Part shown: piece after piece, positions 1-64,000 of the stretch
How positions within the stretch are numbered: the first letter of the stretch is position 1
Layout of the letters: each line of letters opens with the position of its first letter
Assembly: GCA_005881275.1 (NCBI GenBank)
Contig: VBEF01000022.1
Span: 1 to 64,000, forward strand
DNA length: 64,000 bases
Source of the DNA: Chloroflexota bacterium
GTDB taxonomy: Bacteria > Chloroflexota > Dormibacteria > Dormibacterales > Dormibacteraceae
Direction: 5' to 3'
The notes under the pieces: generated by a model
What the model was told of the DNA's origin: nothing
The model's input: only the letters and a program-made list of their open reading frames with translations
Databases searched by the model: none
Position numbers and translations under genes: made by a program

Positions 1-441
1 TCAACCGTCGAGATCGTGACGGAGTATCACGTCGCCGGTCGCATCGCTCAGTTTGGGCGCGGCGTGATGGAGGACGTTTCCAAACGGCTGGTTCAGGAAA
101 TGGCCAACTGCATCCAGGTCAACCTCGAGGCGGCGGAACCTGATGCAGTCGAAGAGGAGCCGGGAGACGGACCAGGAGCAGCGGTGCCCTTCCCGCGACC
201 GGAAACAGCGCCACCGCAGAAAGCGGTGGCTCGAGAGATCAACGCTTTCGAGCTGCTGGCGTCGGTCCTGTGGGCTCGCCTTTTCGGTCGTCGAGAGCTG
301 GCTGCTGACGTTGTGATGGAACCGCTCGACGCCGGCACGGCAGGGATCGGTGTGCTCCTCGCGCTGTCGTCGGCGGCCGGACTGGCTCTTGGGGCGGCGG
401 TGACGCTGGTCGGCGTCAACGCCATCCTCAACTCAGCCTAG
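1..441 (+). CDS. CoxG-like SRPBCC protein, C-terminal part (partial)
   Basis: The reading frame is already open at base 1, so this is the 3' end of a gene that begins outside the window. The first visible residues contain the stretch GRIAQFGRGVMEDVS, typical of the C-terminal helix of the CoxG/SRPBCC family (carbon monoxide dehydrogenase subunit G). A Pro/Glu/Ala-rich linker follows, then a hydrophobic C-terminal segment (about the last 35 residues) that would anchor the protein in the membrane, as in CoxG. CoxG is thought to recruit CO dehydrogenase to the membrane, but many CoxG-like proteins lie outside cox clusters, and no coxMSL gene is visible here. The gene converges on and slightly overlaps the next one. 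Confidence 0.7.
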   Translation, partial: STVEIVTEYHVAGRIAQFGRGVMEDVSKRLVQEMANCIQVNLEAAEPDAVEEEPGDGPGAAVPFPRPETAPPQKAVAREINAFELLASVLWARLFGRRELAADVVMEPLDAGTAGIGVLLALSSAAGLALGAAVTLVGVNAILNSA

Positions 442-951
442 GTACACCGCCAGCATCAGGTCGCGGTTGACCCAGATGTTGGGCTGCGTCCAGCTCTTGC
501 CGGAAACACCGATGACCGTCACGGTCGCGTCGAGGATCGGAAAGAAACGAGCCTTCATCAAGATCTCGGTGTGCATGGCTTGCTCGGTGGCCTTCGGAAA
601 CTCTGCCGCGCCCGTGACCATGAAGTTCGCTGCCTGGAACATGACGTAGCGGCGCATCAGGTCCACGATCTGGTCGGCCGGCGGCGGCTCCGGCTCGATG
701 GTTCGGATGCCGCCGATGAAATTCTTGTTGAACAGTCCCTCAGGAACACCGCTCAGAGGAACAGCGCCGGGAAGCACGGGCTCGGAGCTCACGTTGCGCA
801 GATGAAAAAGAGGCTCGGGGTCGTTGATCGTCTCGCGAAGGCGGCCGCCGCGGACCTGGATCTCGGCGGTCATGCGCTGATAGGCGGTCAGCACGTCGAC
901 TTTGACCCACGAGAGGTTCGCCGCGCTGAAGCCTCCTGACGGGCTCGACAT
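433..951 (-). CDS. Conserved-looking hypothetical protein
   Basis: This 172-residue protein is not recognised. The frame stays open upstream to 1308, but that part is antisense to the amidase and has a non-protein-like composition, so the ATG at 951 is preferred. The sequence is soluble-looking, with no signal peptide or membrane segment. It has a helical middle section rich in aromatic residues (around DLMRRYVMFQAANF) and a C-terminal beta-like part. The composition and the well-formed C-terminus argue for a real gene. It is convergent with the CoxG-like gene, overlapping by 9 bases, and divergent from the amidase. Confidence 0.55.
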   Translation of the reverse strand: MSSPSGGFSAANLSWVKVDVLTAYQRMTAEIQVRGGRLRETINDPEPLFHLRNVSSEPVLPGAVPLSGVPEGLFNKNFIGGIRTIEPEPPPADQIVDLMRRYVMFQAANFMVTGAAEFPKATEQAMHTEILMKARFFPILDATVTVIGVSGKSWTQPNIWVNRDLMLAVYLG

Positions 952-1005
952 CAGCGGGTCAGGATAACTCCACGGCCCTTGGTCTTGACCCCACACAATG
1001 GCGGA

Positions 1006-2148
1006 ATGGATCTCGATCTCGCCCGGGCCAGGATCCGCGAGCGGTCCGAGCTCAACGCCTTCATCTCGGTCTCCGACCAGGGGGGAAGCGGCGACGCCGT
1101 AGCGGTCAAAGACCTGGTCGACGTGAAGGGGATGGTCACCACGGCGGGTGCCGTGATCTTGCCCGACACCCCTGCCACCGATGACGCGCCGGTGATCCGG
1201 CGGCTGAGGGAGGCCGGCTGCCTGATCGTCGGGAAGGCCAACCTCCATGAGTTCGCGTACGGCGTGACCAGCATCAACCCCCACTACGGCACCGTCCGTA
1301 ACCCGCACGACCCCGAGCGTGTCGCGGGCGGATCCTCAGGCGGGTCGGCGGTGGCCGTCGCAGCGGGGATGTGTGACTGGGCGATCGGCAGCGACACGGG
1401 TGGTTCGATCCGCATCCCCGCGTCGCTGTGCGGCGTGGCCGGGTTCAAACCCGCCTTCGGGAGCGTCGACATCGGAGGCGTGATCCCGCTCAGCCCATCG
1501 CTGGACACCTTGGGTCCGATGGCCGTAGACATCGCCACCACCGCCCGCGCTTACTCGATCATGTCCGGCGAGGCGATCTCCCTCGATGGTTTGACCAGGC
1601 CGCGCCTTGCCGCGCCGGCTCGCTGGGTGACGGGACTCGACGAGCCGACCGCGGCCGCGTGGGACTCGGCCTCGTCGGGAGTGACGGAGATCGAGTTCGG
1701 CAGCCGGGACACGTACTTCCAGGTCGGTTTGACGATCCTGCTTTTCGAAGCCGCGGCCTATCACCGCCGCTGGGCCACCGAGTGCCCGGAGAAGTACGGC
1801 GAGGACGTGCTGCGCTTGATCCGGCGTGGGTTTGAGGTGTCGCCTGCGAGCTACGAGGAGGCGCTGCGGGAGCGGACGCGGCTCCAGGCCGAGGCCGACC
1901 GCGCAATGGAACACGTCGACGCGCTGATCCTCCCGGCAACCGCAATCGTCGCCCCGCCCATCGCCAGCGCCCATGAGGTCCGTGAGCCGCTGTCCCGCTT
2001 TACGCGGCCTTTCAACACGACGCTCCAGCCGGTCGCCGTCGTGCCGGTGCCGGTCGGGGGGCTCCCGGTCGGCATCCAGGTGGCCGGCCGCACCAATTCC
2101 GAAACCCTCCGCTCGGCGGCCTGGTTGGAGAGGGAGTGGAGAGGGTGA
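1006..2148 (+). CDS. Amidase signature family hydrolase
   Basis: 380 residues; a Ser-cisSer-Lys amidase that hydrolyses C-N amide bonds in the cytoplasm. The catalytic Lys is in AVKDLVD, the cis-Ser in GGSSGGSA and the nucleophile Ser in GSDTGGSIR, all in the usual order and spacing. The protein is about 100 residues shorter than GatA-type amidases, with a compact C-terminal half, so it is more likely a catabolic amidase than the glutaminyl-tRNA amidotransferase subunit; no gatB or gatC is nearby. The ATG at 1006 is chosen over an upstream frame extension to 979. The stop overlaps the start of the methyltransferase gene, suggesting co-transcription. The substrate cannot be told. Confidence 0.85.
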   Translation: MDLDLARARIRERSELNAFISVSDQGGSGDAVAVKDLVDVKGMVTTAGAVILPDTPATDDAPVIRRLREAGCLIVGKANLHEFAYGVTSINPHYGTVRNPHDPERVAGGSSGGSAVAVAAGMCDWAIGSDTGGSIRIPASLCGVAGFKPAFGSVDIGGVIPLSPSLDTLGPMAVDIATTARAYSIMSGEAISLDGLTRPRLAAPARWVTGLDEPTAAAWDSASSGVTEIEFGSRDTYFQVGLTILLFEAAAYHRRWATECPEKYGEDVLRLIRRGFEVSPASYEEALRERTRLQAEADRAMEHVDALILPATAIVAPPIASAHEVREPLSRFTRPFNTTLQPVAVVPVPVGGLPVGIQVAGRTNSETLRSAAWLEREWRG

Positions 2149-2966
2149 AGTCGAAAGACCTGTTCCCCGCGATGTTCAGCCGGAACGCCGCCGCGTACAA
2201 GCAGCGGCTGGACAGCATCATGGCGCGCAAGGAAGCGCTTGGCCGGCAGCGAGTGATCGAGCTGTTGGAGCTGAAGCCGGGCATGCGCGTCCTGGACCTC
2301 GCGTGCGGTCCGGGCACGTTGAGCAAGCCCCTTGCCGCCCTGGTCGGGCCCAACGGCTCGCTCGTCGGTGTGGACCTCGCGGAAGGAATGATCGCGTTGG
2401 CGCGCGGGGCCGGGATCCCAAACGCAACCTTCGAGGTGATGGACCTCGAGCAGCTCACGTTTCCACACGCGTCGTTTGACGCCGCGGCCTGTGGGCATGG
2501 ACTGCAGTTCGTACCCGATCTGTCACGCGCTCTCGCGGAGGCCCGTCGGATGCTGCGCCCGCTGTCCAGGTTTGCGGCCAGCGTGCCGCTGAACAACGAT
2601 CACCACCGACCATGGCAGGTGATCGACGAGGTGGTCGATCGATGGCTGCCGCCGGCTCCGGCAGCGACCGACCAGCAGCCGACGCGTTCCGCCGTTGCCG
2701 ATCCGGACGCATTTCGCGAGGCGGCGATGCGCGCCGGATTCGTCGAGGCGCGGGTCGAGCTGATCGAAGAAAGAGTCCACTGGGCGTCGGCTGAACAGCT
2801 CGTCGGGTTGTGCATGAGCTGGTGGGATCTTGCGGCGCGCGTGGAACGCCTGGACGTCAATCGACGGCAGGCATTCAAAGACGACGCGATCGCTTCTCTT
2901 CGGCGCGACCATCCGGGAGTCATCGAAACGGTCGGGCGCAACCACGTGCTGTTCGCGATCGCGTGA
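2136..2966 (+). CDS. Class I SAM-dependent methyltransferase (UbiE/Methyltransf_11 type)
   Basis: 276 residues with the Rossmann SAM-binding motif VLDLACGPGTLS near residue 52, an acidic strand end (VGVDLAEGMI) and a later FDAAACGHGLQF motif, as in Methyltransf_11 enzymes. Acceptor unknown. The GTG at 2136 overlaps the amidase end by 13 bases; a second GTG at 2145 is equally possible. The stop TGA shares a base with the ATG of the next gene, so these genes are probably translated together. The C-terminal half is less conserved and contains a helical region likely to form the substrate cap. Confidence 0.8.
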   Translation: MERVKSKDLFPAMFSRNAAAYKQRLDSIMARKEALGRQRVIELLELKPGMRVLDLACGPGTLSKPLAALVGPNGSLVGVDLAEGMIALARGAGIPNATFEVMDLEQLTFPHASFDAAACGHGLQFVPDLSRALAEARRMLRPLSRFAASVPLNNDHHRPWQVIDEVVDRWLPPAPAATDQQPTRSAVADPDAFREAAMRAGFVEARVELIEERVHWASAEQLVGLCMSWWDLAARVERLDVNRRQAFKDDAIASLRRDHPGVIETVGRNHVLFAIA

Positions 2967-4300
2967 TGCTGCGCTCAGTCGGGTCTTTGTTGAGCGGCGT
3001 TTTCCTGCTGGCGACATCACCCTCGCCCTCGCCCGCGCCGCCGGCGCTGGCGCCGGCCCAGTATCGAGCAATCTGGGTGGACGCATTCCACGACGGCATC
3101 AAGTCCCCGGAGCAGGTCGAGCGGCTTGTCTCGGACGCGCGGCGCGCGAACCTGAACGCACTTCTCGTCCAGGTCCGCAAGACAGGCGACGCGTACTTCA
3201 ACCACGCGGACGAGCCGCGGGCCAAAGACATCGAAGGCCCTCGCGATTTCGATCCCCTTGCGTATGTGATCCGGCTGGCCCATGCGTCTGTGCCGCGAAT
3301 CGAAGTCCATGCCTGGGTCAACACATTTTTCAGCGGCCAGTCGAGCCGCGTGTACGTACAGCACGGCAACGTCTGGGGCAACCGCACTGTCGACGGAGCG
3401 GCAAGCGGTTACGTTGACCCGGGCGTGCCCGAGGTGCAGATCTACATGCACCGGGTGTTCATGAACATTGCCCGCAACTACCAGGTCGATGGCATCCACC
3501 TCGACTTCGTGCGCTACCCCGGGGCAACCTGGGGGTACAGCCAGAGTGCGCTGGACAGCTACGCTGCCGAGACAGGCGCCACCGCAACACCTGACCCCTC
3601 GGACCCGCAATGGCAGGCATGGCGGCGGGCTCGGGTCACCGGGTTCGTACGAGACCTCCATCACGACCTGCAGGAGGAAAGGCCGTCGATCAAGTTGAGC
3701 GGCGCGCTCATCTGCTTCGGCGCCGGGCCATTGAGCGCCGCAGACTGGTCCCGCACTTCGGCATTTACGTCCGTCTTCCAGGACTGGCGGGACTGGATCG
3801 TCCGCGGCTACCTCGATTTCGCCGTGCCCATGAACTACGACAGCGATTGGAGCGCCCGAGAGAAAGGATGGTTTGGACGCTGGCTGGCTTTTGAGAAGGA
3901 CTCAGGCTTCGCGAATCGCGTCGTGATCGGCGTCGGAGCGTTTCTCAACTATCCAGAGGACACGCTGGCGCAGATCCGCCGCGTGCTCTCTCCATCCACC
4001 GGGGGACATCGGGTGCTCGGCGTCGCGATCTATTCCTATGCGTCCAGCTCGGTCTATGGGACCGATGACTTCTACACCGCCCCGGACCTTGCCGCCGGAC
4101 TGCCGCGACAGCCGTACGCCGGCGGATTGACGACCGAGGCCGACCTGGCAAGTCGGGCACGGACTTTCAACGAATCGTTCATCACCGAGCTGTCACAGCC
4201 CGACCATTACGAGGACGTGCAGATGGGCAGCGTCGCGACTCAACCGGTGTTCTTGCAACCCGCTCCAGTGCCATACGTGCCACTGGCCGAGGCGCCGTGA
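2966..4300 (+). CDS. Secreted GHL10/DUF187-type glycoside hydrolase-like protein
   Basis: 444 residues. The first ~25 residues form a signal peptide (MLRSVGSLLSGVFLLATS) followed by a Pro/Ser/Ala linker, so the protein is exported. The rest matches the glycosyl-hydrolase-like 10 family: an opening strand with AIWVDAF (usually RAxWV), the VQVRKTGDAYF motif, HAWVNTFF, GIHLDFVRYP (the conserved barrel strand with acidic residue) and PMNYDSDW. Related proteins act on envelope polysaccharide or are of unknown specificity. The ATG overlaps the methyltransferase stop by one base, which fixes the start; the longer open frame back to 2810 is not needed. Confidence 0.8.
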   Translation: MLRSVGSLLSGVFLLATSPSPSPAPPALAPAQYRAIWVDAFHDGIKSPEQVERLVSDARRANLNALLVQVRKTGDAYFNHADEPRAKDIEGPRDFDPLAYVIRLAHASVPRIEVHAWVNTFFSGQSSRVYVQHGNVWGNRTVDGAASGYVDPGVPEVQIYMHRVFMNIARNYQVDGIHLDFVRYPGATWGYSQSALDSYAAETGATATPDPSDPQWQAWRRARVTGFVRDLHHDLQEERPSIKLSGALICFGAGPLSAADWSRTSAFTSVFQDWRDWIVRGYLDFAVPMNYDSDWSAREKGWFGRWLAFEKDSGFANRVVIGVGAFLNYPEDTLAQIRRVLSPSTGGHRVLGVAIYSYASSSVYGTDDFYTAPDLAAGLPRQPYAGGLTTEADLASRARTFNESFITELSQPDHYEDVQMGSVATQPVFLQPAPVPYVPLAEAP

Positions 4301-4304
4301 GGAT

Positions 4305-4700
4305 TTGAACGTGCCGCATCCGAGCGCGATCCTCCGGCTCGTCGGATTTGCGGTCGCGGCGGGCCTCGCGATGGCGGGTATTCAGCCTCTGGTCGCCGCC
4401 ACCACCGGTGCGATCGACGTCCACTGGGCGGTCGGGCTGACCGGCCCGGCGCTGATCACGGCCGGCCTCGTGTTCGCCGCGGCGAGGATCTCCGATCGCG
4501 GCGACCTCGTGCAGCCTCCCTGGTATTCGGCCTGGCTCCTCTTCCCCGGCGCCTTCTTGCTGGCGGGCGCCGCCGCCATGTGCATCTTCGGCGCGCTCGT
4601 CGAGTTTTCGCTGATCCCGGCGACCCTCTGGGTGCTCCTGATCAGCGGCGGCCTGCTGTGGATGGCCGCCATCGTGATGGTGCGAAGCCACTCGCACTGA
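4305..4700 (+). CDS. Four-helix membrane protein, unknown function
   Basis: About 131 residues with four predicted transmembrane helices (approximate residues 10-30, 42-60, 75-97 and 102-124) and short polar loops. No family recognised. It starts 4 bases after the GHL10 stop, at TTG 4305 or GTG 4311, and so probably forms the last gene of the 1006-4700 run. It converges on the TetR gene. Confidence 0.55.
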   Translation: MNVPHPSAILRLVGFAVAAGLAMAGIQPLVAATTGAIDVHWAVGLTGPALITAGLVFAAARISDRGDLVQPPWYSAWLLFPGAFLLAGAAAMCIFGALVEFSLIPATLWVLLISGGLLWMAAIVMVRSHSH

Positions 4701-4711
4701 CGGCGCGGGGC

Positions 4712-5356
4712 TCAAACGAGCGGTTTGGCGCCTCGGGTGGCGGCGCGGGTAAGGCGATCGCGGATGGCGCGGCGTCCGCGCTCGATTGCGCGCGGGCCGT
4801 CGTCGCCCTTGAAGCCGCTGTTGGTGCCGCCGAGCAGGCTGTCCAGCTCCCACGCCAGCTGCTCAGGGTCCATGCCTGGGTCTATGTCGCCTGCCTCCTG
4901 CGCTTCCCGGACGGCTCGCTGCAGGGTGTACGACCAGTAGCTCTTCTTCTCGAGCACCGAATCCCGCACGGGCCCAGGCCTCCGGCTGTCGAACTCTTCG
5001 GCGACGGCCCAGAAAAAGCAGCCGCCCGGAAAAACACCCCGCTCGAGGTAGGAGAGCCAGGAGTTGCACAGGGCCCAGACACGCCCAACTCCACGCGGGG
5101 TGGCGAGGGCTGGGCGGATCACCTCGTCCGTGAAGATCCGCGCCGCGGCGTCGATCGTGGCCATGTGCAGCTCTTCTTTGGAACCGAAGTGGGCGAACAG
5201 CCCGCTCTTGCTCATGCCGAGGTCGGTGGCGAGGCGCTGCAGGGAGACCGCTTCCAGGCCTTCGGCCGAGCCCACGCGCGCGGCGTGGGCGAGGATCGCC
5301 TGTCTGGTCCGCATGCCGCGAAGACGTCGCCGGTCGGTCGATTCCTGAACGGCCAT
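4712..5356 (-). CDS. TetR/AcrR family transcriptional regulator
   Basis: 214 residues. The N-terminal helix-turn-helix is clear: TRQAILAHAARVG, then SLQRLATDLGMSKSGLFAHFGSKEEL. The C-terminal ligand domain resembles the TetR_C family that carries a WLSYLERG..GGCFF core. It is transcribed away from the GNAT gene, and a strong inverted repeat at 5374-5421 in the shared promoter region is the likely operator. It probably represses itself and the rightward unit. Ligand unknown. Confidence 0.88.
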   Translation of the reverse strand: MAVQESTDRRRLRGMRTRQAILAHAARVGSAEGLEAVSLQRLATDLGMSKSGLFAHFGSKEELHMATIDAAARIFTDEVIRPALATPRGVGRVWALCNSWLSYLERGVFPGGCFFWAVAEEFDSRRPGPVRDSVLEKKSYWSYTLQRAVREAQEAGDIDPGMDPEQLAWELDSLLGGTNSGFKGDDGPRAIERGRRAIRDRLTRAATRGAKPLV

Positions 5357-5373
5357 CCTGTTTCGGGAAATAT

Positions 5374-5421
5374 TAGCACGAACGGTCGTTTACCCTTGAC
5401 TTTGTACGACCGATCGTGCTA
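5374..5421. promoter_or_regulatory. TetR operator: 16-bp inverted repeat overlapping a promoter
   Basis: Arm 5374-5389 (TAGCACGAACGGTCGT) and arm 5406-5421 (ACGACCGATCGTGCTA) are reverse complements at 15 of 16 positions, separated by 16 bases. The spacer holds a -35-like TTGACT at 5396-5401 reading rightward, with a weak -10 around 5417-5424. Bound repressor would cover the promoter of the GNAT gene and sit 17 bases upstream of the tetR start. Each arm is itself partly palindromic, which fits binding of two dimers. Confidence 0.75.
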
Positions 5422-5438
5422 TTTCTTTGGGCGGGGCA

Positions 5439-5942
5439 ATGATCGAGATCGAATCCGGGAGCGGCGGGCGTCCCGGGCTGGCACGCCTGGAACCGACTGA
5501 CGGCGATCTGGTGGTGCGGCTCTTCCACCGGCTGTCGCCCGAGTCGGTCTACCGGCGCTTCTTCAGCCCCACCTCAAAACCCGACCTGCTCGTCGCCTCC
5601 GTCCTCCGGGTCGACCACCACGATCGTGAGGCTGTGGCGGCCGTCGAGGGCGGAGAGGTGATCGGCGTGGCGCAGTACGCGAGGCTCGCGGGGGCGGACG
5701 AGGCGGACCTTGCGATCGCGGTGGCCGATGGGTGGCAGCGCCAGGGAATCGGCACCAGGCTGGTGGCCGCCCTCGCGGAGCGGGCCCGCGCGGAAGGGAT
5801 CGCGGCGTTCGCCGTCGACGTGCAGGGCGACAACTTCGGCGCGCTGAAACTCTTGAGGCGCGTCGCGCCCGACATCCGGCTCGTGTTCGCGAGCGGCGTG
5901 GGCGAAGGACGGATCCCTCTCGCCAAGGACGAGACGCGATGA
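5439..5942 (+). CDS. GNAT family N-acetyltransferase
   Basis: 167 residues. Acetyl-CoA binding motif A is seen as DGWQRQGIGTRLV (Q-x-x-G-x-G), preceded by the LAIAVAD strand; the N-terminal part (LSPESVYRRFF) resembles GNAT domains found alone or fused to acetyl-CoA synthetase-like and cNMP-binding proteins. ATG 5439 follows a GGCGGGG ribosome-binding sequence. The stop overlaps the start of the next gene, a cNMP-binding protein. A GNAT next to a cyclic-nucleotide domain recalls the fused mycobacterial Pat lysine acetyltransferases; here the parts are separate, and the link is only a suggestion. Confidence 0.8.
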   Translation: MIEIESGSGGRPGLARLEPTDGDLVVRLFHRLSPESVYRRFFSPTSKPDLLVASVLRVDHHDREAVAAVEGGEVIGVAQYARLAGADEADLAIAVADGWQRQGIGTRLVAALAERARAEGIAAFAVDVQGDNFGALKLLRRVAPDIRLVFASGVGEGRIPLAKDETR

Positions 5943-6304
5943 ATGATCGCGAGCGTTTGCGTGTGCTGCGCGCGACACCGCACTTTGCCGACGTGAACGA
6001 CGCTCGGCTGCGGAGCCTGCTGCCGTTCATCGACGAGCTGTGCGTTCACGCAGGCTCGACGCTGGCGCAAGAAGGTCGCCTTTGCCATGAGTTCGTGATC
6101 GTTGCTTCTGGATTTCTCGAGACATGCCGGCGCGGGACACACGGGACGCTTGGGCCGGGCGACAGCTTTGGTTGGGACGCCATGCGAGCGCGGGGACCCA
6201 ATGACGCGACGGTGTCGGCGACTGCAACCGCGCACCTCTTCGTGATGGGTCACGAACAGTTTCGCGCCGCCGATGCGCTCGGCGCACCGAGCTCGTCGGG
6301 CTAG
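5939..6304 (+). CDS. Cyclic nucleotide-binding (CRP-like sensor) domain protein
   Basis: 121 residues, essentially a single cNMP-binding beta-roll: it opens with LRVLRATPHFADV and carries LAQEGRLCHEFVIVASGFLE and GPGDSFGWDAM, matching the cap family. The phosphate-binding cassette Arg is not clearly present, so nucleotide binding is uncertain. No DNA-binding domain follows. The ATG at 5939 overlaps the GNAT stop (ATGA), so the two are coupled. Together they may act as a signal-controlled acetyltransferase pair. Confidence 0.65.
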   Translation: MNDRERLRVLRATPHFADVNDARLRSLLPFIDELCVHAGSTLAQEGRLCHEFVIVASGFLETCRRGTHGTLGPGDSFGWDAMRARGPNDATVSATATAHLFVMGHEQFRAADALGAPSSSG

Positions 6305-7231
6305 CTAGCCCGCGGCCCGAGAGTGCATCATGCCCGAGCCACCTGAAAGGGTCCGGCGCAGGCACACGGCAACCCACGTCCTGTACGGTCGCCTGAGCTC
6401 CGCGATCTCCTCGAGCTTCTTCAGGTCCGGCTCACGCGACAGGCCGTACTCCGCTCGCACTGCGCTCAGCAGGCGCGGCTCTGCCGTCGGCAGCTCATCC
6501 ACGGCGCTGAGCGCCCGAAGCCTCACCAGCTGAGAGCCAAACTCGCCGATTCCCTTGAGGCGCCGAAGGCTCGTCAGCGACTCCTCGCGCGGCATCGATC
6601 GCAGCTTCTCTGTGTCCACCGCGCCCGCAAGCGCCGCGCGGCCCAGCTCGTTCAGATACTCGACCTTGCGCCCGAACAAGCCTTTGAACGACGACAGCTG
6701 GATGAGCGCTGGCGGATCCGGAAAGCAGTACAGACGGTGCCCGTGAATGTCGACGGACGCGCCCAGCTCGCGACACATCCTCTCCTTGACGACCTGGCTC
6801 TGGCGCATCGTGATCCGCGATGAGATCAGGCACCACGCGGCGGCTTCGAAAGCGTTGGACCAGTTGACCGGGCGGAATCCCGGGAACATCGTCTGCAGTC
6901 GCGCCACCACGGGATCTCGCCGCGCGACCTCAGGCCACGAGCGTCCGTCGACGTCGAGGCTCAGAATTCGCGCAGTCTGACGTCGGACTTCGTCCATCGG
7001 TGCATCGCCGAACACGCTGCCCTGGACGACCGCCGGCGCGCTTTGCGTCAAGCACACACCGACGGGCGCCCAGTCACCATCGGTGAGAAACGCGAGATGC
7101 AGGTGACCCTCGGTGCCGTCGCCGTCGGCCGGTGCTTCATGCCACGCGCCGATGAAGGCCGCGCTCTCGCGCAGGGAGTATTCGCCAAGCGGCTCGAGCT
7201 CGAAGATTCGCGGCGCGGCGATTGCCGTCAC
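6305..7231 (-). CDS. AlkA-like HhH-GPD protein with substituted catalytic residue
   Basis: 308 residues. The middle and C-terminal part has the helix-hairpin-helix GPD layout: SSRITMRQSQVVKERM, a variable region, then LKGIGEFGSQLVRLRAL. In active AlkA-type glycosylases the hairpin is followed by a catalytic Asp (P-x-x-D); here the same place reads ELPTAEPRL, i.e. Glu. The usual WTA after GIG is also replaced by FGS. It may be inactive or have altered chemistry. The N-terminal ~100 residues match the AlkA N-terminal domain in position only. It converges on the cNMP-binding gene with adjacent stops. Confidence 0.7.
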   Translation of the reverse strand: MTAIAAPRIFELEPLGEYSLRESAAFIGAWHEAPADGDGTEGHLHLAFLTDGDWAPVGVCLTQSAPAVVQGSVFGDAPMDEVRRQTARILSLDVDGRSWPEVARRDPVVARLQTMFPGFRPVNWSNAFEAAAWCLISSRITMRQSQVVKERMCRELGASVDIHGHRLYCFPDPPALIQLSSFKGLFGRKVEYLNELGRAALAGAVDTEKLRSMPREESLTSLRRLKGIGEFGSQLVRLRALSAVDELPTAEPRLLSAVRAEYGLSREPDLKKLEEIAELRRPYRTWVAVCLRRTLSGGSGMMHSRAAG

Positions 7232-7304
7232 GAGAGCAGCATGCCATCGCCGGCGAAGGAAAAGGCCGTTCGCGAGGAGCGTTCGGCCTGGAAGAAAGCT
7301 CTAT

Positions 7305-7508
7305 CTAGGCGAGCTTGATCCGGTTCGCCCGCGGACCCTTCTGGCTTGCCTCGATTTCAAAGCTGACGTGCTCGCCACCGGCGAGCGAGTCGAAGTTCAC
7401 GCTCGGGTCAAGACCGGTTCGGTGGAAGAAATACTCTTTTCCGTCCTCAGCCGCGATGAATCCGAACCCGCGGTCCTGGACCAGCTTTTTGATAGTCCCT
7501 GTCGGCAT
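7305..7508 (-). CDS. csp: Cold-shock domain protein
   Basis: 67 residues, the standard length for CspA-type RNA/DNA-binding proteins. Both nucleic-acid binding motifs are present: RGFGFIAAED (RNP1) and EYFFHRTGL (RNP2), followed by VSFEIEASQKGPRANRI. ATG 7508 is preceded by GGGGGGATTTTC on the coding strand, a strong ribosome-binding site; the open frame upstream is not part of the protein. It acts as an RNA chaperone in the cytoplasm. Confidence 0.95.
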   Translation of the reverse strand: MPTGTIKKLVQDRGFGFIAAEDGKEYFFHRTGLDPSVNFDSLAGGEHVSFEIEASQKGPRANRIKLA

Positions 7509-7620
7509 CGAAAATCCCCCCTTCTCGAAAGCTGGTCGCGAACGCACGGGTCCTTTCGAGAAGATCCGACCGCGGCGAACATCGCCCGACTACCGGGGAC
7601 AGGACAACCTTACCACTGGG

Positions 7621-8475
7621 TTACAGAGCTAGCAGAGCAACTCCCATCAGCGTCGCAAGGGCCCCCGACAGCTTCATCGCCGTGCGGCTGCGCTCGCGCA
7701 AACGCCATACACCCCACACCGCCACGGCGACAACCGCGGTCTCGCGGACGGGTGCCACGACGGCAAGCGGGGCGAGGCTCAGCGCCCACAGCACCAGGAA
7801 GTAGCCCGCCCACATGAACACCCCGATCAGGGTCGCCTCGCCCCACCGCGGTGACTGGACCGCGTCCGAGATCCGATACAGGCGCAAGGCGGACGCGATC
7901 CAGATCGATAGCGGCAGCTCGAGCGCCATCAGCGTGAAGAGCAGCCAGCCGTAGACCCACGGCGTCGCCAGGCGCACGCCAACCCGATCCACCGATGTGT
8001 ACGCGGCGATCGCGACCCCCGTCAACAGCGCCGGCAGCGTTGCCCGACCGCTGGCCTGGGAGACGGTGACCGCGAGGATGCCGACGAGCAGCAACCCGAC
8101 GCCGACGAGCTGCGGGGACGTGAGCCGCTCGCCCAAGATCGTCAAGCCGACGAGAACGCTGAGCAGGGGCGCTGACCCCCGCGCGATCGGGTAGACGGCC
8201 GACAGCTCTCCGCGTCGGTACGCGGTGGAAAGGAGCCATAGGTAAGCCGTCTCGAGGATCGACGATAGGAAGCAGAGACCCGCCGCCGCTGGATCCAGGG
8301 CCGGCCGGCCCAGCAGCCACCAGGCGGGCAGCAGGGCGATGGTCGCTGTCGCTGCCGTCGTCAGCGTGACGCGCCGGAAGGTGTGGATCGGATCGCCGCT
8401 GACCTTGACCAGCACGTTCCAGGTCCCGTGAAAGGCTGCGGCCGCGAGCGCCATGACAACGGCCGCTGTGATCAC
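7621..8475 (-). CDS. EamA/DMT family transporter
   Basis: 284 residues with ten predicted transmembrane helices in two five-helix repeats, typical of drug/metabolite transporters. The first repeat ends with the conserved YRRGELSAVYPIARGSAPLL, and the second shows LALAPLAVVAPVRET-like sequence (ALSLAPLAVVAPVRE). Substrate unknown. The stop lies 145 bases upstream (on the coding strand, downstream) of nothing but the csp leader. The start is 6 bases from the stop of the preceding lipase-like gene on the same strand, so the two are likely co-transcribed. Confidence 0.85.
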   Translation of the reverse strand: MITAAVVMALAAAAFHGTWNVLVKVSGDPIHTFRRVTLTTAATATIALLPAWWLLGRPALDPAAAGLCFLSSILETAYLWLLSTAYRRGELSAVYPIARGSAPLLSVLVGLTILGERLTSPQLVGVGLLLVGILAVTVSQASGRATLPALLTGVAIAAYTSVDRVGVRLATPWVYGWLLFTLMALELPLSIWIASALRLYRISDAVQSPRWGEATLIGVFMWAGYFLVLWALSLAPLAVVAPVRETAVVAVAVWGVWRLRERSRTAMKLSGALATLMGVALLAL

Positions 8476-8481
8476 CCGTTT

Positions 8482-9171
8482 CTAGGGTGACCTGCGCGGC
8501 CGCGCGAGCAGCCTGCCCACAACCCGATAAACCTCAGGGTTCACGACCAGGCCGTTGTGGGAGCCCCAGACCGGAATGGCGGGGACGTCGGGGCGAAGGC
8601 AGGATCGAAAGTTCACCACCTCGTCGGACTTGGTGTAGATCGAAGTCGTCGGCACGAGCGGTGTGAGCTTGAGGTCGTAGGTGAATCGTCCTTCGGCGTC
8701 GAGCCGCCGACCATAAGCAAGCTCATTTGCGGTGCGCACCACGCCCACGGCGCGGTGGGTCAAGGCGGCCAGGTCCGTCCAGTCGGCGATCGGCGAGCCA
8801 AGCGTGATCACCTGCTCGATGAGCTGTGGCTTGCGCTGAGAGAGCACCTTCGCCAGCAAACCTCCACGGCTGTGGCCGACCAGGCTCACCCGGGCGTTGT
8901 TCTCCTTCTCGATCTCGACCACCTTTCGGCGGAGCCCGGAGAGCATCCGCTCCGAGTGGTGGACGTTGAGCAAGATCCCCGACAGATAGACGTGGTAGCC
9001 GATTCGCTTGAGCCAACCGTCCATGACTCGGAGGGCCCAATCGCCTGAAAGGAAGCCCGGGATGAGGAGGACCGGGCGGCCATCGCCGGGCGGGACGCCA
9101 CGGCCGCGAAAGACCGGATCGCGAAGCAGCGCCGAGAACTCGCGCAGCGCGAGCGGGTCCGAGAGCTTCAC
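8482..9171 (-). CDS. Lipase-like alpha/beta hydrolase (paralogue of 10742-11539)
   Basis: 229 residues. An oxyanion strand (PVLLIPGFLSGDW) is followed by a nucleophile elbow GHSRGG, the catalytic Ser; a late Asp (near KSDEVVNF) and His (GSHNGL) complete the triad. The layout matches PGAP1/LipA-like esterases. It starts at GTG 9171. The same core residues occur in the gene at 10742-11539 (RDPVFRG, LIPGFL, VGHSRGG, LAKVLS, EQVITLGSP), so the two are clearly paralogues flanking a TetR gene. Substrate unknown; lipid or polyester esters are plausible. Confidence 0.8.
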   Translation of the reverse strand: MKLSDPLALREFSALLRDPVFRGRGVPPGDGRPVLLIPGFLSGDWALRVMDGWLKRIGYHVYLSGILLNVHHSERMLSGLRRKVVEIEKENNARVSLVGHSRGGLLAKVLSQRKPQLIEQVITLGSPIADWTDLAALTHRAVGVVRTANELAYGRRLDAEGRFTYDLKLTPLVPTTSIYTKSDEVVNFRSCLRPDVPAIPVWGSHNGLVVNPEVYRVVGRLLARPRRSP

Positions 9172-9240
9172 AGCGTGCGATGGTAGGTTGTCGACCCGCC
9201 GCCCAACCGGGCACCGGCTCTCGGGCGCCCCGTAATTTCC

Positions 9241-9261
9241 ATTAACAGACAGTATGTTAAT
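9241..9261. promoter_or_regulatory. Probable operator: ATTAACA/TGTTAAT inverted repeat
   Basis: ATTAACA (9241-9247) and TGTTAAT (9255-9261) are perfect inverted 7-mers with 7 bases between them, in an AT-rich island inside GC-rich DNA. It ends 8 bases before the GTG of the TetR gene and lies 70 bases upstream of the divergent lipase-like gene, the usual place for a self-regulating TetR operator. Confidence 0.6.
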
Positions 9262-9269
9262 TTGATTGC

Positions 9270-9809
9270 GTGGAGAGGCGCGCGTATCGCCTGGGCCGCC
9301 GCCAGGCGTCGGTCGACCAGACGGCGAGCTCGATCCTGGCCGCGGCGAGCGAGCTCGTGGCCGGAGGTGCCTCGCAGCTGAACGTCGGCGCGGTCGCCCG
9401 GAAGGCCGGGGTCTCGCGCCTGACCATCTACAACCGCTTTGGTTCCCGGGCGGGCTTGCTCGAGGCCCTGGCCCCCCACCGCAGGCTGTCGCCGCCTCCG
9501 CCCGGGGACGCGCGCGACGCCCTCCGCCAACACCTCCAGCAAGCCTGCAGCGCCTGGGCGGCCAACCCCGCCCTGTACCGAAACCTTCCAGCCGCCGACA
9601 GGGAAGACAACGAAGCGTGCCGCGCCCTGGCCGAGCGGCTGGCCGCCGCCGACGCGCTGCGTCCTGGCTGCTCGCTGAAGGAGGCCGAAGACGTCCTCAC
9701 CGCGTTGACCACGTTCGCGGTGTTCGACCGGCTTCACAAAGACGGTCGCCGATCGGCGGCGGCGGTGGGCGAGATCCTCATGCGCCTGGCCTCTGAATTC
9801 CTGGCGTAG
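9270..9809 (+). CDS. TetR family transcriptional regulator
   Basis: 179 residues. The helix-turn-helix reads ILAAASELVAGGASQLNVGAVARKAGVSRLTIYNRFGSRA (described in two parts: the first helix at ~22-32, the recognition helix around VSRLTIYNRFG). The C-terminal domain is poorly conserved, as usual. GTG 9270 is the only start consistent with the operator. Divergent from the 8482-9171 hydrolase and directly upstream of another hydrolase (14 bases), so it probably controls this ester-hydrolase neighbourhood. Confidence 0.85.
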   Translation: MERRAYRLGRRQASVDQTASSILAAASELVAGGASQLNVGAVARKAGVSRLTIYNRFGSRAGLLEALAPHRRLSPPPPGDARDALRQHLQQACSAWAANPALYRNLPAADREDNEACRALAERLAAADALRPGCSLKEAEDVLTALTTFAVFDRLHKDGRRSAAAVGEILMRLASEFLA

Positions 9810-9822
9810 GATTCATGACGCA

Positions 9823-10716
9823 TTGCGGCATAAGGTCGCAGACGTCAATGGGCCTGTTCACTACATAGACTTCGGCGGTTCTGGCCCAACCCTGCTCATG
9901 GTTCACGGCCTGGCCGGCAACGCCCTGAACTGGATGGCCGTCGCACCACAAATCGCGCGGACGCACCACGCGCTCGCCATCGATCTCGCCGGTTTCGGAC
10001 AGACCCCGCTGTTCGGACGCACGGCCACGGTCGGCGCCAACGCGGCTCTCGTCCATGACTTCATCGAGAAGGTCGTCGCGCGCCCTGTGAGCCTCATGGG
10101 CAACTCGATGGGGGGACACATCGCGATCCTCGAAGCCTCGGCCCACCCTGACTGGGTCAACTCGCTTGTGCTTGTCGATCCAGCGATTCCAGGCGTCCAC
10201 GTCCGGCGGCCCGAGCCGATGATGCTTGGCGCGATGGCGGCACTGTCTGTGCCGGGCCTTGCGCAGACGCTGCTCGACAGGCAGCTGCGCGGGCTTGGAC
10301 CCGAAGCGCTCGTGCAGCGCGCGCTGGAGCTTGTTTGCGCCGAGCCATCGCGTGTCGACCAAGCGGTGGTTGACGCCCACGTGAACATCACGCGCGAACG
10401 CGAGCACCTGGGACCGCAGAACGCACGCGCCTTCATCCAGGCCACTCGCTCGATCGGGTTGCGGATGGCCGATCCCCGGTTCTGGGCTCGCGCCGCATCC
10501 GTGAAGGCACCCACCCTGGTCATTCATGGTGGCCTCGACCGGCTAATCCCCCCGGCCGCCGCGCGCGATCTCGTCCGCCGGCGGCCCGGCTGGCAGCTCG
10601 AGATCATCGAGGGCGCCGGCCACGTGCCCATGCTCGAGACACCCGACCTCTTCATGAGCGTGCTGGAAGGCTGGGGCCCATATAGAATCCCGTCGCAGCC
10701 CGCTGCAGCCTCGTAA
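9823..10716 (+). CDS. Alpha/beta hydrolase fold protein
   Basis: 297 residues. Oxyanion motif HGLAGNALNW near residue 28, nucleophile elbow GNSMGG (Ser), acid near HGGLDRLIPP and catalytic His in EGAGHVPMLE: a complete triad in classical order. Closest in style to esterases/epoxide hydrolase-like MhpC proteins. No ATG is available in frame; TTG 9823 is used. It follows the TetR gene by 14 bases and precedes a second hydrolase by 25 bases, which suggests one transcript. Confidence 0.85.
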   Translation: MRHKVADVNGPVHYIDFGGSGPTLLMVHGLAGNALNWMAVAPQIARTHHALAIDLAGFGQTPLFGRTATVGANAALVHDFIEKVVARPVSLMGNSMGGHIAILEASAHPDWVNSLVLVDPAIPGVHVRRPEPMMLGAMAALSVPGLAQTLLDRQLRGLGPEALVQRALELVCAEPSRVDQAVVDAHVNITREREHLGPQNARAFIQATRSIGLRMADPRFWARAASVKAPTLVIHGGLDRLIPPAAARDLVRRRPGWQLEIIEGAGHVPMLETPDLFMSVLEGWGPYRIPSQPAAAS

Positions 10717-10741
10717 CCGGAGTCGTAATAAGCAGCAGATC

Positions 10742-11539
10742 TTGGCCACGGTTTCGGAACCACCACATAGCAAGCGCCCGGGGCGACTGAAGGTCTCCGC
10801 CTCGGTCGTGCCCCACCTGCGCCACCTGGGCCGGTGGGACCCGATCCCTCCGATCTGGCTCGAGGGGCGCATCTATCTGGAATTCCTTCGCCTGATCCGC
10901 GATCCGGTGTTTCGCGGCGAGGACGTACCTCCCGGACTGCGCAAACCGGTGCTGCTGATCCCTGGCTTTCTGGCCGGTGACTGGACCCTTCGCACGCAGT
11001 TCGACTGGTTGCGTCGCGTGGGCTACCGGCCGCGACTGGCCGGCGTGTCGTTCAACGTCATGTACTCCGAGGTCATGCTGAAGCCGCTCCTCGACGCGCT
11101 GCTCGCCATGCATCGCAAGTCGGGTGCTCGCGTTTCCGTGGTCGGGCACAGCCGCGGCGGCGTCCTGGCCAAGGTGCTGTCGCATCGCAAACCGGATCTC
11201 GTCGAGCAGGTGATCACGCTGGGCTCGCCGCTGAACGATCCGTTTGACGTCCATCCGTTGACCATGGCCGGCGTCCACGCCGCGCACCTGTTCAACGCGG
11301 TGCGCTACCGTCACCCGGCCTCGGTCGAGATGCGCTTCTTGCGCGACCTTGGCGCGGCCCCTCGCGTACCGACGACATCGGTCTATTCGCGCTCGGACGG
11401 GGTCGTGAACTGGAAGGCGTGTCTGCGTTCGGACCTCAACTCGATAGAGGTTCACGGCAGTCACGTCGGGCTGGCGCTCAACCCCGAGGTTTACCGGATC
11501 CTGGCCCACCTCCTCCCTGCGCCGTGGCGTGATGACTAG
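10742..11539 (+). CDS. Lipase-like alpha/beta hydrolase (paralogue of 8482-9171)
   Basis: 265 residues, starting at TTG 10742. The hydrolase core has LLIPGFLAGDW, the Ser elbow VVGHSRGG, ITLGSP, an Asp near SRSDGVVNWK and the His in HGSHVGLALN. The N-terminal ~45 residues are an extra extension relative to its paralogue at 8482-9171. A duplication with the TetR and MhpC-like genes in between is the simplest explanation. It ends 13 bases before the TPP riboswitch and is not part of the thiamine unit. Confidence 0.8.
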   Translation: MATVSEPPHSKRPGRLKVSASVVPHLRHLGRWDPIPPIWLEGRIYLEFLRLIRDPVFRGEDVPPGLRKPVLLIPGFLAGDWTLRTQFDWLRRVGYRPRLAGVSFNVMYSEVMLKPLLDALLAMHRKSGARVSVVGHSRGGVLAKVLSHRKPDLVEQVITLGSPLNDPFDVHPLTMAGVHAAHLFNAVRYRHPASVEMRFLRDLGAAPRVPTTSVYSRSDGVVNWKACLRSDLNSIEVHGSHVGLALNPEVYRILAHLLPAPWRDD

Positions 11540-11552
11540 CCGGTAAGATCGA

Positions 11553-11640
11553 CTCCGGGCGGGAGCTCGCTCGACCGAGCGGGCTGAGAGGGCGCCGGTG
11601 CGCCGACCGCATGAACCTGAACTGGGTAATGCCAGCGGAG
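11553..11640 (+). promoter_or_regulatory. TPP riboswitch (THI element)
   Basis: The diagnostic blocks are present in order: CTGAGAGGG at 11584-11592, then CCGCATGAACCTGAACTGGGTAATGCC across 11607-11632 (TGAACCTGA and GGTAATGCC are the near-invariant THI-box pieces), and CGGAGGGAG at the end. P1 forms between CTCCG (11553-11557) and CGGAG (11636-11640). The 3' side of P1 merges with the GGAGGGAG ribosome-binding site just upstream of ATG 11649, so thiamine pyrophosphate binding should hide the site and block translation. No separate terminator is seen, which favours translational control. Confidence 0.95.
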
Positions 11641-11648
11641 GGAGAGCG

Positions 11649-13025
11649 ATGAGTGATTTCGCCGCTCGACAGGCCGAGGGCGATGTCTTCGGCAAGGTTG
11701 AGACGCACGGCATCGACGCGATCCCATCCGGCGATCGTCATGGCAGGCCGCGCGAGCTGGCGTTTCTTTGGGGCGGCGCGTTCGTCAACTACGCCAGCCT
11801 TTTCACCGCCAGCCTCCTCACCACGTACTACGGCCTTGGCGTCTGGGACGGCCTCGCCGCCACGGCCATCGGGACCGTGGCGGCGGCCGTCATCCTCGGG
11901 CTGCTCAGCAACACCGGTCCACAATCTGGTCTGCCGCAGATCGTTTTCACGCGCCGGATCTTTGGTCTCCGCGGCTCCTACCTCGGAGCGGGGCTCACGC
12001 TGTTCCTCGCCGTCGGCTGGTTCGCGGTCGACTGCGTCATCGCGGCCCAGGCCGCGGCGCAGCTGTTCGGAGGGGTCAATCGCTGGCTGACGTTCGGCCT
12101 CGTTCTCGTCGTCGCTGCGATCAGCGTGGTGGTCGCCGTCTATGGGCACCAGACGATCAAAGTCCTGGAGACCTTCGGAGCCGTGACGTTCGCGGTCCTG
12201 TCGGCCGCGCTCTTTATTCTTCTCGCGCCGAGCTTCCGCTGGACCACCGGGCCGGCTGTTGGCGGATCCGACTACGCCGGCGCTTTCGTGCTCGGGCTCA
12301 TGACGTGCTTCGCGCTCGTCGCGTCCTGGTATCCATTCGCGAGCGACTACTCGAGATACCTTCCGCGGTCGAGCTCGACCCGGGCGGTGACCTTCTGGCC
12401 GGTGGTGGGTGTCGTGGTTCCGATGATCCTTCTTGGGCTCTTCGGGCTCTTGCTGCCGACAATCGATGCGGGGCTGGCGTCGAGCCAGGGCATCCTGGCC
12501 GTCATCAACGCGCACGCGCCCTGGTGGGTTGCGATTCCGTTCTTCATCTTCATCGTCGTCGGTGAGATCTGGGCCAACTACCTCGACGTCTACACGGCGG
12601 GACTCGTCACGCTCGCGATGGGGATCAACCTCAAGCGCTGGCAGACCGCGCTGGGTTGCGGGATCCTCGGCGCCACGCTCGCCTCGTTGGCGGTGCTTAT
12701 CAGCGACTTCCACGTCGCGTATGAAGACTTCTTGATCCTCACCTACCTGTGGGCCCCCGCGTGGGCAGCCGTCGTCTTGCTGAGCTTCTTCGTGTTCGAG
12801 GGCAAGGGCCGGCCCAGCGTCGCGCTCGGAGCCTGGATCGCGGGCACCGCGGCGAGTCTTCTCTTCGTGAACTACGCGAATCTTTTCGGCAACCTCGTGG
12901 CCAAGCCCAGCTTCTTCAATGACGGCTTGATCGCGGGCCTGCATGGCGCTGACCTTGCCGGCCTCATCAGCGCCGGCGTGGCTGCTTTCGTCTACTGGTT
13001 CGGCAGGCGCCTGGTCACGACGTGA
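11649..13025 (+). CDS. NCS1-family permease, probable hydroxymethylpyrimidine transporter (CytX-like)
   Basis: 458 residues with about twelve transmembrane helices. Family traits of the purine/cytosine NCS1 permeases are visible: [16 protein letters not shown], the conserved helix around [16 protein letters not shown] and [19 protein letters not shown]. Its immediate control by a TPP riboswitch and its overlap with thiD identify hydroxymethylpyrimidine or a related thiamine precursor as the likely substrate, the role assigned to CytX. The ATG is placed 8 bases after the riboswitch; the open frame from 11598 would run through the aptamer. Confidence 0.88.
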
Positions 13026-13819
13026 AGATGCCTGTTGCGCTGACGATGGCCGGCTCTGACTCCGGTGGAGGCGCGGGAATCCAGGCCGATCTCAAGACGT
13101 TCGCGGTGCTGGGCGTCCATGGAACATCGGCGATCACCGCGATCACCGCGCAGAACACCACCGGAGTGACGGAAATCCTCGAGCTGCCGACATCGTTGAT
13201 CCGGGAACAGATCGCGGTCGTGGTCGATGACATAGGGGTCCACGCCGCGAAGACAGGGATGCTCTCCAGCGCGGCGATCATCGCCACTGTCGCCGACGCG
13301 GTCGAGCGTTACGGACTCGGCAACCTGGTCGTCGACCCTGTGATGGTCGCCAAGGGCGGCGCCAAGCTGCTGCGCGATGACGCCGTCACGGCGATGCGCG
13401 ACCTCTTGATGCCGCTGGCCGCGGTCGTCACGCCCAACCTGCCGGAGGCCCAGGTGCTGCTGGGCCGCGAGATCACAACGCTCGACGAGCGGAGGCGGGC
13501 GGCGCGCGACCTCGTCGCCATGGGGGCTCGATCGGCCGTGGTCAAGGGCGGCCACGCCGAAGGAGATGTCGTCGATGTTTTCTTCGATGGAAGGCAGCTG
13601 ATCGAGCTCAGCGCCGAGCGCATCGAAACGCCGAACACGCACGGCAGCGGCTGTGTTTTCTCCGCTGCGATCACGGCCGGTATCGCCCTCGGAATGGAGC
13701 CTCTCGAGGCGGTCCGCCGGGCCAAGACGTTCATCACCCGGGCGATCGCGAGCTCGATCGAGATCGGGCACGGTCACGGGCCGGTCAACCCATGGTTCGC
13801 CCAGAGGGTTGGCCGTTAA
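13022..13819 (+). CDS. thiD: Hydroxymethylpyrimidine/phosphomethylpyrimidine kinase
   Basis: 265 residues, normal length. It phosphorylates HMP to HMP-P and HMP-PP in thiamine synthesis. The ribokinase-fold signatures are [18 protein letters not shown] at the N-terminus, [11 protein letters not shown], and the anion-hole [13 protein letters not shown] with catalytic Asp replaced position typical of ThiD (GSGC). GTG 13022 overlaps the permease stop by 4 bases; an ATG two codons later is an alternative. With the riboswitch and permease this makes an import-and-salvage unit for the pyrimidine half of thiamine. Confidence 0.95.
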
Positions 13820-13831
13820 GCTGTTCGTCCC

Positions 13832-14629
13832 ATGAGCAAGCGAAAACGCGCAAGCCTCGGCAAGATTCCCGCCACGCCGCCCTCGGGACCGGAAGCAGAC
13901 GAGTCGACAGACGACGCAGCCGTCAAGGAGAACATGGTGCACGTCACTCCTGACCTGCTGGCCGGGAGCCCGGACATCTTCGCGAGCAAGAAGTCCGCAA
14001 GCGGTGCGGAGCCTGAAGCCGTCACCGAACCGATTGAGGAGCCGGCGCAGGCGGAGGCCGAACCAACCGAAGCGAGCACCACGCTGACGCCGACCGAAGA
14101 GGCGCCCCCGTTTTCAACCGAATCGCACAGCGCGCCGCAGCCTACGTTCGTAGCGGCGACCCCGTATCCGGCCCAGCCGCGCCGCGGCGGATCGAGCACC
14201 GCCCTCGGGATCGTGCTTGTCGTGATCGGACTCTTCGCGCTCGCGGTGGTCCTGTCGGGCGTGGACCTGACCCAGAACGGATGGCCGCTCTTCATCATCA
14301 TCCCGGGCCTGACCCTGATCGTGGTCGGATTCCTCGGGGTTGGGTCCGTGGCGACGATTCCCGGCGGCGTGGTCACGATGACCGGGGTCGTCCTCGCCTA
14401 CTGCAACAGCACCGGGGACTGGCCCTTCTGGGCCTATGGCTGGTCCCTCGTCGCGCCGGGCGGAGTCGGCCTGGGCATGTACCTGCAGGCGCTGCGGGAT
14501 CACGACCAGAACGCCTTGCGGACCGGGCGGACGCTGCTCTTCGTCAGCCTGATGATCTTCCTGATCGGCTTCGTCGTGTTCGAGTCGATCCTGGGCATCA
14601 GCGGCCGCGACTACTTCGGGCCCGCGTGA
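13832..14629 (+). CDS. Membrane protein with long disordered N-terminus
   Basis: 265 residues. Residues 1-120 are low complexity, rich in Glu, Pro, Ala and Thr, with a basic start (MSKRKRASLGK). Four hydrophobic helices follow, the first two bracketing NGWPLFIIIPGLTLIVVG, which resembles the small-helix units of LiaF/DUF5668-type envelope-stress proteins. Function unknown. It starts 12 bases after thiD but the content gives no thiamine link. The 3' end overlaps the opposite-strand GNAT gene by 32 bases. Confidence 0.7.
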   Translation: MSKRKRASLGKIPATPPSGPEADESTDDAAVKENMVHVTPDLLAGSPDIFASKKSASGAEPEAVTEPIEEPAQAEAEPTEASTTLTPTEEAPPFSTESHSAPQPTFVAATPYPAQPRRGGSSTALGIVLVVIGLFALAVVLSGVDLTQNGWPLFIIIPGLTLIVVGFLGVGSVATIPGGVVTMTGVVLAYCNSTGDWPFWAYGWSLVAPGGVGLGMYLQALRDHDQNALRTGRTLLFVSLMIFLIGFVVFESILGISGRDYFGPA

Positions 14630-15638
14630 TCTGGTAGGCCGTGCCGGTTCGGTGCTGCTTGAACCCGAGCGCGCGATTGATCTTGAGCATCGGCGCGTTC
14701 GACCCGGCGTTGCCGGTGCCGATCCATTCGGTGGCAGGGTACAGGTCGCGAATGTGGAGGAGCATCGCGGCCTTGATCCACTTACCGAGGCCGCGGCCGC
14801 GAGCGTCGGGCCGGACCCCGGTGAACTGCTGCTCGATGAACGCCGGCCGATAAGGTGCCCAATTGACCTCTGTAATGCCTGAGATCGTCCCGTCCGCCTC
14901 GCGCGTCAGCACCGTGTGCGGCACCTCATGACTCAGGTCGAAGCGCTCGTAATGGTCGCGCATCGTGTCCGGCGTCACGACTATGTCGCCGTGGTCGAGG
15001 GCCTCCATGGGGACGGTGTTGAGCATGACCGACATCTGGGCGCTGAACGCCTCGCGCTCCTCTTCCGGGACCGGCCCATCGATGATCTCGAGCCTTGTCT
15101 GGGGCGATCGCCGGGCCCCTTGCTCGACCCAACGTTCGAGCTCCGGCCAATCGATCTCCGAGAAGATCAGGCGGCTCTCGATCTCGTTCAGCTTCACTTC
15201 GGCGCCGACCCATTTCAGGAAACCGTGTCCCGCATCCTCTTCGACCCAGAAGCTGACCGTGGTGCTGTTGCGACGCTCCATGAGGTCGATAAGAACAGGA
15301 AGAAACGAAGAGCCGATTCCTCGCCGCCGGTTGGCGCCGCGGACGAAGAGGTCGGCGTCGTAGAGGTGCTTGTTCGATTCGTACTCGGGCGATTCGGGTT
15401 TTGTGTAGTAGGCGTGAAGCAGGCCAAGCATCTCGCCGTCGCGAGAGACCTCGTAGCGGTCGTCGCCCTGGAACGGACTGATCCGCTTCATTCGCGCCTC
15501 TTCGTCGGCGTCGTCCCTCACCGGCTCGTCGGGTCGTGTTTCCTTCTGCCGGACGCGGCGAAATTCGTGATAGCGCCGCCAGAACTCCCCGCCCGCGTCG
15601 ACCGGGTCGACGGGCGATGGGACGAACTCCCCCACCAT
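14598..15638 (-). CDS. Tandem GNAT acetyltransferase
   Basis: 346 residues with two acetyltransferase-like halves. The first has NRRRGIGSSFLPVLIDLM (R-x-x-G-I-G) near residue 105; the second has DARGRGLGKWIKAAMLLHI near residue 280, plus a final GNAGSNAPMLKINRALGF typical of GNAT domain ends. Such double-GNAT proteins occur widely in Actinobacteria and Chloroflexota; substrate unknown. It is divergent from the LLM oxidoreductase with only 23 bases between the starts. Confidence 0.82.
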   Translation of the reverse strand: MVGEFVPSPVDPVDAGGEFWRRYHEFRRVRQKETRPDEPVRDDADEEARMKRISPFQGDDRYEVSRDGEMLGLLHAYYTKPESPEYESNKHLYDADLFVRGANRRRGIGSSFLPVLIDLMERRNSTTVSFWVEEDAGHGFLKWVGAEVKLNEIESRLIFSEIDWPELERWVEQGARRSPQTRLEIIDGPVPEEEREAFSAQMSVMLNTVPMEALDHGDIVVTPDTMRDHYERFDLSHEVPHTVLTREADGTISGITEVNWAPYRPAFIEQQFTGVRPDARGRGLGKWIKAAMLLHIRDLYPATEWIGTGNAGSNAPMLKINRALGFKQHRTGTAYQITRARSSRGR

Positions 15639-15661
15639 GGACTGTCGATAATCTCACAGCG

Positions 15662-16432
15662 ATGTCTCCCGACCGGCCGTTCAAAGTTGGCGTCACGATC
15701 CACCCGCAGCAGTGCACCATCCAGGAGCTTCGCGACGCGTGGCGTCGCGTCGACGAGCTCGGCGTCGACAGCATCTGGTTCTGGGACCACTTTTTTCCGC
15801 TCTACGGCAATCCGAACGGCAATCACTTCGAGTGCTGGTCGCTGCTTGCCGCCGCGGCGATCGACACCCGAGCGCCGCAGATCGGACCCATGGTCACCTG
15901 CGTCGGTTACCGCAACCCCGACCTCCTGGCGGCGATGGCCGCGACCGTCGACCAGCTTTCAGGCGGGCGGCTTGTGTTCGGTCTCGGAGCCGGTTGGTTC
16001 GAGCGCGACTACACGGAGTACGGCTACGAGTTCGGCGAGACGCAAGATCGGGTGCGGCTGCTCAAAGAGGTGTTGCCGAGAATCACGAGCCGGATCCAGA
16101 AGCTGAAGCCGGGCCCAGCCGGGCCGATGCCGATCCTCATCGCCGGCCGCGGCGAAAAGGTGATGCTTCGTTTGGTCGCCGAGCACGCCCAGATGTGGAA
16201 CGCGATCGGCTCGGCGGACGAGTACGCGCACTTGTCCACGGTGCTCGATGAGTGGTGTCGCCGCATTGGCCGGGATCCAGGCGAGATCGAGCGTACGGCC
16301 AACGTCGGAGGCCTGAGCCCCAAGGCGATTGACGAATGGCTGAAGGCAGGGCTCCAGCATTTCGTGCTCCGGATCGCCCATCCGTTCGACACCAAGGAGC
16401 TGGCCGGCTTTCTCAAGGCCCGAGACTCGTAA
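15662..16432 (+). CDS. LLM-class F420-dependent oxidoreductase
   Basis: 256 residues, a luciferase-like TIM barrel. It shows the N-terminal GVTIHPQQ strand, the FWDHFFPLYG motif, VTCVGYRNPDLLAAMAATVDQLSGGR and the signature GLGAGWFERDYTEYG, all characteristic of F420-utilising LLM enzymes. The protein is about 50 residues shorter than many relatives, missing part of the insertion regions. ATG 15662 is used. If it does use F420, the organism should make that cofactor; no fbi genes lie in the window. Substrate unknown. Confidence 0.85.
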   Translation: MSPDRPFKVGVTIHPQQCTIQELRDAWRRVDELGVDSIWFWDHFFPLYGNPNGNHFECWSLLAAAAIDTRAPQIGPMVTCVGYRNPDLLAAMAATVDQLSGGRLVFGLGAGWFERDYTEYGYEFGETQDRVRLLKEVLPRITSRIQKLKPGPAGPMPILIAGRGEKVMLRLVAEHAQMWNAIGSADEYAHLSTVLDEWCRRIGRDPGEIERTANVGGLSPKAIDEWLKAGLQHFVLRIAHPFDTKELAGFLKARDS

Positions 16433-16528
16433 GTCCTACAACGATGCCGGAGCTTATTTGTGGCCCGCTCACTAACAATTTGTAATTTCCGGGCATAGCA
16501 TTCCCATCACCACACCCTCTTCGCGGCG

Positions 16529-16560
16529 CGAGCCTCCCAGCGGTACAGCGGGGAGGCTCG
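16529..16560 (+). terminator. Hairpin terminator after the LLM gene
   Basis: CGAGCCTCCC (16529-16538) pairs perfectly with GGGAGGCTCG (16551-16560) across a 12-base loop, followed by a short T-rich run (TCACTTTTC). It lies 97 bases after the LLM stop and about 50 bases past the 3' end of pntB on the other strand, so it could act in both directions; the T run favours the plus strand. Confidence 0.6.
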
Positions 16561-16609
16561 TCACTTTTCAGGCCTAACCATCTGTGCCCGAATGGCTGTT
16601 AACGAGAAG

Positions 16610-17998
16610 CTACGCGGCCTTGACGGCACTCACCAGCTTGGTCAGGGAGTCCTTGGCGTCTCCGAAGAACATCACCGTCTTGGGCCCGAACATGAGCTCG
16701 TTGTCGATGCCGGCGAACCCCGGACGCATCGAGCGCTTCATGAAGATGATGTTTTTGGCCTGATCCGCGTTGAGGATCGGCATCCCGTAGATCGGGCTGC
16801 CCGGCGTCGACCGGGCGGCAGGATTGACCACATCGTTCGCGCCGACGATCAGCGCCACGTCGGCGTTCTTGAAATCGTCGTTGACCTGGTCCATCTCTTT
16901 GAGCTGCTCGTAAGGCACGTTCGCCTCGGCGAGCAGCACGTTCATGTGGCCCGGCATGCGCCCGGCGACGGGATGGATCGCGTACTCGACTTCCACCCCG
17001 CGCTTCTCGAGCACGTCGGCCAGCTCTCGTGCGGCGTGCTGCGCCTGGGCGACGGCAAGTCCGTAGCCGGGCACGATGATCACGCGCTGCGAGTAGGCGA
17101 GCAGCGTGCCGAGGTCTTCCGCCGACGCGGACCGAACGTTCCGAGCTTGCCCGCCGCCGGCGACCGCGGCAATCCCCGCCCGCGCCTGGCCGAACGCGCC
17201 GAAGAGGACGTTGGCCAGCGAGCGGCCCATCGCATCGCTCATCAGCTTGGTCAGGAGCGAACCTGACGCGCCGACCAACGTGCCGGCGACGATCAAGGCA
17301 AAGTTGTTGAGCGTGAAGCCGCTCGCCGCCACCGCCAGTCCGGTTGCCGCGTTGAGGAGGGAGATCACGACCGGCATGTCCGCGCCGCCGATGGGAAGTA
17401 CGAACGCCACGCCGAGGATGAGCGCCAGCACCATCAAGGAGAGGAAGGAGAACGGGACGGATGCGATGGCCAGAACAGCCACCGCAAAGCCGACGATGGC
17501 GGCCGCCAGCAAAAGGTTGACGATCTGCTGCCCGGGATAGGTGATCGGCGTCCCGGTCATCAGCTCCTGGAGCTTGGAGAAGGCGACCATGCTGCCCGCG
17601 AACGAGATCGAGCCGATGACGATGCTGAAGACGCTCGGGAACACTTCCGCGAAAGGCGGATGGACCCCCAGCCTCATGAGCTCCGCCACAGCCACGAGCG
17701 CCGCCGCACCGCCGCCCACGCCGTTGAACAGGGCGACCATCTGCGGGATCGCGGTCATGTGGACCAACCGCGCACCCACGGTGCCGACGACCGTGCCGAT
17801 GACCAGGCCGATCGCGATGATCACGATGCCGGCGCTCGTGAAATGCAGCAGCGGGATCGTCGCGCCGAGGGCGATCACCATGCCGGCCGCGGCGGTGAAG
17901 TTGCCGTTGCGCGCGCCCTTGGGCGAGCTGAGCTGCTTCAGGCCGAGGATGAACAGCACCGCCGCCAGCAGATAGGCGAGCGCGAGCAGCGTGTTCAT
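16610..17998 (-). CDS. pntB: NAD(P) transhydrogenase subunit beta
   Basis: 462 residues, normal length. An inner-membrane proton-translocating transhydrogenase subunit that binds NADP(H) and transfers hydride with NAD(H) on the alpha subunit. About eight N-terminal transmembrane helices are followed by the soluble dIII domain, seen in VPGYGLAVAQAQHA, the HPVAGRMPGHMNVLLAEA motif, GANDVVNPAA and IFMKRSMRPGFAG(I)DNELMF. The ATG overlaps the pntA2 stop by 4 bases. Third gene of pntA1-A2-B; supplies NADPH using the proton gradient. Confidence 0.95.
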   Translation of the reverse strand: MNTLLALAYLLAAVLFILGLKQLSSPKGARNGNFTAAAGMVIALGATIPLLHFTSAGIVIIAIGLVIGTVVGTVGARLVHMTAIPQMVALFNGVGGGAAALVAVAELMRLGVHPPFAEVFPSVFSIVIGSISFAGSMVAFSKLQELMTGTPITYPGQQIVNLLLAAAIVGFAVAVLAIASVPFSFLSLMVLALILGVAFVLPIGGADMPVVISLLNAATGLAVAASGFTLNNFALIVAGTLVGASGSLLTKLMSDAMGRSLANVLFGAFGQARAGIAAVAGGGQARNVRSASAEDLGTLLAYSQRVIIVPGYGLAVAQAQHAARELADVLEKRGVEVEYAIHPVAGRMPGHMNVLLAEANVPYEQLKEMDQVNDDFKNADVALIVGANDVVNPAARSTPGSPIYGMPILNADQAKNIIFMKRSMRPGFAGIDNELMFGPKTVMFFGDAKDSLTKLVSAVKAA

Positions 17999-18291
17999 TT
18001 CTTGGGCGCTTGCCTGCCTTTGAACATCTCGAGCATGCGGTCAGTGACCACGAAACCGCCGACCACGTTGGTCGTCGCAAGGGTGACCGCGACGAGGCCG
18101 AGCACGATGGTCACCGGAGAGTTGGCGCCCGCGGCGATGAGCAGCGCGCCGACCAGGATGATGCCGTGGATCGCGTTCGTCCCTGACATCAACGGCGTGT
18201 GCAGGATCGTCGGCACCTTCGAGATGACCTCGAAACCGACGAAGATCGCGAGCACGAAGAAGGTGAGCTCGTTCAGCAGCTCGTTGGTCAT
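17995..18291 (-). CDS. pntA2: NAD(P) transhydrogenase subunit alpha, membrane part
   Basis: 98 residues with three transmembrane helices, equal to the C-terminal membrane domain of E. coli PntA but as a separate polypeptide, the split arrangement common outside enterobacteria. Motifs FVLAIFVGFEVISKVP and HTPLMSGTNAIHGI are diagnostic. ATG 18291 overlaps the pntA1 stop by 4 bases and its stop overlaps pntB by 4 bases. Confidence 0.94.
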   Translation of the reverse strand: MTNELLNELTFFVLAIFVGFEVISKVPTILHTPLMSGTNAIHGIILVGALLIAAGANSPVTIVLGLVAVTLATTNVVGGFVVTDRMLEMFKGRQAPKK

Positions 18292-19418
18292 GCGGCGCCG
18301 ACCATCTGCTTGGCGCGCTCGTTGACGATCTCGCCGCCATGCGTTACGCACGCGCCCTTGGTGATCTCGTCCTGGAAATCGAGCGAGATCGCGCCGTTCT
18401 TGACCAGGTGCAGAAGTAGGTTGGCCACGTTTCTGGCGAACAGCTGACTTGTCGTGAGCGGCATCGTCGAGGGCACGTTGCGCGTGCCAATGATCGTGAC
18501 GCCGCCGACGTCGAGTTCCTTGCCGGGCTGGGTGAGCTCCACGTTGCCGCCCGTGTCGGCAGCAAGGTCGACGATCACCGAGCCGGGTCGCATTCCCTTG
18601 ACCATGTCGCCGGTGACCAACAGCGGGGCCTTGCGGCCAGGGACCGCCGCGGTGGTGATGACGACATCGGACTTTGCGATGTGCTCGCCGATGAGCTCCC
18701 GCTGCTTGCGCAAGAACTCTTCGGACTGCTCACGCGCGTAACCTCCCTCGCCTACCTGGGCTTCGAGCGGGAGCTCGATGAACGTTGCGCCGAGCGACTG
18801 GACCTCTTCCTTGACCGCGGGACGGACGTCATACGACGAGACGACCGCGCCAAGGCGCCGCGCGGTGGCGATCGCCTGGAGGCCGGCAACGCCTGCGCCC
18901 ATGACGAGCACGCGGGTCGGCGCGACCGTGCCGGCGGCCGTCATCATCATCGGAAAGAGCTTGCCGATTCGGTCGGCGGCCATCAGGACCGCCTTGTAGC
19001 CGGCCGCTGAGGCCTGGGAGGAAAGCGCGTCCATCGATTGGGCCCGCGAGATGCGCGGGAGCAGCTCCAGGCTGAACGCGGTGATCCCATGCTGAGCCAG
19101 GGACTTGACGATGTCGCCCTGGGTGGCCGGCTGGAGGAAGCTGATCAGCACGGCGCCCTTCCTCAGGACCGCGATCTCGCTCTCGCGTGGCGCCTGCACC
19201 TTCAGCACGGCGTCAGCGTCGCGCAGCATCGTCCCTCCCCGGCTTGCCACGTTGGCGCCCGCCTGCTGGTACAGGTCGTCCGGGATGAACGCACCCCCTC
19301 CGGCGCCAGCCTCGACGCTGACCTCCAGGCCTGCGGCGACCAGCATTTTCGCCGTGTCGGGGACAAGGGCGACGCGGCGCTCTCCCTGCTCGATCTCCCT
19401 GGGAACGGCGACTCTCAC
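18288..19418 (-). CDS. pntA1: NAD(P) transhydrogenase subunit alpha, NAD-binding part
   Basis: 376 residues from GTG 19418, which gives the usual family beginning VRVAVPREIEQGERRVAL; a TTG at 19439 would add seven residues. The two-domain NAD-binding subunit carries the RDQDR-region equivalent SSQASAAGYKAV and the Rossmann motif VLVMGAGVAGLQAIATARRLGA followed by DVRPAVKEEV. It accepts or donates NAD(H) hydride. First gene of the pnt operon; 78 bases separate it from the divergent korA, so the two redox systems share a promoter region. Confidence 0.93.
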   Translation of the reverse strand: MRVAVPREIEQGERRVALVPDTAKMLVAAGLEVSVEAGAGGGAFIPDDLYQQAGANVASRGGTMLRDADAVLKVQAPRESEIAVLRKGAVLISFLQPATQGDIVKSLAQHGITAFSLELLPRISRAQSMDALSSQASAAGYKAVLMAADRIGKLFPMMMTAAGTVAPTRVLVMGAGVAGLQAIATARRLGAVVSSYDVRPAVKEEVQSLGATFIELPLEAQVGEGGYAREQSEEFLRKQRELIGEHIAKSDVVITTAAVPGRKAPLLVTGDMVKGMRPGSVIVDLAADTGGNVELTQPGKELDVGGVTIIGTRNVPSTMPLTTSQLFARNVANLLLHLVKNGAISLDFQDEITKGACVTHGGEIVNERAKQMVGAA

Positions 19419-19496
19419 GTTCCCGAGGACTGTAAGCAATCGAGGGCGCCCGCTGCAGGCGCGTAGAATCCGTAATCCGCCATCCGAAACAACGAA

Positions 19497-21299
19497 GTGA
19501 CCGAGCCAATCGTCAACGACCTCACCATCCAGGCCGCCACCGTCAACGGTTCAGGCAGCCAGACCGCAAACCTGGTTCTCACCAGAGCGATCTTCCACAT
19601 GGGGATCCCGGTAGCGCCGAAAAACGTCTTTCCCTCCAACATCGAAGGCCTGCCGACCTGGTACCAGCTGCGCATCACGCCCGAAGGGCACATGGCCCGG
19701 TCGGACAAGGTCGACATCCTGGTCGCGTTCAACGTCGCGACCTGGCGAGAGGACCTGAAGACGGTGCGCCCGGGAGGCGCGGTGATCCACGAGGAGGCCT
19801 TCTCCACGGCGGAGGCGCGCACCGACGTCACCTATTACGCGGTGCCGTTCGCCAAGCTCGCGAAGTCGAAGATCCAGAACGACACGCTGCGCAAGCAGCT
19901 CGCCAACATGATCTATGTAGGCGTCGTCGCCGGCCTGCTTGGCATCCCTTGGGAGGCGGTGGAGCATGGCGTGAGGCGCCAGTTCCTCACCAAGCCGAAG
20001 GCGGTGCCTGTAAACCTCGACGCGATCAAGGTCGGCTACGACTACTGGCAGGACAACTTCTCCAAGCAGGACCCTTACAGGCTCGAGCCGATGCAGGGCG
20101 CCGTGGAAGGCAAGGTCCTGGTCGAGGGCAACCAGGCCGCTGCGCTGGGCGCGCTCATGGGCGGTGTCACGGTCGTGGCGTGGTACCCGATCACGCCCTC
20201 CTCCTCTCTCTGTGAGTACCTCGTCGCCTACGCCGACCGCTTTCGCGTCGACACCGCCACCGGCGAGAAGCTGATCTCGGTCGTGCAGGCCGAGGACGAG
20301 CTGGCCGCCGTCGGCATGGCGATCGGCGCCGGCTGGGCGGGCGCTCGCGCCATGACTTCCACCTCCGGGCCTGGCATCTCGCTCATGGCCGAGTTTTCAG
20401 GACTCGCGTATTACGCGGAGGTGCCGGTCGTCATCTTCGACATCCAGCGCATCGGGCCGTCGACCGGCCTTCCGACGCGCACGTCGCAGGCCGACCTGGG
20501 CTTCGTCTACACCCTGTCGCATGGCGATACGAAGCATGTGGTGCTGCTGCCCGGAACCGTGGAGGAGTGCTACGAGCTTGCGCGCGACGCGTTCGACTAC
20601 GCGGACCGCTTCCAGACGCCCGTCTTCGTCCTCTCCGATCTCGACCTCGGCATGAACCTCTGGATGACCCCCGAGTTCAAGTACCCGGACAAGCCCCTCG
20701 ACCGCGGCAAGGTTCTCTCCAAAGACGACCTCGAGCGCCTGGCCGGCGAGTGGGCGCGCTACCGCGACGTGGACGGCGACGGTGTCACGTATCGCACGCT
20801 GCCGGGGACCGACCATCCGGCGGCCGGCTACTTTACCCGCGGCTCGGGCCACGATGAGATGGCCCGTTACACGGAAGGCGCCGATGCGTACGCTCGGAAC
20901 ATGGACCGGCTCTCGCGCAAGCTGGAAACCGCCAGGCATGTCCTGCCCGCCCCGCTGGCGGACGAGGCTGGCGCGCCGATTGCACTGATCGCGTTCGGCT
21001 CAACCCACGCGGCCGTCGTCGAGGCGCGGGAGACGCTTGCCGCCTCGGGCAAGCCGGTCGACTACCTGCGCATCCGGGCGCTGCCCCTGTCGGACGACGT
21101 CGCCGAGTTCGTTCGCCGCCACGACCACGTCTACGTTGTCGAGCAGAACCGCGACGGCCAGCTCTTCGACCTGATCCGCCTGGCGCTCCCTGCGGAGCTG
21201 GTCGGGCGCCTGCGCTCGATCCGCCACTACAACGGCCAGCCCATACCCGCCGTCGCAATCACAGAACCGCTGATGCAGCTGGAGGCCGTACCCGCATGA
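19497..21299 (+). CDS. korA: 2-oxoacid:acceptor oxidoreductase, fused gamma-alpha subunit
   Basis: 600 residues. It decarboxylates a 2-oxoacid (2-oxoglutarate in best-studied relatives) to an acyl-CoA with ferredoxin as acceptor. The N-terminal gamma domain (VNGSGSQTANLVLTRAIFHMG, residues ~1-190) is followed by the alpha pyrimidine-binding domain beginning at VEGNQAAALGALMGGVTVVAWYPITPSS, with AEDELAAVGMAIGAGWAGARAMTSTSGPG. This fusion is the KorA layout. GTG 19497 is the start; the stop overlaps korB by 4 bases. Confidence 0.92.
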   Translation: MTEPIVNDLTIQAATVNGSGSQTANLVLTRAIFHMGIPVAPKNVFPSNIEGLPTWYQLRITPEGHMARSDKVDILVAFNVATWREDLKTVRPGGAVIHEEAFSTAEARTDVTYYAVPFAKLAKSKIQNDTLRKQLANMIYVGVVAGLLGIPWEAVEHGVRRQFLTKPKAVPVNLDAIKVGYDYWQDNFSKQDPYRLEPMQGAVEGKVLVEGNQAAALGALMGGVTVVAWYPITPSSSLCEYLVAYADRFRVDTATGEKLISVVQAEDELAAVGMAIGAGWAGARAMTSTSGPGISLMAEFSGLAYYAEVPVVIFDIQRIGPSTGLPTRTSQADLGFVYTLSHGDTKHVVLLPGTVEECYELARDAFDYADRFQTPVFVLSDLDLGMNLWMTPEFKYPDKPLDRGKVLSKDDLERLAGEWARYRDVDGDGVTYRTLPGTDHPAAGYFTRGSGHDEMARYTEGADAYARNMDRLSRKLETARHVLPAPLADEAGAPIALIAFGSTHAAVVEARETLAASGKPVDYLRIRALPLSDDVAEFVRRHDHVYVVEQNRDGQLFDLIRLALPAELVGRLRSIRHYNGQPIPAVAITEPLMQLEAVPA

Positions 21300-22318
21300 G
21301 CACAGCCCTGAACCGCGCCGGACTCGCACGAGACGCCTACAAGGGTGCCGCCACGACGCTGTGCGCGGGCTGCGGTCACAACTCGATCACGAACCACATG
21401 GTCAAGGCGCTCTACGAGCTGGGGGTCGAACCCCATCTGCTCGCCAAGATGTCGGGCATAGGGTGCTCGTCGAAGACCCCGGCCTACTTCGTCGAGACAG
21501 CACACGGTTTTAACGGCGTCCACGGCCGGATGCCGTCTCTGACCACGGGCGCGCACCTCGCCAACCGCCAGCTGATCATGCTCGGCGTCTCAGGCGACGG
21601 CGACACCGCGTCGATCGGGCTGGGTCAGTTCTTGCACATGATCCGGCGCAACGTCGACTGCACCTACATCATCGAGGACAACGGCACGTACGGCCTGACC
21701 AAGGGCCAGTTCTCGGCCACCGCCGACCTGGGCTCGGTGCAGAAGAAGGGGGCGGTCAACACGTTCCAGCCGATCGACCCATGCGCTGTGGCCCTGGCCC
21801 TCGGCTGCTCCTTCGTCGCACGCTCGTTCAGCGGGGACGGCAAGCAGGTCGTTCCCTTGATCAAGGCGGCGATCGCGCACAGGGGTACGGCAATCCTCGA
21901 CATCATCTCGCCGTGCGTCACCTTCAATGACCACGACGGTTCGACGAAGAGCTACAGCTGGGTCAAAGACCACGAGGAGTCGATCGCCGACGTTTCGTTC
22001 ATCCCCTTCTTCGAAGAGGTCCACGTCGATTACGAGCCCGGCACTGTGCGCGACGTTCAGCTTCACGACGGATCGCACATCGTTCTGAAGAAGCTCGGTG
22101 AGGACCACGACCCCACCGACAGGCAAGCGGCGATCAAGGTCATCGAGGAGGGCCGCGCCGAGGGCCATCTGGTCACCGGCCTGCTCTACGTCGACACGAA
22201 GATGGACGACTTCGCGACCACCGAACACATTCCGCAGCGGCCGCTCAAGGACCTGAGCCAGGACGAGCTGCGGCTGAGCCGCGACCAGTTCTCTCAGTTC
22301 ATGTCTGAGTTCGCCTGA
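21296..22318 (+). CDS. korB: 2-oxoacid:acceptor oxidoreductase, TPP-binding beta subunit
   Basis: 340 residues. CAGCGH near the N-terminus and KMSGIGCSSKTP carry conserved cysteines. The TPP/Mg site is GDGDTASIGLGQF..NVDCTYIIEDNGTYGLTKGQ. No 4Fe-4S ferredoxin domain is fused, as expected for the two-subunit KorAB enzymes; a separate ferredoxin must serve as acceptor. Overlap with korA shows one transcript. Substrate assignment to 2-oxoglutarate rather than pyruvate is by family resemblance only. Confidence 0.92.
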   Translation: MSTALNRAGLARDAYKGAATTLCAGCGHNSITNHMVKALYELGVEPHLLAKMSGIGCSSKTPAYFVETAHGFNGVHGRMPSLTTGAHLANRQLIMLGVSGDGDTASIGLGQFLHMIRRNVDCTYIIEDNGTYGLTKGQFSATADLGSVQKKGAVNTFQPIDPCAVALALGCSFVARSFSGDGKQVVPLIKAAIAHRGTAILDIISPCVTFNDHDGSTKSYSWVKDHEESIADVSFIPFFEEVHVDYEPGTVRDVQLHDGSHIVLKKLGEDHDPTDRQAAIKVIEEGRAEGHLVTGLLYVDTKMDDFATTEHIPQRPLKDLSQDELRLSRDQFSQFMSEFA

Positions 22319-22401
22319 AGACCAAGGCGCCAGTAGCGCTTCACGCGACTCCCCAGGAAATCGCCAAGGGGACAAGGCTCGTTGCTCGACGTGATCCCGC
22401 G

Positions 22402-22968
22402 ATGGCCGAGCTCATCAAGCGCGCTGGTCCCATGCAGCTGCGCAACCCGCTCGACGACAGCTTCGCCGCCCTGATCCGCTCGATCATGTACCAGCAGCTC
22501 GCCGGTGCGGCCGCGACCGCGATTCACGGCCGTTTTCTGAAGCTCTTTGCAGAAGCCCTCTCCCCCACGGCGGTGCTCGCCCTCCCCGTCGGCGCAATGC
22601 GGACCGCCGGGGTGAGCGGACCCAAGGAGGCCGCCATCACAGACCTGGCGCGAAAGGTGGCCGACGGCACAGTCCCGCTGGGCGACGTCGACTCGCTGTC
22701 GGACGACGAGCTCGTCGCCCGCCTCGTCCAGGTCCGTGGGATCGGCCGGTGGACGGCGGAGATGTTCTTGATGTTTCAGCTGCGGCGGCTCGATGTGTGG
22801 CCGGTCGACGACTACGGCGTGCGCAAGGGCTGGACGCTCACGCATGGCAAGCGCGAGATGATCGCGCCTCGCGCCCTGCAGGCAGAAGGCGAGAAGTTCC
22901 GGCCCTACCGGTCGGTCGCCGCCTGGTACTGCTGGCGCGCGGTCGAGAATATCGTGCTTCCCACTTGA
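22402..22968 (+). CDS. DNA-3-methyladenine glycosylase (AlkA-type HhH-GPD)
   Basis: 188 residues. Base-excision repair enzyme for alkylated bases. HhH-GPD motif VRGIGRWTAEMFLMFQL followed by DVWPVDDYGVRKGW with the catalytic Asp intact; SIMYQQLAGAAATAIHGRF is the family's opening helix pair. ATG 22402 is the first usual start, but the frame is open and homologue-like upstream (VARDPAMAELIKR), so translation may begin earlier at a CTG near 22315 just inside the korB end. A 13-bp hairpin begins 2 bases after the stop. Confidence 0.88.
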   Translation: MAELIKRAGPMQLRNPLDDSFAALIRSIMYQQLAGAAATAIHGRFLKLFAEALSPTAVLALPVGAMRTAGVSGPKEAAITDLARKVADGTVPLGDVDSLSDDELVARLVQVRGIGRWTAEMFLMFQLRRLDVWPVDDYGVRKGWTLTHGKREMIAPRALQAEGEKFRPYRSVAAWYCWRAVENIVLPT

Positions 22969-22970
22969 AC

Positions 22971-23000
22971 GTAGGGGGAACCCTGCCGGGTTCCCCCTAC
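22971..23000 (+). terminator. Perfect 13-bp hairpin with TGCC loop after glycosylase stop
   Basis: GTAGGGGGAACCC (22971-22983) pairs fully with GGGTTCCCCCTAC (22988-23000) around a TGCC loop. It starts 2 bases after the stop codon and has no T run afterwards. It looks like an RNA-stabilising or terminator-type hairpin. A structure of the same design lies after selB at 52153-52182. Confidence 0.65.
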
Positions 23001-23141
23001 GCCGGGCCGCTCAACGGCGCCTCACGGTGGTTGACTCGTCGCGACACCCTCCGCGCCGGATTCGCGGCCCTAACCCCCTCCGGCAAGGAAAACTTCGCTA
23101 ACTCGCGACTTCGATTGGGCGCCGGAAATTAGGCGTGGGTT

Positions 23142-23164
23142 GCGGCCGGAGCAAGTCCGGCCGC
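23142..23164 (-). terminator. GC-rich hairpin downstream of the APH-type gene
   Basis: GCGGCCGGA (23142-23150) and TCCGGCCGC (23156-23164) form a 9-bp perfect stem with a 5-base loop, 13 bases beyond the stop of the minus-strand kinase gene. No strong T run follows, so termination is likely but not certain. The 23001-23141 stretch next to it holds no gene that can be supported. Confidence 0.5.
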
Positions 23165-23176
23165 CAGAGTGACGAC

Positions 23177-23830
23177 TTAACGGGCGTACCTCCGCCGCAG
23201 CTTCTCGATCGCCTGGTCTGTCATCGGCGGCCAGCCGTACACCTCGAGAAACGCTCTAGCGAAGCCCTTGCCGAAGTTGTACTGCAGCGTCCAGACCCCC
23301 GCAGCGAGGTCGACTTCCGGATCGCCGAGACCTGACTGACCGACGTCGACCAGGCCGCTGAGCTTTCCGTCCTGGACCAACACGTTGGGCAGGCAGTAAT
23401 CGCCGTGGACGAGGACGTTGCCCCGCTTCCCGACACCGAACGGGCAGCCCGCCGCCTCCGTCGTATGAAGACCGCGAAGGATCTCGCCGAGCGTCTTCGC
23501 CACCCGGTCTGGATCCCAACCGAGCGACGTGTGGTGCATTGGCACGCCGGGGACCTCGTACGTCACAAGCCAGTCATCGCCGAACTCATGGAAGAATCCG
23601 GCGACTTTCGGCACCGGCCAACGGCCCGCGAGCCACGCCAGACGCTCCCGCTCGCCGGCGAGCTCGGCGGCGCGTTTGACGAACATCGTGCCGCCTGCTT
23701 GCCCCGTCAGCCGCCATACGGTGCCCGCCCAGCTCATCCACGCGAACTCTTCCTGAATCGCGCTTCCGCCGAGCACGCTCTCGACCGCGGCACGAACTTG
23801 CGGAGGCAGCGGCAGCGGTGAAGACCTCAT
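23177..23830 (-). CDS. APH(3')-like phosphotransferase
   Basis: 217 residues from ATG 23830; the frame upstream to 24052 is antisense to the peptidase. Kinase-like catalytic loop HGDYCLPNVLV and the metal-binding LVDVGQSGLGDPEVDLA are the hallmarks of the aminoglycoside 3'-phosphotransferase family; FVKRAAELAGERERLAWL provides the ATP-binding Lys and helix. Compared with known resistance enzymes (about 260 residues) it is shorter, and resistance cannot be inferred: many environmental APH-like kinases act on other metabolites. Divergent from the M3 peptidase by 32 bases. Confidence 0.82.
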   Translation of the reverse strand: MRSSPLPLPPQVRAAVESVLGGSAIQEEFAWMSWAGTVWRLTGQAGGTMFVKRAAELAGERERLAWLAGRWPVPKVAGFFHEFGDDWLVTYEVPGVPMHHTSLGWDPDRVAKTLGEILRGLHTTEAAGCPFGVGKRGNVLVHGDYCLPNVLVQDGKLSGLVDVGQSGLGDPEVDLAAGVWTLQYNFGKGFARAFLEVYGWPPMTDQAIEKLRRRYAR

Positions 23831-23862
23831 CCAACGAGCCTCTGTAGCATGTTGCGGCGGGT

Positions 23863-25452
23863 GTGGTGACAGTTCTACCTGGGTCTGCGGACGCGTTCCA
23901 GAACGCGAGCTGGAGCGACATCCTCCCCTATTACGCAGAGCTCGCGGCGCGGCCGCTGGATCGGGCCGACGTCGAGTCCTGGCTGCAGGACTGGTCGATG
24001 CTGGAGTCCCTGGTGGCGGAAGCCACCGCGCTGGCGGGCTTCGCCTATGCAAGCGATACCGCCGACCCCCAGCGCGAGGAAGCGCAGCTGAGGTTCAGCA
24101 GCGAGATCGCGCCCCAGGCCGAGGAGCAGCGGACGAAGCTGCAGCAGCGCCTGGTCAACCTCGATTACGTCCGGCCGGGGCTGGAGACCACCGTGCAGCG
24201 ATTTCGCAACCAGATGGAGCTCTTCTCCCCGGCGAACGTGCCGCTCCACACCGATCTCGCGAAGCTGTCGACGGAGTGGGCGAAGGTGATCGGCGCCATG
24301 ACCGTGGACTGGGACGGCGAGGAGAAGACGCCAGCGCAGATGGCGCCGTTTCTGGAGGACAACGACCGCCAGGTTCGCGAGCGAGCGTTCCGCAAGATGT
24401 TCAAGCCGTACATCGACCAGCGCGATGCGCTGGCGGATCTCTTCGACCGCATGTACGACCTGCGCCAGAACGTCGCCCGCAATGCGGGTTTTGAGAACTT
24501 CCGCGACTACACCCATCGCGAGAAGAACCGGTTTGACTACACGTCGGACGATTGCTTCCGCTTCCACGATGCAGTCGAGCAGGCTGTCGCGCCGGCAGTC
24601 AAGCGCCTGCAGGAACGCCGCCGGGCCCATCTGGGAGTCGCTCGGCTCAGGCCCTGGGACCAATTGGTCGATCCGAAAGGGCGTGCTCCGCTGCGGCCGT
24701 ACAGCGATGTCGATGACTTCATTCAGCGCGCCGGCCGCGTGTTCGCCCACGTGCAGCCTGACTTCAAGCGCGACTTTGAAACGATGGCGGACGCCCGCCT
24801 GCTCGATCTGGACAACCGCAAGGGAAAGGCGCCCGGCGGTTTTTGCGACTCGCTTCCGGTGCGCAAGCTGCCTCTCATCTTCATGAACACCGTCAACGTC
24901 GATGACGACGTGCGCACGCTGCTGCACGAGGCTGGTCACTCGTTTCATGTGTTCGAGACGGCAAACCTTCCGCTGTTGTTCCAGCGGCATCCCGGCGCGG
25001 AGATGGCAGAAGTCGCGTCTATGTCGATGGAGCTGCTCGCTGCGCCCTACATCGACCAGGAGCATGGCGGGTTTTACTCCGAAGCAGATGCGGTGCGTTC
25101 CAGGCGCTGGCTCCTGGAACGCGCCGTGATCTTTTTCACTCACTGCGCATCGGTGGACGCATTCCAGCAATGGATCTACACGGCGCCCGAAGGCCGCGAC
25201 GCGGAGGCACGCGACCGCAAGTGGCTTGAGTTGAGGCGGCGCTTCGAGGGCGACATGGTGGACTGGACCGGGCTGGACTCCGAGCGCGTCGCCCGCTGGT
25301 ACTACCAGCTTCACTTCTTCGAGTTCCCCTTCTACTACATACCGCTGCCGGACCTCTACAAGGCCGCGGGCGCGCGCCTCATCTTTGACAGCGACGGCAT
25401 GCGAGAGCTGATCGAGATGGTCGAGGAAGAGCTCGCGACGTTGGACGCCTGA
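23863..25452 (+). CDS. M3 family oligoendopeptidase (PepF-like)
   Basis: 529 residues, GTG start at 23863. A zinc metallopeptidase that cuts short peptides in the cytoplasm. The active site HEAGHSFHVFE (near residue 354) supplies the two zinc His and catalytic Glu; the third ligand Glu sits about 25 residues on in EMAEVASMSMELL. The N-terminal helical domain and the closing YYIPLPDLYKAAGARL segment agree with the PepF group. Gene-order gives no specific substrate. Confidence 0.92.
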   Translation: MVTVLPGSADAFQNASWSDILPYYAELAARPLDRADVESWLQDWSMLESLVAEATALAGFAYASDTADPQREEAQLRFSSEIAPQAEEQRTKLQQRLVNLDYVRPGLETTVQRFRNQMELFSPANVPLHTDLAKLSTEWAKVIGAMTVDWDGEEKTPAQMAPFLEDNDRQVRERAFRKMFKPYIDQRDALADLFDRMYDLRQNVARNAGFENFRDYTHREKNRFDYTSDDCFRFHDAVEQAVAPAVKRLQERRRAHLGVARLRPWDQLVDPKGRAPLRPYSDVDDFIQRAGRVFAHVQPDFKRDFETMADARLLDLDNRKGKAPGGFCDSLPVRKLPLIFMNTVNVDDDVRTLLHEAGHSFHVFETANLPLLFQRHPGAEMAEVASMSMELLAAPYIDQEHGGFYSEADAVRSRRWLLERAVIFFTHCASVDAFQQWIYTAPEGRDAEARDRKWLELRRRFEGDMVDWTGLDSERVARWYYQLHFFEFPFYYIPLPDLYKAAGARLIFDSDGMRELIEMVEEELATLDA

Positions 25453-25481
25453 CACCATCTTTGACGCCCCTCACCCAACAT

Positions 25482-25504
25482 CCCTCTCCCCTGTGGGCAG
25501 AGGG
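25482..25504. terminator. Bidirectional hairpin between convergent genes
   Basis: CCCTCT (25482-25487) pairs with AGAGGG (25499-25504) and is extended by three further G-C pairs after one mismatch, around a TGT loop. It lies in the 57-base gap where the M3 peptidase and the next glycosylase converge, so it can terminate both. No T run is visible. Confidence 0.5.
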
Positions 25505-25509
25505 TGCCT

Positions 25510-26406
25510 CTAGTAACTTCGAAAGTTGCGGAGTGGCTTCCGCGGGCCGAAACGCGGCGCCACGATGCCCGCGACGGTGATGAGCCGGATTACACGCGCG
25601 CGGTGGCCGCGGTAGGGCTCCAGAAGCTCGAGCATCCGCTCGTCGGTCGATCGTGGGGTGCCCTCGAACGCGTAACCGATCGAATGCGGAAGGTGATAGT
25701 CGCCGACGGGGACCGCGTCGGGGTCGCCCAGCGCCACCGTCGCAACTTTGGCCGCCGTCCAGGGCCCGATGCCGGGAAACGCACGCATCCTCTGATAGGC
25801 GCCGGCGATGTCCATCGCGACGATTTCCTCCAGGCGGTTTGCGCTCCGCGCGGCACGAATGATGATCTCCGCCCGCCGTCTCTCGATGCCGAAACGATGG
25901 AAGCTCCAGTAGGGCGTCCGCAAAAGCACCTGCGGCGACGGCGGAAGCGTCAAGGGCGCAGGGCCGGGCGCCGGCTCGCCAAGGGCGTTGACCAGGTGTC
26001 GGTACGAGTTGACCGCCTCCTCTGTCGTCACCTGCTGCAGGATCACCGCAGGGACGACAGCTTCGAAGACGGAGCGGGTTCGCGGCAGGCGGATGCCGCG
26101 GATCTCGTGGTGCAGCCTCTTGATGAGCGGATGCGCGGGCGCGAAGCCTGTGTCATCGTCGGCCTGACCGCAAAGCTCGGGCGCGTGCGAGACAGCCCAC
26201 TCCGCGCCCGGGCCCCATCCACTCACCTCCACCGAACGGCCACGTTGCTTCAGCTGAACGGTCGCTGGGCCATCAGGGGTGCGCGACGCCCGCCAGGTGG
26301 CCCCGTCGTGATGGCGCAGCGAAGGTCCTGAGCTGAGCGGCGCGAGAGTCAGGTCAAGATCGAACGGAGGGCGCGGCTCAAACGTTGCCTGGGCTTCCGG
26401 GCGCAT
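25510..26406 (-). CDS. DNA-3-methyladenine glycosylase II-like (AlkA family)
   Basis: 298 residues with an N-terminal AlkA-like beta domain (about 1-100) and a C-terminal HhH-GPD domain. The key region reads FPGIGPWTAAKVATVALGDPDAVPVGDYHLP with the catalytic Asp present in VGDY. VPAVILQQVTTEEA is the opening of the catalytic core. Third HhH-GPD protein in the window, and with 22402-22968 one of two that look catalytically complete. Starts 12 bases downstream of the histidine kinase stop, on the same strand side. Confidence 0.88.
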   Translation of the reverse strand: MRPEAQATFEPRPPFDLDLTLAPLSSGPSLRHHDGATWRASRTPDGPATVQLKQRGRSVEVSGWGPGAEWAVSHAPELCGQADDDTGFAPAHPLIKRLHHEIRGIRLPRTRSVFEAVVPAVILQQVTTEEAVNSYRHLVNALGEPAPGPAPLTLPPSPQVLLRTPYWSFHRFGIERRRAEIIIRAARSANRLEEIVAMDIAGAYQRMRAFPGIGPWTAAKVATVALGDPDAVPVGDYHLPHSIGYAFEGTPRSTDERMLELLEPYRGHRARVIRLITVAGIVAPRFGPRKPLRNFRSY

Positions 26407-26418
26407 CCGCCCAAGAGA

Positions 26419-28188
26419 CTACGGACTCAGGGGCACCGAAAACGTGAATGTCGTGCCCGCGCCGTTACCGGATTCAACCGTCAGGTCGCCGTCATGCATG
26501 CGCGCGATCTCGCGCGACAGCCAGAGTCCCAGACCTGTGCCCTGCACATGGGAAGAAGAATCGACTCGCCCAAACCGCGTGAAGAGCACGGCCTGGTCTT
26601 GCTTCGAGATGCCGATACCCTGGTCCTTCACCAAAACGAAAGCCTTGTCGCCATCACGTCGCACCTCGATGTCGATGTCCGTACCTGGCGATGAATATTT
26701 GGCGGCGTTGCTCAGCAGGTTGCGCACGACGATCTGAAAACGGTCCGGGTCGACCTCAGCTTCGACCGGTTGGTGCGGCGTGTCGACCCGCAGCTCGTGC
26801 CCGCTGAGGAGCAGCTTGACGCCCTCGATCGCGGAATCGGTCAGCTCGACGATGTCGGAGCGGTGCCTCTTCAAAGCCAGGCGGCCTTCCTCCAGGCGCG
26901 ACGCTTCGATCATCTGCTCGATCATCCAGTTCACCTCGTCGGCTTTCGAGATGAGGAGGGGCAGGACCGAGCGGGCCTTCGGCGCCACATCGCCAAGGGC
27001 GCCGGCGTCGAGCATCGTCAGGTAGCCCTTGATGACGGTCATGGGGCCGCGCAGCTCGTGCGATGCGATGTTCAAGAAGTCGGTTTTCGCGCGTTCGAGC
27101 GCGGCAATCCTGGAGTTGAGGGTCACGCGGTCCAGACCCGCGGAGATGCTCGTCGCATACTGACGCAGCCGGCTCAGCTCGTCATCGCCAAACAGAGGGC
27201 TCAATCGGCCAGACAGGATGATGATCGCGCCCCGGCCCTGCTGCAGATCGAGCGGAACAACAACGGTGGAACCGGACTGCCACGGCGCGTGACCGTTCTC
27301 TTTGCCCTCGGGTTTCAGGTAGGCGGATCTCTTGCTCAGGTCGGCCGCGTCGGATGCGCTTATCCCGCGGACTGCAAGTACGGTGGCGTCCGAGTCCAGC
27401 ACGAACGCCGCCTCACCACCCACCAACCGCTCCGCCCAAACAAGGGCTCGGTCGGCAAGCGTCCCACGGTCAGGGCTGTAAAGAAGCAGGTCGTGAAGGG
27501 CGTGGCGGAACTGGTCCTCTTCAGGCTGGCGCCAGACGCGGCGCAGCCAGACCGGCGGGAAGAAAGCAACATAGAGGACAGGTACGACCGCCAGGGCGGT
27601 GAGGCTGAGCAGCAGGGACAAGAAGTTGTTCAACGAGCCCGCGATGGTGCCGACGACGACCACGAGCAGAAGGCCCGCGTAACCGATGCTGATGGCCCGC
27701 AGGCGCGCTTGCTCGACCGACGGGCGGCCGCGGGCCGACATCCAGATGGTGACGGTCGGCTCGAGGATGCAGAAGGCCCAGATGCCGATCGTGGCCACAA
27801 GGACGAGTGACTGGAGCTCCGTGTGCGGAGTTTCCGGATTGGCCGGCAGCTGAACGATGATCCCGAGCAGTCCGATCACGACGATCGCAACCGTGACGGC
27901 GCGCGTCGTGCCCGGGCTCAAGGGGACGAACGAGTCCCGGAACATCAGCAGGCCGTAGCCCGAGACCAGGAACATGATCAGGGCTGCGTCCGTAAACAGC
28001 TGGGCCTGGACGCCCGAGCCGCCGAACAAGGACGAGAGCACGATCACGAGGGTGAGAGCGCTCAGGGCGAGGGCAAGGTTGCCGTGACGCGCGTCGGGCT
28101 GCCTGACCCAGCTCACCACCGTCCGGATGGCCAGGAACGCGAAAGCCACCTCGATGGCAAGCTGCAAAATGATGAGGGCCGGAGTCAC
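26419..28188 (-). CDS. Membrane sensor histidine kinase
   Basis: 589 residues from GTG 28188. Seven to eight N-terminal transmembrane helices (residues ~1-215) form the sensing part; a GAF-like region follows (about 230-370); then HisKA with the phospho-acceptor in FLNIASHELRGPMTVIKGYL; then HATPase_c with N-box NLLSNAAKYSS, G1 DQGIGIS and G2 GTGLGLWLS. It autophosphorylates and passes phosphate to a response regulator, but none is adjacent, so it is an orphan kinase. A frame extension to 28239 is possible but less protein-like. Signal unknown. Confidence 0.9.
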   Translation of the reverse strand: MTPALIILQLAIEVAFAFLAIRTVVSWVRQPDARHGNLALALSALTLVIVLSSLFGGSGVQAQLFTDAALIMFLVSGYGLLMFRDSFVPLSPGTTRAVTVAIVVIGLLGIIVQLPANPETPHTELQSLVLVATIGIWAFCILEPTVTIWMSARGRPSVEQARLRAISIGYAGLLLVVVVGTIAGSLNNFLSLLLSLTALAVVPVLYVAFFPPVWLRRVWRQPEEDQFRHALHDLLLYSPDRGTLADRALVWAERLVGGEAAFVLDSDATVLAVRGISASDAADLSKRSAYLKPEGKENGHAPWQSGSTVVVPLDLQQGRGAIIILSGRLSPLFGDDELSRLRQYATSISAGLDRVTLNSRIAALERAKTDFLNIASHELRGPMTVIKGYLTMLDAGALGDVAPKARSVLPLLISKADEVNWMIEQMIEASRLEEGRLALKRHRSDIVELTDSAIEGVKLLLSGHELRVDTPHQPVEAEVDPDRFQIVVRNLLSNAAKYSSPGTDIDIEVRRDGDKAFVLVKDQGIGISKQDQAVLFTRFGRVDSSSHVQGTGLGLWLSREIARMHDGDLTVESGNGAGTTFTFSVPLSP

Positions 28189-28280
28189 TGCGGCAGAATA
28201 GCCTACACGACGATTTTTCAAGGACAACAAGTCTGGCAATCGCGTCGGTTAGCGACAAACCGCCAGCGGCCTGGGGAAAA

Positions 28281-29039
28281 CTAAAGGGGCGGAGTAAGCA
28301 AGATCCCGTTGGTGTCCGTCCGGGCCACATCCAGCCTCCGGATTTCAAAGCTGCGGAGGCCACGCACGCCGGGCTCGACCGGCGCCGCGTCGCGACCCTC
28401 GAGCAGGTTGATGCCGAGGTGATGGTGGTAGCCGTCCCAGCTCAAGAACCGCATCACGTGACCGGCCTGGGCCATCAGCTCCATGCCTAGAGACTCGTAG
28501 AACGCCTGGCTGGCGTCGAGATCGCCGACGTTGAGGTGGACGTGGCCGAGAACGGTCCCGGCAGGCAGCTTCCGCTGAGGCGGCGCGGCGATTCGCAGTA
28601 GCCGCTCGAAGTCGAGGTGCTCGGTCCCGATGTTCAGCCGCCCGTTCGGGTACTGCCATTCGCTGCGCGGGCGGTCGGCGTAAACCTCGATCCCGTTGCC
28701 TTCGACGTCATCGAAATAGAGGGCCTGGCTGACGAGATGGTCTGCGGTCCCGGTCAGCGGCAGGCGTGCCTCGAGCGCACGCCGGAGGAAACCACCCAGC
28801 TGCTCTTCGCTCGGCAGCAGGATCGCGTGATGAAAGAGGCCGGCCGTATGAGGAGGCCGCTCACGGCCTTCAGGGAGCGCGGTGAGCCGCAGCAGTGGCG
28901 GGCCGTCGACTCCCATGACCGCGTGGCTTGCGTCTCCACTGAAGCGCGCCAAGCCGAACCATTCATAAAACGCGACGACACGCTCGAGATCGAGGACTTT
29001 CAGCTCGATCGCACCAAGCGGCCATTCCAGCGCGCTCAC
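28281..29039 (-). CDS. VOC family protein (ring-cleavage dioxygenase/glyoxalase fold)
   Basis: 252 residues from GTG 29039. Two vicinal-oxygen-chelate modules in tandem: the first begins AIELKVLDLERVVAFYEWFGL, the second GHVHLNVGDLDASQAFYESLGMELM. Metal-ligand candidates are His in FHHAILLPS, His in LGHVHLNV and Glu in GNGIEVYADR, as in the CatE group of catechol 2,3-dioxygenase-like proteins. Substrate unknown. It lies 22 bases after the acyltransferase stop; the two may be co-transcribed. Confidence 0.83.
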   Translation of the reverse strand: MSALEWPLGAIELKVLDLERVVAFYEWFGLARFSGDASHAVMGVDGPPLLRLTALPEGRERPPHTAGLFHHAILLPSEEQLGGFLRRALEARLPLTGTADHLVSQALYFDDVEGNGIEVYADRPRSEWQYPNGRLNIGTEHLDFERLLRIAAPPQRKLPAGTVLGHVHLNVGDLDASQAFYESLGMELMAQAGHVMRFLSWDGYHHHLGINLLEGRDAAPVEPGVRGLRSFEIRRLDVARTDTNGILLTPPL

Positions 29040-29061
29040 CGATGCCGGCTCGGGATGACTC

Positions 29062-29796
29062 TCAGTACCAGTAGTTCGGACCCTCTGATCGGGAGGCGCC
29101 GGGTGGCTCGACCTCGATGCCCTTCGGTCCCGCCAGCTGCCTGACCGCCGACTCGACGCGGGCGATGAATGCGTCGTAGTCCTCGTCGGGTTCCGCGACC
29201 AGGGGCGAGCCGAAAGTAACCGTGACGCGGCCCGGTCTTGGCACGCGCCGGAAGCGGGGCAACACGTCGTACATCCCATCGACGTAGGCGGGGACCATGG
29301 GCACGCCGACGTCCATGGCGAGGATCGCGCCGCCCTTGCGGAAAGCGCCGATCGCTCCGGTGGCGGTCAGGCGGCCCTCCGGAAAGATGATCACCGACCA
29401 GTTGTCGCGCAGCAGGTCTTTCAGATACTCGAGATGCTGCCTTGCACCGCCGCCGCGTGGGATCGGGAAGGCGTCGACAGTCACCTGCGCCAGGCGCGCC
29501 TCCCACTTGCGCTTGAAGATCGAGTCTGCGGCGGCGACGACGACGGAGCGGTGCCTGTACCGCGGCGGCAGAGCCTCGGCCAGGACAACGGCGTCGAGGG
29601 CGCTGACATGGTTCGCCACGAAAACCGCCGGCCCGGTCAGATCGCGCAGCAGCTCGCGGTCGCGGACACTCAGTCGACAGAAGCTCGACAGGGCTGGAAA
29701 CAGCAGGCTTGACTGCAGTGCGGCCCGCATCCGCCGCATCCCCTTCGTGCGCGCCCACAAAGCTGTATCGACCGCTTCCCCGTTCATGGTGGGCAT
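29062..29796 (-). CDS. 1-acyl-glycerol-3-phosphate acyltransferase-like (PlsC family)
   Basis: 244 residues from ATG 29796 (a second ATG at 29787 is possible). The acyltransferase motifs are NHVSALD (N-H-x4-D catalytic pair) and IIFPEGRLTATG (acceptor-binding EGR), followed by VGVPMVPAYVDG. It lacks the long N-terminal membrane helix of some PlsC enzymes and would sit on the inner leaflet. Membrane phospholipid synthesis or acyl transfer to another glycerolipid is likely. Confidence 0.85.
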   Translation of the reverse strand: MPTMNGEAVDTALWARTKGMRRMRAALQSSLLFPALSSFCRLSVRDRELLRDLTGPAVFVANHVSALDAVVLAEALPPRYRHRSVVVAAADSIFKRKWEARLAQVTVDAFPIPRGGGARQHLEYLKDLLRDNWSVIIFPEGRLTATGAIGAFRKGGAILAMDVGVPMVPAYVDGMYDVLPRFRRVPRPGRVTVTFGSPLVAEPDEDYDAFIARVESAVRQLAGPKGIEVEPPGASRSEGPNYWY

Positions 29797-29827
29797 GAGT
29801 GTAGGCGCGCCTGTAGGAGTGCGCCGA

Positions 29828-30169
29828 TTAATCAGGGCTGACGCCCGCGGGCTCATAGCGGAACGAATGCGAAGGCATTCTCGCCCTTCCCCGGAGCATG
29901 GAGACCGTGATCCCCACGGTCCAGGCGATGTGCAATATCCAGCCGGGTACGCCGAAGACCGGTCCGAGCGCTGGAGGAACAACCTGAAGATAGGCAAGGA
30001 CCGCAAGCCCCGCCGCTCCCAACGCCGCATAGCCGGTCCACCGTGGCAGCCCGCCGCCTTGCAGGGTTGCCATCCCGAAGCAGACCAGATAGGCGATGAG
30101 GAAGGATTCCCAGACGCTGGTTCCGAAGCCGATGCCGTCGGCTCGCCGAAGAAGACAGGCTAAATGCAC
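29828..30169 (-). pseudogene. C-terminal remnant of a multi-span membrane protein
   Basis: A 113-residue frame with three hydrophobic helices (around VWESFLIAYLVCFGMATLQ, GYAALGAAGLAVLAYLQVV and GWILHIAWTVGITVSML). It looks like the C-terminal half of a DUF4386-style membrane protein; upstream DNA (30170-30390) gives no matching N-terminal half, and the only start is a weak GTG. Probably a truncated gene, though a small intact membrane protein cannot be ruled out. The gap 30170-30390 holds nothing else that can be supported. Confidence 0.4.
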
Positions 30170-30390
30170 GTACGCCGCCGGCGAAGGCGGCGCGGTCGGC
30201 TTTCGCGTTGACGACCCCCTACGTCTACGAGTCGCTCGTCATCCATGGAGGACTTGGGATATCGGCCGCGACCCGGATAGCGGTCGGTGCCGCCCTTGGC
30301 CTGTAATAAGGGCCGACAGCCATCCGGTCCGCGGCGAATCGATCGACTGGGCGAAGCTTGGGCTAAAGCCCGCGATCCTCTAGTCCAAGG

Positions 30391-30811
30391 TCAACAGCCT
30401 TTCGCGTCTGCGCCCAGGCTGTCGAGCACGTCGATAAGGATCAGGTTGACCGCGGCGGCGTTGTAGCTCGGCGTCTGGCTCTCGAAGACGATCGCCGCGC
30501 GGCCGTCGTTGTCGTCGGGACCCAGCTGTTGGGCGAGCTATCACAAAGTCATGGGCGCTGCAGCGCACCGTGACGTGGCCGGGGAGGGTTCCGATCGCGT
30601 AGGCGTCGGACGCCTGGGGGTCGCGGCGATGGGCGGTCGCCCAGGTTCCGATGTAGGCGCCGAAGTTCGAAAGTCCGGCCCGGTCAGGCTTCCCGTCGGG
30701 GCAAGCCACCGGGCCGGTTTGCTGCGTCGTAGCCGCGGCCGTGGGTCGACCGGGCACTGAGCAAGCCAGCATCCCCAGGCATGCGAGCGCAATGAGACAT
30801 CGACGCGGCAT
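30391..30811 (-). pseudogene. Small lipoprotein gene with a frameshift
   Basis: ATG 30811 starts a lipoprotein signal (basic start, hydrophobic core, lipobox MLAC with Cys17). The frame reads sensibly to HDFVIA (about 30538), then turns into an Arg-rich, non-protein-like stretch. In the next frame the same DNA reads AQQLGPDDNDGRAAIVFESQ and continues to DVLDSLGADAKGC and a stop at 30391. A one-base indel near 30530-30540 joins the two halves. So this is either a recently broken gene or a sequencing error in an intact ~139-residue lipoprotein. Function unknown. Confidence 0.6.
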
Positions 30812-31002
30812 CGGCGCACCTCAAAAATTAGGACAAGCCGACAAGGAACGCATCGAGCTCGTCAGGCCGGTTGGTATGTCCCGATCATCAACGCCAGTCG
30901 TGGTCGTCTTGTCGTCGACGAGACGGAGATTGAGGAAAGCACCGCCGTCCCGGAACAAGCGCCGCCCCGATCCGAGAACTGGCGCTCAGCGTGTCCAACG
31001 AC

Positions 31003-31500
31003 CTAAGCCCCCGACCTGACGGCGAATGGAGGTGGACCGAGGATCTCGATGCCCCCGTTCCGAGCCGCCGAGGCACGCACCCGGTCGAAGTCGACCGGAG
31101 CGGTCGCCTCGAGATTCGGCGTCAGCGGCTCGCTCGCGCCGCGGTAGAAGGCCTCGCTGGAGCCTGGAGTCTCCAGGGTCAACAAGCGCGCCGACTCCGA
31201 TGTGACCAAAAAGGCGTGCGGAACGCCACGCGGGACCATTGCAAGGCTGCCTCTCCCGAGCTTCTGCTCGCGACCGTCGACGTGGACGAGAATTTCGCCT
31301 TCCAGCACGTACAAGGTCTCGTCGACTTCGGGGTGCGAATGCATTGGCGTGGTCTTGCCGATCGTCATGATGTCGTCGAACAGCAGGAATGCGCCTCCCG
31401 TCTCGGCGTTGGTAGCCAGCCAGGTGTGAACGCCGCCACCGTAGAACCACAGCTTCTCGCCATCACCGTCGGCACGCACGATCGGAACTAGATTGGTCAT
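31003..31500 (-). CDS. Cupin domain protein
   Basis: 165 residues from ATG 31500. The cupin motif 1 is TTPMHSHPEVDETLYVLEG (two metal His and Glu) and motif 2 is MVPRGVPHAFLV (third His). Resembles quercetinase/ectoine-synthase-like single cupins of unknown substrate. Divergent from a TetR gene with a pair of direct repeats in between, so it is the probable target of that repressor. The 190 bases on its 3' side (30812-31002) show decayed-looking coding signal but no gene that can be supported. Confidence 0.82.
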   Translation of the reverse strand: MTNLVPIVRADGDGEKLWFYGGGVHTWLATNAETGGAFLLFDDIMTIGKTTPMHSHPEVDETLYVLEGEILVHVDGREQKLGRGSLAMVPRGVPHAFLVTSESARLLTLETPGSSEAFYRGASEPLTPNLEATAPVDFDRVRASAARNGGIEILGPPPFAVRSGA

Positions 31501-31536
31501 CGCCACTGCCAGCCTCCTAAAACAATGCTTTATGGG

Positions 31537-31566
31537 ACTCGAGTACCATGACGAGACTAGAGTACC
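31537..31566. promoter_or_regulatory. Two direct repeats ACT(C/A)GAGTACC in a divergent promoter region
   Basis: ACTCGAGTACC at 31537-31547 and ACTAGAGTACC at 31556-31566 differ at one base and start 19 bases apart, about two helical turns. The first sits in an imperfect palindrome (GGGACTCGAGTACC). They fill the gap between the cupin and TetR starts and end 9 bases before the tetR ATG. Likely TetR binding sites. Confidence 0.6.
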
Positions 31567-31575
31567 CTGACCCAA

Positions 31576-32244
31576 ATGTCAATGTCATATGAGCTGAGCG
31601 GCCGAACGCGCCAGAAGCAGCGGACTCGTGGAGCACTGGTGGCAGCTGCCCGTGAACTTGTAACCCGAGGCCAGACGCCTACTGTCGACGCGGCAGCGAC
31701 GATCGCATCCATCTCACGGACGACGGCTTACCGCTACTTTCCAAACCAGCGGGCGTTGCTGGTGGCCGCCCACCCCGAGATCGAGGCATTGTCCCTACTG
31801 CCCGAGACGGCCCCATCCGATGTGGCAGCTCGACTGGATGCCGTCGTGACTGCATTCCTGCACCTCATAGTCGACACGGAAGCGCAACAGCGCACGATGC
31901 TGCGCCTTTCACTCGATCCCGACCCAGACCATCGCGGCGAGCTCCCGTTGCGCAAGGGTCGCGCGATCGGGTGGATTGGGGAGGCACTGTCTCCATTGCG
32001 TGGCGTGATGTCCGCGCGCGACATCAGGCGGCTGATTTTCGCGATCAGAAGCGCCGCGGGGATCGAGGCGCTTGTCTGGTTGACCGATATTGCCGGTCTC
32101 TCACGCAAGGAAGCCGTCCAACTCATGCGCTGGTCGGCGGGCGCGCTGTTGCGGTCGGCCATGGGCGATGCCGGCGCAACGCGGCATCAAGCCCGTCCTT
32201 CGAGACGGCCAAAAGCGAGCTCTCGGCGCCGCGTGTCCACTTGA
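31576..32244 (+). CDS. TetR family transcriptional regulator
   Basis: 222 residues, ATG 31576. The DNA-binding region is RTRGALVAAARELVTRG followed by TIASISRTTAYRYFPNQRALL. The C-terminal part is all-helical with a basic tail (the last 25 residues are Arg/Ser-rich and may be disordered). Divergent from the cupin gene. Ligand unknown; the cupin suggests sensing of an aromatic or phenolic compound, which is speculation. Confidence 0.85.
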   Translation: MSMSYELSGRTRQKQRTRGALVAAARELVTRGQTPTVDAAATIASISRTTAYRYFPNQRALLVAAHPEIEALSLLPETAPSDVAARLDAVVTAFLHLIVDTEAQQRTMLRLSLDPDPDHRGELPLRKGRAIGWIGEALSPLRGVMSARDIRRLIFAIRSAAGIEALVWLTDIAGLSRKEAVQLMRWSAGALLRSAMGDAGATRHQARPSRRPKASSRRRVST

Positions 32245-32320
32245 CGTCGCTCCACCGGCGACCTCGACCGGCACGAAAATCACAAGGGTGGGGCGAAGGC
32301 CTGGCCGCAGCGATCGGTAA

Positions 32321-32395
32321 TGGCTGGGGAGGAAGGATTCGAACCTTCAACCTTCTGATCCAGAGTCAGCTGCGCTACCGTTGCGCCACTCCCCA
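32321..32395 (-). tRNA. tRNA-Gln (CTG anticodon)
   Basis: On the minus strand the sequence folds as a tRNA: acceptor TGGGGAG/CTCCCCA, D-arm GCGC-AACGGTA-GCGC, anticodon loop CTCTGGA with anticodon CTG (reads CAG, Gln), T-arm GAAGG-TTCGAAT-CCTTC and encoded CCA at 32321-32323. U at position 1 is typical of bacterial tRNA-Gln. The first anticodon-stem pair is a G-A mismatch. 75 bases with CCA. Confidence 0.93.
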
Positions 32396-32452
32396 AATGC
32401 TTCGGACGCGGGGCCGGGCGAACCATTCTAAGGAGGTGCCCGAAGCTGGCCG

Positions 32453-32830
32453 TTACTCCCTCGTGATGGTCACGTCCGGCTTTTTGGCCGAACCCTCCGC
32501 CCGCACCGTCATGCGGATCGACACCTGTTCAGGAGAGCCCATCAACCGCCGGAAAGTGTGCTCCAGGAGCGTTTTGGCTCGATAGAGGTTTACCGCCCAT
32601 CCAACCCCGAAAACACGGTCGCTGAAGAGCCGGTCCGATGCCGGGTTCCAGTAGGCATCGCGAATTCGCTTCCACGTAGGGGGACGGAAGTCGTATGGAA
32701 CGAATCCGCCGAGCCTGCCCTGCCACGTACGTTCGTCGGCCGGCTTGGCCAGCTCGGTTGCGACGGCGGCGGCGACCAGCCCGAAAGTCACGAACCTAAC
32801 GAGGCGACGGATCCGGCGCAAAGTCCGCAT
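32453..32830 (-). CDS. DUF5808-like protein with N-terminal membrane helix
   Basis: 125 residues. A basic start and one hydrophobic helix (residues ~12-27) precede a conserved block VPYDFRPPTWKRIRDAYWNP..FSDRVFGVGWAVNL (given in parts), which is the DUF5808 signature usually found beside membrane spans in Actinobacteria and Chloroflexota. Function unknown. It stands alone between the tRNA and yvcK and is divergent from yvcK. Confidence 0.7.
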   Translation of the reverse strand: MRTLRRIRRLVRFVTFGLVAAAVATELAKPADERTWQGRLGGFVPYDFRPPTWKRIRDAYWNPASDRLFSDRVFGVGWAVNLYRAKTLLEHTFRRLMGSPEQVSIRMTVRAEGSAKKPDVTITRE

Positions 32831-32897
32831 ACTTCAGACGAAGCGTAGTACCAGAGTAACTTTGCACGTTTTCCAAACGTTGATCCAGGCGGGGTAG

Positions 32898-34172
32898 ATG
32901 GCCAGAAGGCTTCCTTCAACGACCTCGTGGCTCCGGTGGCTGACGCCAGGGCTCCAGATCAAGCGATGGCTCGTTCTGCTGATGGTTTCCGAGCTCGTCC
33001 TGGTGCTAGGTGTCGCCTACGCCCTGAAGGAGCTCTACCAGACCGCGCACCTGCCCGGCTTCTTCTTCTACCTGACGCTGCAGTTCCTGCCCTACTGGGC
33101 CCGCGCCATCATCTTCGGCATCTTCGGGGTGGGCCTGCTGCTGGTCAGCTACTTGAAGCTGACCCAATCGATTCTTGGACCGTTCCTACCCGGCAACAGC
33201 ACGAGCAGCGTCCTCGAGGTCATCCACGCGTATCGCCTCCGCGGCCGTGGGCCGCGCGTGGTTGCGATCGGCGGCGGCACAGGGTTGAGCTCGCTGCTGC
33301 GAGGTTTGAAGATTTACACGTCCAACCTCTCGGCGATCGTCACGGTCGCCGATGACGGAGGTTCGTCAGGCCGGCTGCGAGATGAGTATCGAATCCTTCC
33401 GCCAGGCGACTTCCGGCAATGCCTGATCGCGCTCGCCGACGCCGAGCCCCTGATGAAGCAGCTCTTCGATCATCGGTTCAAGGAAGGCTCCCTGAACGGC
33501 CACGCGTTCGGAAACCTTTTCATCATGGCGATGGCCGACGTGACCGGGAACTTCGAGCAGGCGCTGCGCGAATCGGGCAAGGTGCTCGCGGTCAAAGGGA
33601 CGATCGTGCCGTCGACACTGCAGGACGTCACCCTTGTGGCGTCGATCAACGGCGGCACCGTCGAAGGCGAGTCCAAGATTCCCAAGCAGAACGCGCCGAT
33701 CAGCCATGTCTTCCTCAAGCCCGACGGAGTCCAGGTCAACCCTGAAGCGGTGCAGGCGATCCTGAACGCAGAGCTCATCATTGCGGGCCCGGGGTCGCTG
33801 TACACGTCGATCCTGCCCAACCTGCTGGTGGAAGGCATGGTCGAGGCGATCAAGGCTTCACCTGCCTTGAAGCTCTACATCTGCAACCTGGCCGCTCAGC
33901 CAGGCGAAACCGACGGCTACGGAGTGGCCGACTACCTCCGTGTGATTCGCGAGCACGTCGGCGCCAATCTCTTCGATTTCGTGCTCGTGAACTCGAACGT
34001 CTCCCACGCGCCGACAGGCGGTCAGGATCTGGTGATTTTCAGGCCGAGCGACTCCTCGAAGCACCCCGAGGTTCGCTTCATCGCTTCCGATGTCGTCAAC
34101 GTGCGCATCCCGTCGCACCACGATTCCGAGAAGCTGGCCCGATCCATCATGCGGAAGGTCTGGCAGGCGTAG
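32898..34172 (+). CDS. yvcK: YvcK/CofD-like gluconeogenesis factor with membrane anchor
   Basis: 424 residues. The C-terminal 310 residues are a CofD-like Rossmann protein: VVAIGGGTGLSSLLRGLK (nucleotide-sugar binding), TVADDGGSSGRLRDEY, PPGDFRQCLIALAD, SLNGHAFGNLF and GPGSLYTSILPNLLV. YvcK binds UDP-GlcNAc and links carbon flow to cell-wall synthesis in Bacillus and mycobacteria. Here two N-terminal transmembrane helices (about 22-42 and 63-87) are added, so the protein is tethered to the membrane. The 3' end overlaps the convergent PAP2 gene by 26 bases. It is not next to rapZ or whiA here. Confidence 0.92.
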   Translation: MARRLPSTTSWLRWLTPGLQIKRWLVLLMVSELVLVLGVAYALKELYQTAHLPGFFFYLTLQFLPYWARAIIFGIFGVGLLLVSYLKLTQSILGPFLPGNSTSSVLEVIHAYRLRGRGPRVVAIGGGTGLSSLLRGLKIYTSNLSAIVTVADDGGSSGRLRDEYRILPPGDFRQCLIALADAEPLMKQLFDHRFKEGSLNGHAFGNLFIMAMADVTGNFEQALRESGKVLAVKGTIVPSTLQDVTLVASINGGTVEGESKIPKQNAPISHVFLKPDGVQVNPEAVQAILNAELIIAGPGSLYTSILPNLLVEGMVEAIKASPALKLYICNLAAQPGETDGYGVADYLRVIREHVGANLFDFVLVNSNVSHAPTGGQDLVIFRPSDSSKHPEVRFIASDVVNVRIPSHHDSEKLARSIMRKVWQA

Positions 34173-35043
34173 GTCCAGAGCGCCTCGCCCGCCATCGGAC
34201 GAATCCTTCGACGAGAACCGTCGCGACCGCGACGTAGAGAAAGCCATCGATCGCGTCGACCACGTAGTGCTCGCCGAGATACACGATCGACAGGAGCACC
34301 GCCGTCGTCCAGGCCACGAGTCCGATGGCGAGCACACGAAACCGGTTCCATGCGTAGACGGCAGCCAGCGCCGGAAACGCCGCGTGGAGCGATGGGAATG
34401 CCGCGAACTGGTTTGGATTCAGGTGCGTGTAGAGCGGCGAAACGAAGTAATTCGACCCCCAGAGCTTGTCCACCGTCTCGTTGAGGATCTTGTGCACGAC
34501 CTGCGAGGGTGGGACGTGGCCCTCCTGGAACTGATACCAGGGTGGTGCTGAGGGCCAGAACAGATACGTCACGAAAGACAGGAAGGCCATCAGCAGCAGG
34601 GCCCCGATGAAGTGGTGGAAGTGATCGCGGCTTCTCAGCCAGAAAACAAATCCGACCACGATGGGCATCGGAAAGTGCATGAAGTAGAAGAACATCGCGA
34701 TCACGTCTTGAGGACTGACCGTCTCGACGCGATAGAACGCATGCTGCAGCGTGAGAGTCGGCAGCATTCCCCCGAACGCGACCTGCTCGAGGCCGGACAG
34801 GTCATGCGGCGCGAACCCCGTCTTGGCGGCAAAGCCCCGCATTGCCTCGTAGGCGAAGAAGAGCAGCAGGAAAGGGCCCCAGTCCGCGATGAACGTCAGC
34901 CCGCGTCCCAGCGCGATGGCGATGACCAGAAGCGCGAGCACCACCCATTCGGGCTCGATGGAAACGCCGCGCCACAGCATCACGCCGAAAACGACCGAGA
35001 GATAAAGAAGACTGCCGATCAGGAGCACGCCCGGACGACGCAC
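34147..35043 (-). CDS. PAP2 superfamily membrane phosphatase
   Basis: 298 residues from GTG 35043; longer frames would run into ridA. About six transmembrane helices. The phosphatase motifs are FPSLHAAFPAL (central SxHxxxP-like) and YLGEHYVVDAIDGF (GExxxxxD with catalytic His). The N-terminal KxxxxxxRP motif is not evident, which places it with the AUR1/inositol-phosphotransferase-like PAP2 branch (phosphate transfer to lipid head groups) rather than simple PA phosphatases. The C-terminus is Arg/Pro-rich. Confidence 0.82.
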   Translation of the reverse strand: MRRPGVLLIGSLLYLSVVFGVMLWRGVSIEPEWVVLALLVIAIALGRGLTFIADWGPFLLLFFAYEAMRGFAAKTGFAPHDLSGLEQVAFGGMLPTLTLQHAFYRVETVSPQDVIAMFFYFMHFPMPIVVGFVFWLRSRDHFHHFIGALLLMAFLSFVTYLFWPSAPPWYQFQEGHVPPSQVVHKILNETVDKLWGSNYFVSPLYTHLNPNQFAAFPSLHAAFPALAAVYAWNRFRVLAIGLVAWTTAVLLSIVYLGEHYVVDAIDGFLYVAVATVLVEGFVRWRARRSGPTPARPSA

Positions 35044-35056
35044 GCCTGGTCGCGTC

Positions 35057-35545
35057 TCAGCCGGTGCGGACAACCGCCACCGCCGCGATCTCAACCGTTG
35101 CAGAAAACGGCAGCGCATTGGTCCCGACCGCGACGCGTGTGTGCTTGCCGGCCGCGCCAAGCACCTCGACCAGGAGATCTGACGCAGCGTTCATCACTTT
35201 CGGCTGGTCGCCAAAACCGTCCGCGGAGAGCACCAGACCGATCAGCTGCGTGATCTCCACGACGGTGTCCAGTCCGACCGCCGATTCGATCTGCGACAGC
35301 AGACTGAGCGCGCACTGCCTGGCGCGCCGCGACGCTTCTTCGACCGAGACCTCGTCGGGACAGCTGCCACTCAGCACACGCTCGCCTTCGCGCGAGATCT
35401 GTCCCGCAATGTAGAGCAGCGCGCGGCCATCGCCGATCGATACGAGCCGCGTCTGGACATAAGAGGCAGCGGGAGGTGGTGCAGGAGGAAGCGTGATGCC
35501 CAGCTCTCGCAAGCGGTCATGAGGAGTGGTCAACCGAGCGAGCAT
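35057..35545 (-). CDS. RidA/YjgF-family protein
   Basis: 162 residues. The RidA core reads LLYIAGQISREGERVL, then a helical section ending LVEVLGAAGKHTRVAVGTNALPFSATVEIAAVAVV, the common ending of atu1953-type RidA proteins. The Arg that activates water in true RidA imine deaminases would lie in the TRVAVGTN segment (here Arg is present). It may remove reactive enamines or have drifted. Sits between PAP2 and the beta-propeller gene with 6-13-base gaps, so the three are likely co-transcribed. Confidence 0.85.
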   Translation of the reverse strand: MLARLTTPHDRLRELGITLPPAPPPAASYVQTRLVSIGDGRALLYIAGQISREGERVLSGSCPDEVSVEEASRRARQCALSLLSQIESAVGLDTVVEITQLIGLVLSADGFGDQPKVMNAASDLLVEVLGAAGKHTRVAVGTNALPFSATVEIAAVAVVRTG

Positions 35546-35551
35546 ACCGGC

Positions 35552-36817
35552 CTATCTGGGGCGAGCGCGCAGGTGGGCCACGACAGCGGTGAGGATCACG
35601 GCCAATGCTCCGAGGCCGAGGCCGAGGTAGGGCAGCGAGGGCGCGCCAAGGATCTGGCTCAGCAGGGATGTGTCAGCCGGATGCGCCACGCGAGCTCCGC
35701 TCGACACCGGTGACTGCGTCGCGGTCGGGCCCTGTGGAGGCCCGCCGGTGTCGTGATAGATCCACAACGAAGGGGTGTGAGTTGACGGATGGAAGCTCGC
35801 CACGTACAGCGTCGGCTTCTCGTCGTTCGAGACCGCGAGCGAGGTGATCGACGGTTCGGGGACTTCCATCGAGGTGAACGATTGCCCGCCGTCAGTTGTC
35901 CGCCACAAGCCACCCGATCCCGATCCCCCGCCATCGCTCGCAGCGTAGAAGCGGTCGTGATGATCGGTGATGAACGCGACCTGCGTGTAGTCGGTCGTGG
36001 GCAGCAACCCGCCGCCGCTGAGCGGGGTGAACGACGCCCCATTGTCGGTCGAGGCGAACAGCCCTGTGTTCGTCCCGGCGATGAGCGGCCTGACGTTACC
36101 CGTCGGCGGCAGGGGACCGGTCACCAGCTTCACCGCGATGGTGCCGCTGATCGGCGGGTTCAGCTGCGTCCACGTAACGCCCGCGTCGATGCTTTGATAC
36201 AGAGGCAAGGCCCCGCCCGAGCCCTGCAGATCGCTGCCCGCTATCAGCCTCACCGGTGTATGAATGGCCTCGACTGCGACTGCGTTGATGCTGCGATCGG
36301 ACAGCCCAGACTGGGTCCAGTTGGCCCCGTCGCCGCTGATGTAGATCCCGCGGTCGGTCCCTGCCGCGATTTCTGTCAGCGCGAACGCGAACACCCGGAC
36401 GTTGCGACCCTCGAGGCCCCGCGCCGCCGACCACGTTGCTCCACCGTCCCGGCTGGCCAGCGCGCCTCCACCTCGCGTTCCGGCGAGCACAAGGGCGGAC
36501 GTGAACGGGCTGAAGCTGATCACGGTCACATTGGCCTTGCCGGCGTGGACCTGGGTCCAGCTGCTCGCGCCGTTTGTGCTGCGCAGCAGCGAACCGTCCG
36601 ACGTGCCCGCGAGCAGGGACTGGTTGTTGGACGGATCGACCGCCAGCGCGAAGACAGCCGCGCGGCCTTGATGTGGGAGAGGTTTCAGCGCGACCCAGGT
36701 GGAGTCCGGCGGGGCGTCTGCGAGAGCGCCAAGAGCCGCGATCAAGATCACCCACAACGCCACGAAAGTCGCAGCAAGACGGCTGCCAAGAAGCGACACG
36801 AGCCTGCCGATTATCAC
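35552..36817 (-). CDS. Secreted, membrane-anchored sialidase-like beta-propeller
   Basis: 421 residues from GTG 36817. N-terminal signal/anchor (ATFVALWVILIAALGALA), then six or seven Asp-box-like repeats: LLRSTNGASSWTQV, LASRDGGATWSAA, IYISGDGANWTQ, LYQSIDAGVTWTQL, LFASTDNGASFTPL, LWRTTDGGQSFTSM. A Ser/Pro/Thr linker and a C-terminal transmembrane helix (LGLGALAVILTAVVAHLRARPR) follow. This is the architecture of BNR/YCF48-like propellers exposed outside the membrane. No catalytic sialidase residues were recognised. It is divergent from an RnfD-like gene, 65 bases apart. Confidence 0.8.
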   Translation of the reverse strand: MIIGRLVSLLGSRLAATFVALWVILIAALGALADAPPDSTWVALKPLPHQGRAAVFALAVDPSNNQSLLAGTSDGSLLRSTNGASSWTQVHAGKANVTVISFSPFTSALVLAGTRGGGALASRDGGATWSAARGLEGRNVRVFAFALTEIAAGTDRGIYISGDGANWTQSGLSDRSINAVAVEAIHTPVRLIAGSDLQGSGGALPLYQSIDAGVTWTQLNPPISGTIAVKLVTGPLPPTGNVRPLIAGTNTGLFASTDNGASFTPLSGGGLLPTTDYTQVAFITDHHDRFYAASDGGGSGSGGLWRTTDGGQSFTSMEVPEPSITSLAVSNDEKPTLYVASFHPSTHTPSLWIYHDTGGPPQGPTATQSPVSSGARVAHPADTSLLSQILGAPSLPYLGLGLGALAVILTAVVAHLRARPR

Positions 36818-36882
36818 CCAAGCCGGGTTCCGGGCACCCGCAAACCGACCGCCAGGTGGGCCCGTTTGCCTACAATCCCCAG

Positions 36883-37926
36883 GTGCCGACCGGGGGGTCC
36901 CGCGAACTCAAAACCAAAGCGCCGAGAGCGTGGTTGATCAAGCTCGGCCGTCTGCTCGATCGAGCAGCTTTCCGACCCGCCACATTGCCGGATGATCTGG
37001 TGACCGGAATCGCGCTGCTGCCGGCAATTGCGGCCGGCCTGATCATCTTCAGAGTCCACGCCCTCGAGATGCTCGCCGTCGCCGCGGCGGCCGGGGCGGT
37101 CGGATTGCTCGTATCGCAGTGGTTGTGGCGGCATGAGCGGCATCATTCGGGCACCAGCACGGTCATCGCTGCGTTGTTCGGGGTCGCGCTGGTCGGCGCC
37201 GGGGCAAGCCTTTTCGTAACTATCGAGGTCGCTGCGCTGGCGGTCGCTCTTGAGCTGCTTCGCACGCGCTACATACCGGCGATCCGCGCGCAGGCCGGAC
37301 TGATCGCCTTTGCCGTGATCGCCCTGGTTACGCGAGGTGCGCCGTTCACCTACTTCGATCCGAACGGCACCACGAACCCCAGGGATCCCATCGACACCTG
37401 GTACCAGCTGTTCCATCAGTCGACGTGGGCGCTGGACCCTGTAAGGCTCTATGTCGGCAACGTCGCCGGGCCAGTCTTCGCCACGTCGCTTCTAGCGGTT
37501 GCGGTGGGCGTGGCGTGGCTCGCGTACGCGCGGCGCGTGAGCCTGGTCGTGCTGGTCGCGTTTCTTGCCGGATCGCTCGTCGCGGTCTACACCTCACAGT
37601 GGGATTTCGTCTTCCAGCTGGACAGCGGTCCGACGTGGTTTGTGGCCGGGCTGATTCTGGCGGATCGAAGATTGCTTCCGGATTCGTGGGCGCTGCGGCC
37701 CATGCTCGGCTTCGCCGCGGGACTGTTTGCGGTCGGCCTTCGACGCAACGGTTATGGGATCGAAGCGGCCTTTCTGACCGTGGCCACGATCCAGGCGGTG
37801 ATGGCTCTGGTCGTCGTCCTTTACTGGTCGGCTTCGGTGGCAATGGAGCGCTGGAAGCGAACCCGCCTGCTGCGACAGCGCGAGGCAAATCTCCGCGTCG
37901 TCAAGACGATCACGGACCCGTCCTAG
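36883..37926 (+). CDS. Orphan RnfD/NqrB-like membrane protein
   Basis: 347 residues with about ten transmembrane helices. The C-terminal half (from YVGNVAGPVFATSLLAVAVG to FQLDSGPTWFVAGLILADRRLLP and GLRRNGYGIEAAF) matches the pattern of the NQR2/RnfD/RnfE family, which in Rnf and Nqr complexes carries riboflavin or covalent FMN. The FMN-attachment motif (S-G-A-T) is not seen. No other rnf or nqr gene is nearby. GTG 36883 is used; a good -10 (TACAAT, 36871-36876) ends 6 bases before it, so the mRNA may be leaderless. Role unknown: perhaps an electron-transfer or flavin-binding membrane protein paired with the divergent propeller. Confidence 0.65.
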   Translation: MPTGGSRELKTKAPRAWLIKLGRLLDRAAFRPATLPDDLVTGIALLPAIAAGLIIFRVHALEMLAVAAAAGAVGLLVSQWLWRHERHHSGTSTVIAALFGVALVGAGASLFVTIEVAALAVALELLRTRYIPAIRAQAGLIAFAVIALVTRGAPFTYFDPNGTTNPRDPIDTWYQLFHQSTWALDPVRLYVGNVAGPVFATSLLAVAVGVAWLAYARRVSLVVLVAFLAGSLVAVYTSQWDFVFQLDSGPTWFVAGLILADRRLLPDSWALRPMLGFAAGLFAVGLRRNGYGIEAAFLTVATIQAVMALVVVLYWSASVAMERWKRTRLLRQREANLRVVKTITDPS

Positions 37927-38011
37927 GCGACGCTCACTTCGCCCTTCGCCGCGCCAACCGCGCCGCTGAGCTCGCCGGCGCGCTCTCGAATCCCGGAGAC
38001 GACCCGTGGCG

Positions 38012-38281
38012 TCAGGCGGCGAGATGCAGGGTGCCGCGCATGAGCCACGTCTTGACCAGGCTCCTCTCCTGCCACAGCGCCTCGCGGACGTCGGCGACCT
38101 TGCAGTCGACCCATGTCGCGATCTGACGCTCAGCCGCCGACATGAGCTGAGCCTGGGCGCCACCGATCTCGCCGACGACCTTGGCCAGGTCCTTCTTCGG
38201 AGCGCGGCGGGTCAGGTGGTGGCGCTGCAGGCGGAAGGCGTGGACCTGAGCCCAGCTGAGCTCGGTTGGAGTTGTGGCCAC
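38012..38281 (-). pseudogene. N-terminal fragment of a winged-helix AlkZ/DUF1006-type protein
   Basis: 89 residues: the start TELSWAQVHAFRLQRHHL, GGAQAQLMSAAERQIATWVD and LWQERSLVKTWLMRGTLHLAA match the first part of the crosslink-glycosylase AlkZ/winged-helix DNA-binding family, normally about 350-400 residues. Directly after TLHL, where the family continues, a stop codon occurs, and only 85 bases remain before rnfD-like ends. Truncation with deletion of the 3' two thirds is the best reading; an intact short gene is unlikely. It begins 2 bases after the purA stop. Confidence 0.65.
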
Positions 38282-38282
38282 G

Positions 38283-39578
<1,296 letters not shown>

Positions 39579-39583
39579 CTACG

Positions 39584-42232
39584 CTACTCGGTCCCTGGTT
39601 CTGGCCGCCTCGTCTCGAGGTTGTAGAAGCGGGTGTGGTCGCGGCGGAACTTGAGCTCGATCATTCCGGTGGGTCCGTTTCTGTGCTTGGCCACGATCAC
39701 TTCGGCGATGCCTGGCTTCTCGTCGGATTTGTAGTACTCGGGTCGGAACAAGAACATGACCACGTCCGCGTCCTGCTCAATCGAGTTGTGGAGTATCACA
39801 TTTCCTGCTACGAAATTATGTAGATCTTCCACCGTTAGGTCATACACATCTTCGACTCCGTCGGGCTCAATTGACTTGACCTGGTCCCAATAAACGTCGC
39901 TAGCAGCAAGCAATTCCAGCTCGTCCGAGTGGACTACCTCGGCCAGCTTGCGAGCTCGTTCCCGGCTCAGGTTTTGCTTGTAGATGCCGGTACCCGCGTA
40001 TGACGTTTCAAGACCTGCGTACATCGCTCGCGTTGTCACTCGCGCGGCCACCATCGCTGGAATCGCGTGCATCTGCCACACGACAGCCGGGATCACGTCC
40101 CGGTTCGTGTTCTCACGCTTGGCACCGAGGTATTCAAGGATTGCCGCCTTGTGCAATGTCTTGTTCTCGCCTAGAGCACCAACGAGCTCGAGGAACACGT
40201 GGATGTCGTGCTGGCCGCTGACGGTGACGTGATGTTGGTCGCGCCCTTTTGTTCCTTGTGAGTGGGTCGAGATCCTGGCGTTGATACCAATACGTAGGAG
40301 CAGACTCTGCACGTCTCGAGCAAGCTGCCGACTGCTGCTCGCGTAGTACACGTTTGCGTAGTGAGCAACGCCGTGGGATAAGTGCACCGATCCATCGGTT
40401 GCCCACAGATGCCGGAGAAAACAGGCGATGCCCAACGCCGATTGCTTGAAGACTTTCTCGGGTATCCGTTTTTCGTAGGAGCGCAATCCGAAGACTTCAA
40501 GCTCTTCCAGCCAAACCCGAATCGGATTGCGCACGCCGTGCGTCAGATGGCGGGTCGGGGGCAGATAAACCTGGATCCATGTTCTTTCGGGGTGAATCCG
40601 CGGCCGAATTGCATCACCGAATACATCTTTCGCCAGCCTCACGACCTCCTCTGCCAGCGTCGGATCCTTCGTCGTGTATTGAATTGCATGGGTGGGGAGC
40701 GTGCAGCCGTCGCCTATCAGGTGGCCTAACAGTCCAAGCTCTTCCCGACTCATCGTGTCGCGGTCCGGGCCCTGAAGAATCCGCGGCAACGCGATGTGAT
40801 CGTTGGGCTCCAACTCATCAAGACGGCGCCATCCGGCGGTTGTTAGGAACTTGTGATTCGCAGTCGCTCGCACCGAGCGTCCCAGCTTTGTCGTCAGCTT
40901 GAAGACCGGCTTCGTGCCTGTCGCGAAAACTTTGCTGACCTTCCTCGAGTCCATTCGCCACCAGCCTTTGTCCAGGGCGAGAACGTTGAATCCCGACTTG
41001 CCGACCAGCTCCTTGATCGGCACGTAGGTGCCTGAGTCGGGCAAATAGACCGGCGTGTCCCCGGTGACGCAACCCGACTCGCGCAGGTCGCTCAAGATCG
41101 GCCGCTTGTCTGGACGCTGTTCGGGTGCGCGGCTCAACTGAGAAATTGCAATCACAGGTATTCGAAGCTCTCGAGCGAGGCCTTTCAAAGCGCGAGAGAT
41201 TGCCGAGACTTCTTGGACTCGGTTGTCATCGCCGCGCGCGCGCCCATGCATCAGCTGGAGATAGTCGACCACGATCATGTCGATGTTGTGCCGCATCTTG
41301 GCCTGACGAGCCTTCAGCTGCAGACTGAGCTCGTCCATGACCGGAGTGTCGTCAATGAAAATCATGGCTTCGCCCAATGGACCTAGCGCGTTGGACACGC
41401 GATCAAATTCAGCCTCCGTTAGAAGACCACGGTGCATGCGCTGAGCGTCGATCTGCGCTTGTTCTGTCAGCAGGCGTTCGGTCAATTGCTCTTTTGACAT
41501 TTCAAGACTGAAAATCGCGATTGCTTTCTTGGCTTCTAGAGCGGCATGCAGTCCAACGTTCAAAGCCATCGACGTTTTCCCCATCGAGGGACGTCCCGCG
41601 ATGATGATCAGGTCCGAATCTTTGAATCCGCTCGTCATGCGATCCAGGTCGTGAAATCCTGATGGGATTCCAACCACGCCCTGCCCGCTCTCCATCTGGA
41701 GCGATATCCGCTCCATCGCCGGCCCGAGCAGGTCGTACAGGCGCGCCAGCTCCCGCTGGTCGCGGTCGTCCGCCACGCCGAACACCAGTGACTGCGCCTG
41801 GTTGATCGCGTCCTCGGCCTCGATCGAGTCGTCGTAGCCGTAACCGGCGATGTTCCCGCCCGCCGAGATCAGCCGCCGCTTGTACGCCTTCTCCTTGACG
41901 ATCCGGCCGTAGTACTCGATGTTGGCCGCGGTCGGAACCGCGCTCTGCATCGAGGCCAGCTGGGCCCGGCCGCCGACACGATCGAGCAATCCCATCTGCT
42001 GGAGCTGCGCCGCCAACGTGACGTTGTCGATCGGCTCGCCGGCCGCGAACAGGTCCAGCGCCGCGCGATAGATCTGGCCGTTGTTCTCGCGATAGAAGTC
42101 TTCGGGGTGGAGGAACTGCAGCACCTTGGCGATCGAAAGCGGGTCGAGAATGATCGACCCGATGATGGACATCTCCGCGTCAAGGTCGTGCGGTGGTACT
42201 CGCCCTGTGGCGAGTGGAAGCGTGGTCGCCAT
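39584..42232 (-). CDS. dnaB: Replicative DNA helicase DnaB with intein
   Basis: 882 residues as translated; 453 after removal of the intein. The N-terminal primase-interacting domain (from PPHDLDAEMSIIGSIILDP) is followed by the RecA-like motor with Walker A GRPSMGKTS (about residue 213), Walker B MIVVDYLQLMHG and SQLSRAPEQRPDKRPILSDLRESG. The extein then resumes with SIEQDADVVMFLFRPEYY. It is the hexameric helicase at the replication fork. Start ATG 42232 is 10 bases from the rplI stop; rplI-dnaB order is common in bacteria. Confidence 0.96.
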   Translation of the reverse strand: MATTLPLATGRVPPHDLDAEMSIIGSIILDPLSIAKVLQFLHPEDFYRENNGQIYRAALDLFAAGEPIDNVTLAAQLQQMGLLDRVGGRAQLASMQSAVPTAANIEYYGRIVKEKAYKRRLISAGGNIAGYGYDDSIEAEDAINQAQSLVFGVADDRDQRELARLYDLLGPAMERISLQMESGQGVVGIPSGFHDLDRMTSGFKDSDLIIIAGRPSMGKTSMALNVGLHAALEAKKAIAIFSLEMSKEQLTERLLTEQAQIDAQRMHRGLLTEAEFDRVSNALGPLGEAMIFIDDTPVMDELSLQLKARQAKMRHNIDMIVVDYLQLMHGRARGDDNRVQEVSAISRALKGLARELRIPVIAISQLSRAPEQRPDKRPILSDLRESGCVTGDTPVYLPDSGTYVPIKELVGKSGFNVLALDKGWWRMDSRKVSKVFATGTKPVFKLTTKLGRSVRATANHKFLTTAGWRRLDELEPNDHIALPRILQGPDRDTMSREELGLLGHLIGDGCTLPTHAIQYTTKDPTLAEEVVRLAKDVFGDAIRPRIHPERTWIQVYLPPTRHLTHGVRNPIRVWLEELEVFGLRSYEKRIPEKVFKQSALGIACFLRHLWATDGSVHLSHGVAHYANVYYASSSRQLARDVQSLLLRIGINARISTHSQGTKGRDQHHVTVSGQHDIHVFLELVGALGENKTLHKAAILEYLGAKRENTNRDVIPAVVWQMHAIPAMVAARVTTRAMYAGLETSYAGTGIYKQNLSRERARKLAEVVHSDELELLAASDVYWDQVKSIEPDGVEDVYDLTVEDLHNFVAGNVILHNSIEQDADVVMFLFRPEYYKSDEKPGIAEVIVAKHRNGPTGMIELKFRRDHTRFYNLETRRPEPGTE
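39785..41071 (-). other. DnaB intein with LAGLIDADG homing endonuclease
   Basis: 429 residues in frame inside DnaB (positions 388-816). Block A begins with Cys1 (CVTGDTPVYL), block B is RATANHKFLTTAGW, block F is VYDLTVEDLHNFVAGN and block G ends in ILHN with the penultimate His and final Asn; the next extein residue is Ser. Two dodecapeptide motifs, LLGHLIGDGCT and CFLRHLWATDGSV, mark a homing endonuclease. The insertion point between ESG and SIEQDAD is the one used by the cyanobacterial Ssp and the Rhodothermus DnaB inteins. The intein DNA is visibly less GC-rich than the flanking dnaB sequence, consistent with transfer. All splicing residues look intact. Confidence 0.95.
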
Positions 42233-42242
42233 GCCGGTGCGG

Positions 42243-42692
42243 TTAACGGTCCTGTGTGACGATCACGTTGACGTGGGCATCCACGTCGCGGTGCAGCTTG
42301 AGCGAGACCTGGTGCTCGCCCAGCGTCTTGATCGGCTCCTTCAGCTCGATCTTGTGCCGGTCGATCTCCACGCGATGCTGTGCCTTTAGCGCGGAAGCGA
42401 TGTCCTGGTTCGTGATCGAACCAAACGCCTTGTCCTCCGCCCCAATTTTCAACCGCACGACAACAGTTTTGTTGTCGATATCGTCGGCAACGGCCTGCGC
42501 CTCGTCGCGGTCCTTCATCTCGCGCTTGACCGCCGCGTCACGAAGCCTCTTGGCCTCGGTCTCCGCCCCCTTGCCCGCCGCCACCGCCAGGTTGCGGCGC
42601 AGCAGGAAGTTGCGGCCGTACCCGTCCGCGACCTCTTTCACGTCCCCCGCGCGACCGAGGTTGTCGACGTCCTTTGTCAGCAAGACCCGCAC
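42243..42692 (-). CDS. rplI: Ribosomal protein L9
   Basis: 149 residues from GTG 42692, giving the normal VRVLLTKDVDNLGRAGDVKEV beginning (GTG codes Met). The N-terminal domain ends with GYGRNFLLRRNLAVAA; a long connecting helix and the C-terminal domain (FGSITNQDIASAL) follow. The open frame upstream to 42791 belongs to the DUF1232 gene in another phase. Binds 23S rRNA at the L1 stalk base. Confidence 0.96.
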   Translation of the reverse strand: MRVLLTKDVDNLGRAGDVKEVADGYGRNFLLRRNLAVAAGKGAETEAKRLRDAAVKREMKDRDEAQAVADDIDNKTVVVRLKIGAEDKAFGSITNQDIASALKAQHRVEIDRHKIELKEPIKTLGEHQVSLKLHRDVDAHVNVIVTQDR

Positions 42693-42693
42693 T

Positions 42694-43107
42694 TCACCCG
42701 ACCTCCGACATGGATTGATATTCGTCGCGGTGGCGGACTCGCGAACGGATTCGATCGACCAGCTGCCCCACCCCGTGGCGCGCAGCAGCAACAGTATCGC
42801 GAAGATCGCGATCCCAGACGCTCTCCTTTGCCTTCAGCAAGGCCTCGTGCTCGCGCCGGATGTCCTCCGGGCAGGCGTCGATGAACGTCTCAACGGCGAG
42901 AATCCCGAGGGCCAGCATGTCGAGCTCGCCGACCACCGGGATCCAGGCGGGCAGGTCCAGGGGGCTCACGATCACGCCTAGCGCCCCGACCAGCAACGCC
43001 TTCGGCGCCGCCGGAATTCGCTCGTCGCGCATCAGGCAGTAGGCCAGCTTGCCGTGCCGCGGCACATCGAACAGAACAGTTTTTGCCCGCGAAAACATAG
43101 ATGGCAT
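42694..43107 (-). CDS. DUF1232 (YkvA-like) membrane protein
   Basis: 137 residues from ATG 43107 (or ATG 43098). The DUF1232 core is PKALLVGALGVIVSPLDLPAWIPVVGELDMLALGILAVETF, two short hydrophobic segments with the SPLDLxPxxxPxxGxxDD-like pattern. A long basic C-terminal tail (RDTVAAARHG...RSRVRHRDEY) follows. Function unknown. The stop is 1 base from the rplI start, so it heads the rplI-dnaB-purA transcript. Divergent from the MFS gene. Confidence 0.75.
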   Translation of the reverse strand: MPSMFSRAKTVLFDVPRHGKLAYCLMRDERIPAAPKALLVGALGVIVSPLDLPAWIPVVGELDMLALGILAVETFIDACPEDIRREHEALLKAKESVWDRDLRDTVAAARHGVGQLVDRIRSRVRHRDEYQSMSEVG

Positions 43108-43174
43108 AGGGGGCCGGGAAAGCCTACAGCAGATCCGGTCGCCCAGAAAAGCCAATTAACAGTAGCCTTGCGCC

Positions 43175-44455
43175 GTGATCACGGCGGTTCCAGCGGCGAC
43201 GCCAGCCGTGTCGGAGCCGCACTTTGGCAACCTGCGCCATGCCGCGCTCAGCGCCTTCTGGTTCGGGAGCAACTTCCTCTGGATCCCGCTGACGACCGTC
43301 TTGCTCCAGTCCCAGATCGACGAAGTCGTCCCCCAGCGAGACCTCCAGAACACCGGCATCGGTGTTGCGCTCGGGGTTGGCGGCCTGCTGGCCATGACGG
43401 TGCCGCCCCTGGTCGGCGCGTGGTCCGACCGCATACACAGTCGCTTTGGACGGCGCCGGCCGATCATGGTCGCGGGCTCGCTCCTCACGATTCCCGGTCT
43501 CGTGGTCCTCATGTTCGCCGCGAACTTTCCAATGGTTCTGGTCGGTTACGCGATCATTCAGTTCTTCTTCAACGCCGCGGGCGCGGCGTACGCGGGCATC
43601 ATCCCCGACGTCGTCCCGGCCCAGCAGGTCGGCAAAGCAAGCGGCTTCCTGGCCACGATGACTCAGCTTGGAATCGGCGCCGGCCTGGGAGTCACCTCGC
43701 TCATCGGACGGAGCCCGGCCATCTACCTGATTCTCGGTGCGGTCGCGCTCTTGAGCCTCATTCCGACGGTCTGGGCCGCAAGAGGTGAGGGCCAGACGCC
43801 GATTCCAGCCCGTCCGCGCCGGCCGTTGGGCGAGGCGGTTCGGGAATTTCTCCGCCCCCTGCACGAGGGCGACTTCGCATGGGTGATTTTCACGCGCCTG
43901 ATGATTTCCTCCGGCATTACCGCCGTCCTCTACTTCCTCGTCAACTTCTTCCGAGACGTGGTGCTGCAAACGAAGACCGGCGCCGAGTCCTTCACGTCCA
44001 ACTGGCTTCTCGTCGTGGTCGTCACGGCCATCCCGTTCGGATTTTTTGGCGGCTTGGTGTCGGACCGCATCCGCCGGCGCAAGATCTTCGTCTACCTGGC
44101 CGGCGCCGCCCAGGCATTCGTCGCGATTGCGTTCATCGCTCTGTATCCGACCGCGATCCCGCTCGTGTTCGCGCTCGGAGTCGCATACGGAGTCGGCTAT
44201 GGCCTCTACTTCGCCGTCGACTGGGCGCTCGCCGTCGATACGCTCCCGGATCCCAAAGCTTCCGCGAAGGACATGGGCCTTTTCCACGTCGCCTTGACTT
44301 TGCCGCAGGCGATCATTCCCTTCTTCGGCGGCCCCCTCATCGATTTGCTGAACGGCCCGCACGGCAACGGGGGCTATCGGATCGTTTTCTCGAGCGCGGT
44401 TGTGTTCCTGTTCCTAGGGACTGTTCTCGTGAGCCGGATCAAGACCGTTCGCTGA
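43175..44455 (+). CDS. MFS transporter (GPH/sugar-cation symporter-like)
   Basis: 426 residues, GTG 43175, twelve predicted transmembrane helices. The loop 2-3 motif is GAWSDRIHSRFGRRRPIMVAG, typical of the GPH/SUC-like branch, and a second copy GGLVSDRIRRRKIF lies in the second half. Substrate could be a disaccharide or glycoside, but this is not certain. The 3' end overlaps the convergent GT87 gene by 42 bases. Confidence 0.85.
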   Translation: MITAVPAATPAVSEPHFGNLRHAALSAFWFGSNFLWIPLTTVLLQSQIDEVVPQRDLQNTGIGVALGVGGLLAMTVPPLVGAWSDRIHSRFGRRRPIMVAGSLLTIPGLVVLMFAANFPMVLVGYAIIQFFFNAAGAAYAGIIPDVVPAQQVGKASGFLATMTQLGIGAGLGVTSLIGRSPAIYLILGAVALLSLIPTVWAARGEGQTPIPARPRRPLGEAVREFLRPLHEGDFAWVIFTRLMISSGITAVLYFLVNFFRDVVLQTKTGAESFTSNWLLVVVVTAIPFGFFGGLVSDRIRRRKIFVYLAGAAQAFVAIAFIALYPTAIPLVFALGVAYGVGYGLYFAVDWALAVDTLPDPKASAKDMGLFHVALTLPQAIIPFFGGPLIDLLNGPHGNGGYRIVFSSAVVFLFLGTVLVSRIKTVR

Positions 44456-45685
44456 GCGCCGCACCGCGACCAGGCTCGCGACCCAGATCGCGGCGATGCC
44501 CACGACGCCGAATTCCGCCAGGACCCGGAGCACGACCAGATTGGAGTAGCCCGACACGAGAAGCGCCTGCATCAGCTTGTGGACCGGGCCGATCAGCAGC
44601 CAGGCGCACGACACCAGGGCGAGCACCGGCCAGTCGCGCCTCCGCATGGCCCACACGACGAGCACAAACATCGGCAGCAGGAGCAGCACGAGATGCGTAC
44701 CCCACGAATACGACGCGATGAGCGGCGTCGCGGCCACGATCGCGGCCGCCTCGAGCGACCGGCCCATAGGCGTCACGGCCGGCCGCCGAAGCACGCGAAA
44801 CGTGAACACGAGGACGGCGACGGCAATGAGCGCGGTCAGCACGCGCGCCGCGAAAGGACTGCCGCGCACCGAGATGAAAGTGTTCGGGTCGAAGAGGCGG
44901 GTGATGGTCCCGCCGGGAGAGTGATTCTCGAATAGGCCGGTCCCGGCGCTCACCGACGGGAGCACCTTGAACAGGTACTCCAACAGGTATTGCGGCGCTC
45001 CCACGAGCCACAGGACGAGTCCCGCCGCGGCCGCGGCGGCGAACATCCTCCATCGCCTTGCCCAAAAGACGAGCAGGGCGACCGGACCCTGAATGAGCTT
45101 GATCGCGATGGCCGCGCCGAGAGCCGCTCCGCCCCACCATCGGTCGTCGACCCAGGCCAACAACCAAACGCCCGACAGAGCCAGGAGGACGAGATTGACC
45201 TGGCCCTCGTCGACGTTCCCGACGACAGGCTCGAAGGCAAGCGCGATTAGGACCAGCAGCACCGCGAGCTGCCAATCGTCCACCTTCAGCGCTTTCAACG
45301 TGAGCCAGACGAACAGCCCCAAAGACGCGTTGAGAACCACGACCGCGCCGACGGTGATGAGGTGGGCGTCGACGCCGACCAGCGGCTGCAGCAACCACGC
45401 GAGCACCGGCGGCATCACGTACTGGGGGCCGGTCGGTTCGAGGCAGCCGATGGTCGCGCACAGGTCGTACGGGTCCTGGCCGTTGGCTATGCGCGTGGCG
45501 GCGCGCATGTAGCTCTCCTGGAAGTCGCCTAGATAGCCCCCGAGGAAGATCGGTTGAATCAGCGCCTGCCACAGATATGTCGCGACGATCGGGATGCCCG
45601 CGATCGCCAGCAGGACCGTACGGAAGCGGCGGTTGTCCAGCGCGGAGCGTCGGGTGCGGGGCGTCGAGGTGAGCTCGCCGATCAC
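44414..45685 (-). CDS. GT87-like polyprenol-phosphate mannosyltransferase family protein (DUF2029)
   Basis: 423 residues with about ten transmembrane helices. The first outer loop GDFQESYMRAATRIANGQDPYD carries the conserved acidic residue and the G-x-D-P-Y motif of DUF2029/GT87 enzymes, which add mannose from polyprenyl-phosphate-mannose to envelope glycolipids. The acceptor is unknown. A structured RNA and an intrinsic terminator lie on the same strand 85-225 bases upstream and may control it (see findings). Confidence 0.78.
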   Translation of the reverse strand: MIGELTSTPRTRRSALDNRRFRTVLLAIAGIPIVATYLWQALIQPIFLGGYLGDFQESYMRAATRIANGQDPYDLCATIGCLEPTGPQYVMPPVLAWLLQPLVGVDAHLITVGAVVVLNASLGLFVWLTLKALKVDDWQLAVLLVLIALAFEPVVGNVDEGQVNLVLLALSGVWLLAWVDDRWWGGAALGAAIAIKLIQGPVALLVFWARRWRMFAAAAAAGLVLWLVGAPQYLLEYLFKVLPSVSAGTGLFENHSPGGTITRLFDPNTFISVRGSPFAARVLTALIAVAVLVFTFRVLRRPAVTPMGRSLEAAAIVAATPLIASYSWGTHLVLLLLPMFVLVVWAMRRRDWPVLALVSCAWLLIGPVHKLMQALLVSGYSNLVVLRVLAEFGVVGIAAIWVASLVAVRRSANGLDPAHENSP

Positions 45686-45712
45686 GAGCGCGAATTATGG
45701 GATTGCGGTGAG

Positions 45713-45766
45713 CCCCTCCGGCGGCTTCGGCGCCACCTCCCCGTAAAAATTGGGAGGAGTTGGGAG
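45713..45766. repeat. Dispersed 54-base repeat, copy A
   Basis: Runs from CCCCTCCGGCGGCTTCG to GGAGGAGTTGGGAG and contains CCTCCC/GGGAGG arms around a TAAAAAT-type loop. Copy B at 58525-58578 matches it over nearly its whole length. Lies between the GT87 start and the terminator at 45770. Confidence 0.6.
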
Positions 45767-45769
45767 TTC

Positions 45770-45807
45770 AAAAAAACGAGGCGGCGCCTGCAGCGGACAC
45801 CGCCTCG
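45770..45807 (-). terminator. Intrinsic terminator on the minus strand
   Basis: CGAGGCGG (45777-45784 on the plus strand) pairs with CCGCCTCG (45800-45807), an 8-bp GC stem; read on the minus strand it is followed by seven T residues (45776-45770). This is the best intrinsic terminator in the window. It ends the structured region 45809-45910 and precedes the GT87 gene by 84 bases. Confidence 0.85.
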
Positions 45808-45808
45808 A

Positions 45809-45910
45809 CCGGGATGCCACCGGGTGACACGCGCTTGGTTTTCTGCGCCGCTTTACGGCCGTTGCCTACTTGTGGAGGCCAACCTTTGCGTGAACTGTCG
45901 GTGGACCCGG
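45809..45910 (-). ncRNA. Structured RNA of unknown class (small RNA or riboswitch-like leader)
   Basis: Long-range pairing closes the region: CCGGG (45809-45813) with CCCGG (45906-45910), and CCACCG (45817-45822) with CGGTGG (45899-45904), then CACGC (45828-45832) with GCGTG (45888-45892) and TTGG (45835-45838) with CCAA (45879-45882). Inside are two hairpins, GCCG-CTTTA-CGGC (45847-45859) and GCCT-(8)-AGGC (45864-45879). The minus strand is favoured because the terminator follows directly, and a TTGACA -35 lies at 45958-45953 on that strand; its -10 is weak. No known riboswitch consensus was recognised. No protein-coding signal is seen in 45686-45976. Confidence 0.5.
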
Positions 45911-45976
45911 ACGGAAACTAATTGACTCCACAGTGCGACGATCCGGAGACAATGTCAAGTGGGTTGGCCCGGGCGC

Positions 45977-46780
45977 CTACCCAAGCGCTTCGTACGGAAA
46001 CGCCGAACCGAACGGCTCGTAGAGAAGGAGCACCTTCTCGATTGGCAGCACGTCCCGCATGAAGATCGCACCCGCGGCCACTCCGGCGAATCCAACGATT
46101 CCCAGGCCGTCGTGCGGCGCCGCCTGCTCCGCGCTGTCCTGCATCACGCGGAAGGCCTGCGTCCGCGCCGTCTGATTCGCCATCCCGATCACGTGTTTCC
46201 AGGCCGCGGTGTAGTTCGCGGCCGGGTCAAGCGCGACCGGAGCCGCGATCACGTTCACGGCGGCGCCCGCGCCAACGGCGGCCGGTGCCTTGGGCTTTTC
46301 GCTCAAAGCCTTCGCGACCGCCGCGACCTCGGCTTCCACCTCACCCTTCAACGTGGGCAGCAGCCGCAGGAACGCTGCTATCTGCCGGTCGATCGGCGCC
46401 GGCGGCCGGTAGGTCGGTCCTGGAAGCACCGTGGCGAATGGCCGGTAGATCGAGGCGAACTGAGCGGGATCCATCTGCTCCCGGACGAGGATGCCGAGCG
46501 CGACCACCTGTGCCGACTCGAGAGCGGCCGTGACGGCGCCTGCGTCGGGCAGGGCTTTGCTGATCGCGGCCTGCACCTGGGTGACGCGAAATCCCGTCGT
46601 GAACGCGTTCACCATCGCTTCGTCCGCGCCCGAAAGCAACGCGTCGATCGCCTCCTCGGCGACGCCAGCCGAAATCCTCTGCCGCGACACCATTCGGGCC
46701 GTGGCGATCCACTCCCACTGCGGAGGCCCCAACGTTTTGCTGGCGGCGGTCAGAAACTGACCCGCCTCAGTGGCGCTCAG
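45977..46780 (-). CDS. Hypothetical protein linked to glpX
   Basis: About 267 residues. The protein is Ala/Val-rich and mostly helical, with no signal peptide, membrane span or recognised domain. Segments such as GPPQWEWIATARMVSRQRI and FAGVAAGAIFMRDVLPIEKVLLLYEPFGSAFPYEALG look conserved rather than random. No ATG, GTG or TTG start lies near the expected beginning; a CTG at 46780 overlapping the glpX stop (CTGA) would give the natural start, otherwise the ATG inside at ATARM. Coupling to fructose-1,6-bisphosphatase suggests a metabolic or regulatory partner but does not show it. Confidence 0.6.
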   Translation of the reverse strand: MSATEAGQFLTAASKTLGPPQWEWIATARMVSRQRISAGVAEEAIDALLSGADEAMVNAFTTGFRVTQVQAAISKALPDAGAVTAALESAQVVALGILVREQMDPAQFASIYRPFATVLPGPTYRPPAPIDRQIAAFLRLLPTLKGEVEAEVAAVAKALSEKPKAPAAVGAGAAVNVIAAPVALDPAANYTAAWKHVIGMANQTARTQAFRVMQDSAEQAAPHDGLGIVGFAGVAAGAIFMRDVLPIEKVLLLYEPFGSAFPYEALG

Positions 46781-47781
46781 CGGACCGCGACCTGTTCCGG
46801 AAGTAGGCTCTTCGCCCGCAACTTGTCGATGGGGTGGTAGGCGTCGACGATGCGCATGGTGCCTGACGCCGAGCGCAGCACCATCGACTGCGTGTAGGCG
46901 TAGACGTCCTCGTAGCGAACGCCCTTCAAGAGCTCGCCCGACGTTATGCCGGTCGCCGCAAAGAAGATGTCCTTGCCGGAGCAGAGATCGTCGATGCACA
47001 GCACCTTGTCAGGCTTCAGCCCTTCCTGGATCGCCATCTCTCGCTCTTTGTCGTCGCGGAAGTGGAGCTTCGCCTGCATGTCGCCGCCGATGGTTTTGAT
47101 CGCGCACGCGGCGAGCACGCCCTCGGTCGCGCCGCCGGAGCCCATCATGCAGTGGATGCCGAACCGCGTTTCGAGCGCGGCTTCGAGCGCCGCCGCCACG
47201 TCGCCAGCGGAGATGAGCTTGATCCGCGCGCCAACGTCACGGATCTGCGCGATCGTTTCCTTGTTGCGCTCGCGGTCGAGCACAACGACAGTCAGCTCCT
47301 GCACCGGCAAACCTTCAGCCTTCGCGATCCGCCGCAGGTTCCACTCCACGGGCATCTCGAGATCGATCACACCGCGCGCCTTGCGGCCGACGACGAGCTT
47401 TTTCATATAGGGCACGTGGCTCGTGAACATCGTGCCTCGCTCGGCCAGCGCCACCACCGAGATCGCACCCGGCAGACCGGAAGCCGTGAGGCTCGTGCCT
47501 TCGATCGGATCGACCGCGACGTCCACCTCAGGTTCGAGACCGTTGCCGAGCTGCTCACCGAAATAGAGCATCGGCGCCTTGTCCTTCTCGCCCTCGCCGA
47601 TGACGACCGTGCCTTTCATGTCGACCGTCGCGAGCGAGGTGCGGATGGCTTCGACTGCGCGCGCGTCGGCAGCCTCCTTGTTGCCACGGCCCTGCAGCGG
47701 CGCGGCTGCCAGGGCGCCCGCTTCGGTCACGCGCAGCAGCTCGAGCGCGAGGTTGCGATTGATCTTGGGCTCTTCGATCAC
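46777..47781 (-). CDS. glpX: Fructose-1,6-bisphosphatase class II
   Basis: 334 residues, normal length. Dephosphorylates fructose-1,6-bisphosphate in gluconeogenesis. The GlpX features are the N-terminal EAGALAAAPLQGRGNKEAAD, GEGEKDKAPMLYFGE, the metal site DVAVDPIEGTSLTA and the late GSGGATEGVLAACAIKTIGG. ATG 47781 begins MIEEPKINRNLALELLRVTE. Its stop overlaps the next gene by 4 bases. Confidence 0.95.
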   Translation of the reverse strand: MIEEPKINRNLALELLRVTEAGALAAAPLQGRGNKEAADARAVEAIRTSLATVDMKGTVVIGEGEKDKAPMLYFGEQLGNGLEPEVDVAVDPIEGTSLTASGLPGAISVVALAERGTMFTSHVPYMKKLVVGRKARGVIDLEMPVEWNLRRIAKAEGLPVQELTVVVLDRERNKETIAQIRDVGARIKLISAGDVAAALEAALETRFGIHCMMGSGGATEGVLAACAIKTIGGDMQAKLHFRDDKEREMAIQEGLKPDKVLCIDDLCSGKDIFFAATGITSGELLKGVRYEDVYAYTQSMVLRSASGTMRIVDAYHPIDKLRAKSLLPEQVAVR

Positions 47782-47805
47782 TCTTAGTTCAGGGTAACCG
47801 AAGGA

Positions 47806-48351
47806 TTAAGCGAGGCCGCGGCGTCGGATCGGGAGCTTGTCAGCCTCCACCCAGAGCTCTTCTTTGCGCGCCAGCCGCCGGTCTCCGCCCCGATCGACGT
47901 AGACGCACGTCCGCTCGAGCACGGCGGTGATTCGCACCCTCTCGCCCGACAGGGTCGCCTCGAAAGCGTCGATCAGCACCTCGTCCTCGTCCAGCTCGAC
48001 CTCGCTCAGCGGGCGCGATCCGCTCGGCCGGACCTTGGTGGACAGCTGGAGCTGTGGGCGCGGACCGTGCTGCGGGCTCGGCTTGATGGTGAGCCTCGAC
48101 GAGGCCGAGCCGGCGAGCCGGATACCCGGCCTCGACCGCGACGGCGAAGCCGGCCTGACCGGCAGCGGCTTGGGGGCGGGCAGCGGAGGTGCCTTGCGCG
48201 CCTCGCCGCCGGCCTTGGGCGGCCTGTTCGGAGCGGCTTTGGGCGGCGGTGGTTTGGCCACCTTGTCGGCGGGACGGCTCGCCGCCCGGGCGCGGGGCGC
48301 CTGGCCTCGGGCCCGGGACGGCTTTTTCGACGATCCTCTAGAAGAACTCAC
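47806..48351 (-). CDS. Basic Pro/Ala-rich protein with small C-terminal domain
   Basis: 181 residues from GTG 48351. Residues 1-105 are disordered, rich in Pro, Lys, Arg and Ala, and highly basic; residues 115-181 look folded (EVLIDAFEATLSGERVRITAVLERTCVYVDRGGDRRL). Function unknown. It overlaps the bactofilin stop by 14 bases and may be a partner of the bactofilin scaffold or a nucleic-acid/envelope-binding protein. Confidence 0.6.
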   Translation of the reverse strand: MSSSRGSSKKPSRARGQAPRARAASRPADKVAKPPPPKAAPNRPPKAGGEARKAPPLPAPKPLPVRPASPSRSRPGIRLAGSASSRLTIKPSPQHGPRPQLQLSTKVRPSGSRPLSEVELDEDEVLIDAFEATLSGERVRITAVLERTCVYVDRGGDRRLARKEELWVEADKLPIRRRGLA

Positions 48352-48844
48352 CCCAGAATTTCCTGACCCTTCCCACAGGGTTCGGCGCAGCCCTCAACGG
48401 TACGACGACGGGCTGGGCCTGGACCTGTGTCCGCTCGTGGGGCGTTTCGGGCACCCCCTCGGGGTGCACCCGGATGACGCCGTAGTGGACTCCGCCCTCC
48501 TGCACGATCAGAGCTCCCACTGTGGCGTCGCCTTCGAGGCGTCCGGAGCTGGTGATCTTGAGCCGGCTCGTGGCGATGACGTTGCCGCGGACAAGTCCGG
48601 CCAGGGTGATCCTGGCACCTCGTATGTCGGCCTCGACGTGCGCCTCCGGCCCGATCAGGATGTCTCCGTCCGACTCGATCTGGCCGCTGAAGTTCCCAAG
48701 CACCTGTCCTGTGCCCTTCACCACGAGCTTGCCGGACAGGAAGTCTTCGCGGGCCAATACCGTCGCTTTCGGGTCCAGCCCGAGCGGATCTGGGCCCCCA
48801 TTCGTGCTGGGCAGTCCAGCGGCTTCCACCGCGATCTCAGACAT
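48338..48844 (-). CDS. Bactofilin
   Basis: 168 residues from ATG 48844, preceded by GGAGG at a good distance; a TTG two codons earlier is not needed. The bactofilin beta-helix occupies about residues 35-130, with repeating short strands seen in GKLVVKGTGQVLGNFSGQIE, SDGDILIGPEAHVEADIRG and ARITLAGLVRGNVIATSRLKITSSGRLEGDATVGALIV (parts given). It polymerises into cytoskeletal filaments near the membrane. Flanking tails are Pro-rich and basic. First gene of the bactofilin - basic protein pair. Confidence 0.92.
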   Translation of the reverse strand: MSEIAVEAAGLPSTNGGPDPLGLDPKATVLAREDFLSGKLVVKGTGQVLGNFSGQIESDGDILIGPEAHVEADIRGARITLAGLVRGNVIATSRLKITSSGRLEGDATVGALIVQEGGVHYGVIRVHPEGVPETPHERTQVQAQPVVVPLRAAPNPVGRVRKFWGEFF

Positions 48845-48913
48845 ATTCAAATCCTCCCGGCCGCCATATCCCCAACTCGGGCGGCCCCCTCCTGAGGCAG
48901 CATAGCTGCTGCT

Positions 48914-50275
48914 CTATAGCTGTGAATGTGTTGCCAAGTAATCAATTACTGCTTTCCGGTCTGGTGCGATTTCACCATCGAGCACCAGCTCTTCGAGCCT
49001 TTGCTTGATCCTCCCGACCTCGGGGCCGGGACCGATGCCCCGGATGGCCATGATGTCCTCCCCAGAAACCAGGGGAGCGAGCCGCGACGGTCGCTCTGCG
49101 CGGACCGCGTCGAGCCGGGCCTGCAGCTCGTCCAGCTTTTCGGGTTCGGGGTAGGCCGAGGCGGCGATATCGGCCCGGGCCAGGGCCATGAGGCGGTCCA
49201 GCAGCGGGCCCGCGTCCCGGGCCAGGCGGCGCACCGCGCCATCGCTCCACTCCGACTTGTAGAACACGGGCCGCAGATGCAGGCGGACCAGGGTCACCAC
49301 CACATCGATCTCCTTCTGCGAGAAGCGCAATCGCTCCAGGGCAACCCTGGCTATCCCGGCGCCGACCTCCTCGTGGCCGATGAAGGTGCCGTCGCCTTTG
49401 GCGGTCGCCGGCTTGCCGACATCGTGAAAAAGGGCCGCCACCCGCAGCGGGAGGTCTGGCGACGTGGCCTGGACGGTCAGCAGCGTGTGGCCGAACACAT
49501 CGTGCGTGTGGTAGCCGCTCTGCTCGACGCCTTTGCAGGCGGCGATCTCAGGCAGGACCACCTCGAGCAGCCCCGACTCGTCGAGGAGCTCCAGCGCCAG
49601 CCTGGGACGGGCCGATTCCAGCATCTTGCGCAGCTCTGCCGCGACGCGCTCCGCCGAGATCACGGGGGGGCTCAGCCGACCCCTCAGCTCGCGCATCGCG
49701 GGGACCAGCTCCGGGGCCAGCTGAAAGCCGAGCTCGGCCGCGAACCGGATCCCGCGCAGCATGCGCAGCGGGTCGTCCGTGAACGTGCGCTTGGGATCCG
49801 CCGGCGTCCGCAGAACCCCCGCCTCGAGGTCGTCCCGGGCGCCCAGCGGGTCGTGGATCCTCCCGTCGAGGTCCATCAGCAGGGTGTTGATCGTGAAATC
49901 GCGCCGGCGGAGGTCTTCCTCCAACGTTGCCGGGCGGACATCCGGCTTGCGTGAATCGGGCGCATACGACTCTTCGCGGGCTGTGACGAACTCGACCAGG
50001 CGACCTTGCACCGTGACCTGGGCGGTGCCGAAGCGCTCGAACGTCACCGGCGGCGGCGCGCCGGCCACCTCCGCAAAGCGACGCGCCAGAGCGAGAGCGT
50101 CGCCGCCCTCAACCACCACGTCGGGATTCGCGTGCGGGCGTTCCAGGAGCACGTCGCGGACGTAGCCGCCGACGATCCAGGCCCTGAGGTTGAGGTCGTC
50201 CGCCGCGCGCTTCAGCAGGCGCAGGAGCTCCTGGTCGCTGAGCGGGGTCTGCGCTACTGGTTGATCCGCGCCCAT
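48914..50275 (-). CDS. cca: CCA-adding enzyme/poly(A) polymerase family, motif-A variant
   Basis: 453 residues. Class II tRNA nucleotidyltransferase layout: VGGYVRDVLL, then FERFGTAQV, RRRDFTINTLLMDLDGRIHDPLGA, DDPLRMLRGIRFAAELGF, an HD-type phosphohydrolase region VAALFHDVGKPA and a C-terminal helical tail. The usual D-x-D metal pair after GRP reads N-P-D (ERPHANPDVVVEGGDA), so the first Asp is Asn. It might still work or have changed specificity. ATG 50275 overlaps the ROK stop by 22 bases. Confidence 0.85.
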   Translation of the reverse strand: MGADQPVAQTPLSDQELLRLLKRAADDLNLRAWIVGGYVRDVLLERPHANPDVVVEGGDALALARRFAEVAGAPPPVTFERFGTAQVTVQGRLVEFVTAREESYAPDSRKPDVRPATLEEDLRRRDFTINTLLMDLDGRIHDPLGARDDLEAGVLRTPADPKRTFTDDPLRMLRGIRFAAELGFQLAPELVPAMRELRGRLSPPVISAERVAAELRKMLESARPRLALELLDESGLLEVVLPEIAACKGVEQSGYHTHDVFGHTLLTVQATSPDLPLRVAALFHDVGKPATAKGDGTFIGHEEVGAGIARVALERLRFSQKEIDVVVTLVRLHLRPVFYKSEWSDGAVRRLARDAGPLLDRLMALARADIAASAYPEPEKLDELQARLDAVRAERPSRLAPLVSGEDIMAIRGIGPGPEVGRIKQRLEELVLDGEIAPDRKAVIDYLATHSQL

Positions 50276-51126
50276 TCCACGGCCCCCACCTGTCCTGCGC
50301 GATCACCGAGTCGGGCGCGGCGCAGTTGGGGCCGGCGAGCGGGCTTGATGAAAGGCGAGGAGCGGAGCGTTTCGAGCATGGTCGGGTAAACGAGCTTCCA
50401 GGAGCGGGAGATCCCGCCGCCGATGACGAAGATCTCGGGATCGAGCACGTTGGTGAGGCTGATCAGGGCGATGCCCATATAACGCGCCGCCCGCTCGACC
50501 ACAATTCGCGCTTGACGGTCGCCGCGGGCGGCCTCCGCGAACAGCTCGGCGGCGGGCCGGCCGGTGTCCCGGGCGATGGCCGTCCCGCTCGCCATCGCTT
50601 CGAGGCATCCGCGCTGGCCGCAGTTGTCCAGAGGGCCATCGGGGTCGACGATCATGTGTCCGACCTCTCCAGCGGTGCCATGCCCGCCGCGGTGAAGCTT
50701 GCCGTCCATGATCAAGCCGCCACCCACTCCAGTCGACCACGTGATGTAGACCATGTTTCGCGTGCCCCGGCCGGCGCCGTGGTGGAACTCGCCGAGCCCC
50801 GCCATGTCCGCGTCATTGGCCAGCTGGACCTTGGCGCCCGTGGCGCGGCTGAGGAGAGCCGCGAGCGGCACGTTCTCCCAGGGCAGGTTGGGGGGGTTGA
50901 CCAGTACGCCGCGCTTGATGTCGATCGGACCCGGAGCGGCGATCGTGATGCTGCGCACCTTTTGACGGCCGCGATGCCGGTCGATCTCCGCCGCAGCCCA
51001 TTCGACCAGGCCCTGCGGCGTGCCGAGCAGCGCGGTCCGGGTCTTGACGCTGGCGACCAGCTGGCCGTCGGAGCGTGCGAGCCCCACGCGCACCTGCGTT
51101 CCACCTAGATCGATTCCGGCCAGCAT
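50254..51126 (-). CDS. ROK-family sugar kinase (glucokinase-like)
   Basis: 290 residues. Phosphorylates a hexose with ATP. N-terminal ATP motif LAGIDLGGTQVRVGL, the substrate region NDADMAGLGEF (catalytic Asp), TWSTGVGGGLIMDGKL and HGTAGEVGHMIVDPDGPLDNCGQRGCLEAMASG with the zinc-binding Cys cluster of ROK kinases. Glucokinase is most likely, but N-acetyl-sugar kinases share the pattern. Overlaps cca. Confidence 0.9.
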   Translation of the reverse strand: MLAGIDLGGTQVRVGLARSDGQLVASVKTRTALLGTPQGLVEWAAAEIDRHRGRQKVRSITIAAPGPIDIKRGVLVNPPNLPWENVPLAALLSRATGAKVQLANDADMAGLGEFHHGAGRGTRNMVYITWSTGVGGGLIMDGKLHRGGHGTAGEVGHMIVDPDGPLDNCGQRGCLEAMASGTAIARDTGRPAAELFAEAARGDRQARIVVERAARYMGIALISLTNVLDPEIFVIGGGISRSWKLVYPTMLETLRSSPFIKPARRPQLRRARLGDRAGQVGAVEWARINQ

Positions 51127-51187
51127 CGCTTAGTGGACTGTAGCGTTCGGGCCCACCCGGTCGTGGTCGCGACGGGCGTGGTCGAAT

Positions 51188-52060
51188 CTAAGAAGCCAGA
51201 AGCTGCTGGCCGCGCAGCGCGGCGAGGATCTCCATCGGCGCCCGCGCTCTGTTGAACGTGTAGAAATGCAGCCCCGGCACCCGAGCCTCGAGTAGCTCCG
51301 CGCACTGCGAGATGCAGTGGCGGACGCCGACTGCGCGAATCGCATCGTCGTTTGGGGCCGCGTCGATCGCGGCCTGCAGCCCGGCCGGAACGGTGGCGCC
51401 TGACATCGCGGTCATGACCGCCAGCGAGCGCCGGCTTGGCACTGGCATCAACCCCGGGACGATCGGCACCTTGATCCCCGCCTCGCGAGCGCGAGCGACG
51501 AGGTCGAAGTAGTGCTTGTTGTCGAAGAAGAGCTGCGTGATGAGGAAGTCCGCGCCGGATTCGACCTTCAACCGCATGTAGCGAAACTCGTGCTCGACGT
51601 CTGGGCTCTCGGGATGCTTTTCCGTGCTGCACGCGGCGCCGATGCCGAAGCGGTATCCGCTCCGGCGCACAAGGGCGATGAGGTCGCTCCCGTGCGCGAG
51701 CTGCGGATCGGCGGGGATGAACGGCTCACCGGCTGTCGGCGCGTCGCCGCGAAGTGCGAGCACGTTCGCGACGCCTTCGCGCTCCATCCAGTTCAGGATC
51801 TGCCGCGTCCGATCGGCGGTGTTGGCGCATGTGAGGTGGGCCATCGCTTCGATGTGGTAGTGCCGTTTGATGCGTGTCACCAGCTCGAGTGTCTTCTCGC
51901 CGGTGCGCACGCGGTAGGTGACCGAGACCCAGTCAGGGGCATGGCCGGCGAGGGCCGCAATCGTGCGCTCCAGCGTTTCGACCTCGCTCTCGTCGCGCGG
52001 CGCCATGAACTCGAACGAGACGCTGGGCTTGCTCCGAGCGAGCATGTCTGCGATTCGCAT
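51188..52060 (-). CDS. metF: 5,10-methylenetetrahydrofolate reductase
   Basis: 290 residues from ATG 52060 (a TTG at 52087 would add nine). Reduces methylene-THF to methyl-THF for methionine synthesis. Typical MTHFR features: SFEFMAPRDESEVE (catalytic Glu), VTYRV, AHLTCANTADRTRQIL, ALRGDAPT and ADFLITQLFFDNKHYFD, with GLMPVPS near the end. FAD-binding TIM barrel. The final HFYTFNRA is the usual end motif. Confidence 0.95.
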   Translation of the reverse strand: MRIADMLARSKPSVSFEFMAPRDESEVETLERTIAALAGHAPDWVSVTYRVRTGEKTLELVTRIKRHYHIEAMAHLTCANTADRTRQILNWMEREGVANVLALRGDAPTAGEPFIPADPQLAHGSDLIALVRRSGYRFGIGAACSTEKHPESPDVEHEFRYMRLKVESGADFLITQLFFDNKHYFDLVARAREAGIKVPIVPGLMPVPSRRSLAVMTAMSGATVPAGLQAAIDAAPNDDAIRAVGVRHCISQCAELLEARVPGLHFYTFNRARAPMEILAALRGQQLLAS

Positions 52061-52105
52061 CGGTGCGGGAACTTTATCAAGACCCAACCTTTCCGAAGGA
52101 GAGCA

Positions 52106-52151
52106 GGGGCGCTTGCCCGGCCGTAGGCCGGGTCGGCTTTGCCGACGCCCC
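52106..52151 (-). repeat. Compact multi-stem element beyond the selB hairpin
   Basis: Three nested perfect pairings: GGGGCG (52106-52111) with CGCCCC (52146-52151), CCCGGCC (52116-52122) with GGCCGGG (52126-52132), and GTCGGC (52132-52137) with GCCGAC (52141-52146). Together they would fold as a three-way junction. It lies between metF and the hairpin after selB. It has no coding signal. Confidence 0.5.
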
Positions 52152-52152
52152 G

Positions 52153-52182
52153 ATGAGAGGAAACCGGCAGGTTTCCTCTCAT
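52153..52182 (-). terminator. Perfect 13-bp hairpin with TGCC loop after selB
   Basis: ATGAGAGGAAACC and GGTTTCCTCTCAT (13 bp each) enclose a loop that reads TGCC on the minus strand. It begins 4 bases after the selB stop. Same arm length, loop and placement as 22971-23000, with related arm sequence (AGxGGAAACC/AGGGGGAACCC). No T run follows. Confidence 0.65.
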
Positions 52183-52186
52183 GTGT

Positions 52187-54022
52187 CTACCTCAGGACGC
52201 GGGCGTCTCCGACGCGGCGCGTCACGCGCTGGGCGTCGAGATATTCGAGCAGCGCCAGCACAGGCCGGCGGCTGGCGCCCATGCGATCGCGCAGCTGAGC
52301 CACCGTGACCGAACCGCCGGCGCCGATGATCTCCTTCACCATCTCGATCGCCGATTCGTATGCATCTTTGGCGAACGCGACGTCGTCGCTCACACGGACG
52401 ATCTCGCCGCTCTGGGCCAACGCACGAACCAGCTCCTCGCCGGCGCCGGTTTGCCGCATCGCTTCCGTGAGGGACTGCGGCGCCAGCGCCTGACTGCGCA
52501 GCAGGGCGATGAGCTCTGCGCCCGGTCCGCCCTCGGTGTCGACGGCAACGCTGTGCCCCGGGGCCGCAAGCGAACCGTTGCGTTCCGTGACCCTGCCTTC
52601 TTCGACCAGTCCTTGCAGCACCGCCGCGAACGAGGCCGCGGGCACGCCGAGCCGGCTGCGCAGCTCCTCGCGCGCCATTCCCGCGCGAAGCGGATACGCG
52701 CTGTGGAACGCATCCAGCTCCTGCTTCGCGCGGGCGGCAACTGAATGCCACGCGTCATCGCTGAAGATCCACTCGCCAAGCCGTCGCGCACGCAGGCGGC
52801 CGACATCTGCCTCGGGCGCGACGGTCGCCTTGAGGAGCGCGCGCACCGTCACGCCCCGCGGGTACTTGCGCAGCTCTTCCTGGAGGACATCGCCCTCTGC
52901 GCGGCGAATGAGCGAGTCGCGCACCTCCGAGTCATGCCGCGGGTGCTTACGCGGCGCGACATCGACAAAACTTCCGCCGGCCACCGTCACGGCCGGGCTT
53001 GGCACTCGCAGCACGAATCGGTCGCCGCCACCGGCCGCGATGGCCCGATCGAGATAGAGCTGCACCCAGCCCCGGGCGCCGGCGGCGATCTCGTCGCCCT
53101 CCAGGACGATGACACGGCAGCCGACCTCCGCCGTCCCGGTGTGAAGAAGGAAGTCGGCGCCGTGACGCACGGCCCGGGGCGACGACGCGAGGACTCGCAG
53201 CGTCGCGTCGATGCGCCGGGTTGGCTCGATGGCGCCTGGCCGAGCCAGGATCGACCCTCGGGCCAGCTCGTTCTTCTCCACTCCACTGAGGTTTGCGGCC
53301 ACTCGATTTCCGGGTCCCACCGAGTCGACCTTCTGGTTGTGTCGCTGCAAACCACGTATCCGGACGACGCGACCCCCGGGCACGACCTCCATCTCGTCGC
53401 CGACGCTCATCGGCCCGTCGACGAGCGTGCCGGTCACGACCGTGCCGAAGCCGCTCATTGTGAACACGCGGTCGATCGGAAGGCGCGGCCGGCCAGAGTC
53501 AGGCCGCGCCGGGGATTTTTCGAGCAGTGCGTCGAGGGCGTCGACAAGATCCGAGAGACCCTGCCGGCTCGGTGCCGAGACCCTGATGACCGAGGCGTCC
53601 TCCAGAGAGGTGCCCTGGAGCTGCGTGACGACCTCGGCCGAGACCAGCTCGAGCCACTCCTTGTCGACCAGGTCGACCTTGGTCAACGCGACCAGGCCGC
53701 GCCGCACGTCGAGCAGGTCAAGGATCTCGAGGTGCTCCCGCGTCTGCGGCATCACACCTTCATCGGCCGCCACCACGAGCATCACGGCGTCGAGGCCGTG
53801 GGTCCCGGCCAGCATGTTGCGCATGAAGCGCGCGTGACCGGGCACATCGACGATGCCGATCTCGCGGCCGCTCGGCAGGGTCATGTGCGCAAACCCCAGG
53901 TCGATCGTCATGCCACGGCGCTTTTCTTCGGCCAGGCGATCAGGGTCGATCCCGGTCAGCGCGGTGACCAGCGTCGACTTGCCGTGATCGATGTGGCCCG
54001 CGGTGCCGACGACGAAGCTCAT
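52187..54022 (-). CDS. selB: Selenocysteine-specific translation elongation factor
   Basis: 611 residues. Delivers Sec-tRNA to UGA codons with a SECIS element. GTPase motifs [21 protein letters not shown] and TKVDL; EF-Tu-like domains 2-3 ([15 protein letters not shown]); and a C-terminal winged-helix array (from about residue 400) that binds the SECIS hairpin, as in SelB. ATG 54022 overlaps the selA stop by 4 bases. No tRNA-Sec gene and no recognised selenoprotein lie in this window. Confidence 0.95.
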
Positions 54023-55383
54023 TTGCGAAGCGTCGCGAAGGCCGCCTCCACCGCGTCGAGAAGCGTCTCGTCCTCACCCCTCAACACCGTCCGCGGGTCC
54101 AGGCAGCATTCGTCCTTTTCTATGCGTGCGATCACGGGCGGATTACCCTTGCGCAGCGCCGTTGACAGCCGTGAGGCGGGACCGGCGATCGCCAGCAGCA
54201 CCGTCGCCAGGTGATGACCGGGCAGAGAGCCGCCGCCGACGGCTGACGAGCCTTCGACCAAGCGCGTCTCAACGCCCCGCTCGGCCAGCTTCACCGACCA
54301 CATCGCCGCGCGGCGGCGCAGGTCCTCGGCCGGCGCGCGCAGCATGCGCTCCACCGGGACCTGATCGGCGTGGCCGGTCAATCGCTGCCTCAGCGTGGCT
54401 TCCAGCGCGGCGAGCGTCAGCTTGTCGATTCGCACGGCACGCGCCATCGGGTGGCGCGCCATCTTCTTGACCGCCTCCCTGCCCTTCTCGCTCCGGCCGA
54501 GCACGATCCCCGCCTGCGGCCCGCCAAGGAGCTTGTCTCCCGAGAACGTGACCACGTCGGAGTACTTCAGCGACTCTGTTACGGACGGCTCGTCGCCGAT
54601 CTGTTCCACGGCTCCGCTGCCAAGGTCTTCGAGGAGAAGCACTCCATGGCGCCGGGCCGCATTGTGGAGCTTGTCGGCCGGCGCCGTCTCGGTAAAACCG
54701 GTGACCCGAAAGTTCGACGTGTGAACCCGCAGGAAAGCGGCGGTACGCGGCGAGACCGCCTCCTCGTAATCAGCCGTCCGCGTCCGATTGGTCGTGCCGA
54801 CCTCGACCATGCGTGCGCCGGAGAGCCGCATCACGTCGGGCATGCGGAACGAGCCTCCGATCTCGACAAGCTGTCCCCGGGAAACGATCACCTCTTTGCC
54901 CTTGCACAGCGCGGTCAGCGTGAGCAGGATCGCCGCGGCATTGTTGTTGACCACGAGGGCCGCGTCACAGCCGAACAGGGAGGTGAGGAGGCCGCCCACC
55001 AACGCCGCCCGCTCTCCTCGCTTGCCGGTCTCCAGGTCAAGCTCGAGGTTGCTGTAGCCGGCGCCGACCGTCAACGCATCCAGGGCAGCTTGCGAAAGCG
55101 GAGCCCGACCTAGGTTGGTGTGCAGGATCACGCCGGTCGCGTTGATCACGCGCCGCAAGTTGGGGGCGACCCCCGCCTGGAGCCTGGCGGCCACGGCCGC
55201 GTGCCTGGCGGAGCCATCGGCGACCCCGTCACGCTCGGTGGCGATCTGCTCCCGGATCGCCTCGACCACCCTGTGGTGCCCATACACCGGGACGAGCTCG
55301 GCGTAAGCCGGCTCGTTCAGGAGCCTCCCTACAGCAGGCAGGGAAACAGGCCGGTCAGTCCTGGAATCCTGTAGCCGATGCAT
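54019..55383 (-). CDS. selA: L-seryl-tRNA(Sec) selenium transferase
   Basis: 454 residues. PLP enzyme converting Ser-tRNA(Sec) to Sec-tRNA(Sec) with selenophosphate. Motifs: NATGVILHTNLGRAPLS, VVNNNAAAILLTL, SRGQLVEIGGSFRMPD and the PLP Lys in FSGDKLLGGPQAG. Full length for the family. Its ATG (55383) lies 55 bases inside the 3' end of the site-2-protease gene, so it is coupled to it. Confidence 0.96.
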   Translation of the reverse strand: MHRLQDSRTDRPVSLPAVGRLLNEPAYAELVPVYGHHRVVEAIREQIATERDGVADGSARHAAVAARLQAGVAPNLRRVINATGVILHTNLGRAPLSQAALDALTVGAGYSNLELDLETGKRGERAALVGGLLTSLFGCDAALVVNNNAAAILLTLTALCKGKEVIVSRGQLVEIGGSFRMPDVMRLSGARMVEVGTTNRTRTADYEEAVSPRTAAFLRVHTSNFRVTGFTETAPADKLHNAARRHGVLLLEDLGSGAVEQIGDEPSVTESLKYSDVVTFSGDKLLGGPQAGIVLGRSEKGREAVKKMARHPMARAVRIDKLTLAALEATLRQRLTGHADQVPVERMLRAPAEDLRRRAAMWSVKLAERGVETRLVEGSSAVGGGSLPGHHLATVLLAIAGPASRLSTALRKGNPPVIARIEKDECCLDPRTVLRGEDETLLDAVEAAFATLRK

Positions 55384-56039
55384 CCGCCTACTGAGATTAG
55401 GCTGGCCGGCTCAAAAAGAGGGGTCATGACGTAGTTCAGCAGGTTGACCTGCTGGAGAAACTGAAACGCGATCAAGATCACCGCGCAGCCGGCCCAGATC
55501 TCGCGGCGCCTCATGCTCACGTCGTAGAAAAAGCGCGCGTTCCGGTTCCGGAAGAGGGCCTCGATGATGTTCCAGCCATCCAGGCCCGGGATCGGCAAGA
55601 GCTGGAAGGCAAAGATCGAGAGGTTCAAAAACACGATCGCGTAGAGCGCCTGGAGAAGGAGGCCGGGCCCGAAATCGAAGGAGAAGGGCAGTCCCGCCCG
55701 AAGCAGGGCCCGCAGAACGAAGCCCACGACGATCGCGACGGCAAGATTGGCGGCCGGCCCGCCGAGCTCGAACAGCACCTTCTGCCCCGTCGTCGTTATG
55801 CGGTTTGACTGCACCTGGACGCGCCTGCCCCAGCCGACCAGCGCGATGAACACCGCCAGGACGCCCATCGGCTCGAGGAAGCGACGGGGATCGGTAGAGA
55901 AGTTGCCGAAGTAGCGAACCGAACGATCGCCAAGAAAGTAAGCCGCCGCGGCGTGGCCCATCTCATGGACAGGTATCGCAACCAGCAGCGCGGGCACTAA
56001 AAGGATCAGCCCGAGAATCAGGGCGAGGAGTGGGCTCAC
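55329..56039 (-). CDS. Site-2 protease family (M50) membrane metallopeptidase
   Basis: 236 residues, GTG 56039, about six transmembrane helices. Zinc motif HEMGHA (H-E-x-x-H) in the first helix and the second ligand in LLPIPGLDGWNI. No PDZ or CBS domain is fused, so it is the short group 3-like type. May cut a membrane-bound regulator or clear proteins. Downstream overlap with selA (55 bases) and upstream overlap with the 82-residue gene (4 bases). Confidence 0.85.
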   Translation of the reverse strand: MSPLLALILGLILLVPALLVAIPVHEMGHAAAAYFLGDRSVRYFGNFSTDPRRFLEPMGVLAVFIALVGWGRRVQVQSNRITTTGQKVLFELGGPAANLAVAIVVGFVLRALLRAGLPFSFDFGPGLLLQALYAIVFLNLSIFAFQLLPIPGLDGWNIIEALFRNRNARFFYDVSMRRREIWAGCAVILIAFQFLQQVNLLNYVMTPLFEPASLISVGGCIGYRIPGLTGLFPCLL

Positions 56040-56284
56040 TCGATCGGGATCTTGCGGTCGCGCGTCGTCGTTCGCCGGCGGGCCCTGGCTCGCCTGCCAC
56101 GAGTGGCCGCGGGCGCCGGCGCCACGCGGTTCTCGTAGATGAGCATCAGCGCGGTGATCAGCTCCCGCTGCGCATTGAGCAGATGGACCTGCGCCGCGGG
56201 CGGAACCATCTCCGAGAGCACATGGCCCACGCGCGAACCAAGCTCGTTCACCAGCTCGATGACCCGCTCACGATCACCGCTCAC
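56036..56284 (-). CDS. Small basic-tailed hypothetical protein in the arsA operon
   Basis: 82 residues. The first 50 are helical (RVIELVNELGSRVGHVLSEM, then HLLNAQRELITALMLIYENR); the tail is Arg/Thr-rich. No family recognised. The start overlaps arsA and the stop overlaps the site-2-protease gene by 4 bases each, so translation is coupled on both sides. This strongly supports a real gene. Confidence 0.65.
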   Translation of the reverse strand: MSGDRERVIELVNELGSRVGHVLSEMVPPAAQVHLLNAQRELITALMLIYENRVAPAPAATRGRRARARRRTTTRDRKIPIE

Positions 56285-57474
56285 TTCTTCTTCTCCTTGG
56301 CCTGCTCCGGTCGGCGCGCGAAGCGAACGCGAAGCTCGCCGTCCTCGATCGTGGCGCCGGCCGTGTCGCGCCGCGCCAGCACGCGAGGAAGCGTGATCTC
56401 GCGCCGGTAATTTCCGACCGTCACGAACAGCTCCCCGTTGTGACGGCTCAGGTCGACCGCCGACTTTTCCACGAAGGGCACCTTCAAGGTGAGGACGTAG
56501 TCCTGCCCGTCCTTATCTATGCGCTGCGGGTTCGTCGTCGCAAAGCGCGTCGTGGGATCTGCGTCTCCGTAGATCGCCTGCGCCATGCGTGCAAGCATCT
56601 TCCCCCCTACGACCTCGCTGTCGAAGAGGGGCACGTTGAAGATCGGGATGCCCGCAAATGACTGCTCGACCTCGAGCTGGTAACGGTGATGTATGCGCTG
56701 CCACTTCTGGAAAAGCTCGTCATGAAGGTCATCTGGCAGCAGCCGGTTCACGACGACGGCGTCGGTGACATAGCCGAACAGGTTCAGATACGTGTACGCG
56801 CGCTTGGCCTCTTTGACGACCATCTTCTCGAGGTTCAGCACGATGCGCACGGTTGTGATCTCTGGATCGGTGAGGATCTTGCGCATCCCGTCGAGGTCGA
56901 GCAGCAGATCTTTGAGCGAGGCATAGACCTCGTCCGATGGAAGCGGCATCGCCATCATCGGCTGCAGCACGGGCCGGGCGACGCGCATCGCGCGGCGCGA
57001 CCACGGGTAGATCTTGTCGAGCCACCATTTGGCGGCGTCCGGGAACGTCAGCAGCTGCAGCGTCTCTCCGGTCGGTGCGCAGTCGACGATCAGGACGTCG
57101 TGCTCGGCGCGCTGGGCGTAGTGCTTGATCCACATCAAGGATGCGACCTCGTCCATCCCGGGCGGATTGGCGACCTCGTCCGCGATGACCTCGTCCAGGC
57201 CCTGAGTGGAGAACACCTCGACCGCGTACTCGTGCAGCTTCGCCCAGTGACGCTGCATCTCATGCAGCGACGAGACTTCGTGGGCCCACAGGTTGTCGCC
57301 GACCTTCGTGGCCTCGGCGCCCAGCTCCAGGTCGAAGGAGTCGCCGAGCGAATGCGCGGGGTCGGTGCTCATGGCGACGGTGCGATAGCCGGCGGCAGCG
57401 CAGCGAACAGCGGTCGCGGCGGCGACCGACGTCTTGCCGACGCCTCCCTTACCCGTGAAGAGGACTACCCGCAC
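56281..57474 (-). CDS. ArsA/GET3-family ATPase with C-terminal HSP20-like domain
   Basis: 397 residues. Deviant Walker A GKGGVGKTS, signature STDPAHSLGDSF, switch region DCAPTGETLQLL and an A-loop-like VVVNRLLPDD. Residues ~315-385 form an ArsA_HSP20 beta-domain (DYVLTLKVPF, ELFVTVGNYRREI). The usual arsenite Cys cluster is not seen and no arsB or arsR lies nearby, so an arsenite role is unlikely; a membrane-protein chaperone/targeting role like Get3 fits better. ATG 57474 is the start. Confidence 0.85.
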   Translation of the reverse strand: MRVVLFTGKGGVGKTSVAAATAVRCAAAGYRTVAMSTDPAHSLGDSFDLELGAEATKVGDNLWAHEVSSLHEMQRHWAKLHEYAVEVFSTQGLDEVIADEVANPPGMDEVASLMWIKHYAQRAEHDVLIVDCAPTGETLQLLTFPDAAKWWLDKIYPWSRRAMRVARPVLQPMMAMPLPSDEVYASLKDLLLDLDGMRKILTDPEITTVRIVLNLEKMVVKEAKRAYTYLNLFGYVTDAVVVNRLLPDDLHDELFQKWQRIHHRYQLEVEQSFAGIPIFNVPLFDSEVVGGKMLARMAQAIYGDADPTTRFATTNPQRIDKDGQDYVLTLKVPFVEKSAVDLSRHNGELFVTVGNYRREITLPRVLARRDTAGATIEDGELRVRFARRPEQAKEKKK

Positions 57475-57483
57475 GGGCGAAGT

Positions 57484-58044
57484 CTACGGTCGGGGTGTTT
57501 TCCTGCGCTTTCCGGCGCCCACCATCTCGGCGATGTGCTCCTGGACGAGGGTCTCGACGTGTTGCAGGATCGTGATCGTCACCTCGGTGTTCTTCTCGGT
57601 CAGCGTCGTGTTCTGCTTGATCGCGCTGAGGATCTGCACGTTCTGGCGATCCGCCTTGTCGGCCTCATGGGCCGCGTGCTCGAGCGTCAATCGGTCCTTT
57701 TGCGACTGCCGGTTGCCCGCCAGCAGCAGCACGGGGCCCGTGTACGCGGCCTGGGTCGAGAAAGCGAGGTTGAGGAGGATGTAGGGGTACGGGTCGATGT
57801 GGATTTTTCCCGTTGCCTGAAGCGAGTTGATCGTCACCCAGGTGATGACCAGAGCGGTCTGGATGATCAGGAATCGCCAGGACCCTATGAAGGAGGCGAT
57901 CCCGTCCGCGAGATGCTCGCCGAAGGTCGCATGCTCGTGATGTATGACGTTGACGGGATGCTTGTGGTCGTCCAGCCGGTACCGGTGGCGCTGCAGGGTT
58001 TCTTTGAGCGCGGTGTTCCCGGAGTCGCTCGTTCGGACTGCCAT
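57484..58044 (-). CDS. DUF1003 membrane protein
   Basis: 186 residues. Two transmembrane helices (about 55-75 and 95-115) surround the conserved DPYPYILLNLAFSTQAAYTGPVLLLAGNRQSQKDR (parts), the DUF1003 core. A C-terminal coiled-coil-like region (NTTLTEKNTEVTITILQHVETL) follows. Function unknown; common in Actinobacteria and Proteobacteria. It ends 10 bases before arsA. Confidence 0.85.
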   Translation of the reverse strand: MAVRTSDSGNTALKETLQRHRYRLDDHKHPVNVIHHEHATFGEHLADGIASFIGSWRFLIIQTALVITWVTINSLQATGKIHIDPYPYILLNLAFSTQAAYTGPVLLLAGNRQSQKDRLTLEHAAHEADKADRQNVQILSAIKQNTTLTEKNTEVTITILQHVETLVQEHIAEMVGAGKRRKTPRP

Positions 58045-58089
58045 GGCGGAGCGAAACTCTAGGGTTTCGCTCGGGGGAAGTCTACGAAA

Positions 58090-58458
58090 TTACTTGACGA
58101 TCAGCGGAACCGCCAGCGAGCCGACTCCGAGGAGGACGATCATGGCGGCGCCGACCACAACGAGCCGCACCAGGTCCTTGGTGAAGTAGGGCACCCGGTC
58201 CAGCGGGATGGACGGGTCCGTGGACTGCACCAACATGCGGCCGCCGCGTCCCTTCGAGATCTGGTTGCGCGTGCCGAGGGACATCTCGACGGCGCGGACC
58301 ATCGCCTGGTCGCCGCCCACGCGGGCCTGCGACACGCTGCGTGAAGCGGTTGCGGTCGGGGCGGCCGAGCCGGGGGCGGCCATCCCGGAAAGGGGACCGG
58401 CCGGCCGCATCGGCTGCCGGAATTTGCCTTTGGCTCGCTTCTTGCCCTTGCGACTCAT
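58090..58458 (-). CDS. Small basic membrane protein
   Basis: 122 residues. Residues 1-70 are basic and low complexity (MSRKGKKRAKGKFRQP), then a PSIPLDRVPYFTKDLVRL motif and a single C-terminal transmembrane helix (VVVGAAMIVLLGVGSLAVPLIVK). Cytoplasmic tail with C-terminal anchor. Not recognised. Confidence 0.6.
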   Translation of the reverse strand: MSRKGKKRAKGKFRQPMRPAGPLSGMAAPGSAAPTATASRSVSQARVGGDQAMVRAVEMSLGTRNQISKGRGGRMLVQSTDPSIPLDRVPYFTKDLVRLVVVGAAMIVLLGVGSLAVPLIVK

Positions 58459-58524
58459 AGTTCTGCAAGTCTAGATGGCGATGCAAAGCCACTTGGTTTC
58501 GGCCTTCCCGGCCAACAGAACCGG

Positions 58525-58578
58525 CCCCTCCGGCCGGCTTCGCCGGCCACCACCCCATAAAAGGGGAGGAGTTAGGAG
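58525..58578. repeat. Dispersed 54-base repeat, copy B
   Basis: CCCCTCCGGCCGGCTTCG to GGAGGAGTTAGGAG; same length as copy A at 45713-45766 and about 85% alike with small indels that compensate. It contains a perfect 7-bp hairpin (GGCCGGC-TTC-GCCGGCC) and CCCC/GGGG arms around ATAAAA. Confidence 0.6.
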
Positions 58579-58596
58579 TGGGTGTGGGAGTTAGGG

Positions 58597-58701
58597 CAGG
58601 CAGGCGGTTGGGGGAGCTGGTTCTGGGTCGTGGGGTGCGACTCGGGAAGGGTTCCGCCTGCCTGTCGTTGGGCCGTGGGACTCAACCTGCTGGGTCGTGG
58701 G
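58597..58701. repeat. G-rich spacer with direct and inverted repeats
   Basis: CAGGCAGGCGG (58597-58607) and CCGCCTGCCTG (58654-58664) form a perfect 11-bp inverted repeat. CTGGGTCGTGGG occurs at 58623-58634 and 58690-58701, with a degenerate copy near 58668-58680. The plus strand of 58560-58640 has seven runs of three or more G. The 319-base gap 58459-58777 holds this, repeat B and a short AT-rich promoter-like end; no gene was seen. Confidence 0.55.
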
Positions 58702-58777
58702 CTACGATATGTTGTGTCCCAGGGCAAGTTATAACCCCGAATGTAGTTGTTGTCAAGGCCTTTGGCACAATAATGCG

Positions 58778-59152
58778 ATGAACCGTCAGGTCCGCTGGCT
58801 CCCCTACCTTTTTGCCGCCGGCGCCATCCTCTGGCTCGTCGAGCTGACACGCTTTGCGGCCTACCTGGTGGCCCCGGCCGGACGCGAAGTCCTCAAAAAA
58901 GCGCTGGCCGACGGCGGGATCACCAGGAACGTCAACGAGATCCTCGTGCTCGAGTCGGTGTTGATCGTCTTCGTATGCATGAGTGCGGTCGCGCTCCACG
59001 CGGCGGCCTACTACGGGTTGAAAAGGATCCGGGTCTGGGGCTGGATCACGGCGGTCATCGTGTCGGCCGGGTGGTCGGTCATCCTGCTTGGGATCCCCGT
59101 CCTCGTTTTCCTCCTGCGGCGCTCGACCCGAGAGGCGTACGGGATCTCCTAG
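58778..59152 (+). CDS. Small three-helix membrane protein
   Basis: 124 residues from ATG 58778. Three transmembrane helices (about 8-30, 55-78 and 86-112) with short loops; ends in a basic RRSTREAYGIS tail. No family recognised. An AATAAT box at 58769-58774 sits only 4 bases before the ATG, so its promoter may be set elsewhere. Convergent with ychF. Confidence 0.6.
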   Translation: MNRQVRWLPYLFAAGAILWLVELTRFAAYLVAPAGREVLKKALADGGITRNVNEILVLESVLIVFVCMSAVALHAAAYYGLKRIRVWGWITAVIVSAGWSVILLGIPVLVFLLRRSTREAYGIS

Positions 59153-59161
59153 AGCGGCCCG

Positions 59162-60175
59162 TCAGCGTCCGATGCGGAAGAAGATCACGTCGCCGTCCTT
59201 GACCCGGTAGTCGCGGCCCTCGACGCGAAGCTTGCCCGCCGCACGCAGCGCCTCCATCGAGCCGGCGGCGACGAGCTCGTCGACGGAGGTCACCTCGGCG
59301 CGGATGAAGTGCTTCTCGAAGTCGGTGTGGATCTTCGACGCGGCCACCGGCGCCGGCGCATCGCGCTCGCAGGGCCACGCCCTCGCCTCTGGCTCTCCCG
59401 CGGTGAAGTAGGTGATGAGGCCCCCGGCCGCCCACACGGCGCGCGCGATGCGCCCGAGGCCCGACTCGTCGATGCCGTAGCCCGTCCGCATCTCCGCCTG
59501 CTCCGACGGGTCGAGCTCGGCCAGCTCAGCCTCCAGCCGGGCCGAGAGCACGATCGACGGCGCGCCTTCGGCGTCGGCCAGCTTTTTCACCTTGGCGGCG
59601 GGCTCGCCGCCATTGGGCAGCAGACTCTCCGCGGCGTTGGCGACGTAGACCGCGGGCTTGAGGGTGACCGGAAAGATGCCGAGCAGCATCGTGCGCTGGT
59701 CCGGCTCGAGGGGGAGGGTGCGGAGCTGCTGGCCCGCGTCCAGGTGCTCCTTGGCTGCGTTGAGGATCTCGGTCTCGGCCTGTGCGTCCTTCTTCCCCGC
59801 CCGCGCCTCCTTGGCCACGACCTCGAGGCGCTTCTCCACCGACGCCAGGTCGGCGAGCACCAGGTCCAGCGCGAACTCTTCGAGCTCGACCGCCGGATCC
59901 GGGTTGGGACCAAAGCAGCGCGCGACTTTCAGCAGCACATCGGCCTGGCGCGCGAATGCCACGCGCTGGGCGCGGCTTCCGGGCGGCGAGTCCTCGACGC
60001 GGACCTGCGCCGGCGTCACCTTGGCGGGGTTGACCGCCTCGGCGAGACGCGTCAGCCGCTCGTCGGGGATGTCAACCATGCCGACGCCGTCGGCGCCGCG
60101 ACCCGCGGTCAGCGCGTTGAACAGCGTTGTCTTGCCGGCCCCTGCCGGGCCGACGATCGCGACATTTACCGGCAC
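59162..60175 (-). CDS. ychF: YchF-like P-loop NTPase, divergent
   Basis: 337 residues, about 25 shorter than most YchF/Ola1. P-loop GPAGAGKTT; the ATP-type specificity motif N-x-x-E is present (VANAAES). The C-terminal TGS domain is very typical: YFTAGEPEARAW, IHTDFEKHFIRAEV, AGKLRVEGRDYRVKDGDVIFFR. The region that normally contains the G3 Asp-x-x-Gly and the GEGLGNKFL switch has been replaced by a short VEDSPPGSRAQR. It may have altered ATP hydrolysis. Between ask and the small membrane protein; the stop is 9 bases from the convergent stop. Confidence 0.85.
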   Translation of the reverse strand: MPVNVAIVGPAGAGKTTLFNALTAGRGADGVGMVDIPDERLTRLAEAVNPAKVTPAQVRVEDSPPGSRAQRVAFARQADVLLKVARCFGPNPDPAVELEEFALDLVLADLASVEKRLEVVAKEARAGKKDAQAETEILNAAKEHLDAGQQLRTLPLEPDQRTMLLGIFPVTLKPAVYVANAAESLLPNGGEPAAKVKKLADAEGAPSIVLSARLEAELAELDPSEQAEMRTGYGIDESGLGRIARAVWAAGGLITYFTAGEPEARAWPCERDAPAPVAASKIHTDFEKHFIRAEVTSVDELVAAGSMEALRAAGKLRVEGRDYRVKDGDVIFFRIGR

Positions 60176-60178
60176 CTC

Positions 60179-61392
<1,214 letters not shown>

Positions 61393-61396
<4 letters not shown>

Positions 61397-62205
61397 AACG
61401 TGCGAAACATGCCCTTGTCGGTGATCTTCGTCACCAGCGACCTCCCTCGAAGGGGATGCGCCTCCTCCATCGCTCTGGCGACCCGGGCCGCCTGCGAGGC
61501 GGCGCAGAAAGCGAAGACGCTCGGGCCGGCGCCGCACAGCGCCGCGCCATAGGCGCCCGCGGCCTCCGCGACGTTGATCACCTCTTCCACCCACGGATAA
61601 AGGTGGAGTCGATAGGGCTGATGCAGCCGGTCGCGAAGCGCCTCGCCAAGCAGCGAGGGACGCTTCGACATGATCGCCCTGGTCAGGAGCGCGGTGTGGG
61701 CGGCGTTGAAGCTGGCGTCGGCGAGCGAGACAGAATCGGGCAGCACCGAGCGCGCCTTCTCCGTCGGCAGGGGCTGGTGCGCGATGAAGAGCGCCAGTCC
61801 CCAGCCTGGATTGGGCAGCTTTTCGTCCACCTTCTCGGACACGATCCGGATCCCGCCCGCGGCCGCCGCCGCGACGTTGTCGTAGTGCCCCTCGTCGGCA
61901 CCGGCGTCGATCACGTGACTCTTCACGTCCCAGGGGCTGCTCAGGGCGGACGCGGCCAGCCTCGCCGCGGCGCTGCTGCCGAGGCCCACACCCAGCGGGA
62001 TCTCACTGCGGACGCGACCCTTCATGTTCAGCCTCGTGAAGGGGTTTTCGTGCGCGTAGAGATAGTCGGAGCCTTCACCCTCGTAGTCCCATGCGGGACG
62101 GTTCGACTCGTTGGCCTCGACCTCGAGCCACAGGTCGATCGCCATGGCCATGCAGTCGAAGCCTGGCCCGATGTTGGCGATCGACGCCGGAACTTTGATT
62201 CTCAA
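61393..62205 (-). CDS. thrB: Homoserine kinase
   Basis: 270 residues, GHMP kinase fold. Opens MRIKVPASIANIGPGFD, has the ATP site PLGVGLGSSAAARLAA and the C-terminal GAGPSVFAFC motif. Makes O-phosphohomoserine for ThrC. It is shorter than E. coli ThrB by about 40 residues but keeps the three GHMP motifs. ATG 62205; 13 bases after the thrC stop. Confidence 0.93.
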
Positions 62206-62218
62206 GGCTCACTCCGAG

Positions 62219-63262
62219 TCACAGCTTCAAGACCTTAGCGAGTGTGCGCGCGTCTCCGTCCAGTTCTATCGGAGGTTCGACATTTTTCAGCGCAGCGTCG
62301 GGATCCTTGAGCCCTGAGCCCGTGAGCACCACGACTGTCGTCGAGTCCCTCTCGATCTTCCGGTCGCGAACAAGACGGAAAAGCAGCGCGAGGGGGGCGG
62401 CCGAGGCAGGTTCCGCGAACAACCCCTCGCTGCTCGCCAGCCGGATCTGCGCGGCCAGGATCTCGGTGTCCGTGACGGCGGCGATCATGCCGCCAGATTC
62501 GTCGCGCGCCGAGGTCGCGCCCTCCCATGAAGCCGGGTTGCCGATGCGGATGGCAGAGGCGACGGTTTTGGGGTTGGTGACTGGGGTCCCGGTGACGATC
62601 GGCGCGGCGCCCTCCGCCTGCGCGCCAACCATGCGGGGGAGCCGGCTCACACGCCCCGCGGCGTGATACTCGCGGAAGCCCTTCCAGTAGGCCGTGATGT
62701 TGCCGGCGTTCCCGACTGGCAGCACGAGATAGTCGGGCGCGTCGCCGAGCTCGTCGACGATCTCGAAGGCAGCCGTCTTCTGGCCCTCGATGCGGTCCGG
62801 GTTGACCGAGTTCATCAGCGCGACCTGGTGGTGACTCGTGAGCTCGCGCACGGTCTGAAGCGCGAAGTCGAAATTGCCTTTCAGCGCGACGACCTTGGCG
62901 CCGTACATCAGAGCCTGGGAAAGCTTGTTCAAGGCGATTTCGCCGGATGGGACCACCACGATCGCGCGCAGGCCCGTCCGCGCCGCGTACGCGGCCATCG
63001 AGGCAGAGGTGTTGCCGGTGGACGCGCACATCAGGACCCGGCTGCCGCCTTCGAGCGCTCTGGCCACCGCCACGACCATGCCCCGGTCTTTGAATGAGCC
63101 GGTGGGATTCAGGCCCTCGTACTTGAAATAGAGATGCTTCAGGCCGAGGGCGCGTCCGATGTTTTGGCTCGGCACAAGCGGGGTCGAGCCCTCGCCAAGG
63201 TCGACGTCAGGCGTGGCCGGCCCCACGGGCAGGTGCTGTCGATAGCGAGCGATGACCCCCAT
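62219..63262 (-). CDS. thrC: Threonine synthase
   Basis: 347 residues, the short class I type lacking the long N-terminal extension. PLP Lys in NPTGSFKDRGMVVA, the glycine loop CASTGNTSASMAAYAAR, VALMNSVNPDRIEGQKT and the final GLKDPDAAL. Converts O-phosphohomoserine to threonine. ATG 63262 begins MGVIARYRQHLPV. Follows hom by 13 bases. Confidence 0.95.
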   Translation of the reverse strand: MGVIARYRQHLPVGPATPDVDLGEGSTPLVPSQNIGRALGLKHLYFKYEGLNPTGSFKDRGMVVAVARALEGGSRVLMCASTGNTSASMAAYAARTGLRAIVVVPSGEIALNKLSQALMYGAKVVALKGNFDFALQTVRELTSHHQVALMNSVNPDRIEGQKTAAFEIVDELGDAPDYLVLPVGNAGNITAYWKGFREYHAAGRVSRLPRMVGAQAEGAAPIVTGTPVTNPKTVASAIRIGNPASWEGATSARDESGGMIAAVTDTEILAAQIRLASSEGLFAEPASAAPLALLFRLVRDRKIERDSTTVVVLTGSGLKDPDAALKNVEPPIELDGDARTLAKVLKL

Positions 63263-63275
63263 CCGGCAGAAGCCT

Positions 63276-64000
63276 TTAGAAGACGCGCAGGAACGATGAA
63301 ACGGCGCGGACCGCCTCCAACCGCGCCATCCGCTCTCGCGCGTTCTGCAGGCTTGCGTCGAGCGACGGGTGCGTGGTCACGACGAGCTCCACCGTCATGT
63401 CGTGCGACCACGCGTCCTTCTGTATGAAGCTCGAGATGCTCACGCCTTCTTCCGCGAACACCTGGCCGATCGCTGCCAGAACGCCGGGCTTGTCGTCGAC
63501 GTGCAGCCGGTAGTACGCGCGCGTCTGCACCTCACCTATGGGGACGACGCCGATCCGGTCGTCGAAGCTGAAGGACGGACGGCTCTGCACGCCGCGGCGG
63601 ATCGAGCGAGCGAGGTCGATCAGGTCGCCCACGACCGCGGACGCGGTCGGCCTGCCCCCCGCGCCCTGCCCCACCAGAAGCACCTGTCCCACCAGGTCGC
63701 CCGCCACGAACACCGCGTTCTCAGCGCCCTCCACGCGAGCGAGCGGGTGGTCGAGCGGGATCAAGGCGGGATGCACGCGCGCCTCGACCCTTCCCGTGTG
63801 CCGTTGCGTGTGCGCGACCAGCTTGATCGCGTAGCCGAGCTCGCGAGCGTATCGGAAGTCGACCGGCTCGATGCCGGCGATCCCTTCGCGGTAGATCTCG
63901 TCGGGACGCACCTTGATCTCGTACGCGATCGAGGCGAGGATGGCGAGCTTGTATGTCGCGTCGAACCCGCCGACATCATCGGTCGGGTCGGCCTCCGCGT
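63276..64000 (-). CDS. hom: Homoserine dehydrogenase, C-terminal part (partial)
   Basis: The frame runs off the right edge; about 241 residues are visible. Catalytic region EADPTDDVGGFDATYKLAILASIAY is at the window edge, with the conserved Lys and Glu/Asp residues. After it comes the substrate domain and a C-terminal ACT domain (AYYRLHVDDKPGVLAAIGQVFAEEGVSISS). The NAD(P)-binding domain lies outside. Reduces aspartate semialdehyde to homoserine; first gene of hom-thrC-thrB-ask. Confidence 0.93.
   Translation of the reverse strand, partial: AEADPTDDVGGFDATYKLAILASIAYEIKVRPDEIYREGIAGIEPVDFRYARELGYAIKLVAHTQRHTGRVEARVHPALIPLDHPLARVEGAENAVFVAGDLVGQVLLVGQGAGGRPTASAVVGDLIDLARSIRRGVQSRPSFSFDDRIGVVPIGEVQTRAYYRLHVDDKPGVLAAIGQVFAEEGVSISSFIQKDAWSHDMTVELVVTTHPSLDASLQNARERMARLEAVRAVSSFLRVF

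Follow-up and report, generated by a model that had tools for sequence, protein, structure and literature searches.

A candidate stand-alone small RNA with a conserved fold in one family of Chloroflexota

The minus strand of positions 45924-45770 in the window (the whole stretch of DNA analysed here, 64,000 nucleotides long and belonging to the 2.9-Mb draft genome G000) probably carries an independent small-RNA gene of about 150 nt bounded by promoter-like and terminator sequences of its own, a reading to which we assign, from sequence comparison, a probability of roughly 0.88. The RNA would represent a new, lineage-specific family of a known kind, namely stand-alone small RNAs; to our knowledge, very little is known about the small RNAs of soil Chloroflexota. 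Retention of the RNA as a single copy at one fixed position in 12 of 14 genera, together with compensatory changes all along the stem and an invariant core, indicates strong selection on it. An earlier, sequence-only reading of this DNA had proposed a new riboswitch or small RNA; the latter part of that proposal stands on covariation, on the boundaries of the element and on the lack of any Rfam match, whereas the former founders on 15 loci that retain the RNA without the glycosyltransferase gene it was thought to control.

Fold and boundaries of the RNA

On the minus strand, the region 45924-45770 folds into a long stem with interruptions that encloses two inner hairpins, and a strong terminator hairpin follows immediately. 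The gene is supported by covariance model matches, the absence of an Rfam match and the stable fold, with the 3' end placed at the T run and the putative 5' end about 7 nt past the -10 box, near 45923. The folding energy of 45930-45760 is -71.5 kcal/mol versus a mean of -57.2 +/- 3.8 kcal/mol for 200 dinucleotide shuffles (z = -3.74), none of which is as stable as the native fold. The four nested stems and two inner hairpins that the sequence-only reading had drawn between 45809 and 45910 are all present at those positions. The long stem consists of P1a (CCGGG/CCCGG, 45910-45906 pairing with 45813-45809), P1b (CCACCG/CGGTGG, 45904-45899 with 45822-45817) and P1c (CACGC/GCGTG, 45892-45888 with 45832-45828), whereas P2 (GGTT/AACC, 45884-45881 with 45840-45837) is predicted to close the inner junction in nearly all sequences folded singly. 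The inner hairpins are P3 (GCCUC-CACAA-G(U)AGGC, 45879-45864) and P4 (GCCG-UAAAG-CGGC, 45859-45847). The terminal hairpin, CGAGGCGGTGTC...GCGCCGCCTCG at 45807-45777, is found in all 25 aligned members; a terminator scan gives it 12 pairs followed by seven T at 45776-45770, in agreement with the intrinsic terminator previously noted at 45770-45807. Since terminator-like hairpins are common in this GC-rich DNA (three found versus 2.1 expected), this hairpin proves little by itself.

The pairing was evaluated in two alignments. Alignment A1 was built from 20 diverse sequences with no structural guidance; in it, 94.6% of cells are paired and eight pairs show double changes, amounting to 21 double-change cells against 7.0 +/- 2.1 in shuffles, with none of 500 shuffles reaching this number. 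In alignment A3, which contains 25 sequences fitted to the structure model and so leans towards it, 96.3% of cells are paired and 13 of the 37 pairs show double changes, which makes 40 double-change cells, a number that none of 500 shuffles (11.9 +/- 2.8) attained; when the partners are shifted by one to three columns, pairing falls to 32-44%. The sequence-only reading had held that a lack of compensating changes in relatives would tell against it, and the changes at these 13 pairs are what the comparison returned. P1a and P1b show double changes at every pair in A3 (five of five and six of six, respectively, with 87% of cells paired in P1a), as when CCACCG/CGGTGG of P1b in the window is matched by TGTCCT/AGGACA in G021. 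In P1c, 98% of cells are paired and one pair shows A-U/G-C/G-U exchange, and P4 has exchanged G-C for C-G in six sequences, its stem being retained in relatives while its UAAAG loop is replaced by GCAA, UGAG, ACCA or an 11-nt loop. We consider P1a, P1b, P1c, P4 and the terminal hairpin to be well supported. No variation is seen in P3 or in most of the terminal hairpin; because the sequence of P3 is invariant, with all five pairs constant in 25 distinct sequences, covariation cannot test its pairing, and this invariance marks constraint at the level of sequence. (Strand exchange between P3 and the terminator, both of which contain GCCUC/GAGGC, is unsupported by folding, and the invariance provides no test of it.) G002 carries an additional copy of the RNA in tandem (L022:1714-1858), which has no promoter and in which the 5' strand of P1 has given way to letters able to form their own hairpin.

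The TTGACA reported upstream of the folded region is indeed present at 45958-45953 (minus strand) and constitutes a putative -35 box, separated by 17 nt from a weak candidate -10 box, CACTGT (45935-45930, consensus CAnnnT). The hexamer reads TTGACA in all 33 relatives in which such a promoter could be located; these 33 members keep the pattern TTGACA-17/18-CAnnnT even though their promoter lies anywhere from 71 to 81 nt from the core. A TTGAC box is absent from the five members that have diverged most. Among members of the genus, the mean identity of sequence pairs rises from 43% over the 60 nt preceding the -35 box to 100% at the -35 hexamer, is 83% across the spacer and 75% at the -10 hexamer, stays at 85-93% along the RNA, reaches 99.6% at the terminal hairpin and drops to 25% over the 60 nt that follow. 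The conserved block begins at the -35 box and ends past the terminator, not beyond, and among family members the tail after the terminal hairpin is T-rich but variable. The element thus seems to possess its own promoter and terminator, as a stand-alone small RNA should.

Distribution and gene neighbourhood

The relatives compared here are metagenome-assembled draft genomes, and those of G000 that are named are mostly soil assemblies of the 'Chloroflexi bacterium CF_..' series. The 196-bp element is single-copy in G000; similar DNA is found at 89-95% identity in 16 of the 17 genomes of its genus and, down to 70%, in most genera of the family. A covariance model detects the RNA in 36 of 42 family genomes, covering 12 of 14 genera, and nothing above chance in 68 other genomes of the class. 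All 20 matches of a phylum-wide search of 400 genomes fall within the family; the model-based E-values are rough. Weak matches outside the family (e.g., in G055, G060 and G075) do not exceed about 26 bits and were treated as chance: the three inspected (L035, L103 and L102, from these genomes in that order) are GC-rich hairpin stretches without the RNA core, and the others were judged by score alone. As to the family genomes in which the RNA was not found, contig ends fall at the locus in the incomplete G009 and G031; the locus is assembled and the RNA absent in G020 and G032 (genus g5); and no above-chance match occurs anywhere in G027 and G036 (genus g12), where the locus is only partly assembled. 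The RNA being missing from g5 and g12, it is not universally needed. Phage and plasmid collections contain no similar DNA, and on this ground we rejected an origin from such elements.

The RNA lies in a conserved gene order, polyA polymerase - bactofilin - glpX FBPase - protein without Pfam match - acyl-CoA synthetase(-)/RNA(+)/[GT87(+)]/MFS transporter(-)/L9/DnaB, in which the acyl-CoA synthetase is divergent from the RNA, the MFS transporter convergent and GT87 optional. The presence of genes was scored by similarity to the window proteins, among which we presume bactofilin, polyA polymerase, L9 and DnaB from reading their sequences rather than from profile scans. (The presumed DnaB replicative helicase gene, at 39584-42232 on the minus strand and encoding 882 aa, has an apparent in-frame intein, DLRESG-C...(about 420 aa)...VILHN-SIEQDADV, which opens with C and closes with HN, as is usual.) The GT87 glycosyltransferase gene of the window (44414-45685, minus strand; Pfam GT87, E = 1.4e-18) lies outside the RNA, its GTG start codon at 45685 being 85 bases past the T run, exactly as first noted. 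REP-like palindromic units occur between the RNA and GT87, one of them diverged at 45700-45765 of the window and others, of sequence CTCCTCCCCATTTATGGGGAGGTGGCGCCGAAGGCGCCGGAGGGG, tandemly repeated in L039 (L039:1-160); units like these are found after the RNA in L011, L012 and L017.

The order RNA-terminator-GT87 on one strand, which is observed both in the window and across 18 genomes, and a junction that resembles an aptamer and contains invariant letters would suit an attenuating leader or riboswitch of GT87, in which ligand sensing by the folded part would determine the formation of the terminator. However, among the 33 resolvable loci (one per genome, contig ends leaving three further loci unresolvable), GT87 follows the RNA in 18 and is absent in 15, so the RNA has no fixed position upstream of a same-strand gene to regulate. 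In 11 of these 15 loci the next gene is the MFS transporter on the opposite strand, facing the terminator, and hence there is no sense-strand gene to control there. Moreover, GT87 is missing from every resolvable member of the genera that have diverged most (g6, g8, g10, g13 and g14), and GT87 homologues at other loci (L042, L043, L045, L047 and L049) have no RNA. Predicted folds also contain the RNA body and the terminator side by side, without mutually exclusive pairing: when the 3' arm of the terminator is omitted, its 5' arm finds no conserved partner, which indicates that there is no conserved antiterminator. The architecture of a transcription-attenuating leader, as the sequence-only reading had it, is thus not upheld, and the GT87 leader appears largely refuted by these comparisons and very improbable as an explanation of the RNA. 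The window, G001 and G019 also lack the upstream acyl-CoA synthetase and still have the RNA, which seems to outlast both genes and to be kept in place as neighbours on either side change. Read-through or a secondary cis effect may nevertheless occur in the 18 genomes with GT87 downstream on the same strand. A folded leader and a terminator beside one gene are no evidence for a riboswitch until neighbourhoods have been compared across relatives, and it is this comparison that corrects what is a natural misreading.

Other readings and possible function

None of the 4227 Rfam families matches the RNA at gathering score, and only chance-level matches appear at E <= 10; the earlier statement that no common riboswitch consensus fits is thereby extended to all of Rfam, and the covariance analysis proposed with it shows a structure conserved among relatives. 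We found no published account of an RNA from this lineage in our literature search. (Elsewhere in the window, a TPP riboswitch at 11549-11661 on the plus strand scores 60.2 bits, above the Rfam gathering score.) No tRNA or tmRNA is found at this RNA, and SRP RNA was rejected because the genome already has one on a different contig (G000:C5, 70 bits).

Its stand-alone nature, its length of some 150 nt with promoter and terminator, and the fact that Rfam 6S is undetected in the genus of the window, even at E 5, would all be compatible with a strongly diverged 6S RNA, the polymerase-binding RNA. This identity is nevertheless very improbable, given that the RNA has a branched junction fold rather than a rod with a central bubble, that it has no RF00013 match at E <= 10, and that a separate 6S-like RNA exists elsewhere in five of the genomes bearing it (G021, G023, G028, G029 and G034). 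Such separate 6S candidates occur in seven family genomes, which include these five, and the three displayed show typical features, e.g., ACCCACCU/ACCCAC. The candidates L052, L053, L054 and L055 (from G032, G020, G028 and G021, respectively) have typical features, reach 33-46 bits versus the Rfam cut-off of 46.4 and are missed by the default Rfam threshold; perhaps divergence accounts for the non-detection of 6S in the genus of the window. A Y RNA associated with Ro/Rsr would likewise be a small branched RNA with a stem closing a junction, but it has next to no probability here, since the TROVE (Ro) domain is present in just three of 42 family genomes, with no relation to the occurrence of the RNA, and no Y RNA family of Rfam matches. 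It is highly improbable, too, that a conserved short coding sequence or a plain intergenic palindrome (repeat or terminator) has been mistaken for an RNA. The chance hairpins of this GC-rich genome, mentioned above, and the REP-like palindromes adjoining the RNA might invite that view; against it are the single copy in the genome, the same locus across genera and the compensatory changes. Furthermore, no reading frame is conserved across relatives, in which stops occur in most frames and single-base insertions and deletions break the frames across RNA members; these gaps and stops speak against a conserved small protein, and the element appears to be non-coding, with its structure under selection. 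(A 123-aa open frame with a TTG start runs antisense across the RNA, at 45554-45925 on the plus strand; it is probably spurious, the frames being variable in relatives.)

With the RNA taken as an independent small-RNA gene, RNA polymerase with the housekeeping sigma factor would start near 45923, transcribe about 150 nt and stop at the terminal hairpin. The product released would be a compact RNA, in which the long interrupted stem P1a-P1c closes a junction with P3 and P4, plus the 3' hairpin, and it would presumably act in trans. Within this small-RNA reading, we give roughly even odds to the likeliest mode of action, in which the folded RNA would bind a protein partner as a small ribonucleoprotein. 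This preference follows from where the most conserved letters lie: they are found in the paired P3, the terminal hairpin and the surroundings of the junction and do not form one open stretch. Such invariance is to be expected where a protein recognises the folded RNA, and not where pairing depends on an antisense seed. An Hfq-independent antisense regulator, acting via letters of the junction or loops, comes second, with a chance of about one in three, the rest of the probability within the small-RNA reading being left to other roles. An Hfq-dependent antisense RNA finds no support, as no Hfq gene is detectable in any of the 42 family genomes, the control genomes being positive. More tentatively, and with odds clearly below even, the RNA may constitute a constitutive, housekeeping-like class of this one family of Chloroflexota that would have its own biochemical role, whether in a ribonucleoprotein or as a global regulator independent of Hfq, in genera without detectable canonical 6S. 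The alignment, structure, boundaries and promoter are now defined well enough for searches of metatranscriptomes and tests for protein partners.

Comparison with known systems

The RNA resembles 6S RNA (RF00013) in size, in forming an apparently independent transcription unit and in its conserved position, and differs from it in being branched and without the sequence features of 6S. It shares with the bacterial small SRP RNA (RF00169) the character of a small, single-copy RNA of housekeeping type, whereas a separate SRP RNA gene is present in the same genome. As in transcription-terminating riboswitches, a structured domain directly precedes an intrinsic terminator; unlike them, the RNA described here has neither an obligatory downstream gene nor an antiterminator alternative. 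Its close counterparts further include structured small RNAs that stand alone and are narrowly distributed, such as the orphan intergenic motifs (Weinberg et al. 2010, PMC2864571). Many such motifs are included in Rfam 15, of which no member matches the new RNA, and no match was reported in the Rfam scan for Chloroflexi-1 (RF01698), the Rfam family that is the Chloroflexi entry among them (PMC2864571). The likeness to these motifs (PMC2864571) lies in a single-copy intergenic gene with a fold supported by covariation, in a limited taxonomic range, and in an unassigned function and the lack of any protein-coding gene that constantly accompanies the RNA on its strand.
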